Origin: Candidatus Giovannonibacteria bacterium RIFCSPHIGHO2_12_FULL_44_22
GTDB taxonomy: Bacteria > Patescibacteriota > Minisyncoccia > UBA11713 > 2-01-FULL-45-33
Length of the DNA: 41,673 nt
NCBI GenBank assembly: GCA_001778695.1
Contig: MFHU01000005.1
Span: 1 to 41,673, forward strand
Direction of reading: 5' to 3'
The notes under the pieces: model-generated
Database searches by the model: none
The model's input: only the letters and a program-made list of their open reading frames with translations
Told to the model about the DNA's origin: nothing
Made by a program: the position numbers and the translations under genes
Part shown: one piece after another, positions 1-41,673 of the stretch
Numbering within the stretch: position 1 is the stretch's first letter
How the letters are laid out: each line of letters opens with the position of its first letter

Positions 1-68
1 AAGTTTTGATTATCTCCTGCGTTAATGCCTTATGCGTTGTTTCTGGTTCGTAAGCTGATGAAAAAATT

Positions 69-89
69 GGGGACAGTGCCAGCGTCCCC
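69..89 (-). terminator. Rho-independent terminator downstream of the 112..600 gene
   Basis: Minus strand GGGGAC-gctggcact-GTCCCC followed by AATTTTTT. Confidence 0.65.
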
Positions 90-111
90 ATGATTATTAT
101 TTTCAGTATTT

Positions 112-600
112 TCAGAGTTCTAAAATTTTCCATAAGCCTTTTTGATTTTTTCCTAGTAGAATTTCGTATTTTATCACTCTATTTTCATCAGTAATAACAA
201 ACCAAGCTTCATCCTCGTTTAATTTAGATTTTCTTAAAGAAAGAAATCTTTCAATGACTTTATTTAAATTTCCTGTGGTTTTGGCTTGTAATAAATCCGC
301 GCGCACATTTTCTTGATCGTCTATAAAAACGTATTTCGCTGCCAAGTCAGTATCCCCTTTTTTCAGAGCGTCAATAAAAAGCGCCAAGGTTTCCTCCGGC
401 GTTTTTCCGCCGTAAGTATCGGCCTCATAAAGTTTTTTTAAATCCTCATACTGCTTTTGCGTTTTCCTCGCCTCCAACCAATCGCGCAATATCCGCGGAT
501 TATTATAAAAATCCGCCCCATAAATCACCAAAAATCCCAAAACCACAATCGCCAAAAGCCCGGCAAAAAATTTCCAAAAATGTTTATTAAGCAAGCTCAT
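112..600 (-). CDS. Membrane-anchored hypothetical protein
   Basis: 162-aa ORF with an N-terminal TM segment (FAGLLAIVVLGFLVIYG). Confidence 0.75.
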   Translation of the reverse strand: MSLLNKHFWKFFAGLLAIVVLGFLVIYGADFYNNPRILRDWLEARKTQKQYEDLKKLYEADTYGGKTPEETLALFIDALKKGDTDLAAKYVFIDDQENVRADLLQAKTTGNLNKVIERFLSLRKSKLNEDEAWFVITDENRVIKYEILLGKNQKGLWKILEL

Positions 601-692
601 AAAACAATGCTAACAAACCCCCTGCCACCGTCAACCCCCACACGCTCTCTATTTTGCGGAAATCAAATTTAAAAAAATAAATTTTTCATTTT

Positions 693-779
693 CGGAAGGG
701 GCGAGATTCGAACTCGCGATCCCGTTTCCGGGATGCTCGCTCTCCAAGCGAGTGCCTTAGACCACTCAGCCACCCTTCC
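693..779 (-). tRNA. tRNA-Ser (anticodon GGA)
   Basis: Minus strand: acceptor GGAAGGG/CCCTTCC, anticodon stem-loop CTCGC-TTGGAGA-GCGAG, long variable arm, T loop GTTCGAATC. Confidence 0.93.
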
Positions 780-797
780 AGCGCTGAAATTATATCT

Positions 798-1460
798 CTA
801 AATTTTCTTTCTAGCAAGAATCGCGACGCGCGATAAGTTCGCCGGAAAATCCTTCGGCTCAAGCGGGAGAGAATGGATATCTTCAAATCCCGCCCCGCGG
901 CATATCTCGCTAAGCTCGGCTAGACTGTGGGGCTTGAATTTGTAAACCATACCTAAAACCGCGCCGGCTGGGCTTTGCTTCACGCCGAGGTTCAAAAAGC
1001 TTCCGCCCGGCTTCAGAATAAGGGAGAGGCGCTGGATTGTCTTCTCGGCGTCAACATGCTCCAGGGCGCCGCTCAATAAAATAGAGTCAAAAAAATTTTG
1101 CTGGATTGAAATTTTTCTTCCGCTTCGAAAATCAAAAAGCTCCTCGGGAAAATTTAAATCGTTCCTGAAAACAGAAATATTGCTGATGCCGTCTTTTACA
1201 ATAACATCCTCCAGCTCCCGAAGCATCCGCGGTTCTATATCCGAAGCGTATATATCGGATTCCGGAAAACGCCTCGCAAAATAAAGGGCAAAAAGACCGG
1301 TTCCGCACCCGCCGTCAAAAATTTTCGCGCCGGGAGAAAAATTAAAGTCAATCCGGTCAAGAAAACTCTCAACTCCTCGTTTAAAACCGGAAAGGGTCAA
1401 AAAAGCGCCATAGATATTAGCGAGAGAGCCGTACTGTAAATGGTGATTAGTTTTCATCAT
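798..1460 (-). CDS. Class I SAM-dependent methyltransferase
   Basis: FDGGCGTGLFALYFARRFP motif I; LSGALEHVDAEK; LKPGGSFLNLG. Confidence 0.85.
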   Translation of the reverse strand: MMKTNHHLQYGSLANIYGAFLTLSGFKRGVESFLDRIDFNFSPGAKIFDGGCGTGLFALYFARRFPESDIYASDIEPRMLRELEDVIVKDGISNISVFRNDLNFPEELFDFRSGRKISIQQNFFDSILLSGALEHVDAEKTIQRLSLILKPGGSFLNLGVKQSPAGAVLGMVYKFKPHSLAELSEICRGAGFEDIHSLPLEPKDFPANLSRVAILARKKI

Positions 1461-1472
1461 AGCTTTATTTTA

Positions 1473-2381
1473 TCAAGCGCTCATCTCACGGAGTCGTTTA
1501 ATTCTCTCCTCTATCGGAGGATGGGTCATAAAAAGGCGCATCGCTTTCTTTTTAAACGGGCTCGCCTCGCTTCGCTTGCGAAGCGGGTCCGCGAACCAAA
1601 GATGGGCAGTTGTGGGAGTGGCGTGAGCCGTTGGAATCGGAACTTTTGAAATTTTCTCCAAAGCGCTGGCCAACCCTTCGGGATATCTGGTAAGCAAAGC
1701 GCCGGAAGCGTCCGCCAAAAATTCGCGTTTTCTGGAAATTGCGAGCTGTATTAAAGTTGTCGCTATCGGCGCCAAAATTGAAAGTACCACGCCGATTAAA
1801 ATAAAAAGTCCTCCGCCTTCCCTATTATCATTCCGGCCTCTTCCCCACCATAAACTTCTCATAAAAAAATCGGCGAGCAAAGAAACAAAACCGGCCAGCA
1901 CCACGGCTACGGTTGAAAGCAGCATATCGCGGTTTCCAATATGCGAAAGCTCATGCGCCAAAACGCCCTCCAACTCTGTTCTATCCAAAATATCCAAAAT
2001 GCCGGAAGTTACGGCGACCACAGCGTGCTCGGGGTCGCGGCCAGTGGCGAAAGCGTTCGGAGCCCTATCGGTCACCAAAAAAATCCTTGGCATTGGAAGC
2101 CCCGCGGCGATTGTGAGATTTTCCACGATATTATAGAGTTCCGGCGCGTCCTTTTTTTGAATCGCTTTCGCGCCTGTCATCGCCAAAACAATTTTATCGG
2201 AATACCAGTAAGAAATAAAACTCATAAAAATACTGAAAATCACGGCAAAAAATAAAATGCCTGGATTGCCGTAGATTTGCGAAAAAATCCAGCCCAAACC
2301 AATAACCACAATCAAAAAAACGGAGAAAAGCGCCCAAGTTTTCCGGATATTAGAATCGCGATAAGTGTAAATTGTCGCCAT
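1473..2381 (-). CDS. htpX: HtpX-like M48 membrane zinc metalloprotease
   Basis: HELSHIGNRD zinc-binding motif; AISRKREFLADASGA; FMTHPPIEERIKRL. Confidence 0.93.
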   Translation of the reverse strand: MATIYTYRDSNIRKTWALFSVFLIVVIGLGWIFSQIYGNPGILFFAVIFSIFMSFISYWYSDKIVLAMTGAKAIQKKDAPELYNIVENLTIAAGLPMPRIFLVTDRAPNAFATGRDPEHAVVAVTSGILDILDRTELEGVLAHELSHIGNRDMLLSTVAVVLAGFVSLLADFFMRSLWWGRGRNDNREGGGLFILIGVVLSILAPIATTLIQLAISRKREFLADASGALLTRYPEGLASALEKISKVPIPTAHATPTTAHLWFADPLRKRSEASPFKKKAMRLFMTHPPIEERIKRLREMSA

Positions 2382-2387
2382 ATTTTT

Positions 2388-2621
2388 TTATTTTCTGCTT
2401 CGCCTAAGATATATAAAGAAAATGACCACCAGTGACGCCAAGAGCAGATAAAACAAAAATAATACGAGCTCCATTGACCAGCTTGCCATTTCCAGCCAGG
2501 CGGAGGTGTTGGTGGGATCCGCAAGGTTGATTTGCGCGATTCCGTAATGCAAAAAAACAATCACCCCCAAAATCAGGAGTATGTTAAACAGCGCCAAAAA
2601 TCTTACGAATCGCCAAATCAT
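2388..2621 (-). CDS. Small two-TM membrane protein between lemA and htpX
   Basis: 77-aa hydrophobic ORF co-oriented with its neighbours. Confidence 0.65.
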   Translation of the reverse strand: MIWRFVRFLALFNILLILGVIVFLHYGIAQINLADPTNTSAWLEMASWSMELVLFLFYLLLASLVVIFFIYLRRSRK

Positions 2622-3179
2622 TTAAAATTTTACTTTTATTGGCTCTTTCTCGGCTTGCGAGTCCACGCCGAAAAATTCCATTTTAGAGAATCCAAAAGAA
2701 GACGCGAGAATATTCGTGGGGAAAGTATCTATTTTGGTGTTTAACTCCATCACGTTGCCGTTGTAGAACCTGCGGGCGGCTTGAATTTTATTTTCGGTGT
2801 CGGCCAATTCCCTCTGTAAATCCAAAAAATTGGCGTTGGCTTTTAAATCCGGATAATTTTCGGCAACCGCGAAAAGAGTTTTGAGATTTAGCGATAGCGC
2901 GTCTTCCGCTTGAGCTTTTTCGTTAAGCGATCCACTTCCGGAAATTGCTTTAGCGCGCGCCATAGTAACATTTTCAAAAACCTGCCTTTCGTGCTGCATA
3001 TAACCTTTTACGGTTTCCACCAAATTTGGAATCAAATCGTACCGGCGCTTAAGCTGGACATCAATATCCGAGAGCGCCTCTTTAGCTCTATACATCAAAG
3101 AAACCAGCCGGTTGTAGGCCAAAATAACCCAAAGCGCGATTAAAACCGCTACCCCCAAAACCCAATATAAAACGTTCAT
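2622..3179 (-). CDS. lemA: LemA family protein
   Basis: YNRLVSLMYRAKEALSDIDVQLKRRYDLIPNLVETVKGYMQHE is diagnostic of LemA. Confidence 0.94.
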   Translation of the reverse strand: MNVLYWVLGVAVLIALWVILAYNRLVSLMYRAKEALSDIDVQLKRRYDLIPNLVETVKGYMQHERQVFENVTMARAKAISGSGSLNEKAQAEDALSLNLKTLFAVAENYPDLKANANFLDLQRELADTENKIQAARRFYNGNVMELNTKIDTFPTNILASSFGFSKMEFFGVDSQAEKEPIKVKF

Positions 3180-3212
3180 AACTTAAATTATAGCAAAAAA
3201 ATAAGAAAAATA

Positions 3213-4862
3213 TTAATAATCCATATGTCCTCCACCCATGCCCCCGCCTGCAGGCGTTTCTTTTTTTGCCGGAATTTCGGTGATCGCGGCGCCGATGGTG
3301 AGATAATTTGCCGCGACAGAGATGGCATTTATGAACGCCGTCTTGGTAACTTTTAAGGGGTCAATAATTCCTGCTTCTTTTAAGTCGCCAATTTTATTTG
3401 TGATGGCGTTAAAGCCCGTCCAGTTTTTCTGCGCGTCGGACTTTGCAAAACGCAATTCCTCAACGACTTTTATGGGCTCGCCGCTATTTGCGACAATAGC
3501 CGAAACCGGCGCTTCCAAGGCGCGCTTTAAAATCGCCCAGGATGCTTTCACAACCGCCTGCTCATTTTCTTTTGCTCCGGCGCTGGAAATGCTTACATTA
3601 AATAACGCCATTCCCCCGCCCGGAACAATCCCTTCCTCCATTGCGGCGCGGGTTGCCGAAACAGCGTCTTCTACGCGTTGCTTTAATTCTTTTTGGGCAG
3701 ATTCTGTCGGAGCTCCAACTTTAATCACGGCAACGCCTCCGGCAAGTTTTCCAACGCGTTCTTTTAAATTTTTCTTTTCATATTCCGAATCGGTTTTTTG
3801 AATTTGCGCTTTGATTTGGGCAACCCTTTCTTCAATGGCTTTTTTGGCGCCCTTGCCGCCGACTATCGTGGTGTTGTCTTTATCCGCGATTACGCGATGC
3901 GCCCGCCCTAAATCCGCCACATGGACATTTTCTAATTTTTTACCGAGATCCTCCGAAATAAAATTGGCTCCCGCCACCATCGCGATGTCCTGAAGCATTT
4001 CCTTCCGCCTGTCCCCGAAACCTGGCGCTTTTACCGCCAAAATATTAAATACGCCGCGGATTTTATTTACCACCAAAGTCGCCAGAGCTTCTCCGTCCAC
4101 TTCATCCGCGATAATTACCAGCTCTTTTTTTCCGGTTTGCACGACTTCCTCCAAAAGTTTTATAAAATCGGAAATCGCCGAGATTTTTTTATCCGTCACT
4201 AAAATATAAGGGTCTTCCAAAACCGCTTCCATTTTTTCCTGGTCGGAAATCATGTAAGGAGAAATGAAGCCCCTATCAAATTGCATGCCTTCAACCAAAT
4301 CGTAAGCGTTGCCAATAGTGTTGGAATCTTCAATCGTCACAACGCCCTCTTTACCTACCTTGGCCATAACATCGGCGATGAGTTTGCCTATATCGCTGTC
4401 TTTGGCGGAAAGCGTGGCCACCTCATGAATTTTTTTATTGTCGTTAATTTCCTCTTTTTGCGCTTCCAGTGCTTTGAGCACCGCTTCGCTTCCTTTTTTT
4501 AATTCCTCGGCAAGCTGTATGACGTTAAAACCTTTTTCTTTAATAGCTCGCTCGCCTTCTTCAATCATAGCGTGCGCCAAAACAACGGCGGTTGAAGTGC
4601 CGTCCCCCACTTTATCGTTGGTTTTGTCGGCGGCTTGTTTTATAAACTCCGCGCCGAGATTTTCATATTTATCCTGAAGCTCAATTTCTTTGGCGACAGT
4701 TACTCCGTCAAAAGTCACTTGCGGAGCGCCGTAACTTTTTTCTATCACGGCGGCGCGACCACGAGGCCCCAAGGTCATTCGCACGGCTTCGGCCAATTTG
4801 TCTATGCCTTTTTTCATCGCCTCTCTGGCATTTTCATTAAATAAAATTTGTTTTGCTGACAT
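3213..4862 (-). CDS. groEL: Chaperonin GroEL
   Basis: Full-length 549 aa; VGDGTSTAVVLAHAM; C-terminal GGGMGGGHMDY. Confidence 0.99.
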   Translation of the reverse strand: MSAKQILFNENAREAMKKGIDKLAEAVRMTLGPRGRAAVIEKSYGAPQVTFDGVTVAKEIELQDKYENLGAEFIKQAADKTNDKVGDGTSTAVVLAHAMIEEGERAIKEKGFNVIQLAEELKKGSEAVLKALEAQKEEINDNKKIHEVATLSAKDSDIGKLIADVMAKVGKEGVVTIEDSNTIGNAYDLVEGMQFDRGFISPYMISDQEKMEAVLEDPYILVTDKKISAISDFIKLLEEVVQTGKKELVIIADEVDGEALATLVVNKIRGVFNILAVKAPGFGDRRKEMLQDIAMVAGANFISEDLGKKLENVHVADLGRAHRVIADKDNTTIVGGKGAKKAIEERVAQIKAQIQKTDSEYEKKNLKERVGKLAGGVAVIKVGAPTESAQKELKQRVEDAVSATRAAMEEGIVPGGGMALFNVSISSAGAKENEQAVVKASWAILKRALEAPVSAIVANSGEPIKVVEELRFAKSDAQKNWTGFNAITNKIGDLKEAGIIDPLKVTKTAFINAISVAANYLTIGAAITEIPAKKETPAGGGMGGGHMDY

Positions 4863-4866
4863 ATTT

Positions 4867-5169
4867 TTATTGAATTATTCCTAAAATATCTTCCTCTTTG
4901 GCGATTAAATATTCTTTGTCATCTATTTTAATCTCCGTCGGCCCGTATTTGGAAAATAAAACTTTATCGCCCACTTTCACGGAAAGCGGTTGCAATGTCC
5001 CATTTTCCAATCTTTTGCCTTCCCCAACGGCAATAACTTTGCCTTCCATGGGCTTCTCCTTGTCCGCGGTGTCTGGTATCAAAATCCCGCCTTTTGAAGT
5101 TTTCGCCTTTTCGTCTTCCGACAATGGCTCAATCAAAACCCTGTCGCCTAGTGGTTTAATGTTCAACAT
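4867..5169 (-). CDS. groES: Co-chaperonin GroES
   Basis: [49 protein letters not shown]. Confidence 0.99.
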
Positions 5170-5190
5170 AAGTATATTTTGGCTTCTAAG

Positions 5191-5217
5191 TTAGCACTCT
5201 CGACTAAAGACTGCTAA
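5191..5217 (-). promoter_or_regulatory. CIRCE operator (HrcA site) of groES-groEL
   Basis: TTAGCACTC-N9-GACTGCTAA; consensus TTAGCACTC-N9-GAGTGCTAA, one mismatch. Confidence 0.93.
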
Positions 5218-5222
5218 TAGCG

Positions 5223-5252
5223 ATACTATCAAAACTCCCCTTTCCGTGTCAA
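5223..5252 (-). promoter_or_regulatory. Sigma70-type promoter of groES-groEL
   Basis: Minus strand TTGACA - 18 nt - TAGTAT, with the CIRCE over the predicted start site. Confidence 0.75.
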
Positions 5253-5270
5253 GGTTACAAACAAAAACGT

Positions 5271-5933
5271 TTATTCAATAATATCTTTCTTTAATTTACG
5301 GGCCTCATGAACAAAAAATTTTTGCCATTTTGCAGGAGCTATTTTTTGAATCATTCGAGGGTAATCTTTTGCTTTTTTTGCTTTCATAAACCGCATGCCC
5401 AATTGCAAAGGGTCTATGTTCCAGTCAAATTTGGCCTTGGCTTTTTTGATAAGATCTTGAATTTTAAAGCGGTTTTTTGCGCAAATGCAGAATAGGTCTA
5501 TATAATCTCTGGCATTTGTGCGCTGATAAATTGTAAATAATTTATTGACCGCAATATCAATAAGGCTATCCACACTGATTCTGCGCGCCAAAACCCCTTT
5601 TTCTATGCGCGGGAATGGGAAATAAGTAAATTCCGTTTTGATTATTTTATTGGAAATGTGAAAAAAAATCAAATTTCTATTGAAACTTTGTTGAAAATCC
5701 ATTTTAGCCGCGCCTACGTTGTCTTTTATTTTCTTGAGCGCAATGTCTAAGTTTAGAGTATCAATTTCAATCTCCGAAAAGAAATCTAAATCTTCGGAAT
5801 AGCGATGGTGAAGATAAAACTCGGCAAGAGCAGTTCCTCCGGTGAGATAAAAATTTTCTCCCAGAAATTTATTTTGGGCAACCGCATCCAGAAGCCGAAT
5901 TTGATATTTATCAAGAATGCTAGTTTTTGACAT
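5271..5933 (-). CDS. Nucleotidyltransferase AbiEii/AbiGii toxin-like protein
   Basis: FYLTGGTALAEFYLHHRYSEDLDFFSE is the AbiEii NTase signature. Confidence 0.85.
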   Translation of the reverse strand: MSKTSILDKYQIRLLDAVAQNKFLGENFYLTGGTALAEFYLHHRYSEDLDFFSEIEIDTLNLDIALKKIKDNVGAAKMDFQQSFNRNLIFFHISNKIIKTEFTYFPFPRIEKGVLARRISVDSLIDIAVNKLFTIYQRTNARDYIDLFCICAKNRFKIQDLIKKAKAKFDWNIDPLQLGMRFMKAKKAKDYPRMIQKIAPAKWQKFFVHEARKLKKDIIE

Positions 5934-6120
5934 GGAAAATGAGACTTAGAAATTTTTTGCGCGCCGGGTCTAGAGTTAACTTGCTCCAATATTTTTTAAG
6001 CGTCTTGGCATTAAGTTTTGTGCCGTTTAGACCGAAATTTATTTTTTGCTCGAGCCTCCAGATTTCATAAGCCTCTCGATTTTTTTTAAGTTCTTTTGTG
6101 TTTGTTGACCAATTATACAT
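5920..6120 (-). CDS. Small ORF upstream of and overlapping the AbiEii-like gene; putative partner
   Basis: 66 aa, 14-nt overlap with the downstream AbiEii-like ORF, same strand. Confidence 0.6.
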   Translation of the reverse strand: MYNWSTNTKELKKNREAYEIWRLEQKINFGLNGTKLNAKTLKKYWSKLTLDPARKKFLSLIFHVKN

Positions 6121-6235
6121 GCGACCATTATAGCATTTTTAGCTTTAAAAAGCAAAAGGTGCGGGGTCAAGGTTTCTAATTCTAAACCCGCTATGGATTT
6201 AAAAATGACTATTCGTCCACGAAACGGGCGTCAAT

Positions 6236-6820
6236 TTATATACCTATATGCTTACCAAGTATTTGTGCGAAAGAGTAAGCGTCTTCTTTTAGTTCTTCCA
6301 TTAATTTATGCATGATTTTTTCATTGTTGCCAGTTCGAAATAAATAATAAGCAAAGTTATTATTTGCATCATAGATTATGTTATGAGATTTATTTCCTTC
6401 CGGATAATGAAAAAATTGATTTTCAAAATCGACTGGAGGTATAAAGTTTTTACTCTTAACGTCATCTAATTTTTGCAACGGTTCTAATTTGCCGTATTTT
6501 TCACACATTATTTTCAGTTCTCTGCATTCTTTATCATTCAACCCCTTTTCTTCCTTGTATTTTTCAAGATTATTAATTAAATCGTGTTCCCAAAGCTTAT
6601 TTTTCGTGAAAGGAAATAAGGACTTTATTCCAAGTTCCAGTGCGTGTTTGAAATTCCAAAATGCAGGTATGAACGCAACAGCTTCATACGGAAAGCCCGG
6701 ATCTTTTGGATCGCGTTTTAAATAAGCATCCGCACATACACAAGTTGCGCCAATATAACCAAGGGCAAAATCACGCCAATTTGAAATTTGATTAATGCTA
6801 CGATCCTTCTCTACACTCAT
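6236..6820 (-). CDS. Hypothetical alpha-helical (HEPN-like?) protein
   Basis: 194 aa; WNFKHALELGIKSLF...HDLINNLEKYKE resembles HEPN-like helices; ATGA overlap with the upstream protease gene. Confidence 0.6.
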   Translation of the reverse strand: MSVEKDRSINQISNWRDFALGYIGATCVCADAYLKRDPKDPGFPYEAVAFIPAFWNFKHALELGIKSLFPFTKNKLWEHDLINNLEKYKEEKGLNDKECRELKIMCEKYGKLEPLQKLDDVKSKNFIPPVDFENQFFHYPEGNKSHNIIYDANNNFAYYLFRTGNNEKIMHKLMEELKEDAYSFAQILGKHIGI

Positions 6821-7785
6821 TGTTTATAAAATACATTGTGAATATTTTGCACAATGCCTTGAGTTTCGTATTGGCCAAGCGCAAGCCATGTTGGTACACC
6901 CAAAACGCAAAGACCATTATTGTCTTTTGAGAAGGCTATTCCACCAGAATTACCACCGTCAATTTTTGCAGAGACATAATAATTTGAGTACGGCAAAGCG
7001 CCAAGCGGCATTACCACTGACGTGTCGTGTGCACTTATGATTCCGTTAGTAATCGTTCTAAATGACTGATTGCCTTGAGTGCCCTCGTAATCAATGTTTT
7101 TCTTTGAAAAAGCTGGATAACCCAATATCACTACAGGAGATCCTAATTGCATACGAACAGAACATTTTCTTAATGATGAAATGCGATAATTTAAATATGG
7201 TATGGGTTTCGAATAATCTATCGCCCCAGCCAACGCGGTGATTTTTAAAGCAGAAATATCTACATCAGAATTCCATGCAGATATAGAGGCCTTGTCTAAC
7301 CTATAAAAACCGCTGTGCTTGGTATCAGTAGAGCTATCCCCAATCAGTAAATTACAATTTCCTTCTCCTGATATGACATGGTAATTAGTCAGCGCAACAT
7401 ATCCTATTTTTCCTCCAAGATTCCATAAAGAAGCACTCCCTCCAACATCTTGGCCGGCATTAGAACAACTGATTTCTCCTACTCCTGTTAGATAAGGATC
7501 TATTTCAGATGCATTTATCTCCGAGGTGCTTGGTAGTTTATTATCTATTTTCTTAGATTGAGATTGTTGTTGCTTTTCTAGTCCTTCGATTTTCTTTTTC
7601 AAAATTTCGATATCTTCTAGATTTTGGTCTGTATCGGTTTTTTGTTGCGCTTTGCTTTTAATTTTTTCTGCTTGATAATTTTGATATTGTCTTATTCCAA
7701 AATATCCTCCGCCGCCCAAAATTAAAACGCCCGCGATGATTGCGGCAAGAAGCGGCATTTGAATAAATCCGTTTTGATGTTTCAT
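6817..7785 (-). CDS. Membrane-anchored trypsin-like serine protease
   Basis: TNYHVI (His), DVDISALKI (Asp), GGNSGGIAF (Ser) triad; N-terminal TM plus coiled coil; start chosen at MKHQNGFIQM (ORF track starts at 7824). Confidence 0.82.
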   Translation of the reverse strand: MKHQNGFIQMPLLAAIIAGVLILGGGGYFGIRQYQNYQAEKIKSKAQQKTDTDQNLEDIEILKKKIEGLEKQQQSQSKKIDNKLPSTSEINASEIDPYLTGVGEISCSNAGQDVGGSASLWNLGGKIGYVALTNYHVISGEGNCNLLIGDSSTDTKHSGFYRLDKASISAWNSDVDISALKITALAGAIDYSKPIPYLNYRISSLRKCSVRMQLGSPVVILGYPAFSKKNIDYEGTQGNQSFRTITNGIISAHDTSVVMPLGALPYSNYYVSAKIDGGNSGGIAFSKDNNGLCVLGVPTWLALGQYETQGIVQNIHNVFYKQ

Positions 7786-7852
7786 TCCAATAACCCAATT
7801 ATACTCTTTCTGCCCAAAAATCAATAGCTCTGTTTTTACTGGATTTGTTATG

Positions 7853-7884
7853 CGACACTTTTGTACGATCGTGATAAAGTGTCG
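7853..7884. repeat. Inverted repeat CGACACTTT-N14-AAAGTGTCG between uvrA and the protease gene
   Basis: 9-bp perfect arms; central palindrome ACGATCGT. Confidence 0.7.
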
Positions 7885-7897
7885 TCTATCTAAAAAT

Positions 7898-10852
7898 TTA
7901 AATAGCGCGGCGGAGCCACTGGCCGGTGTATGATTTTTTATGCGAAGCGATTTCTTTTGGCGTTCCGCAGGTAATAATTTCGCCGCCGCCGGAGCCGCCC
8001 TCGGAGCCCATATCTATAATCCAATCGGCGTTTTTTAGGATGTCTAAATTGTGCTCAATGACCACCACGCTGTTTCCTTTTTCCACCAGCGCGGAGAGAA
8101 TATTTAAAAGTTTTTGAATGTCATCAAAATGCAGGCCGGTTGTCGGCTCGTCTAAAATATAAAGCGTCTTGCCCGTGGCTTTTTTGGAAAGTTCAAAAGC
8201 AAGTTTTACCCTCTGCGCTTCTCCTCCGGAAAGGGTCGTGGCGGGCTGTCCCAATTTCATATACCCCAAGCCGACATCCACTAAAGTTTTCAGGCGCTGG
8301 TCAATCTGCGGAATGTCTTTAAAAAAATTATGCGCCTCTTCTATTGATAAATCCAAAACATCAGCGATGTTTTTATTCTGATATAAAATTTCCAGAGCCT
8401 CTTTATTGTACCGCTTGCCATGGCATTCCTCGCATTCCACGTAAATATCCGGCAAAAAATACATTTCTATTTTTTTCACTCCCTGCCCTTCGCAATCCTC
8501 GCACCTTCCGCCTTTTACGTTAAAACTAAACCGGCCGGTTTTGTATCCCCTAGCGCGCGCCTCAACAGTGCTCGCGTAAATTTCGCGGACGAACGAAAAC
8601 ACTCCGGTGTAAGTGGCGGGGTTGGAGCGCGGGGTGCGCCCTATCGGCGATTGGTCCACCAACACGGCTTTATCAATATTTTCTAATCCTTCAATTTTTT
8701 TGTGCTTCCCCGGCTCTTCTTTTGAGCCATAAAAATATTTTAAAAGCGCTTTCGCCAAAATGTCGGAGATGAGCGATGATTTCCCCGACCCGGAAACGCC
8801 GGAGATAACAACCAGCTTGCCCAGTGGAATTTTAACATCAATGTTTTTTAGATTGTGCTCGGATGCGCCCTTGATAACGAGAGCCGCCCCGCGGGAAAAA
8901 GTCCGACTTTTTTGCAGATCCAAAGTCGGACTTTGAGGAGCGGGGCGGCTTTTCACTTCTTTCTTTCCGCTCAAATATTCTCCCGTCAATGTTTTAGCTT
9001 TCAATAATTCGCGATACTCTCCCTCAAAAATTACTTTGCCTCCGTGTTTGCCGGCGCCCGGACCCAAATCAATAATCCAATCTGCTTCTTTCATCGTCTC
9101 GGCATCATGCTCAACCACCAGCACGGTATTTCCCAAATTGCGAAGTTCTTTTAAAGTTTTTATAAGCCGGGCATGATCTCTTGGATGGAGGCCGATTGAA
9201 GGCTCATCCAAAACATAAATCACGCCGGTTAAAGCCGAACCTATTTGCGTGGCCAATCTCACGCGCTGGGCCTCACCGCCCGCCAAAGTCGTTGATTCCC
9301 TGTCCAAAGTCAGGTAATCTAACCCCACTTCCAGCAAAAATTCTAAACGATGTTTTATTTCCTTAATCAAGGGCTCTATAGGTTTAGCTATTGAAATTTC
9401 TTTTTCTCCGCCCGAGGCGAGATCTCGCCCCTTCGGGGCGGAAAAAAATTCTTTTGCGCCGGATACGGAAAGCTCCGCGACCTCTGAAATATTTTTATCA
9501 AAAAATTTCACAGAGAGCGCTTCCGGTTTTAGGCGGCGCCCCAAACAAGCCGGACAAATTTCCACTTTCATGTATTTTTCAATCTCTTCCCTCGTCCACT
9601 CCGACGCGGTTTCTTTCCACCTGCGTTTTAAGTTTTCAATCACGCCCTCGAATTTCTTTTCACTATTTTTATCTTCGCCGTATAAAATTATTTTTTTGAT
9701 TTTTTCCGGAAGCTTAGCATACGGAGTATTTAGTGAAAACTTATGCCTCTCCGCTAAATCGGAAAGTATCCACCAATACCACGACTGCCTGCCTCGACTT
9801 GCGTCAGGCAAGGCGGGTCTTCCTGCCTTATGCGAAGCCGTCCCGCCTAGACTCGATCTAGTCGAGGCTGGCGCCCAGGGGCGGATGGCACCTTCGGCTA
9901 GAGTCAGTTTTTCATTTGGCACGATTAGTTTCGGGTCAACTTCCAAAGTGCTTCCCAAGCCGGTGCAATGCGGGCAGGCGCCGTATGGAGAATTAAACGA
10001 GAATAATCTCGGTTCAATTTCCGGAAGTGATACGCCGCAATCGGGGCAGGCAAAGTGCTCCGAAAATAAATTATCGTTAACCAAAACCAAGCCCTTGCCA
10101 ATTTTTAAAGCGGTTTCCAAAGATTCGCGAAGCCGCGGCCTATCCAATTCTTTATCCACCAAAAGCCTGTCAACAATAACTTCAATGGTGTGGGTTTTTT
10201 TTGGGTTCAAAACTTTTCCTTCTGCCTCCTCAATGCGAACGGCTTCTCCGTCAATCCGCACTCTTATAAATCCGCCGCGGCGGATTTCCTCCAAAACCGA
10301 CCGATGCTCGCCTTTTTTCCCGCGAACTATCGGCGCCAAGATAGTAACTACGCCAGCCGGGAAGAAGTCCGACTTCTTTGGGGATTTGAAGCCGGACTTC
10401 GAGGAGGATGGTGCGGTCTTCAAAATCGCGCGCAAAATTTCATCAACATTTTTCTTGCCGATTTTTTTACCGCACTCCGGGCAATGCGCCACTCCGGCGC
10501 GGGAAAATAAAATTCTCAAATAATCATAAATCTCCGTGATTGTTCCAACCGTGGAGCGCGGATTTTTTGCCACGCTTTTTTGGTCAATGGCGATAGAAGG
10601 AGAAAGCCCCGAAATGGAATCTACGTCCGGCTTTTCTTTGACGCCCAGAAATTGGCGGGCATAGGTAGAAAGAGATTCCACAAACCTTCTTTCGGCTTCA
10701 GCGTAAATCGTGTCAAAAGCCAAAGAAGATTTACCGGAGCCGGAAAGGCCGGTTATCACCACGAGCTTATTTTTAGGAATATCTAAATCAATACTCTTTA
10801 GATTATGCGTTCTCGCTCCGCGGATTTTAATGTATGGCCCATTTTTTAGCAT
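7898..10852 (-). CDS. uvrA: Excinuclease ABC subunit UvrA
   Basis: 984 aa; two Walker A motifs ([20 protein letters not shown]), zinc-finger CxxC pairs, ABC signatures. Confidence 0.98.
8882..8950. repeat. Palindromic element inside uvrA (family 2, copy a)
   Basis: 11-bp perfect outer IR AGCCGCCCCGC/GCGGGGCGGCT plus inner AAAGTCCGACTTT/AAAGTCGGACTTT; 69 bp = 23 codons. Confidence 0.75.
9406..9447. repeat. Palindromic element inside uvrA (family 1), shared with ftsK
   Basis: Contains GGCGAGATCTCGCC and CGCCCC-TTC-GGGGCG; encodes [15 protein letters not shown]. Confidence 0.78.
9791..9868. repeat. 78-bp multi-stem palindromic element inside uvrA (family 3)
   Basis: Outer GCCTCGACT/AGTCGAGGC; nested GGCGGG/CCCGCC; CTCGA-tctag-TCGAG; 78 bp = 26 codons; peptide [26 protein letters not shown]. 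Confidence 0.75.
10358..10409. repeat. Palindromic element inside uvrA (family 2, copy b)
   Basis: GAAGTCCGACTTC...GAAGCCGGACTTCGAGGAGG aligns with the copy at 8882..8950. Confidence 0.75.
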
Positions 10853-10908
10853 GAATGAGTAATCTTACACCCCTTGTCAAGCAAAATCAAGGTCATAAGA
10901 TAAGGAAT

Positions 10909-12216
10909 ATGGCTTTGAAGCTGTTTTATCGGAAAATACCGCAATCGCCGGGGGTCTATTTTTTTAAAGATAATCGCGGCAAAACACTATATATAGGAAA
11001 GGCGGCGAATCTACACGCCCGACTACGATCACGTATACTACCCAAAAAAACCAAATCTATTTCTTGGGAAGTGTTGAATTCCGAGGTGGAGGCGCTGATA
11101 CGAGAAGCTGAATTGATAAAAAAATACCGGCCAAAATATAATATTCTGATGAGGGACGACAAGCAATATTTTTATGTGGGATTTACTAGAGAAAAATATC
11201 CCAAAATCTTTATCACGCACCAACGAAAAGAAAAAGCCGATTACATCGGCTCATTTATCGAAGGCGGAGCGTTGCGATCTGTTCTTAAAACTTTGCGCCA
11301 AGCGTTTCCATATTGCACATGTCGGAAATCCCACAAGCGATTATGCCTCAACGCGAGAATTGGGAGATGTTTGGGATTTTGCTGTTTACAAGACGAAAAT
11401 CAGCAAATTTTTTCGCGCTTAACCCTCCCTCGAAGCTCGGGGGGCTCCGACGCGTCTCAAAAATCTGCTAATTTTCGTTTTTACAAAAAAAATATCCGCG
11501 CCGTCAAACAAATTCTTTCCGGAAAAAATCGATCGCTTACTAAAGCTTTTAAAAAAGAAATGTGTCGGCTTTCAGACGCCAAAAAATACGAAGATGCCGG
11601 AAAAATCAGGGACCAAATTTACGCGCTGGAAAAAATTTTTGAACACCGGGGAGTAATTAAACATGACCTGCCGGCGGAATTTTCCAAAGCCCTGCGGGTT
11701 TTAGAATCAATTTTGGGCGTATCCGGCATCAATAGAATAGAAGCGTATGATATCGCGAATATCCAGGGAAAATTCGCCTATGGCTCAATGGTTGTATTCG
11801 CGAATGGAAAAATTGACAAAGATTCTTACCGTATTTTCAAAATTAAAACCGTTAAAAAATCAGACGATCCGGCGATGATTAAAGAAGTTTTATTACGCAG
11901 ATTAAAACACCGCGAGTGGCCGTATCCGCAAGTGATTTTAATTGACGGAGGTAGGGCGCAATTGAATGCGGCGGGGTTAGAAATTAGAAATTTGAAATTA
12001 GACATTAAAATAATCGCCCTCACTAAAAATAAAAAACATATCGGCGACCATGTTTTTATCCAAAATCACCGGGAACCAATTTCCTTAAACCAACTTCCCG
12101 AACCGCTCAAAAATTTTATTTTACACTTAAATAATGAAGCACATAAGTTTGCGATAAATCATTACCGCAGATTACATAGAAAAAGTTTGCTGACGACGAA
12201 GTTTACCCCGCATTAA
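10909..12216 (+). CDS. uvrC: UvrC-like GIY-YIG excinuclease subunit (short form)
   Basis: SPGVYFFKDNRGKTLYIGKAANLHARL GIY-YIG domain; UVR motif; RNase H-like IEAYDIANIQGKFAYGSMVVF; start placed at MALKLF after ATAAGG (ORF track starts at 10855). Confidence 0.9.
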   Translation: MALKLFYRKIPQSPGVYFFKDNRGKTLYIGKAANLHARLRSRILPKKTKSISWEVLNSEVEALIREAELIKKYRPKYNILMRDDKQYFYVGFTREKYPKIFITHQRKEKADYIGSFIEGGALRSVLKTLRQAFPYCTCRKSHKRLCLNARIGRCLGFCCLQDENQQIFSRLTLPRSSGGSDASQKSANFRFYKKNIRAVKQILSGKNRSLTKAFKKEMCRLSDAKKYEDAGKIRDQIYALEKIFEHRGVIKHDLPAEFSKALRVLESILGVSGINRIEAYDIANIQGKFAYGSMVVFANGKIDKDSYRIFKIKTVKKSDDPAMIKEVLLRRLKHREWPYPQVILIDGGRAQLNAAGLEIRNLKLDIKIIALTKNKKHIGDHVFIQNHREPISLNQLPEPLKNFILHLNNEAHKFAINHYRRLHRKSLLTTKFTPH

Positions 12217-12235
12217 GCTATGCTTTAGTGCGGGG
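12206..12235. repeat. Palindrome containing the uvrC stop codon
   Basis: CCCCGCA...TGCGGGG with additional inner pairing; TAA at 12214-12216 lies in the left arm. Confidence 0.6.
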
Positions 12236-12285
12236 CCCACCGATTCGCGATTTCCCATTATAGAAAATCACACAGAAAGCATCTG

Positions 12286-12315
12286 TTGACATAATCCCTT
12301 GCCCCATGCTAACCT
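12286..12315 (+). promoter_or_regulatory. Promoter upstream of the secG leader element
   Basis: TTGACA-18 nt-TAACCT, about 10 nt before ATG at 12325 (left flank of the element). Confidence 0.6.
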
Positions 12316-12327
12316 TAGTAAATAATG

Positions 12328-12458
12328 CCAGGTAGTGAAATTTCGCATCACGGCGAAGCCGTTAAGTAGCTACTTTGGCAATGCTCTCAAACGTGATATT
12401 GTTTGCTAAAAATAAATATAGTTTAAATTATAAAATAATGCGAAATTCTACTACCTGG
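12328..12458. mobile_element. MITE-like inverted-repeat element A at the secG start codon
   Basis: TIRs CCAGGTAGTGAAATTTCGCAT / ATGCGAAATTCTACTACCTGG (19/21), flanked by direct repeat AATG (12324-12327, 12459-12462). Confidence 0.7.
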
Positions 12459-12459
12459 A

Positions 12460-12678
12460 ATGCGTAATTTACTCCTGTGGATACAGATTGCGGTTTCCGT
12501 GCTATTGGTTACGGCTATTTTGCTTCAGCAAAAAGGCGCGGGCCTGGGCGCTGCTTTCGGCGGCTCCGGCCAGATTTACCGCTCAAAAAGGGGCGTGGAA
12601 AAAAGCTTATTTATCGGCACTATTATTCTCACGATTTTATTCGTTGCAATAGCTTTATTCAACCTCATTATTAAATAA
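12460..12678 (+). CDS. secG: Preprotein translocase subunit SecG
   Basis: LLQQKGAGLGAAFGGSGQIYRSKRGVEKSLF. Confidence 0.93.
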   Translation: MRNLLLWIQIAVSVLLVTAILLQQKGAGLGAAFGGSGQIYRSKRGVEKSLFIGTIILTILFVAIALFNLIIK

Positions 12679-12687
12679 ATAATTCTT

Positions 12688-14271
12688 ATGCGAGCTGAAA
12701 TTCTCGTGCTCATCGTGCTCGTGCTCATCGCGCTGGTATCGTTTCTGGGCATACTTACGGAACTGAATAAAAAATACGGTGTGGAAACTCCGGCTTTTGG
12801 GGGGACGCTACGCGAAGGCATTTTAGGCAACCCCCGTTTTATAAATCCGCTTCTAGCCCAATCGGACGCCGACCGCGACATGGTTTCTTTGGTTTACACG
12901 GGCCTCATGCGTTATGACAAAAACGGCGAACCGCAGCCGGCGCTCGCCGAAAAATACGAGGTTTCGGAAAACGGCCTTGCTTACACCGTTACTTTAAAAA
13001 ATAAACTTTACTGGTCGGACGGTAAAAAACTTAACGCCGACGATATTTTATTTACAATTTCTCTGGCAAAAAATCCTCTGGCCCAAAGCCCCAAGCGGGC
13101 CAACTGGGAAGGAGTGGGCGCGGAAAAAGTTGACGACCTGACAATCCGCTTCCGCCTCAAAAAAGCTTACGCGCCGTTTTTAGATAATCTAACGCTGGGG
13201 ATTCTGCCAAAACATGTCTGGGAAAAAATTCCCGCTTCTCAAATCGCTTTGGCGGAATTAAACACCGCACCCGTGGGCTCCGGCCCTTATAAATTAAACT
13301 CTTTAACTCATGATTCTCTGGGGTCAATCGTGGCCGCGAATCTCGCCACCAATAAATATTTCGCTTTGGGTAGGCCGCACATACAAACAATCTCGTTGAA
13401 ATTTTATCCCAATGAAGATTCTGCTTTGAAAGATCTCGGAAGCGGATTTATTGATTCTTACGGGGCGATTTCTTCCAAAAACATAGCCGAGCTGGGAGAG
13501 CGCGTAAAAATTCAACAAATATCTTTAGAGCGCACCATAGCCGCTTTCATTAATCAAGGTGCGCAAAAATCTCTGGCTTCGTACGATATGCGCAAAGCAC
13601 TTAATTTGGCAGTGAATAAAAAAGCGCTGGTTGAAAAAGTGCTTGGCGGTTATGGCAAAACAATTGATGGGCCGCTCCCCTGGCCGGCCCAAACCGAAAT
13701 ATACGATCCGGAAACCGCTAAAGGTATCGTGGCCAAAAGTAAAAAAGAAATCAGATTCACTTTAACCACAGGCCAAACCGCGGAACTTATGGAAATAGCC
13801 GAAGAATTAAAAAATATGTGGGAGGGTGCGGGGTTTAAGGTTGATATAAAAACTTTCCAGGTTGCGGACTTAGAACAAAGCGTAATCGGTCCAAGAAGAT
13901 ACGATATTTTTCTTTACGGCCAGGAAGTGGTCGGAAAAAATCCCGACCCGTTCGCTTTCTGGCATTCCAGCCAAAGAAATTATCCCGGATATAACATCGC
14001 GCTTTACGCCAATTCTAGGGTGGACAAATTATTGGAGCAGGTCCGGGTGGAGCAGGACGATACCAAGCGCGCGAGCCTCTATAATCAAATTCAAAATGAA
14101 ATCAAAAAAGATCTGCCGGCAATTTTCCTCTTTACGCCTTCGTATCTTTACGCAGTGCCGCAAAATCTGGGTGGCGCGGACATTAAAACGGTGGATACCG
14201 GCTCAGACAGATTCGCGACAATTTACGATTGGTATTTAGAAAGAACATATGTCTGGAAAATATTTAAGTAA
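12688..14271 (+). CDS. Peptide ABC transporter substrate-binding protein (SBP_bac_5)
   Basis: GNPRFINPLLAQSDADRDMVSLVYTGLMRYDKNGEPQPALAEKYEVSENGLAYTVTLK. Confidence 0.9.
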   Translation: MRAEILVLIVLVLIALVSFLGILTELNKKYGVETPAFGGTLREGILGNPRFINPLLAQSDADRDMVSLVYTGLMRYDKNGEPQPALAEKYEVSENGLAYTVTLKNKLYWSDGKKLNADDILFTISLAKNPLAQSPKRANWEGVGAEKVDDLTIRFRLKKAYAPFLDNLTLGILPKHVWEKIPASQIALAELNTAPVGSGPYKLNSLTHDSLGSIVAANLATNKYFALGRPHIQTISLKFYPNEDSALKDLGSGFIDSYGAISSKNIAELGERVKIQQISLERTIAAFINQGAQKSLASYDMRKALNLAVNKKALVEKVLGGYGKTIDGPLPWPAQTEIYDPETAKGIVAKSKKEIRFTLTTGQTAELMEIAEELKNMWEGAGFKVDIKTFQVADLEQSVIGPRRYDIFLYGQEVVGKNPDPFAFWHSSQRNYPGYNIALYANSRVDKLLEQVRVEQDDTKRASLYNQIQNEIKKDLPAIFLFTPSYLYAVPQNLGGADIKTVDTGSDRFATIYDWYLERTYVWKIFK

Positions 14272-14274
14272 ATT

Positions 14275-14949
14275 ATGGAACTATCCAAAAGAACAATTTT
14301 TGAAATGAAACCGGTTTTTAAAAATCGGGAATCTATAGAAAGCGACGCTGATATGTATTTAGTAGAAAGAGGCGTAAAAAATACTGAGGAATTAAGTTAT
14401 GACCTCACGACCATCAAACCGATAAAAATTGGCATGGAGTTTGCAAAAACATTCGGGCATTATCATTCAAAATTAATTTTGCCGGAATTATACGAGGCTC
14501 TCTCGGGTTATGCTTATTCATTGATTCAAAGATATGAACATACTCCGAATAACATAAAAGAGGCATACATAATAGAAGCTGAAATAGGCTGGAAGATAAT
14601 TGTTCCGCCAGGATTTGGACACGTGAGTATAAATATTGGAGATGATGAGCTAAAACTTGCGAATTGGGTTGGGTCGGTAATTCGTGATTATGATCCTTTC
14701 AAAAATTTAAGAGGCGCTTGCTATTATGTTCTGGATGCGGGAGAATCTATAGAATTCAAGAAGAACTTAAATTATAAGTCAGTCCCAGAAATTAAAAAAT
14801 TAAAACTCCGAGATATTCCTGAGCTGGGCATTTATAATGACGCCTCGCGCCCAATTTCAGATATTCCGGCTAAAAAACTGGACTGGCTCGCGCATCCGGA
14901 AAAATACGAAAAATCATTAACAATCAAAAATTTATATAGGGAAATTTAA
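14275..14949 (+). CDS. Cupin-type glucose-6-phosphate isomerase (archaeal-type GPI family)
   Basis: KTFGHYHSKLILPELYEALSGYAYSLIQ...PPGFGHVSINIGDDELKLANWV. Confidence 0.85.
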   Translation: MELSKRTIFEMKPVFKNRESIESDADMYLVERGVKNTEELSYDLTTIKPIKIGMEFAKTFGHYHSKLILPELYEALSGYAYSLIQRYEHTPNNIKEAYIIEAEIGWKIIVPPGFGHVSINIGDDELKLANWVGSVIRDYDPFKNLRGACYYVLDAGESIEFKKNLNYKSVPEIKKLKLRDIPELGIYNDASRPISDIPAKKLDWLAHPEKYEKSLTIKNLYREI

Positions 14950-14953
14950 TCGA

Positions 14954-15034
14954 GGGCAGGTGGTGAAACGGCAGACACGTACGCTTCAGGAGCGTATGCC
15001 GAAAGGCGTGGGGGTTCAAATCCCCCCCTGCCCA
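14954..15034 (+). tRNA. tRNA-Leu (anticodon CAG)
   Basis: Acceptor GGGCAGG/CCTGCCC; anticodon arm TACGC-TTCAGGA-GCGTA; T arm GGGGG-TTCAAAT-CCCCC; discriminator A. Confidence 0.95.
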
Positions 15035-15081
15035 TAAAATTATTATCAGCTAATATTATTAAAATTAAATAAAAAAATATG

Positions 15082-15218
15082 TCAGATAGTAGAATTTTGC
15101 ATCATCCCGCCTTGTGGGATAAATCTAATACCTGGCCATATACAAATAATTTATATATATTAAAAGTCGATAAGTTTAATAAAATTATTATTAATTAATG
15201 CAAAATTTCACTACCTGA
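15082..15218. mobile_element. MITE-like inverted-repeat element B at the rnj start codon
   Basis: TIRs TCAGATAGTAGAATTTTGCAT / ATGCAAAATTTCACTACCTGA (18/21), flanked by direct repeat TATG (15078-15081, 15219-15222). Confidence 0.7.
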
Positions 15219-15219
15219 T

Positions 15220-17040
15220 ATGCCGCCAAGACAAGAACATCATCAAAGAACTAGAATTAGAACTCTGCACGGCGCAGGGACGGTTACGCGCCGCACCTCC
15301 GCTTCGGAGCGCAAATTTCGCAAAGAAGGGTCGCTTACAGGCCACGAAGCGCACGGCCACGCCAAGGCCTTGAAGCACGACACGGTTTACTATGTTCCCT
15401 TGGGAGGATTGGAAGAAGTCGGCCGCAACTGCTCGTTTTTTGAATACAACGATGAAATTGTAATCATTGACATGGGCATACAATTCCCCGAAGAAGAAAC
15501 TCCAGGCGTGGATTGGATTATCCCTAACACGAGTTATCTTGAGAAAAAAAAGAAAAATATCAGAGGACTTTTGATAACCCACGGGCACTATGACCACTTC
15601 GGCGCGATTCCCTACGTTTTGGAACGGCTCGGTAATCCGACCATCTATGGCACGCGACTGATCAGAGAAATAATTCAAAAACGTTTAAGCGAAACGCCCA
15701 ACGTTCCGAAGATGCACTTCATAGAAATTAAAAATCACGACACCGTAAAACTTTCCGAACATTTTACCGCGGAATTTTTCGGTGTAAGCCATACCGTGCC
15801 CGACACCACTGGCGTCGCGCTCCACACGCCCGCCGGTGTCATGGTGCACTTTGCCGATTTCCGGCTTGATTACGACCAAGAAGACACAGTCCAAAACCTC
15901 CAGGAGTTTGAACGGCTCTCCAAGCTCGGCATCCATTCGCTGTTTTTGGACAGCACCAACGCGGACTTTGAAGGCCATTCGGTGTCGGAAAAATTGGTTG
16001 AAGCCAATCTTGAAAAAACATTTTTAGCTGCCGAGGGCCGCATCATTCTCTCCACCTTTGCCTCAATGATCACCCGCATGGCGGAAATCGTAAAAATTGC
16101 CGAAAAAATCGGACGCAAAGTCGTCATCAACGGCAGGAGCATGAAGGATAATTTGGAGATAGCGAAACAACTCGGGTATATCAAATACAAGCCGGACACG
16201 CTCGTGCGAATTGAGGAGCTCCACAAGCACAAAGACAACAAAATTCTTATTCTTTCCACCGGCGCTCAAGGCCAGAAAAGCGCCGGCCTGATGCGTATCG
16301 CGAACGGCGAACATAAGCAAATCCATATTAAGCCCGGCGACACGCTTATTTTTTCGTCCTCGGTTATTCCCGGCAATGAACGCGGCGTGCAAACGCTCAA
16401 AGATAATTTCGCGCGCCAGGGCGCAGTCGTTATCACCAATAATGACTTAGACATTCATTCATCGGGCCACGCCCCGGGCGATGACCTGACAATGATCGCG
16501 AAAATTTGCAAGCCAAAATTTATTATTCCGATTCACGGCTTCTATTTCAAACGCGCGGCCAATATTCAGAATATGAAAAAAATAGGAATCGGCAAAGAAC
16601 GCGTCATCTTGATGGACAACGGCCAGGTGGCCGAGTTAAGCCGAGACAACATAGTGGTCACCGACAAAACCGTTGATGCTTTTTATGTTTTGGTGGACGG
16701 CTTGGGCGTGGGAGACGTAAAAGAAGTCGTGTTGCGGGACCGCCAAATGCTTTCTCAAGATGGAATATTTGTAATGATCGCGGCAGTGGACGCTCAAACA
16801 GGAAAAGTCAAAGGTTCGCCGGATATTATCTCGCGAGGATTTATTTATTTAAAAGAATCTCATGAGCTTCTCGCGCAATCGCGGCATCTGGTGCGAAGAG
16901 TGATAGAAGAATCCACCACCAAAATGCACCCAATTAATTGGACACATGTTCGCGACAACGTCCGCGAAAAACTCGGCTCATTCCTTTTCCAAAAGACAAA
17001 AAGAAGGCCTATGGTACTGCCTGTAATTATTGAAGTGTAA
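15220..17040 (+). CDS. rnj: Ribonuclease J
   Basis: LLITHGHYDHFGAIPYVL metallo-beta-lactamase motif; beta-CASP; SSGHAPGDDLTMIAKICKPKFIIPIHG. Confidence 0.97.
   Translation: MPPRQEHHQRTRIRTLHGAGTVTRRTSASERKFRKEGSLTGHEAHGHAKALKHDTVYYVPLGGLEEVGRNCSFFEYNDEIVIIDMGIQFPEEETPGVDWIIPNTSYLEKKKKNIRGLLITHGHYDHFGAIPYVLERLGNPTIYGTRLIREIIQKRLSETPNVPKMHFIEIKNHDTVKLSEHFTAEFFGVSHTVPDTTGVALHTPAGVMVHFADFRLDYDQEDTVQNLQEFERLSKLGIHSLFLDSTNADFEGHSVSEKLVEANLEKTFLAAEGRIILSTFASMITRMAEIVKIAEKIGRKVVINGRSMKDNLEIAKQLGYIKYKPDTLVRIEELHKHKDNKILILSTGAQGQKSAGLMRIANGEHKQIHIKPGDTLIFSSSVIPGNERGVQTLKDNFARQGAVVITNNDLDIHSSGHAPGDDLTMIAKICKPKFIIPIHGFYFKRAANIQNMKKIGIGKERVILMDNGQVAELSRDNIVVTDKTVDAFYVLVDGLGVGDVKEVVLRDRQMLSQDGIFVMIAAVDAQTGKVKGSPDIISRGFIYLKESHELLAQSRHLVRRVIEESTTKMHPINWTHVRDNVREKLGSFLFQKTKRRPMVLPVIIEV
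17011..17040 (+). repeat. Left copy of the rnj 3'-end direct repeat (att-like)
   Basis: ATGGTACTGCCTGTAATTATTGAAGTGTAA; matches 18610..18639 at 29/30. Confidence 0.9.
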
Positions 17041-17060
17041 AAAAGCAAACAACAATAAAA

Positions 17061-17081
17061 AAACCGGGGTAATTCCGGTTT
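17061..17081 (-). terminator. Terminator between rnj and the convergent 72-aa gene
   Basis: AAACCGG-N7-CCGGTTT, T-run on the minus strand; possibly bidirectional. Confidence 0.65.
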
Positions 17082-17098
17082 GGCAGCTTTATAAATTA

Positions 17099-17317
17099 TC
17101 ATTCGTATGTCTTGCTTATCTCTACGCCGAGCTTGGAAGCGATTTTTTCTGCCAACTCCAATGCATCTTTTTCTAGCATGTAGCCACCGTAGTTGAAACG
17201 GCTTGCAGATTTTTCATCATAAAATTCTATGCCAAAAAGTTTAAGTTTCAGCCAATAAGAGTTTGGCTTAGGCTCTTCCGCGCGATTAATCATTACTGTT
17301 ATTTCTTGGTCTGCCAT
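17099..17317 (-). CDS. Hypothetical protein
   Basis: 72-aa ORF preceded by an AAAGGAGG Shine-Dalgarno. Confidence 0.65.
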   Translation of the reverse strand: MADQEITVMINRAEEPKPNSYWLKLKLFGIEFYDEKSASRFNYGGYMLEKDALELAEKIASKLGVEISKTYE

Positions 17318-17490
17318 TTTATGTCCTCCTTTTCTGCTTTAAATCTAATTTGAACCTAACATGTCTATACTAATATGTCAAACCAAAAGTCAAGGCACCT
17401 GCCCGACTTACCCCGTTAGCACTCGGCGCATTTCGGGGTGGCTTTTTCGGTCGCTATTGCAGTGTAATCCGCAAATGCTATACTATAGCC

Positions 17491-17700
17491 ATGACCACTT
17501 TGGCGCTACAAAAAGAAATAATAGAACTCAAAGCAAAATTGTCACTTTTAGAAAAAGCCGTGATGGCTCCATTTGATGAAGAGGGTGAATACAAGCCAGT
17601 CTTTGTGCGCTCTATGCTGCGTCGCGCAGCCGAAAAACCAAAACTGGTGTTTGAGTATAAAAAGCGCAGAGATTTGTTAAAGCAACTTCACGCCAGATAA
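17491..17700 (+). CDS. Putative antitoxin of a RelE/ParE-type pair
   Basis: 69-aa ORF whose stop codon abuts the toxin start codon. Confidence 0.65.
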   Translation: MTTLALQKEIIELKAKLSLLEKAVMAPFDEEGEYKPVFVRSMLRRAAEKPKLVFEYKKRRDLLKQLHAR

Positions 17701-17967
17701 ATGCGGGTAATTTACGATCAGAAATTTCTAAAAGAGTTAGAAAAAACGCCGAGCGAAGTTCAAAATAAAGCCGACGCATTGCTTGAGCCGCTGAAAGACG
17801 AACCATTCCATCCGCTGCTTCACACTAAAAAATTAAAAGGCCCGCTTTACGGCCTTTATTCTTTTCGCGTTCTAGAATACCGTGTTATTTTTGAGGTCGA
17901 AAAACCGGACGTAGTTCGCCTCTTGGCTATCCGCCACAGAAAAGATGTTTATAAATATAAAAGATAA
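17701..17967 (+). CDS. RelE/ParE-superfamily toxin-like protein
   Basis: KFLKELEKTPSEVQNKADALLEPLKDEPF...LYGLYSFRVLEYRVIFEVE...LLAIRHRKDVYK. Confidence 0.85.
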   Translation: MRVIYDQKFLKELEKTPSEVQNKADALLEPLKDEPFHPLLHTKKLKGPLYGLYSFRVLEYRVIFEVEKPDVVRLLAIRHRKDVYKYKR

Positions 17968-18065
17968 CCAAGCGCCGCCCGATGGTCTTGCCTGCGATAA
18001 TCGAAGTTTAACCGAATTTATTCTGTTCCTTGCTGATTTAAAACCGATGCGGTATCCTTATTATA

Positions 18066-18587
18066 ATGCGAATTATTGTTGCAACTTCAAGTCCGCGCAA
18101 ATTAGCATCGGTTAAAAAGATAGTCACGCAAATCTTAGGAAAAGAATCTATCGTAGAAGGACAAACAACGGAGTCGTCAAAGGTGAATACTCCTTGGGAT
18201 GAACAAACACTTATAGAAGCGCGCGAAAGAGCCAAAAGTATCAAATCTATTCAAGGTGATTTATGGGTAGGTTTGAAAAGTGGGCTTGTAGATCGATATG
18301 GTGATATCTACGAAGAAGCGTGGGTTTGTGTTCTTGATCAAAATAATAAAAAGTTTCTTGGGTATTCAAGCGGTTTGAAAGTGCCTAATAGACTCCTGGA
18401 CAAAATGAAGCAATCTAATATTGGACATAGCGACGCGCTTGATTTGCTCGCAAAGGGCAAGGGAGCCGATGCAAAAGAAACATGGGGCGCTTACTCCGGC
18501 GGGAACATTCTTCGAGAAGTAAGCCTTGAAGAGGCTCTTCGAAATGCTTTGATACAAGCGTTCCCATCTAGTTTGAGTTTATATTGA
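18066..18587 (+). CDS. DUF84 / inosine-xanthosine triphosphatase (YjjX-like)
   Basis: VATSSPRKLASVKKI...WDEQTLIEARERAKSI...DLWVGLKSGLV...GAYSGGNILREVSLEEALRNALIQAF. Confidence 0.82.
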   Translation: MRIIVATSSPRKLASVKKIVTQILGKESIVEGQTTESSKVNTPWDEQTLIEARERAKSIKSIQGDLWVGLKSGLVDRYGDIYEEAWVCVLDQNNKKFLGYSSGLKVPNRLLDKMKQSNIGHSDALDLLAKGKGADAKETWGAYSGGNILREVSLEEALRNALIQAFPSSLSLY

Positions 18588-18609
18588 TGCAATATTGTAA
18601 TAAGTTGAG

Positions 18610-18639
18610 ATGGTACTGCCTGTAATTATTGATGTGTAA
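18610..18639 (+). repeat. Right copy of the rnj 3'-end direct repeat (att-like)
   Basis: ATGGTACTGCCTGTAATTATTGATGTGTAA, one mismatch to 17011..17040. Confidence 0.9.
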
Positions 18640-18664
18640 CGCTTTTTGTTGTAGAATTAAATCT

Positions 18665-19657
18665 ATGGCGAAAGAAGTAATAGTCAGCGCAATTCAAGCT
18701 TCAGGAAATGTACACATCGGCAATTATATTGGCGCAATACAACAATTCGTAAAATTGCAAGATAAATATCAAGGCTATTTCTTTATTGCTGATTTACATG
18801 CATTAACAGAACCTCAAGACCCGGAAAAATTACGAAAACAAATATTAGATTCAGCGGCGCTCTACATGGCCTGCGGGCTTGATCCTAAAGAAGCTGTTAT
18901 ATTTATTCAATCTCAAGTTCCGGAACATACCGAGTTGGGTTGGATTTTAAACACCATAACTCCCCTAGGAGAATTGGAACGTATGACGCAATTTAAAGAT
19001 AAAAGCAAAAAGCGGAAGAATATTTTGGCTGGGCTTTTAAACTATCCGACTCTCATGGCAGCGGATATTCTGCTTTACGACGCTGACCTTGTGCCGGTTG
19101 GCAAAGATCAATCGCAGCACTTGGAATTTACCCGAACCGTAGCAAGGAAATTCAACTCGAAATTTGGAGTAACATTTAAAGAACCCCGGGCCTTACTGAA
19201 AAAAGAGGGGGCGCTCATTATGGGGTTAGATAATCCATCCAACAAAATGGCAAAATCCGCCCAGAGCCCAAATAATTATATAGCTATACTGGACGAACCA
19301 AATGAAATACAGCGCAAAATAAAAATCGCCGTAACTGATTCGGGGAAAGAAATTAAATACGATCCAGTAAAGAAGCCCGCGATTTCCAATTTACTTATAA
19401 TTTATAGTGCAATGTCGGGAAAGTCCATTAAAAATTTGGAATCTAAATTCAAAGAAAAAACTTATGCAGAATTCAAATCATCTTTGGCTGATTTGCTAGT
19501 TGAAAAACTTTCCCCTATTCAAAAAGAATATAAGCGCTTGATAGAAAATAAAGGTGAGCTTCTTAAAGTTTTAAATAATGGAAAAGAACAAGCGCAAAAG
19601 GTGGCGCGAACAACTATGTTGGATGTCCGAAAAAAAATCGGACTACTCTGCGAGTAG
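18665..19657 (+). CDS. trpS: Tryptophanyl-tRNA synthetase
   Basis: SAIQASGNVHIGNYIGAI; KMAKS motif; start chosen at MAKEVIV (ORF track starts at 18629). Confidence 0.94.
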   Translation: MAKEVIVSAIQASGNVHIGNYIGAIQQFVKLQDKYQGYFFIADLHALTEPQDPEKLRKQILDSAALYMACGLDPKEAVIFIQSQVPEHTELGWILNTITPLGELERMTQFKDKSKKRKNILAGLLNYPTLMAADILLYDADLVPVGKDQSQHLEFTRTVARKFNSKFGVTFKEPRALLKKEGALIMGLDNPSNKMAKSAQSPNNYIAILDEPNEIQRKIKIAVTDSGKEIKYDPVKKPAISNLLIIYSAMSGKSIKNLESKFKEKTYAEFKSSLADLLVEKLSPIQKEYKRLIENKGELLKVLNNGKEQAQKVARTTMLDVRKKIGLLCE

Positions 19658-20851
19658 CTCTACAAGAAGCTTCTTTTTTTCTTCCAAAAGCTTGGGCGAA
19701 TTTGCCTCAATATTTAGGCGTAGTAAATCTTCGGTGTTTGATGAGCGTAAATTAAACCACCAAACAGAATACTCCACCTTAATCCCGTCCAAATAAGAAA
19801 TTTGTGCGTCCGGAAAATGCGATGCGACTTTGTCTATGATTTTTTCTTTGTCTTTTATTTTAAAGTTTATTTCCTCGGACTTAAAATAGCGCGCAAGCGG
19901 TTTAATAAGCTCGCTTAAGGGCTTCTTGGTTGTTCTTAATAAATCCAGCACGGCCAGCGCGGCGAAAATCCCAGAATCGGAATAGAAAAAATCCCTAAAA
20001 TAATAATGCCCCGAAAGCTCGCCGCCGAAAATAGCGTTTTCTTTTTTCATCAATGCCTTAATAAATGAATGCCCCACCCGGCTTTCAACCGTCTGTCCTC
20101 CCATTTTTTCAACCTCTTCTTTCACAGCCTTGCTTGAAGAAACATCGTAAATAATTTTCTCGCCAGGTCTAGCGTATTTCCGCGCCAAGAGCGCCGTAAT
20201 AATGTCGCCGGGCACAACTTTCCCGCTTTCGTCGCGAAACATAACTCGATCGCCGTCAAAATCAAAAGATTCTCCGGGTATTTTCTCTCCTGCCGCAAAT
20301 TTTATAATGTCCGATTTTAGAAACGGAAAATGAGATGAAAGAAATCCGATATATTCTTCAAGAAAATCTTTTTTGATTATCTGCCCGCGATTTTCCAGAT
20401 TTTGAAAAATGCCTCTAATTGCGTCATTTTTTATTTCTTCCATGCCCGAGCCCGCGCCGATTGACACCGCGAATTTCTTTGAAAGCTTCACGCCGTTAAA
20501 TTCAGGTGGGTTGTGGGAAGCGGTAATTATCGCGCCGCCGTCCGCCTTGGTTTTATTTAAAATAAAATAATGCATCGGAGTCGTAGTCAACCCCGCGTCA
20601 ATAATTTCCACTCCCTCATCTAAAAGCCCGTTTAAAAAAGCTTCTTTAAGCGCGGGCGAAGATTTGCGCGCATCGGCGCTGACTACTATTTTTAAAGCCC
20701 CGCCTTCCGCGTTGCTAAGTCTTAAATATCTCGCAAAGGCCCGAGCGATTTTATAACAAGCATCTTCATTGATCTCGTCCGGGTATTTCCCTCGAATATC
20801 ATACGCCCTGAAAATCCCCCCGCTCCAACTCTTTTGCGCAATTTTATGCAT
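19643..20851 (-). CDS. Phosphomannomutase/phosphoglucomutase
   Basis: FRAYDIRGKYPDEI; ITASHNPPEFNG; FDFDGDRVMF; GGELSGHYYF. Confidence 0.95.
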   Translation of the reverse strand: MHKIAQKSWSGGIFRAYDIRGKYPDEINEDACYKIARAFARYLRLSNAEGGALKIVVSADARKSSPALKEAFLNGLLDEGVEIIDAGLTTTPMHYFILNKTKADGGAIITASHNPPEFNGVKLSKKFAVSIGAGSGMEEIKNDAIRGIFQNLENRGQIIKKDFLEEYIGFLSSHFPFLKSDIIKFAAGEKIPGESFDFDGDRVMFRDESGKVVPGDIITALLARKYARPGEKIIYDVSSSKAVKEEVEKMGGQTVESRVGHSFIKALMKKENAIFGGELSGHYYFRDFFYSDSGIFAALAVLDLLRTTKKPLSELIKPLARYFKSEEINFKIKDKEKIIDKVASHFPDAQISYLDGIKVEYSVWWFNLRSSNTEDLLRLNIEANSPKLLEEKKKLLVELLAE

Positions 20852-20934
20852 TACTTTATTTTAATGTTTTCGACCGCTGAGGGCAATGCGCCTCGGCAGT
20901 TTTTTTTATTTCCATTAATTTCGCAAATTTCCCC

Positions 20935-20973
20935 AACTACAAATTAATCAGCGATAGCATATTAATTTGCACT
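20935..20973. repeat. Left 39-bp direct repeat flanking the wHTH-Cas2-fold gene 1
   Basis: AACTACAAATTAATCAGCGATAGCATATTAATTTGCACT; internal IR CAAATTAAT/ATTAATTTG. Confidence 0.92.
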
Positions 20974-21002
20974 GTTAAGTAAAACGTTATAACATAATAG
21001 AT

Positions 21003-21563
21003 ATGAGAAAGGAGGGTTCAATTGGGCCTACCGCGCAAAAAGTGCTGTTATTATTATTGAGGGGCTTGGCGTTATATCTAACCTATTCACCGAAAAAGCA
21101 ATTCCGCATCATAAAGCAGATAGGAGCGGAATGGAAAAACATAGACAGGCGAGCGCTATATTATGCCATAAAAAGTCTTTATCAAAACCAGCTCATTGAC
21201 GAGCGGGAAAACGCCAACGGCACCGTAACTCTTCGATTAACCCAAAACGGAAAGGCCAAAGCGCTTACATATAATCTTGATGACATAAAAATCCCGGTTA
21301 TGAAACGATGGGATAAAAAGTGGCGTATAATACTTTTTGACATCCCGGAGAAACACAAGAAAGCCCGCGACGCTCTAGCTCGCGTATTAAAGAATATCGG
21401 TTGCCGCCAGTTTCAAAAAAGCGTATTTGTTCATCCCTTTGAATGTAGAAATGAAATCGATTTTGTGATAGAATCATTTTCTATGCGGCCGTATGTGCGT
21501 TTTATCGTTGCGGATAGTATTGATAATGAATTGCATCTCAAGAAATATTTTGATCTATTATAA
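21003..21563 (+). CDS. wHTH + Cas2-like-fold protein (PaaX-like), copy 1
   Basis: N-terminal wHTH (IDRRALYYAIKSLYQNQLIDERENANGTVTLRLTQNGKAKAL); C-terminal WRIILFDIPEKHKKARDALARVLKNIGCRQFQKSVFVHPFEC. Confidence 0.82.
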   Translation: MRKEGSIGPTAQKVLLLLLRGLALYLTYSPKKQFRIIKQIGAEWKNIDRRALYYAIKSLYQNQLIDERENANGTVTLRLTQNGKAKALTYNLDDIKIPVMKRWDKKWRIILFDIPEKHKKARDALARVLKNIGCRQFQKSVFVHPFECRNEIDFVIESFSMRPYVRFIVADSIDNELHLKKYFDLL

Positions 21564-21574
21564 ACTAATCCTTA

Positions 21575-21613
21575 AACTACAAATTAATCAGCGATAGCGT
21601 ATTAATTTGCACT
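21575..21613. repeat. Right 39-bp direct repeat flanking the wHTH-Cas2-fold gene 1
   Basis: 38/39 identical to 20935..20973. Confidence 0.92.
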
Positions 21614-21625
21614 TTAATCAAAACT

Positions 21626-22561
21626 ATGAAAATTGGAATTATCGGAATGCCTAATGTCGGGAAATCAACGCTTTTTCAGGTGCTTACCAAAAAACAGGTG
21701 GATACTTCAAACTATCCTTTTGCCACCATTGACCCAAATGTCGGCGTGGTTCAGGTACCCGACGAACGGCTCAACCAGCTTGCTTCGTTGAGCCGTTCAA
21801 AAAAAATCGTGCCGGCCGTAATTGAATTTGTGGATATCGCTGGACTCGTAAAAGGCGCTGCCGAAGGCGAAGGCCTTGGAAACCAGTTTCTTTCTCATAT
21901 CCGCGAGGTGGACGCAATCTGCCATGTTGTGCGCGCATTTGAAAGCACGGGGATTGCGCATGTTATGGATAAGCCCGACCCCCTACGGGATATTGAAATA
22001 ATCAAAACCGAACTGGAATTGAAAGATTTGGAGACAACAACAAAAATTAAAGAGAAAATTTTTAAAGACGCCGGAGCGGGGAAAAAAGAAGCAATGCAAC
22101 CCCAGTTGCTTGCTTTCAAGCCGGCTCTGTTGGTTTTCAATATTTCGGCAAAAAGTAATTTGGCAAGCTCTTTAAATATCCCGAATTCAATATCATTGGA
22201 TATCTCCCAAGAAAATGACGTTTCAGCTATGTCTGAGAAAGAAAGAAAAGAATTAGGAATTGAATCACAGCTTCCTAAACTTATAAAAGCAGCTTATGAA
22301 CTTTTGGGACTGATAACTTTTTTTACCACTGGAGAAGATGAAACTAGGGCATGGACTATCCCCTCCGGCTCCACCGCCAAGCGCGCTGGACGCGCCATTC
22401 ACAGCGATTTTGAGGAAAAATTCATACGGGCCGATGTTGTATTTTGGGAAAAACTTATAGAAGCTGGAGGTTGGTCAAAAGCCCGGGAATTGGGGCGGCT
22501 AAGCTCCCAAGGCAAAGACTATATGGTAAAGGATGGCGACGTCATTGAGTTTAAAATTTAG
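21626..22561 (+). CDS. ychF: YchF/OLA1-family GTPase
   Basis: GMPNVGKSTLFQVLT; NYPFATIDPNVGVVQVPDERL; C-terminal TGS-like domain. Confidence 0.94.
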   Translation: MKIGIIGMPNVGKSTLFQVLTKKQVDTSNYPFATIDPNVGVVQVPDERLNQLASLSRSKKIVPAVIEFVDIAGLVKGAAEGEGLGNQFLSHIREVDAICHVVRAFESTGIAHVMDKPDPLRDIEIIKTELELKDLETTTKIKEKIFKDAGAGKKEAMQPQLLAFKPALLVFNISAKSNLASSLNIPNSISLDISQENDVSAMSEKERKELGIESQLPKLIKAAYELLGLITFFTTGEDETRAWTIPSGSTAKRAGRAIHSDFEEKFIRADVVFWEKLIEAGGWSKARELGRLSSQGKDYMVKDGDVIEFKI

Positions 22562-22566
22562 GCATG

Positions 22567-22604
22567 CCGGGTAGTGATTCCGCTGTTGCGAAACTACTAC
22601 CCGG
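22567..22604. mobile_element. Short hairpin element C related to elements A/B, between ychF and rpsF (may also act as a terminator)
   Basis: CCGGGTAGTGATTCCGC-TGTT-GCGAAACTACTACCCGG flanked by CATG on both sides. Confidence 0.55.
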
Positions 22605-22620
22605 CATGTTAAGATAAAAC

Positions 22621-23076
22621 ATGATGGACAAAGACCAAAAATTATACGAAATAACCTATCTGATAAGCTTGGCTTATTCGGAAGAAGAAGCCCAAGCTTT
22701 TCAACAATCGCTAAAAAATGAGGTAAAAAGCCTGGGCGGCCTGATTGACGACGAAGGCGGAATTTTAAAGCGCAGACTTTCCTATCCTATTAAAAAAATG
22801 CCTGAGGCATATCTTGCCAGTTTCAGATTTTTATTGGCTTCCGAAAAAATATTGGGGCTTGAAACAAAACTCGCCGTTCCGCAAGTTTTAAGATTTTTGG
22901 TCGTGCATACTAAGCGCCAGCCGATAAGGGCGGCTCGCGCTCCGCGGATAGGCAAGATCATTCCGGAAAGGCCGGTTTTGGAGTATAATATAAAAAGCGC
23001 GCCGCTACCGGACGGGCAGGCGGCCGCCAATATTGAAGAAATTGATAAAAAATTAGAAGAAATTTTAGGAAAATAA
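22621..23076 (+). CDS. rpsF: 30S ribosomal protein S6
   Basis: KLYEITYLISLAYSEEEAQAF...LKRRLSYPIKKMPEAYLASFRF; operon rpsF-ssb-rpsR. Confidence 0.92.
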   Translation: MMDKDQKLYEITYLISLAYSEEEAQAFQQSLKNEVKSLGGLIDDEGGILKRRLSYPIKKMPEAYLASFRFLLASEKILGLETKLAVPQVLRFLVVHTKRQPIRAARAPRIGKIIPERPVLEYNIKSAPLPDGQAAANIEEIDKKLEEILGK

Positions 23077-23083
23077 AAAACTT

Positions 23084-23527
23084 ATGAATTTAAATAAAGT
23101 ATTTTTAATAGGAAATTTAACCCGCGATCCGGAAATGCGCTCGCTCCCCTCCGGGCAGGCAGTTGTGAATTTCGGATTAGCCACCAACAGAATGTGGAAA
23201 GGAAAAGACGGCTCGCAGCAAAAGCAGGCGGAATTTCACAATATTGTGATGTTTGGGCGCCTGGCGGAAATTACCAAACAATACCTGACAAAGGGAAGCA
23301 TGATTATGATTGAGGGCCGGATTCAAACCCGTTCTTGGCAGGGCCAAGACGACCAGAAAAAACAAAGAACTGAAATAGTCGCCGAAGCCATGCAAATGGG
23401 TCCGCGAGGAGGAAATCGCCCACAGTCCGCCGAAAACCCCACCAAGCAGGAAGAAGAAGCCCCGGAAGCTTTGGCCACCGTGGAATATCCCGAAGACGAA
23501 ATTAAACCCGAAGATATCCCTTTTTAA
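23084..23527 (+). CDS. ssb: Single-stranded DNA-binding protein
   Basis: MNLNKVFLIGNLTRDPEMRSLPSGQAVVNFGLATNR; acidic C-terminal tail EDIPF. Confidence 0.96.
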   Translation: MNLNKVFLIGNLTRDPEMRSLPSGQAVVNFGLATNRMWKGKDGSQQKQAEFHNIVMFGRLAEITKQYLTKGSMIMIEGRIQTRSWQGQDDQKKQRTEIVAEAMQMGPRGGNRPQSAENPTKQEEEAPEALATVEYPEDEIKPEDIPF

Positions 23528-23530
23528 ATT

Positions 23531-23746
23531 ATGCCAAACACAAAATCAAAACAGTGTTATTTTTGCGCGGCCAATATAAAAGTTGTTGATTATAAAGACT
23601 CGCAGATGCTTAGAAAATTTATGACCCCGCAGGGGCCGATAACGCGCCGCCGGAGGACAGGCGTCTGCTCTTTGCACCAGCGAAAACTTTCCGAAGCCAT
23701 CAAACGCGCCCGATTTTTGGGACTGGTGCCTTATACGACTAGATAG
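23531..23746 (+). CDS. rpsR: 30S ribosomal protein S18
   Basis: DYKDSQMLRKFMTPQGPITRRRRTGVCSLHQRKLSEAIKRARFLGLVPY. Confidence 0.96.
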   Translation: MPNTKSKQCYFCAANIKVVDYKDSQMLRKFMTPQGPITRRRRTGVCSLHQRKLSEAIKRARFLGLVPYTTR

Positions 23747-23755
23747 TTAGGCTTT

Positions 23756-24772
23756 TTATTCCGTCTTTTTTATAGCTTCTTTAATCGCTTTCGCCAAATC
23801 ATTAGCAATTTTTTTGTTTTCTTTTAGAAATAATCTGGAAGCATCGTAACCTCTCCCAAAAGAAATATCCCCGAAACTGTAAGAAGCTCCGGATTTTTTG
23901 ACCACGCCATATTTTTCGCCCAACCCCAAAAGATCGCCTTCAAAAGAAATGCCCTCGTTATATAAAATGTCAAACTCGGCGATTTTAAAGGGAGGCGCTA
24001 CTTTATTTTTTACGATTTTTGCTTTCACGCGGTTGCCGATTATATCCTCGCCTTTTTTAATCTGGGCGAGGCGCCTTAAATCAATCCGCACCGAACAGTA
24101 AAATTTAAGCGCGTTTCCTCCGGGAGTGGTTTCCGGATTCCCAAACACGATTCCTATTTTCATCCTGATTTGATTGAGAAATATTACTATTGTATTGGAC
24201 TTGGAAACAATAGCCGTGAGCTTCCTAAGAGCGTGCGACATAAGACGCGCCTGCAAACCCATATGCTGCTGGCCCATATCCCCTTCTATTTCCGCTTTCG
24301 GCGTAAGCGCGGCAACGGAATCCACAACTATAACATCAACTTTGCCTGACCGCACCAACGATTCAATAATTTCCAAAGCCTGCTCGCCGGTGTCCGGCTG
24401 TGAAATCAGGAGGTCCTCCGTTTTTACGCCCAACCTTTTGGCATATTCCGGGTCAAGCGCGTGCTCGGCGTCAATAAACGCGGTAATGCCGCCTTTTTTT
24501 TGAGCCTCGGCAATAACATGGAGAGCCAGAGTAGTTTTCCCCGATGACTCGGGGCCAAAAATTTCAATAATTCTTCCACGGGGTATCCCTCCGACTCCTA
24601 AAGCCATATCCAAACTTAGAGAGCCTGTCGGAATCACATCCACATCAACTTTAGGAATATCCCCCAACTTCATCAAAACCCCTTCCCCAAACTTTGACTG
24701 TAAATCCTTAACGGCCGCGTCCACCTGCTGCCACCTGCTGTCTCTTGATTGTTTTTCTTCTTTTTTTGCCAT
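23756..24772 (-). CDS. recA: Recombinase RecA
   Basis: [23 protein letters not shown]; 338 aa, no intein seen. Confidence 0.99.
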
Positions 24773-24779
24773 AATACAA

Positions 24780-25109
24780 TTATTTTACTATAACTTTTAA
24801 AACTTTTCTAGTCTCGCCTCCGAAGCGGTCCTTTACGGAAACGCCGATTAGGTTGTAGCCCGGAATTAAAATAAGATCTCCTTCAAAAATACCCTTTTCA
24901 TCGCTCTGGAAAGTTTTGCCTGCGACCCAAACAGCTAAATTAGAGTCGGTTTTGCCGGCAATATGAATTCCAGCGGACATTAAAACCGCCCCGTCTTTTG
25001 GCTCAAAAATCTCAAGCTTTGGATTAAAAATTACGCCCCGCGCCTCATAAAAAAAATACCCCGCCGCCAAAATTATTATCCCTACAAAAATCCAACGCCG
25101 TATGCGCAT
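24780..25109 (-). CDS. Membrane-anchored Ig-like domain protein
   Basis: N-terminal [32 protein letters not shown]...[17 protein letters not shown]. Confidence 0.7.
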
Positions 25110-25206
25110 GAGATTATTGTAGTATTTTGGTTCGCCACAAAATACTTGACAGATTAAGACACAAGGAGTATCATTAAAGTAGAAATAAAATCCGAGGAGG
25201 AAGAAA

Positions 25207-25575
25207 ATGTTTAGCGGATCAAAAGCAGTTCAAGCTGTAGATTTAATGGAAATCGATAAACTTCTGCAAGGAGCACTAGGATACGAAACGCCGTTGTGGA
25301 TGATTAAATGCCGAAAACGCGGCGTTTTAACCGAAAACGGTTTTACTTCTGGCTTAACCGCGGATGACGAAGTGGCGTCCGAAGAGCTAGAACAATACCA
25401 ATCTTATTTATTGACGTTGGGGTTGAGCGAAGAAATCGCAAGGCGATTATCCACACCAACATTCTTGAGTGTTTTCGATAAAACAGGCGCGTGGCGCATG
25501 AAACAAGAAAATCAAGATGCGGTACTCGCTCTCAAAACCGATCTAGGAAGTCGATCCAGCCAAGCCAAGAATTAA
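25207..25575 (+). CDS. Hypothetical protein
   Basis: 122 aa with strong SD GAGGAGG and a following terminator. Confidence 0.65.
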   Translation: MFSGSKAVQAVDLMEIDKLLQGALGYETPLWMIKCRKRGVLTENGFTSGLTADDEVASEELEQYQSYLLTLGLSEEIARRLSTPTFLSVFDKTGAWRMKQENQDAVLALKTDLGSRSSQAKN

Positions 25576-25603
25576 ACCTGCTGGCGCCCCATCGCCCCTC
25601 GCT

Positions 25604-25634
25604 GCCTGCGCGTTTCGTAGGCGGTTTTTTATTT
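25604..25634 (+). terminator. Rho-independent terminator
   Basis: GCCTGCG-CGTTT-CGTAGGC then GGTTTTTTATTT. Confidence 0.75.
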
Positions 25635-25863
25635 ATGCAGGTACGGCAATTGGGCGCTTTGCTCGGAAAACCTTTTCGCTTTGTTTTAACCATCCCGAAG
25701 CGTCAAGAATTTCAAGAAGCACGGGAACATTTTTTGGGCTGAAATGCACTATCATTTTCCCTATCTCAACGGCATGGTCAATCTTTGCGCCTGAAAGCTC
25801 CCAAGAAAGCACATCGGCCTCCGGGTCATATTTCATATAAGCTTGTTTTTTATGATTTGCCAT
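25633..25863 (-). CDS. DUF2283-like protein (putative antitoxin)
   Basis: MKYDPEADVLSWELSGAKIDHAVEIG...IVHFSPKNVPVLLEILDAS. Confidence 0.75.
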   Translation of the reverse strand: MANHKKQAYMKYDPEADVLSWELSGAKIDHAVEIGKMIVHFSPKNVPVLLEILDASGWLKQSEKVFRAKRPIAVPA

Positions 25864-26104
25864 ATTTATCTTTTCTGGCTGGGTAAAAAGTGATAACCAC
25901 GATAACTTCGTGCTCTTTCTTAAATACTACTCTTAAAACATGCTTTGCGTCAAGCTCGCCTTGGGCAATCAAAAGTGGCAAGCGCGAATAATCTATTACA
26001 TTAGGATTATTGAGAATTGCGGCAACTTTATCATTAGTCACAGAAACACCATGCCTCTTCAACACTTCGAATTTCTCAAGAGCATGGCGCGTAAAATGAG
26101 TCAT
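25850..26104 (-). CDS. DUF4258-like protein (putative toxin)
   Basis: FTRHALEKFEVLKRHGVSVTNDKVAAILNNPNVID...HVLRVVFKKEHEVIVVITFYPAR. Confidence 0.72.
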   Translation of the reverse strand: MTHFTRHALEKFEVLKRHGVSVTNDKVAAILNNPNVIDYSRLPLLIAQGELDAKHVLRVVFKKEHEVIVVITFYPARKDKYGKS

Positions 26105-26114
26105 CGTTTAATAA

Positions 26115-28364
26115 TTAAAAATCAAATTTAGTGTATGGTATGTCGTTATCCTTTTTCGGCTCCGATTCTATTTCTTCAATTTCTTCTTCCTTATTTTCAA
26201 AATTATCCGACTCCAAAGTTTTGCCAATCGCAATTGATTCCGCGGATTTTTTAATCAATACCTCTCTTGGCTTGGCGCCCTCTCCAGGGCCTATGACGCC
26301 ACGCTCTTCAAGCATATCCAAAAGACGCGCGGCTCTGGCATAACCAACCCGCAACCTTCTTTGGAGATACGACGCCGATGCTTTTTGCGCGTCTATAATA
26401 AGCCTTTTGGCCTCTTCATAAAGCTCGTCGTCCGCGTCTTCATTTTCTCCTAAATCTCCCGCGCCATTGGCTAACGGCAATTTCAATTCAAAATCAATTT
26501 CTCCGCCTTCAGCGCTCACCGGCTGGCCGGGCAGGGAAAATTCTCCGGCGGACTCCGCGACATACGCCGCGACTTTCTTTACTTCTTTTTCGGATATAAA
26601 CGCCGCTTGAATTCTTCTTGGCTTTGAAGTATCTCCAGCCAGATAAAGCATATCGCCGTTGCCCAAAAGTTTTTCCGCCCCTGATATATCCAAAATAGTC
26701 CGCGAGTCCACCCCCGAAGCCACCTGCAAAGCGATTCTTGAAGTAATATTCGCTTTAATTAAACCTGTAATCACTTCAACCGACGGGCGCTGGGTGGAAA
26801 CCACCAAATGAATTCCCACCGCCCGAGACATCTGCGCCAAGCGCACAATGGAAGCCTCCATTTCGCGGGGATACGAAGCCATAAGGTCGGCCAGCTCGTC
26901 AATAATTATTATCAGATTCGGCAAAATTTCATCGTGAGCTTTTTCTTTTATCATCTCGCTGTTGTAGGAAACAATATCTCTGACGCCGACCTCGGAAAGT
27001 TTTTCGTACCTTCTTTCCATTTCGCGAACAGCCCATCTTAAAGCCATGATGGCTTTTTTGGCGTCAATAATTACCGGAGTCAGAAGATGCGGGATACTTT
27101 TATACACGGAGAGTTCAACTCTTTTCGGATCTATCATTAAAAATCGCACAAATTCCGGAGAATTTTTATAAAGCAAACTCACAACTAAAGTGTGGATGGC
27201 AATTGATTTCCCCGAACCGGTGGCTCCGGCCACCAAAAGATGCGGCATTTTGGCGATATCGGCAAAAACCGCTCGGCCGGAAACGTCCCGCCCCAAAGCG
27301 AAAGTTAACGGCATGGCATTTTTAAATTCATCCATACCCAATAAACTTCTTAAACCTACCAAAGCGATAGAACGATTGGGTACTTCTATCCCCACTAAAG
27401 ATTTGCTGGGGATGGGCGCTTCAATTCTTAAAGGGTGCGCCGCAAGAGCTAGCGCCAGGTCATTATGTAAAGCTGTGATGCGGGCAAGCTTTACTCCTTC
27501 CGCGGGTTTTAACGTGTATTGGGTGACGGACGGTCCTACATTCACCTCGGACATCTCAACATCAATGCCAAAATTTTGGAGAGTTCTTTTAATAATGTTG
27601 GCGTTGGCTTTGATATCACCCGATGATGGCGTGCCTTTATCGTCCTCCAAAAGATCCATTGGCGGAGCGGCGTATTCAAATTGCTTGGTAAATTCCAAGC
27701 GTTGCGGTTTATAAGATTTTTTTTCGCCAAAGGCAAGATCTCGCCCCTTTGGGGCGGAAAAAATATTTTCTTCTTCTATCTTTTTTTCTTCAATTTTCGC
27801 GGGAAGTAAAGAGGGTAAAGAAACCGTGGGCGTAGCAAAAACTTTTTCTTCCGATTCACTATCTTTCTTTTCTTTTCTTTTCGGTTTTAAAGAAACGTTA
27901 AGCATAATTAGAAGCGAAGCCAAAAGCAAAGCGGAAAAAATTATAAGAGAAGCCCAAAAATCAAATAGTTTTAAAAATGGGTAGGAAAATAAAAAACCGA
28001 CATATCCGCCGGTATATTTCCCGAATAAAATATCGGCAAGTCCCAAAGAACTTATCAAAAATAAAATTCCGCCGAGAACGGTGGTAATCAACAGATGATT
28101 CCCCAAAGCGAAAAGAAACGAAAGCCCAGCCAGAAAAAAAGCCAAGGATACCAGAAAAAATCCTTTCCCGAAAACCAAAAGCAGGGTTTTTTGGATGGCG
28201 TTTCCAATCAGTCCGGCCTTGCCGAAATACGCCAGAGCCAAAATCACGGCCACCAAAAAAGACAAAACCGCCCAAAGCGAATGCTTCGTCTCGGGCCTTA
28301 AATTCTGATGCCAAACCCCAATCCCCGCGCCCATTTTCCCGTTATTCCTTTTCTTTTTCACCAT
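26115..28364 (-). CDS. ftsK: DNA translocase FtsK
   Basis: TM domain; AGATGSGKSIAIHTLVVSLLY Walker A; C-terminal gamma domain YLQRRLRVGYARAARLLDMLEERGVIG. Confidence 0.96.
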   Translation of the reverse strand: MVKKKRNNGKMGAGIGVWHQNLRPETKHSLWAVLSFLVAVILALAYFGKAGLIGNAIQKTLLLVFGKGFFLVSLAFFLAGLSFLFALGNHLLITTVLGGILFLISSLGLADILFGKYTGGYVGFLFSYPFLKLFDFWASLIIFSALLLASLLIMLNVSLKPKRKEKKDSESEEKVFATPTVSLPSLLPAKIEEKKIEEENIFSAPKGRDLAFGEKKSYKPQRLEFTKQFEYAAPPMDLLEDDKGTPSSGDIKANANIIKRTLQNFGIDVEMSEVNVGPSVTQYTLKPAEGVKLARITALHNDLALALAAHPLRIEAPIPSKSLVGIEVPNRSIALVGLRSLLGMDEFKNAMPLTFALGRDVSGRAVFADIAKMPHLLVAGATGSGKSIAIHTLVVSLLYKNSPEFVRFLMIDPKRVELSVYKSIPHLLTPVIIDAKKAIMALRWAVREMERRYEKLSEVGVRDIVSYNSEMIKEKAHDEILPNLIIIIDELADLMASYPREMEASIVRLAQMSRAVGIHLVVSTQRPSVEVITGLIKANITSRIALQVASGVDSRTILDISGAEKLLGNGDMLYLAGDTSKPRRIQAAFISEKEVKKVAAYVAESAGEFSLPGQPVSAEGGEIDFELKLPLANGAGDLGENEDADDELYEEAKRLIIDAQKASASYLQRRLRVGYARAARLLDMLEERGVIGPGEGAKPREVLIKKSAESIAIGKTLESDNFENKEEEIEEIESEPKKDNDIPYTKFDF
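27723..27763. repeat. Palindromic element inside ftsK (family 1), shared with uvrA
   Basis: TCGCCAAAGGCAAGATCTCGCCCCTTTGGGGCGGAAAAAA; encodes [14 protein letters not shown]. Confidence 0.78.
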
Positions 28365-28423
28365 TGATTTATTATAGCAAAATAAAGCTTCTTGAGGTAA
28401 ATAAAAAGGAGTTAAGCGCTAGT

Positions 28424-28891
28424 TTAACTCCCTGTCTCACATTTCTCTCCGCAGTTGTGGCAGAATTTTGCGTTGGTGGTCAGAGCAGTCTGGCCACATT
28501 TACTGCAAGAAGAGAGGACTGCAAAGACGCTGTTCTCCCATCTGATACTACCATCGAGATTCTTAATGAACTCGATGGCGAGGACCCTTAGCTTCTTCAA
28601 AAAAATAATGGATGGATCGAGCCCAAGAACTTTCGGCAGAATTACGGCCTCTTTTGGGGTAGTATGATGAAAAAACCTAATGGTAAGCGTTCTCTGGGAA
28701 CCCGCATTATTATCCGGGAAGAGAAGCTTGCCCAATTCTTCAGTCGAGAGGCCTGATAAATCCCTCAAAAAAAGAACATTCGCCCTGACTGCCTCAACTA
28801 TCTCCCGAGGAAGTTCATGAAACTCCATCCTCCCCTTTTTCATCCATTGAGTAACTACGCTAGGTAGAATAGGTTCTTGATCATTAACCAT
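28424..28891 (-). CDS. HTH-like protein with C-terminal zinc ribbon
   Basis: LRDLSGLSTEELGKLLFPD HTH-like; CSKCGQTALTTNAKFCHNCGEKC zinc ribbon; SD AAGGAGGT. Confidence 0.6.
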   Translation of the reverse strand: MVNDQEPILPSVVTQWMKKGRMEFHELPREIVEAVRANVLFLRDLSGLSTEELGKLLFPDNNAGSQRTLTIRFFHHTTPKEAVILPKVLGLDPSIIFLKKLRVLAIEFIKNLDGSIRWENSVFAVLSSCSKCGQTALTTNAKFCHNCGEKCETGS

Positions 28892-29048
28892 GATTGTGTA
28901 CCTCCTTTTTTATATCAATTTTCTCAATTCTCAATGAACAATTTACAGCTACACTCCGCCATGGAGGTTACCAAGCGCGTTGCTTGATAACGCCTCAACC
29001 CTAGCACAGCGGGCTTAATAAGTCAAGCAAAGATAAGCCCATCCTCTG

Positions 29049-29067
29049 GCGATCGCAAAAGTATAGT
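29049..29067. repeat. Downstream half-palindrome copy flanking the wHTH-Cas2-fold gene 2
   Basis: GCGATCGCAAAAGTATAGT, 18/19 to 29683..29701. Confidence 0.8.
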
Positions 29068-29099
29068 GCATCAGTATTCTAAAGCGTTCTAAACCCAGT

Positions 29100-29660
29100 T
29101 TAAGAAAGCCTGAAATACAATTTTAGTTCGGCTTCATTAGTAATGTCCAACACGGTCATAATGCGGACATGGGGGCGTAATTCAAAAAATTCAACAATAA
29201 AATTTATTTCATCATGGCACACGAAAGGGAAAACGAAAACGCTTTTTTGAAGTTGATAAAAACCGAGTTTGCGCAGCTTATCGCGCAACGCCTCGCGAGC
29301 CTTTTTCATTTTTTCAGGAATATCAAAAATTACGAGCCTCCATTTTCCATCCCATTTTTTAGGCTCTTTAATAGAAATAGTGTCAATGTTATACCGCAAC
29401 GCTTTTTTGATACCCTGCTCTGTAAGAATAATCCGAACACCGCCATCCCTATCTTCCTTAAAATCCACTAATCTATCGCGATGGAATTCGCGTATAATGC
29501 GTTGAAGAACGCGCCGATCAATTTTTTTAAATTCTAAAGGTATATCTTTAAACACCTTTCTCCGCCTGCGCGGAGAATAAGCTGCTAAGCCTAACGCCAC
29601 GCCGGCCCAAAGCAGCAAAATCACTTTTTGTTTTGTTGGGCTATAGTAATATTTTGCCAT
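29100..29660 (-). CDS. wHTH + Cas2-like-fold protein (PaaX-like), copy 2
   Basis: Paralogue of 21003..21563: IDRRVLQRIIREFHRDRLVDFKEDRDGGVRIILTEQGIKKALRYN...WRLVIFDIPEKMKKAREALRDKLRKLGFYQLQKSVFVFPFVC; start placed at MAKYYYSP (ORF track starts at 29708). Confidence 0.82.
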   Translation of the reverse strand: MAKYYYSPTKQKVILLLWAGVALGLAAYSPRRRRKVFKDIPLEFKKIDRRVLQRIIREFHRDRLVDFKEDRDGGVRIILTEQGIKKALRYNIDTISIKEPKKWDGKWRLVIFDIPEKMKKAREALRDKLRKLGFYQLQKSVFVFPFVCHDEINFIVEFFELRPHVRIMTVLDITNEAELKLYFRLS

Positions 29661-29671
29661 ATTTGTATAGT

Positions 29672-29701
29672 ACCATACTTTTGCGATCGCAAAAGTATGG
29701 T
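29672..29701. promoter_or_regulatory. Perfect 30-bp palindrome immediately upstream of the wHTH-Cas2-fold gene 2 (putative operator)
   Basis: ACCATACTTTTGCGATCGCAAAAGTATGGT is self-complementary over 30/30 bp. Confidence 0.88.
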
Positions 29702-29746
29702 CACACAACTACATATTACTATTACATAGTATTTATTGTTTTTAGA

Positions 29747-33355
<3,609 letters not shown>

Positions 33356-33361
33356 ATTTAT

Positions 33362-36300
33362 TTATTCCGCTTCAATATATTCTTCAAAGCGTTCTTTTTG
33401 CCGGCTTTTGGTTTTTATTTCTTTTTCTTCTATTTCTTCCGGCGCGCTTTCCACTCCTTTAAGCTCGACATCCAAAGAAAGGCCTTTTAATTCGTTCACT
33501 AAAACATGGAAAGACGCCGGCATATTGGGAGCCCTGAAAGGCTCTCCGCGGACGATGGCGTCGTAAGCCGCGGCTCTACCTAAAACGTCGTCAGATTTAA
33601 TTGTCAACACTTCCTGCAAAGTGTGCGCCGCGCCGTAACCCTCCAGCGCCCAGACTTCCATTTCTCCAAAACGCTGCCCTCCGCCCTGCGCTTTTCCGCC
33701 CAAAGGCTGTTGGGTTATAAGCGAATAAGGACCAATGGAGCGCATGTGGATTTTATCCTCCACCATGTGCGAAAGCTTCATTATGTAAACCATGCCAACG
33801 GTTACTTTTTGGTCAAATTCCCTGCCGGTTCGCCCATCGAAAAGTTTTACTTTGCCGTCTTCCGGCAATCCAGCTTTTCTCAATTCTTCTTTTATTTCGG
33901 TTTCGGTCGCGCCGGCCAAGGTCGGAGTTACGGCCATGTAACCAAGCTTCTGGGCGGCCCAGCCCAGATGCGTTTCCAAAACCTGCCCAATATTCATGCG
34001 CGATGCCACACCCAAAGGATTTAAAATTATGTCCACCGGAGTACCGTCGTCCAAATACGGCATGTCTTCCTGCGGAAGAATGCGCGAGATAACGCCTTTA
34101 TTTCCGTGCCGGCCGGCCAGTTTGTCGCCCGGAGAAACTTTTCTCATCTCGGCTACTTCAACTTGGATTTCCTTGATTACTCCTGTTTCCAATTTGTCTC
34201 CTTTTTCGCGGGAGAAAATTTTAATGCCTACCACGCGGCCTTTCCTGCCATGCGGCATCCTGAAAGAAGTGTCTTTAACATCTCGTGCTTTCTCTCCAAA
34301 AATGGCGCGGAGCAATCTTTCCTCGGGAGTGAGGTCAGATTCGCCTTTCGGAGAAATTTTCCCGACCAAAATATCGCCGGGCCTGACTTCGGCGCCAATT
34401 CTCACAATTCCGTCTTCATCCAAATCTTTGAGCCTTTCTTCTCCAACATTGGGAATGTCATGCGTGGTAATTTCCGGGCCCAGCTTGGTGTCCCGCACGG
34501 ACACCGTGTAATCCTCTATCAAAACCGAAGTGAAAACATCGTCTTTTACAACGCGATCGGAAAGTATGATGGCGTCTTCAAAATTAGCTCCGCCCCATGA
34601 AAGAAAAGCCACCAGTAAATTTTGCCCCAAAGCCAAATGCCCACGGTCGGTTAGCGATGTGTCAGCCAAAACATCGCCCTTCTCCACTTTATCGCCAACT
34701 TTCACCGAAGGGCGCTGATGAATCACGGTGGACTGGTTGGAGCGGATAAATGTCACCAATTCGTAAGTTTTGTCTTTTTTCCCGGAACGCACTGTCACGG
34801 AACTTGCGTCCACTTTGCTTATTATCCCTTCCACTTCGGCCAAGACAAGTCTGCCGGAATCTTTAGCTGCTTTTTCCTCCATGCCCGTGGCAACCAACGG
34901 CGCCTGCGGCCTGACGCAAGGCACAGCTTGGCGCTGCATATTGGAACCCATCATGGCGCGGGTTGAATCGTCATGCTCCAAAAACGGCACTAGAGATGTG
35001 GCGATGGAAAAGGCCTGCTGGGGAGAAACATCAATGTAATCAATCCCGCCCCGCGGGATTAGCGCCGGCTGACCGTTGGAGCGCCCTTCGCATTCTTCAT
35101 CCAAAATATTGCCTTCTTTATCAATAGAAACTCCGGCCTGGGCAATTTTATGCCTAACCTCTTCAAAAGCCGTGAGATAGTGGAGCTCCTTGGTCACGCG
35201 CCCGTCAATAACTTTTCTGTAAGGAGTTTCCAAAATTCCGTACTCGTTAATTTTCGCGTATCCCGCCAAATAATTTATCAAACCGATATTGGGGCCTTCC
35301 GGAGTCATAATCGGGCAAAGCCGGCCGTAGTAAGAAGGATGGACGTCCCTTACTTCAAAACCAGAGCGCTCCCTAGTTAACCCGCCGGGACCTAAGGCGC
35401 TAACCCTGCGTTTATGCTCCAATTCGGATAAAATATTTGTCTGGTCCATAAATTGAGAAAGTTGGTTGGTCATAAAAAATTCAGAAATAACCGCCGCAAA
35501 TGGGCGGGCGTTTAAAAGCTGGGCTGGGGTCACGGTGGCTAGATCGGATGTGGACATGCGATCTTTGATAGTGCGCTCCATTCTGGCGAGCCCAATACGC
35601 AATCTTTGCTGAAGCATCTCGCCCACCGAGCGCACCCGGCGATTGCCTAAATTATCAATATCGTCCTGGACGGCCAACGGATTATTATTTAAAGAAATTA
35701 TTTCCGAAATTATGACTATTAAATCTTCCTTATTTAAAATGCGGGGATTTTTTACTTTGATGGAGGCTAGAGCCGGAAGCCGCTGGCCAAGCTTGTATCT
35801 GCCCACAGCGGAAATATCGTATCTTTCCGGGCCGAACATCAGCTCCACCAATTCCCTGGCGTTTTCCGGAGTGGCAAGCTCCCCCTGGCGCACTCTTTTG
35901 AAAACTTCCACATAAGCGTCGTCTGCCGTTTTGGTGGAATCTTTTTCCAACGTTTGATTGATGAAAGAAATCTCGCCGTTGTCTATTTTAGAAAAAGCGT
36001 TTTTGATATCTTCGTTCTTTTCCATGCTGAAAATGCGGAGAAGCGCGGTGGCCGCGATTTTCCTTTTGCGGTCTATTTTTACGTAAATTGTTCCGTCCGA
36101 TTCCGTTTCAAATTCCAGCCAGGCCCCGCGGGAAGGAATTACTTTGGCGCCGAAAAGTTTTTTGCCGTGCGAAATATTTGCCGTAAAATAAGCGCCGAAG
36201 GATCGCGCCAACTGCGAGACAATTACCCGCTCCACGCCGTTTATAAGAAAAGTTCCGCGAGGAGTCATAATCGGCATATCCGCCAAAAAGATTTCCTGTT

Positions 36301-36601
36301 CTTTTTTCTCGCCAGTGCGCTTATTTACCAAGCGGATGCGGAGCCTTAAAGAAGCTTCGTAGGAAAGATTGTTCACCCGGGAATAATTTTCGTCAAATTT
36401 CGGCTCGTCAAAAGAACAGTCCAGAAATTCCAAAGCAAGCTCCTCGCCGGTGTAATCCAGCACGGGAGAAAATTCTTTTAAAATCTCGCCGACTCCTTCT
36501 TTCACTAACCACTTAAAGGATTGAATCTGCATCTCGGCCAGATTGGGCAAGTTCGCTAAGGGCTCCCGGTAATGGGAGAAATATTTTTTTTGTATCGGCA
36601 T
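33362..36601 (-). CDS. rpoB: RNA polymerase subunit beta
   Basis: SQFMDQTNILSELEHKRRVSALGPGGLTRERSGFEVRDVHPSYYGRLCPIMTPEGPNIGLI. Confidence 0.99.
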   Translation of the reverse strand: MPIQKKYFSHYREPLANLPNLAEMQIQSFKWLVKEGVGEILKEFSPVLDYTGEELALEFLDCSFDEPKFDENYSRVNNLSYEASLRLRIRLVNKRTGEKKEQEIFLADMPIMTPRGTFLINGVERVIVSQLARSFGAYFTANISHGKKLFGAKVIPSRGAWLEFETESDGTIYVKIDRKRKIAATALLRIFSMEKNEDIKNAFSKIDNGEISFINQTLEKDSTKTADDAYVEVFKRVRQGELATPENARELVELMFGPERYDISAVGRYKLGQRLPALASIKVKNPRILNKEDLIVIISEIISLNNNPLAVQDDIDNLGNRRVRSVGEMLQQRLRIGLARMERTIKDRMSTSDLATVTPAQLLNARPFAAVISEFFMTNQLSQFMDQTNILSELEHKRRVSALGPGGLTRERSGFEVRDVHPSYYGRLCPIMTPEGPNIGLINYLAGYAKINEYGILETPYRKVIDGRVTKELHYLTAFEEVRHKIAQAGVSIDKEGNILDEECEGRSNGQPALIPRGGIDYIDVSPQQAFSIATSLVPFLEHDDSTRAMMGSNMQRQAVPCVRPQAPLVATGMEEKAAKDSGRLVLAEVEGIISKVDASSVTVRSGKKDKTYELVTFIRSNQSTVIHQRPSVKVGDKVEKGDVLADTSLTDRGHLALGQNLLVAFLSWGGANFEDAIILSDRVVKDDVFTSVLIEDYTVSVRDTKLGPEITTHDIPNVGEERLKDLDEDGIVRIGAEVRPGDILVGKISPKGESDLTPEERLLRAIFGEKARDVKDTSFRMPHGRKGRVVGIKIFSREKGDKLETGVIKEIQVEVAEMRKVSPGDKLAGRHGNKGVISRILPQEDMPYLDDGTPVDIILNPLGVASRMNIGQVLETHLGWAAQKLGYMAVTPTLAGATETEIKEELRKAGLPEDGKVKLFDGRTGREFDQKVTVGMVYIMKLSHMVEDKIHMRSIGPYSLITQQPLGGKAQGGGQRFGEMEVWALEGYGAAHTLQEVLTIKSDDVLGRAAAYDAIVRGEPFRAPNMPASFHVLVNELKGLSLDVELKGVESAPEEIEEKEIKTKSRQKERFEEYIEAE

Positions 36602-36715
36602 TTTAGCTTAAATTACTTTAAGAATAAACCAAAATAGCCCTCTTTATGATTGTTTGTGAGGACTGAAAAACACTATCTTTAGGTGCCAGCTTTAGTATTC
36701 AAAACGATAGTGACT

Positions 36716-36744
36716 ATTTTAGCTTTGCTGATAAAAAAAGTCAA
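36716..36744 (-). promoter_or_regulatory. Sigma70-type promoter of rpoBC
   Basis: Minus strand TTGACT-17 nt-TAAAAT about 115 nt upstream of the rpoB start. Confidence 0.7.
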
Positions 36745-36886
36745 TAAGTCCCCCCTGTGGATAACCTAATTGACAATTAAATCCTATTCTATCAGACCCC
36801 CAAAATAAGTCAACCCCGCCTCTCGTCTTTTCCCTATTTTTACAACTATGCTGTTCTCAAGCGATCGCTGAAAGTTAGCAAAAAAA

Positions 36887-37342
36887 TTATTGAAGTCTCT
36901 CCCCGTCAATCATTTTCTTAGTCAATTGAAAATAGTATGTAACAGAATCTTCCATTCCATTTACTATTCTCTTTTCGGTCTTAAGAAAAATATTCATTTC
37001 GATATCCGATCCATCTTTCATTTTACAAACCACTACCCAGCGTTCTTGCTTTTCCGAGAAATGCCACTGGCCGCCAAATACGATGCGGAATGCTTCGCCC
37101 AAAGTACTCCCAAAAAGCAAAATGGTCTCTGTCGAATATGCGGCGCCAGATTCCTCCATTGATTGCACAAGCGCGTCTATTGTCGGATCAAATGATTCAA
37201 TAAACTCAACAGCGTCCTTTTTACTCACAAACATCGGGATATTCAAGGCCGCCAAAAATCCATTCGCTTTTTCGGAAAAATAATTCCCATCCTTATTGTG
37301 ATTTCTTGTTGCATCTACTATTGGCATGTCAGAAAATTGCAT
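36887..37342 (-). CDS. Hypothetical protein
   Basis: 151-aa ORF, no recognised family. Confidence 0.65.
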   Translation of the reverse strand: MQFSDMPIVDATRNHNKDGNYFSEKANGFLAALNIPMFVSKKDAVEFIESFDPTIDALVQSMEESGAAYSTETILLFGSTLGEAFRIVFGGQWHFSEKQERWVVVCKMKDGSDIEMNIFLKTEKRIVNGMEDSVTYYFQLTKKMIDGERLQ

Positions 37343-37473
37343 GAATCTATTTTAATATTTTTTTGTTGGCCAAATCATAAATCTCCTAAATCTTAGCGGA
37401 TTTTGGGTTTTTATTCAAGCTAATTTTTTATTTTTTTTTCGCAACGGCTCGCGATTTATAGCTCCCCTCTTTA

Positions 37474-38133
37474 TCAAATGTCCCAAACCTGGTTTGGGTC
37501 AAAGTCAAAGCTGGGCCGCGTTTCTTCAACAAATTCTCTATATTCTTTTTTGCCCCTGAATTGAGATAGCACAACCTCACTTTGAAGCAAGTCGCCCCAA
37601 CGATTACTGCCGAGATAATCTTGATAGCTAGACCAAAGATATTTATGTTCCCTTTTATTCCAGCCCTTTATATCTTGCGGATTTAAATGAACATAGGATG
37701 ACGCGCGCAATAAATAATCATTATCATCCAGTAATTTTGAATGAAATTTGCTCTCAAAAACGTGGCCGCGCCGCTCGTATTTAAGGTTATAATATTTTGA
37801 GAAACTTACCATGACGCGATGCATATAACGCGAGATGTTACTATCTTTTAACTCCCCCAAAACTAAATGGAAATGTGTCGGCATTAAGCAGAAACAAACA
37901 ATAGAAACTAACGGCTTACCCAATTTTATTTTCCCATTCCTAATGTCCCAAACAAGGTTTAGGTCATTATTGCGATCGAAGCGAGGCATTTCAACTCCTC
38001 CGTTGGCAGCGAAAAGAACGTTTAAAAAGCGTTGATATGTATCTTTAGCGCGAAAAAGCGCCATGTCTCCGACTGAATGAGCGTAAATATGATAAAAATT
38101 GCCGGTAACGAATGGGTGCCTTCTACTAGCCAT
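37474..38133 (-). CDS. REP-associated tyrosine transposase (RAYT, Y1_Tnp family)
   Basis: FYHIYAHSVGDMALF; LMPTHFHLVL (HUH-type); RYMHRVMVSFSKYYNLKYERRGHVFESKFHSKLL. Confidence 0.9.
   Translation of the reverse strand: MASRRHPFVTGNFYHIYAHSVGDMALFRAKDTYQRFLNVLFAANGGVEMPRFDRNNDLNLVWDIRNGKIKLGKPLVSIVCFCLMPTHFHLVLGELKDSNISRYMHRVMVSFSKYYNLKYERRGHVFESKFHSKLLDDNDYLLRASSYVHLNPQDIKGWNKREHKYLWSSYQDYLGSNRWGDLLQSEVVLSQFRGKKEYREFVEETRPSFDFDPNQVWDI
37480..37500. repeat. REP-like palindrome at the 3' end of the RAYT
   Basis: GTCCCAAACC-T-GGTTTGGGTC. Confidence 0.85.
37945..37965. repeat. REP-like palindrome inside the RAYT CDS
   Basis: GTCCCAAACAAGGTTTAGGTC. Confidence 0.8.
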
Positions 38134-38145
38134 AGTTACATCATT

Positions 38146-38166
38146 GCCCTAAACCAGGTTTGGGTC
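38146..38166. repeat. REP-like palindrome upstream of the RAYT
   Basis: GCCCTAAACC-A-GGTTTGGGTC. Confidence 0.85.
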
Positions 38167-39025
38167 AAGCGTGTCTCACCCACCACTTATGCCAAGTAAC
38201 TAAAAGGGGGCTGGCGATGAAAATGGAGGAATATGTGCCAAAGAAAACGCCGATTAAAATTGTGAGGGCGAAAAATTTGGTTGATGCGCCACCGAAAAAA
38301 TAAAGCGCCAGCATCACTATCATTACAGTAAGAGAAGTATTAATGGAACGCCCGATGGTCTGGCGCAAGCTTTGCTCAACAACATTTTCAAAGCTCTCTT
38401 TGGCCCCCAATTTTTTTAAATTCTCCCGAATCCTGTCAAAAACAACAATCGTGTCGTGAACTGAAAACCCCAAAATTGTAAGAAGCGCCGTCACAAAAAG
38501 CGTATCCACAGTCACGCCGTAAAAATACCCCAGAAGCGCGAAAAATCCCGCGGGAATGGAAACATCGTGGATTAAAGCGATGAGTGCGGCTACGCCATAT
38601 TTCCAAGACTGAACCGGTTTTGAAACCTCCCTGAAAGCCCATGCGATGTAAAGCGCGATCATTATCATAACCAATACTATGGCGTAGAGCGAATTTCTTT
38701 TTAATTCCGCGCCGATTGTCGGCCCAATGGAAGTAAATTGTTTTTCGTCCAATTCGCCCAGTTTTCGGAGTTCCGCTAGAATTGATTGATGCCTAGCTTC
38801 ATCGATAGCTGGCATACGCAAAATTAGTCCCCTCTCGCCCGCAGGCTGGACGGTCACATCGGGCAAATCTAGAGACGGCCTGACAGTTTTATATTCCACT
38901 TCCATCAAAGACCCTCCGGTAAAATCAATGCCAAGCTTCAACCCCCAAACCCCCAAAGCTAAAAAGCTCAAGGCCACCAAAACCCCCGAAAAAATATAGC
39001 TGATTTTTCTAGCGTTGATTATCAT
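38165..39025 (-). CDS. secF: Protein translocase subunit SecF
   Basis: GLKLGIDFTGGSLMEVEY; ALLTILGFSVHDTIVVFDRIRENL. Confidence 0.96.
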   Translation of the reverse strand: MIINARKISYIFSGVLVALSFLALGVWGLKLGIDFTGGSLMEVEYKTVRPSLDLPDVTVQPAGERGLILRMPAIDEARHQSILAELRKLGELDEKQFTSIGPTIGAELKRNSLYAIVLVMIMIALYIAWAFREVSKPVQSWKYGVAALIALIHDVSIPAGFFALLGYFYGVTVDTLFVTALLTILGFSVHDTIVVFDRIRENLKKLGAKESFENVVEQSLRQTIGRSINTSLTVMIVMLALYFFGGASTKFFALTILIGVFFGTYSSIFIASPLLVTWHKWWVRHA

Positions 39026-39674
39026 TTTTATAAGAAGCTAAAATAGTTTGCAAATAATTGTCGCTCGGATTTTTTTTGATGCCTTCCAGTAAAACCGCTT
39101 CAGCTTTTTCGGCACCTGCCCGCCTGTCCGGCGGGTAGGACAACGTGTAAAGGTCAAAGAGATTTTTATATCCCGCCACGTAATCCGGCTTTATATCCAC
39201 CGCGCTCCGCAAATATTTTTCGGCTTTGGAAAAATCTTTCAAATAATAATGGTAAAGGTCACCAAGATTAGAAAAAGCGATAAAATCATTTGGGCGCAAA
39301 AGCGCGGCGTATTGCCAAGCCAAAGACGCTCCCTCGTAATCGCCTAAATATTTTCTTAAAATCCCCACCTGCAGCCAGCCCTGAAGATAATTCGGTTCGC
39401 TTTTTAACTGGACGGATAAGTCTTTTAATTCTTTCATCATAGCAGCATCTCCGGAGGGAATTTTTCTTTCTAGCGCCGAGCGGGCTAACATTTCCAATTC
39501 ATTACCGCTTTCGTCCGGGACCCCGCTAAGCGGAGTTGGGGATTCAACACCGAGTGTTGAGGAGTCTGGCGGTGTTTCCACGGGTGTTTTAATACCCCGC
39601 CAAATAAAAAAACTTGCTGATCCCGCCGCTAAAACTACGAAAATTATAACCGCTATAAGATTATTTCTAGACAT
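39009..39674 (-). CDS. Membrane-anchored TPR protein
   Basis: N-terminal TM; YLQGWLQVGILRKYLGDYEGASLAWQYAALLRPNDFIAFSNLGDLYHYYLKDFSKAEKYLRSAVDIKPDYVAGYKNLFDLY. Confidence 0.85.
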   Translation of the reverse strand: MSRNNLIAVIIFVVLAAGSASFFIWRGIKTPVETPPDSSTLGVESPTPLSGVPDESGNELEMLARSALERKIPSGDAAMMKELKDLSVQLKSEPNYLQGWLQVGILRKYLGDYEGASLAWQYAALLRPNDFIAFSNLGDLYHYYLKDFSKAEKYLRSAVDIKPDYVAGYKNLFDLYTLSYPPDRRAGAEKAEAVLLEGIKKNPSDNYLQTILASYKNDNQR

Positions 39675-39691
39675 AAATTATATAATACCAA

Positions 39692-39720
39692 ACCCAGCCC
39701 CTTCTCAGAAGGGGCTGGGT
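39692..39720 (-). terminator. Strong hairpin downstream of the surface-protein gene
   Basis: ACCCAGCCCCTTC-TCA-GAAGGGGCTGGGT, 13-bp perfect stem. Confidence 0.7.
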
Positions 39721-39759
39721 GTTGGAAAAAGTTTGCTAGTTCACAAGCCTAACTCACTT

Positions 39760-41673
39760 TTATATGGACTGCAGGTTCACCTGCGTAGCGCCAGAAGATG
39801 GTAATCCGGTAATCTGGTAGCTGTTGGTGTAATCTTGGTCAAACCTGGTATTGTTGGTTGTCGTAGAAATCGGCGACCAGATGAAGTTGTCGTTGACGTC
39901 GCCTGCGGTTCCGTCATAGTTGTCAATCCGAGCCGCGTTAGCCATAGCAAGATTTGCCGCAGGAACGTTGGTCACAGTCTGGTAAGCGGCATCGCCCATA
40001 AGCTGAACCGAGATTGAATCGGTGTTTGTCGTCCCTGATTCAACGTTGGCAACAGTCGCCCGCAGTTCAAAGTATCTGGTCACGCCGCTGGAAACAATGT
40101 AGGTCGTAGTTGCCGCGTTACACAACGATCCCTTGTCAGGATATATTCTGACATCTCTTGGCCCGGCCCCGGTGCCAGCCACAGCGTTGATGCATTGGCC
40201 GCCATTGATAAGACCGGTTGAAGAGAAGTTGGTGTCGGTGTTGCTGAAGCCGGTGTCAGTGTAAGCGTACAAGCTGTAGAGCGAAGTTGTGGCGAGCAAA
40301 GTGGACGATCCGATGCGGAAGGTTACTTTGTATAGCGCCACGTCTCCGTTATTAGCCGTTACGGCAAAGCGATACAATTTCTGGTCAGCGGTTGTCCCGG
40401 CAGCAAGCGTCGTACTTGGCAATGCCTGGTAAGCCACTGTTGGATAGGCCTTCATAATTCTCACTCCCTGTGAGGAAGCGGCTGCAGAGCCATTAATACC
40501 AGCTGGGCCGCTAATAGTACTGCCGGAAGCTGCTCCAGTGCCATAGTTGCCGTTTAAGCCCACATTGGCTCCGTCATAGTCAACAATGAGCAAGTCGCCT
40601 GATTGAACCATAGGACCGGATGCTCCGATTGCCGCAATGTCGCCCTTGACAGTGAGCTCTCTTGAACCGTCTCTAGGAATCCTGAATGAGCCAACGGCGA
40701 TTTGGGTGGAAGTGGCGTTGTCGTCATTCGGGAAAACGGCCGTTCCGATTTTGCTGGCTCCATCCCACAAAGTAACCTGCCTGCCTACCAAGTTAATCGG
40801 CGTGTTAGTAGCCACGCTGGCAAGCTTAAGTGCAACCTGCTTAAGGTCAATGTCTTCGTTGGTAGCGCTGAATTTAATTTTGATGAGTTCAACTCCGGTC
40901 TGTCCGGCGCCTACAATCTTGTAAGCAGGGCTGTTGGGGATAGTAACCGCAATCGAACCTCCTGTAGCGGCGGTCATATACTGACCGGTTGAGTCATTCG
41001 CTGTTTGAGCAATGGTCTGGCCGGAAGTTAATCCGGTAACAGCAGTCCAATCAGCGGAATTAGCGGCATTGTCGGCGTCGTCGCCTCCTAGACCCCAAGC
41101 ATACTTGCTACTGGCGGCGGCGTTTGAGATTACATCACATTTAAGACCCAATGTCTTGGATGTGCCTTTGGAGATAATCAGGCCGTTGCCGGTGAAAGTA
41201 AAGCTGGTAGAAGAAGCGGCTGCCGATGGGTTGACTCCGGTGGTGTTTACAACGGTCGTTCCGTCATAAAGCTTACAGTTGGTCACATCCGTAGCTGCTC
41301 CGCCGGTTGAGAAGTCGTAAGCCAACGGAATATTGGTGAGCCGCAAGTCCTCGCCGGAACCTGTGCCGTCCAAAATGTAGTTGGCAAAGAGGAATTCCTG
41401 CACGCCCGCGATTACCGTTTGGGCAATCGGGACTGTAGAAACGCTAACTGTAAGCGCACCTGCTTTCACGGTCATCTGGTTGGCCGTAACCACAGAGGAA
41501 GACGGCGTAATGCTGTTTCCGGTGGTAAGCCCTTTTACCGTTGTCCAGTCGGTTGAAGGCGTGGTGGATGCCTGCACTGTGTTGTTGTTCACGAAAGTGG
41601 TGGAAAGTTTGCCTTTCAATTGATAGACGCCCGTGCCGATTGGGAAAGTAACTGTGTCTGTAAAGGTTACTTT
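39760..41673 (-). CDS. Large Ser/Thr/Ala-rich secreted or surface-layer-like protein, 5' end truncated by the window
   Basis: Reading frame stays open to the window edge (KVTFTDTVTFPIGTGVYQLKGKLS...), beyond the track start at 41619; repeated beta-rich TVKGLTTGNSITPSSSVV / TAVTGLTSGQTIAQT motifs. Confidence 0.75.
   Translation of the reverse strand, partial: KVTFTDTVTFPIGTGVYQLKGKLSTTFVNNNTVQASTTPSTDWTTVKGLTTGNSITPSSSVVTANQMTVKAGALTVSVSTVPIAQTVIAGVQEFLFANYILDGTGSGEDLRLTNIPLAYDFSTGGAATDVTNCKLYDGTTVVNTTGVNPSAAASSTSFTFTGNGLIISKGTSKTLGLKCDVISNAAASSKYAWGLGGDDADNAANSADWTAVTGLTSGQTIAQTANDSTGQYMTAATGGSIAVTIPNSPAYKIVGAGQTGVELIKIKFSATNEDIDLKQVALKLASVATNTPINLVGRQVTLWDGASKIGTAVFPNDDNATSTQIAVGSFRIPRDGSRELTVKGDIAAIGASGPMVQSGDLLIVDYDGANVGLNGNYGTGAASGSTISGPAGINGSAAASSQGVRIMKAYPTVAYQALPSTTLAAGTTADQKLYRFAVTANNGDVALYKVTFRIGSSTLLATTSLYSLYAYTDTGFSNTDTNFSSTGLINGGQCINAVAGTGAGPRDVRIYPDKGSLCNAATTTYIVSSGVTRYFELRATVANVESGTTNTDSISVQLMGDAAYQTVTNVPAANLAMANAARIDNYDGTAGDVNDNFIWSPISTTTNNTRFDQDYTNSYQITGLPSSGATQVNLQSI

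Follow-up and report, generated by a model that had tools for sequence, protein, structure and literature searches.

Correia elements, which belong to the miniature inverted-repeat elements (MITEs) and occur in Neisseria, duplicate the dinucleotide TA at their targets. Like the elements described here, these sequences (Correia/CREE) are about 100-200 bp long, carry terminal inverted repeats (TIRs), are present in many copies that lie mostly just upstream of genes and form hairpins in mRNA (PMC10969869). REP/REPIN sequences with their RAYTs are similar in being short, palindromic and non-autonomous with GTAG-type ends. Homing endonucleases of the I-TevI and Seg/F-Tev type, either free-standing or intron-encoded, contain the GIY-YIG catalytic domain and also re-occupy sites across lineages. 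GIY-YIG enzymes normally hydrolyse DNA; to our knowledge, none is known to insert DNA and no GIY-YIG transposase has been described. In CPR rRNA genes, GIY-YIG-coding insertions match no intron and ORF-less inserts are mostly shorter than 200 bp; the study reporting them concluded that the GIY-YIG insertions did not spread by ordinary homing (PMC11270868).

We analysed a segment inserted at the secG start codon in a 41,673-nt stretch of DNA (referred to as the window). Reading of the sequence confirmed the coordinates of the original prediction (Table 1): the 131-bp segment at 12328-12458 (element A) is bounded by 21-bp imperfect TIRs matching at 19 of 21 positions (CCAGGTAGTGAAATTTCGCAT and the reverse complement of CCAGGTAGTAGAATTTCGCAT, 2 mismatches) and has an AATG on both sides, the right one containing the secG ATG at 12460. 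Shuffled windows indicated that 0 chance matches to the arm are expected. The promoter predicted before the left ATG was also present, with TTGACA at 12286-12291, an 18-nt spacer and TAACCT at 12310-12315. The proposal that the AATG is a target-site duplication agreed with orthologous secG loci, which are empty with a single AATG. Excision of the element and one AATG had been expected to rebuild a compact secG, and an element-free promoter-start block was indeed found in relatives.

Table 1 Coordinates of element A, of further copies and of their target genes in the window
Feature	Position	Strand	Basis or remark
secG promoter-like block TTGACA-18-TAACCT, upstream of the insertion	12286..12315	+	read directly; element-free in relatives
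Left AATG of the 4-bp target-site duplication	12324..12327	+	read directly; single AATG at empty sites
TIR arm 1, GTGAAA type	12328..12348	+	window read-out and arm search
AT-rich interior of element A, without ORF, non-autonomous	12349..12437	+	sequence and ORF reading
Inner small hairpin of element A, ACGGC-GAA-GCCGT	12350..12362	+	fold; equivalent hairpin covaries in 26 copies of genome G107
TIR arm 2, GTAGAA type	12438..12458	-	window read-out and arm search
Right AATG of the duplication, ATG = secG start codon	12459..12462	+	read directly; empty sites
secG, 72 aa, target gene	12460..12678	+	ORF; orthologues in 97/98 genomes
Element B, 137 bp, TATG duplicated, at the RNase J start codon	15078..15222	-	arm search; nine empty relatives
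TIRs of element B	15082-15102 and 15198-15218	-	opposite orientation
RNase J, target gene of element B	15220-17040		ORF
38-bp miniature, same family as element A, CATG duplicated, between ychF and an S6-like gene	22563..22608	+	window search

Comparison of related genomes indicated that insertion had occurred repeatedly. The block TTGAC..CATGCTAACCTT..AATAATGCGTAATTTACTCC, or a close variant, was element-free with one AATG in eight family relatives. Genome G003, from another genus than the host genome G000, contains the same element at the same secG position; the two copies are 125/131 identical (95%), secG itself 166/216 (77%) and the upstream 70 bp about 40/70. The secG site is empty in G001 and G007, congeners of these two hosts. 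An element better conserved than the gene that follows it, together with empty congeners, indicates that the secG site either received insertions on separate occasions or acquired the element by transfer. At ileS, G000 and G003 are occupied by elements differing in size, and most other genomes are empty. G000, G008 and, in inverted orientation, G002 carry an element at the MANLEEL-type gene; their congeners G001 and G004 have none there. Occupancy at secG, ileS and the MANLEEL gene therefore shows that the same start codons are hit repeatedly, and insertion at the same sites recurs in several lineages. At RNase J, nine relatives are without the element and have one TATG. G002, a congener of G000, carries a different element at the secG start codon (L032), with the TIR CCCGTTAGAAAT and ATGCGT on both sides. 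TIRs of this type also flank GIY-YIG genes at the starts of frr (L064) and of a sugar nucleotidyltransferase gene (L067).

The arm search identified seven elements in the 643-kb genome G000, at secG, RNase J, ndk, ileS, the MANLEEL-type gene, jag and an hppA-like gene; these names come from comparing ORF translations with known protein N-termini, not from annotation. All seven are flush with an ATG and have AATG, TATG or CATG flanks, one left flank having drifted to TATA; 4-bp direct flanks are found at other copies as well. Relative to their genes, six of the seven point the same way; the RNase J copy is inverted. Within the recO frame of this genome, a 31-bp mini-hairpin CCGGGTAGTGAAGCGCAGCTCTACTACCCGG (L002 721-751, contig C4) has CTTTG on both sides, keeps the frame and resembles Rickettsia palindromic elements.

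Arms of type CCNGGTAGTGAAANTTYG were detected in 54 of 392 genomes of the class, whereas the reversed-pattern control gave almost none. Two genomes, G202 and G107, contain more than 50 arm-1 copies each (about 50 elements). Among 92 well-matched elements, sizes clustered at 65-81, 123-157 and 305-322 bp, and the G-T/A-C pair at stem positions 10/11 was retained in at least 91. An exact 4-bp duplication was found in 64 of the 92 (TATG 40, CATA 7, then AATG, CTTG, AAAA and others), which argues against membership of IS200/IS605 or REP/RAYT, groups with an HUH transposase and no duplication. Copies of 71 bp were nested within the arms of larger copies, with AAAA duplications. The family is mobile and duplicates 4 bp of its target, and the mobile-element reading of 12328-12458 is supported. 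Viral contigs yielded none with the short-element pattern, and an arm match in a reverse-transcriptase gene (L027) was discarded as a chance match.

The elements prefer start codons. In G107, 17 of the 20 copies with a TATG duplication stand before an ORF with 60 or more codons, against a background of 35 start codons among the 176 TATG sites located at gene starts or in intergenic positions (p ~7e-10). Part of this bias may stem from counter-selection of insertions elsewhere, yet intergenic TATG sites outnumber start-codon ones. Across loci, start-codon copies were 45 forward and 7 reverse. The secG and ileS sites fit a leaderless-promoter pattern; as a general rule, however, targeting of such promoters was rejected, since a -10-like box is no less frequent in shuffled AT-rich flanks than ahead of the insertion site. 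Insertions were also found at the 3' ends of rny and yidC, where the TIR provides the last codons GCC AGG TAG; at rny of G009 this keeps the native Ala-Arg-stop, judged from the duplicated downstream flank. At another locus (L029, G003 C1, near 114175), the rny 3' end is itself duplicated, one copy being followed by a CCCCCACACC-type palindrome and the next by a family-1 hairpin.

Full-length members of the family encode a GIY-YIG protein. The ileS element of G003 is 305 bp long and codes for one of 85 aa (PF01541, E = 4e-18); in the element proteins, Y3, Y5, Y16, G18, R26 and E62 are invariant and the motif residues are intact. A blind scan of 85,488 species genomes (GTDB) for family-1 arms 297-327 bp apart returned seven matches, and all seven contained a complete 85-94-aa GIY-YIG ORF. 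Six of their hosts are titled Patescibacteria or member groups (Portnoybacteria, Yanofskybacteria, Doudnabacteria), one only 'bacterium', and most of these elements are flush at gene starts, including those of secA-like and gspF-like genes. The coding members measure about 300-325 bp, with TIRs of about 20 bp around one GIY-YIG gene. In the host's family, 6 of 30 GIY-YIG genes were flanked by TIRs; at 30 further loci of the class this was the case for 18 of 30 GIY-YIG genes versus 1 of 163 other short ORFs (p ~1.6e-16). The TIR families around these genes are unrelated to each other (CCAGGTAGT, CCCGTTAGA, CCCCCACACC, TTTACCC and CCCGTAGAG), and in several of them GIY-YIG is the sole gene of the ~300-bp members. 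A classical transposase hidden between longer TIR pairs was considered and rejected: the fetched loci contained no family-1 pairs separated by over 350 bp, the spacing that a DDE-type IS needs. One GIY-YIG gene of G000 (L083, C3, 56522-56758) lies inside a perfect 22-bp TIR (CCCCCACACCAACTTATGTTTT) flanked by duplicated CCTA, immediately ahead of a tRNA-like sequence; the start codon of the nuclease falls within the TIR or at its border.

Nuclease type and TIR type go together. On a protein tree of 28 element-encoded GIY-YIG proteins with five TIR family labels, the TIR label required 4 changes, the minimum for five labels (shuffles average 14.2), and host family required 14. Removal of the C-terminal tail gave a poorer fit, with 8 changes (shuffles 14.2), indicating that much of the match lies in this basic tail. 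The tails vary by TIR family (for example KTNQGSRLLKRRLKEY, KTGMGKRYLKNRLKRF and NLKLRSRAFAQLKKRI) and, as judged from the sequences, are a natural candidate for the part that recognises the TIR; in family 2 the last four nuclease residues are encoded by the TIR itself, adding slightly to the match. UPF0213/URI GIY-YIG proteins (PDB 1zg2, 1ywl) were the closest structure matches by sequence, and the presence of SLX1, a structure-specific GIY-YIG nuclease, among distant PDB matches makes hairpin recognition conceivable. A family-1-type nuclease (120 bits or more) was detected in 9 of 20 genomes with family-1 elements versus 0 of 20 without (p = 0.001), and about half of the tested element-bearing genomes had no close family-1 nuclease. 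In G000, the closest one (L062) is outside any TIR. Family-1-type GIY-YIG genes with no detectable TIRs adjoin the MANLEEL-gene element in two genera (L002 812-1087 in G000 and L063 in G008).

The hairpin could alternatively be a vertically inherited, structured 5' leader, a cis-regulatory RNA of secG and other genes, with the AATGs occurring by chance or belonging to the stem. The RNA fold of element A (z = -4.24), the stem end flush with the start codon and the predominant orientation of start-codon copies are all in line with such a leader. So is covariation in G107, where pairing in the closing stem and inner hairpin of 26 copies reaches 99.7% and 6 pairs show compensatory changes, although this pairing implies constraint on, or correction of, the hairpin whether as DNA or as RNA. 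Wobble pairs numbered 18 G-T versus 12 A-C on the transcribed strand, a difference that is not significant; strand polarity was therefore dropped as proof of RNA function, and it may be in DNA, not in RNA, that the conserved hairpin is required. The automated count of inner hairpins from the same comparison is biased and was left aside. An Rfam search of five element loci matched no family; its hits were microRNA hairpins below threshold and one sRNA match attributed to chance. As a sole explanation, an inherited leader is contradicted by the secG, RNase J, ileS and MANLEEL orthologues that are empty in most relatives, by copies that precede unrelated genes or are inverted, nested or at stop codons, and by copies that contain a nuclease gene; we regard it as very improbable. 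The original prediction of a miniature inverted-repeat element stands on the empty sites and the 4-bp flanks, and its second part, that the insert now forms a structured leader of secG, is plausible from the fold but finds no echo in wobble polarity.

An element acting at the RNA level, intron-like or by ribosome bypass, would exploit the repeated AUG. It would account for a structured insert between two identical AUGs, and GIY-YIG ORFs are typical of mobile introns (a weak grpIintron_endo match was below cut-off). Stop-codon and intergenic copies (CTTG, TTTG and AAAA duplications) would, however, gain nothing from splicing or hopping, the second AUG suffices for translation, and no Rfam intron with a group I or II core matched the five element loci at E up to 5. 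This explanation is scarcely credible. The GIY-YIG gene might instead be a passenger or a plain homing endonuclease, all TIR elements being moved by an unseen host or IS transposase. GIY-YIG enzymes are classical among homing nucleases, occupation of the same sites recurs between lineages, and many GIY-YIG genes lie outside detectable TIRs. Against this, GIY-YIG is the only ORF of ~300-bp elements in several TIR families, TIR type tracks GIY-YIG type, the fetched loci contain no widely spaced family-1 TIR pairs, and homing alone gives no 4-bp duplication at unrelated sites, of which there are many here. We consider a passenger or homing role unlikely.

We think it probable that the segment before secG is a MITE-like copy of a Patescibacteria element family whose autonomous members of about 300-325 bp consist of TIRs and a single GIY-YIG nuclease, including the following mechanism. 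A GIY-YIG nuclease from elsewhere in the cell or community would recognise the element ends through its basic C-terminal tail, the ends being presented as duplex TIR or as an extruded hairpin with the invariant G-T/A-C mismatch. It would make a 4-nt staggered cut at an AT-rich ..NATG, preferably a start-codon TATG, and repair of the staggered ends would leave the 4-bp duplication seen at the copies. With its ATG duplicated, the gene keeps a start codon directly at the right TIR, and insertions at stop codons bring the last codons with their TIR; hosts would tolerate the insert since the start codon is kept and the stop-codon end supplied. Copies lacking the nuclease gene would still move in trans; they nest in each other and recur at the same sites across lineages. 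At secG, the outcome would be a hairpin leader before a formerly nearly leaderless gene, with a putative effect on expression. Catalysis of insertion by the GIY-YIG protein, whether by cutting or joining DNA, is suggested by the sequences, as are trans movement of short copies and an effect of the hairpin in the secG leader.

The reading we favour for the insert is that of a MITE-like, non-autonomous derivative presumably moved in trans by the GIY-YIG nuclease of its ~300-bp relatives. It is short (131 bp), has 21-bp TIRs and no ORF; target-site duplication is visible through empty sites at secG, RNase J, ileS and the MANLEEL gene; and copies are dispersed (7 in G000, about 50 each in G202 and G107). 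In one respect it departs from a MITE: the parents with the same TIRs encode GIY-YIG only, not a DDE or HUH transposase.

A search of published open-access papers found no GIY-YIG genes with inverted repeats in CPR and no Patescibacteria MITEs, and related topics returned eukaryotic or unrelated work only. A large group of very small GIY-YIG elements landing on start codons is apparently undescribed. The streamlined genomes of Patescibacteria contain many small GIY-YIG genes that lack an explanation; many of these now have a role, each being the only gene of a ~300-bp mobile element, and dozens of start-codon hairpin 'leaders' are explained as insertions. If GIY-YIG proteins do insert DNA, this would be a transposition chemistry undescribed in prokaryotes within the literature reached. 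The elements would be among the smallest autonomous ones known, with a natural start-codon preference, and would account for many apparent 5' leaders in uncultured genomes and some mis-annotated start and stop codons. They would possibly also explain the odd GIY-YIG inserts in CPR rRNA genes.

We lean towards the view that these DNA transposons form a new class: one GIY-YIG nuclease of 85-94 aa would replace the known transposases, mobilise hairpin-ended elements and target start codons by a TATG-like 4-nt staggered cut; members of the class would be perhaps the smallest autonomous prokaryotic transposons, Patescibacteria-wide, with dozens of trans-mobilised miniatures per genome. Elements with TIRs and target duplications are already known, and the class would be new if the nuclease proves to be the mobility enzyme. 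The rRNA gene insertions come from the same phylum and are described in rRNA genes only, in a text where no mention of inverted repeats or start codons was found (PMC11270868); they may be the same elements. I-TevI and Seg/F-Tev differ from the present elements, which have a minimal protein of 85-94 aa, TIRs, a 4-bp duplication, no intron and many unrelated sites. What sets the element proteins apart from UPF0213/URI proteins is a distinct basic tail at the C-terminus, which varies with the TIR family. The RAYTs belong to the HUH enzymes and duplicate no target, in contrast to the clear 4-bp duplications and the GIY-YIG gene found here. Correia elements have different TIRs (PMC10969869), whereas the present family combines a 4-bp duplication with insertion flush with the start codon and has a likely parent, identified here, that codes for GIY-YIG rather than being a DDE or HUH insertion sequence.

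Follow-up and report, generated by a model that had tools for sequence, protein, structure and literature searches.

Why does the ribonuclease J gene (rnj; 15220..17040, + strand, assigned from its ORF and Pfam RNase_J domains) begin on the second of two identical TATG words that enclose an inverted-repeat segment? We examined this locus in a 41,673-nt stretch of a Candidatus Giovannonibacteria genome, hereafter the window. Inspection of the sequence placed the segment, element B, at 15082-15218 (137 bp). The TATG on its left (15078..15081, + strand) represents the original context of the rnj start codon, while the TATG on its right (15219..15222, + strand) contains the start codon in use (ATG at 15220); both assignments were taken from the sequence and from the empty site of relatives. 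The terminal inverted repeats (TIRs), located in the sequence and by a TIR-consensus scan, comprise a left arm of AG type (15082..15102, + strand; TCAGATAGTAGAATTTTGCAT) and a right arm of GA type (15198..15218, - strand). The two arms match at 18 out of 21 positions, and the mismatches include the GA/AG dinucleotide that is a hallmark of the family. On the gene-distal side lies a subterminal hairpin, ATCCC-GCCTTGT-GGGAT (15104..15120, + strand; assigned from the sequence and a polarity census), and further inside a TACCTGG motif (15129..15135, + strand), recognized by eye and complementary to the outer TIR consensus CCAGGTA; its aligned position was kept in many copies of another genome, G107, again as judged by eye. 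At the other end of the gene, the 3' end of rnj (MVLPVIIEV-stop; 17011-17040) is repeated downstream at 17982-18011 and 18610-18639, and these extra copies are possibly remnants of a duplication.

The window holds one more member of the family: element A (131 bp; 12328..12458, + strand), assigned from its sequence and TIR matches. It lies between two AATG words (12324..12327 and 12459..12462, both + strand), identified from the sequence and by comparison with relatives, and the right one contains the start codon of secG (Pfam). A scan of the window with the TIR consensus, allowing up to 3 mismatches, returned only the four ends of elements A and B, and the same scan found no match in 100 shuffles of the window. 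The GA/AG marks of element B are on the opposite arms relative to element A, element B being among the minority of copies with swapped marks, and the hairpin is gene-distal in both. An Rfam search of the two elements gave no family match, only the neighbouring tRNA being significant.

Relatives provided the corresponding empty sites. At rnj, four genomes (G001, G002, G003 and G007) clearly have a closely similar leader in which TATG occurs once (...AAATTAAATAAAAAAATATGCC), and the leader of a fifth, G005, was similar to this empty site, if less clear. Of 10 relatives examined for secG, 8 had an empty start (the best example being G001, ...TAATAAATAATGCGTAATTTACTCC), G003 carried the same insertion as element A, and in G002 the start codon was occupied by a different element with other ends. 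Given these empty sites, elements A and B are insertions. The sequence-only reading had described the 18/21 TIRs, the TATG/TATG flanks and the position of the rnj start codon as given here, and had placed both elements in one inverted-repeat family with 4-bp duplications; on all these points it held.

The different element on the secG start of G002 (L277) occupies the same start that carries element A here. It belongs to a second inverted-repeat family (ends CCCGTTAGA, ~105-139 bp) that was found at many other loci in G107 and G202 (e.g. L179, L182, L192), with apparent 6-bp duplications that are roughly palindromic (RTNNAY by eye).

We identified 7 full copies of the family of elements A and B in the source genome, ranging from 67 to 137 bp. 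All 7 adjoin a start codon and 6 have an exact 4-bp duplication, the remaining one being flanked by TATA/TATG. Pfam supports the identity of six host genes: rnj, secG, ndk, an R3H-domain gene, the gene of an H+-pyrophosphatase and that of a class I tRNA synthetase, which we read as ileS; the seventh is uncharacterised. In G107, pgk, mraZ and the genes for an IMP dehydrogenase and a family 28 glycosyltransferase are also among the hosts. The TIR sequence was present in 39 out of 392 sampled genomes of the class, and a reversed-pattern control gave no match; two distant genomes, G107 and G202, were rich in copies. In an exact-pattern scan beyond Patescibacteria, paired ends were found only in Patescibacteria or unnamed bacterial bins, with only unpaired matches in other named phyla, and the viral contigs scanned contained no convergent end pairs. 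Gene calling was ORF-based and ATG-only, and the genomes are mostly draft assemblies. Two peculiar forms were also recorded. A minimal 29-bp copy (L236, 7865-7893) is barely more than two end halves and still has TATG/TATG flanks, while nested composites recurred in G202, where ~71-bp elements with AAAA/AAAA flanks lie in the left end of larger copies (L151, L154, L159 and L172).

A census of 691 kb of G107 recovered 60 elements, 44 of which have ATG on both sides: 37 out of the 44 are at starts called with a simple ORF caller, and the other 7 at short or uncalled ORFs. Outside the elements, TATG occurs at 335 starts, 766 intergenic sites and 4266 coding sites. Starts thus make up 30% of the non-coding TATG sites, far below the share observed (P=2e-13), and against all TATG sites the enrichment was stronger still (P=7e-38). 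Across all loci, 75 out of 92 mid-size copies were at starts, while small copies (60-85 bp) were mostly at non-start sites, several of them nested in the ends of other copies. An exact 4-bp repeat flanked 29 out of 51 non-start copies and comprised many different sequences, so that the duplication is real and not merely a repeated ATG; some copies lacked an exact 4-bp repeat. The targeted starts of G107 were AT-rich, had T before the ATG in 84% of cases (49% otherwise) and showed no Shine-Dalgarno motif (0/38 versus 14%). They were also enriched for TANNNT, a -10-like box, ending 6 nt upstream of the ATG (P=3e-4). This composition suggests leaderless or open-complex sites, although it is only a correlation.

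The sequence-only reading had left the choice between a target preference for start codons and selection on such insertions, and the enrichment that either would produce was strong. Part of it could be due to selection. Whether selection alone suffices, with random insertion and survival at starts but no targeting, is a possibility that we keep as a minority option, and one compatible with our main explanation. Compact genomes purge coding insertions, and some copies do occur at non-start sites. However, the excess at starts persists when only non-coding TATG sites are considered, the 44 ATG-flanked copies fall on ~700 start positions compared with 13 copies in more than 100 kb of other intergenic DNA, and the targeted starts are devoid of Shine-Dalgarno motifs and enriched in the -10-like box.

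The autonomous relative with matching TIRs that the sequence-only reading had proposed to seek has a likely counterpart. Copies of ~305-322 bp with the same ends contained one ORF each, of ~85-95 codons, which encodes a single-domain GIY-YIG nuclease. Its Pfam match (PF01541, E=6e-18) and conserved catalytic-type residues fulfil the criteria for the GIY-YIG family, UPF0213 proteins and SLX1 are the closest to it among solved structures, and pairwise dN/dS values of 0.09-0.12 indicate purifying selection. In a class-wide search with a profile of eight nuclease sequences, the best-scoring group (above 134 bits) comprised 26 proteins from 25 genomes. Inverted ends that share the GA/AG mark enclose the genes of 23 out of these 26, and at 13 of the bracketed loci TATG is found left and right. 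The ends differ in sequence (CCAGGTAGT, CCCCGTAG, CCCGGTAGT, CCAGGAAGT), and a few of them were read by eye. The remaining 3 comprise a broken copy in G174 and two genes, one in G000 and one in G008, that lack such ends. Elsewhere in the phylum, outside the class, 7 out of 8 nuclease loci were bracketed. At the same start codon of the ileS-type gene, matching ends enclose a 305-bp nuclease copy in G003 and a 67-bp copy in G000. Finally, 13 genomes shared the TIR type and the top nuclease group where 2.5 were expected (P=3e-8), though this co-occurrence is not fully independent, as the nuclease elements themselves carry the TIR. The idea that the host start codon always drives the nuclease found no support: the left ATG was in frame with 7 out of ~15 nuclease ORFs, near chance. 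The unbracketed genes (L249, G000:C4:53139-53390, and L248 in G008) are of the same subfamily and lie upstream of the same uncharacterised gene; a 31-bp palindrome, CCGGGTAGTGAAGCGCAGCTCTACTACCCGG, was found near L249 in G000.

Elements A and B have TIRs and target duplications with empty sites, and neither contains a transposase gene while a full-length relative shares their ends; these are three of the criteria for MITEs. We conclude that both derive by internal deletion from a minimal GIY-YIG mobile element and are of MITE type. In particular, element B is probably a non-autonomous, MITE-like member of a minimal mobile family of Patescibacteria whose full-length form carries the GIY-YIG nuclease. 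The broader proposition, which we favour with some reserve, is a new class of DNA transposon of ~305 bp, with a single-domain GIY-YIG nuclease as its sole enzyme and the start codon as its target, where the duplication restores the host start; it would possibly be among the smallest autonomous DNA transposons known. The mobility of the family, its 4-bp duplication, its bias for start codons and its association with the nuclease were established by the comparisons above, while catalysis of the movement by the nuclease, the geometry of the cut and the manner of finding start codons are inferred.

On this proposal, a full-length member would consist of two ~20-bp TIRs (outer CCRGGTAGT or a variant such as CCCCGTAG) around one nuclease gene. 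The nuclease, or a complex including it, would recognise the inverted ends either as duplex or as an extruded hairpin. Element and target would then be cut with a 4-nt stagger, and insertion would duplicate 4 bp; the joining step is unexplained, because we know of no GIY-YIG enzyme that performs strand transfer. Start codons, usually in an AT-rich TATG context without a Shine-Dalgarno motif, would be the strongly preferred targets, and the duplication would regenerate the host ATG, allowing essential genes to survive. The ileS-type gene of G000 keeps its ORF with the left ATG gone (TATA), so the left ATG is probably dispensable, and the host gene seems to survive through the ATG restored by the duplication. 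Copies without the nuclease gene may be moved in trans, for which co-occurrence is the only support.

An ordinary transposase encoded elsewhere might instead move the TIR-bounded DNA, with the GIY-YIG gene merely carried along or, like TnpB in IS605, acting as a homing-type accessory. We regard this as unlikely without setting it aside: TIRs with 4-bp duplications are typical of DDE transposases, clean 4-bp repeats were found at non-start targets too, and the lack of a known DNA-joining activity in GIY-YIG enzymes points the same way. Against it, neither 691 kb of G107 nor ~30 nuclease loci showed any ORF other than GIY-YIG between these ends, and the nuclease, under purifying selection, occupies nearly the whole element. 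Moreover, Y1 transposase had no match in G107, G016, G072, G134, G169 and G327; a transposase acting in trans was thus excluded for the Y1 family only, and only in some genomes. Known IS families (DDE, HUH, serine or tyrosine) were rejected as assignments, given that GIY-YIG was the only ORF found between the ends.

The architecture of the copies bears on a different explanation. In 45 copies of G107 the two ends pair into a hairpin with compensatory changes and a constant tandem GA/AG mismatch, and pairing of the subterminal hairpin is preserved in almost all of them, G-C often being exchanged for C-G or the reverse. The sequence-only reading had pointed to a conserved hairpin after the left TIR: it was gene-distal in 65 out of the 68 copies with a clear side, whichever arm has GA. 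A role of the GA/AG marks as an orientation signal was rejected, since the interior polarity tracks the gene regardless. The TIR arms covary between copies, for which either selection on structure or arm-to-arm correction can account, and our data do not separate them. A long covarying hairpin with an AUG at each side of its base, an internal hairpin with compensatory changes, a fixed polarity and the prevalence of mid-size copies at starts would also be expected if the elements were not mobile DNA but 5' leader RNAs whose structure is under selection, acting as translation switches or bypass elements, the paired ATGs serving as take-off and landing codons. We consider this improbable in view of the empty sites in close relatives, the many unrelated host genes and the non-start copies with other 4-bp repeats. 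The loss of the left ATG at the ileS-type gene of G000 also speaks against it, and the distance between the end of the left-ATG ORF and the right ATG varies, fusion of the two being rare. This lost ATG and the variable spacing disfavour an obligatory translational bypass in particular, in the absence of expression data.

That the elements are REPINs moved by a RAYT Y1 transposase can hardly be maintained: a GTAG motif, paired inverted ends, small dispersed copies and a Y1 gene in the genome of the window would fit, but the 4-bp duplications occur at many different sequences, to our knowledge Y1 enzymes do not make such duplications, and the richest genome, G107, has no Y1 match. Membership in RAYT/REPIN or IS200/IS605 was rejected accordingly, with Y1 absent in several carriers and 4-bp duplications present. 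The Y1 (RAYT-like) gene of the window lies at 37474-38133 (- strand; PF01797 just under the cut-off), with palindromic repeats (AATGTCCCAAACC...GGTTTGGGTCA) at 37477, 37942 and 38143, and is a possible REP/RAYT locus. Elsewhere in the window, a 39-bp direct repeat (20935-20973 and 21575-21613, 97% identical) flanks the ORF at 21003-21563.

We compared the family with known systems. MITEs and IS elements (Correia/NEMIS, RUP, ERIC) are likewise short, have TIRs and target duplications, and are mobilised in trans by a full-length element that shares their ends; here, in contrast, the full-length form measures only ~305 bp and its gene product is a GIY-YIG nuclease instead of a known transposase, and the targets are precise start codons with a 4-bp NATG duplication. 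RAYT/REPIN systems share a solo mobiliser-type gene at a common location (as in G000 and G008) and dispersed hairpin elements, but their enzyme is a Y1 HUH enzyme and not GIY-YIG, our elements make 4-bp target duplications, and several carriers lack a Y1 match. Free-standing GIY-YIG homing endonucleases (phage T4 Seg/Mob) are stand-alone small genes beside host genes, whereas the present family is TIR-bounded, with 4-bp duplications, many unrelated sites and nuclease-free derivatives; a homing endonuclease with one conserved allelic site was rejected on account of the many unrelated genes and the non-genic sites. Penelope-like retroelements, which are eukaryotic, use a GIY-YIG nuclease for insertion but encode a reverse transcriptase; this assignment was also rejected, as our elements are too short to hold more than the nuclease. 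Translational bypass elements (T4 gene 60; mitochondrial byps) also have a hairpin between two matching codons, unlike the ileS-type gene that lost its left ATG and the non-start copies, which are not so arranged.

Copies without direct repeats, a lack of enrichment at starts or a lack of empty sites could each have overturned the original interpretation; all were examined and none refuted the family. The nuclease, the spread across the phylum and the other 4-bp targets of some, mostly small, copies go beyond it. We know of no DNA transposon whose movement relies solely on a GIY-YIG nuclease, and we found none in the open-access literature. A prior description of the family was not found there either, and one elsewhere is not excluded; as far as we could find, this family of tiny, start-codon-inserting mobile DNA in the ultra-small Patescibacteria was previously undescribed.

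The rRNA genes of CPR bacteria contain GIY-YIG-encoding insertions that are neither group I nor group II introns and seem to lie outside a homing context, as well as short, ORF-less, unexplained insertions (PMC11270868). They share with our elements the Patescibacteria and the GIY-YIG domain, but are located in rRNA genes, and their ends and duplications were not described; they may belong to the same family, which is untested. If the proposed mechanism is true, it would represent a new enzyme class for DNA transposition in a very compact mobility module, a way to enter essential genes without killing them, and a candidate explanation for those rRNA-gene insertions. The annotation of start sites and 5' leaders is affected across Patescibacteria.
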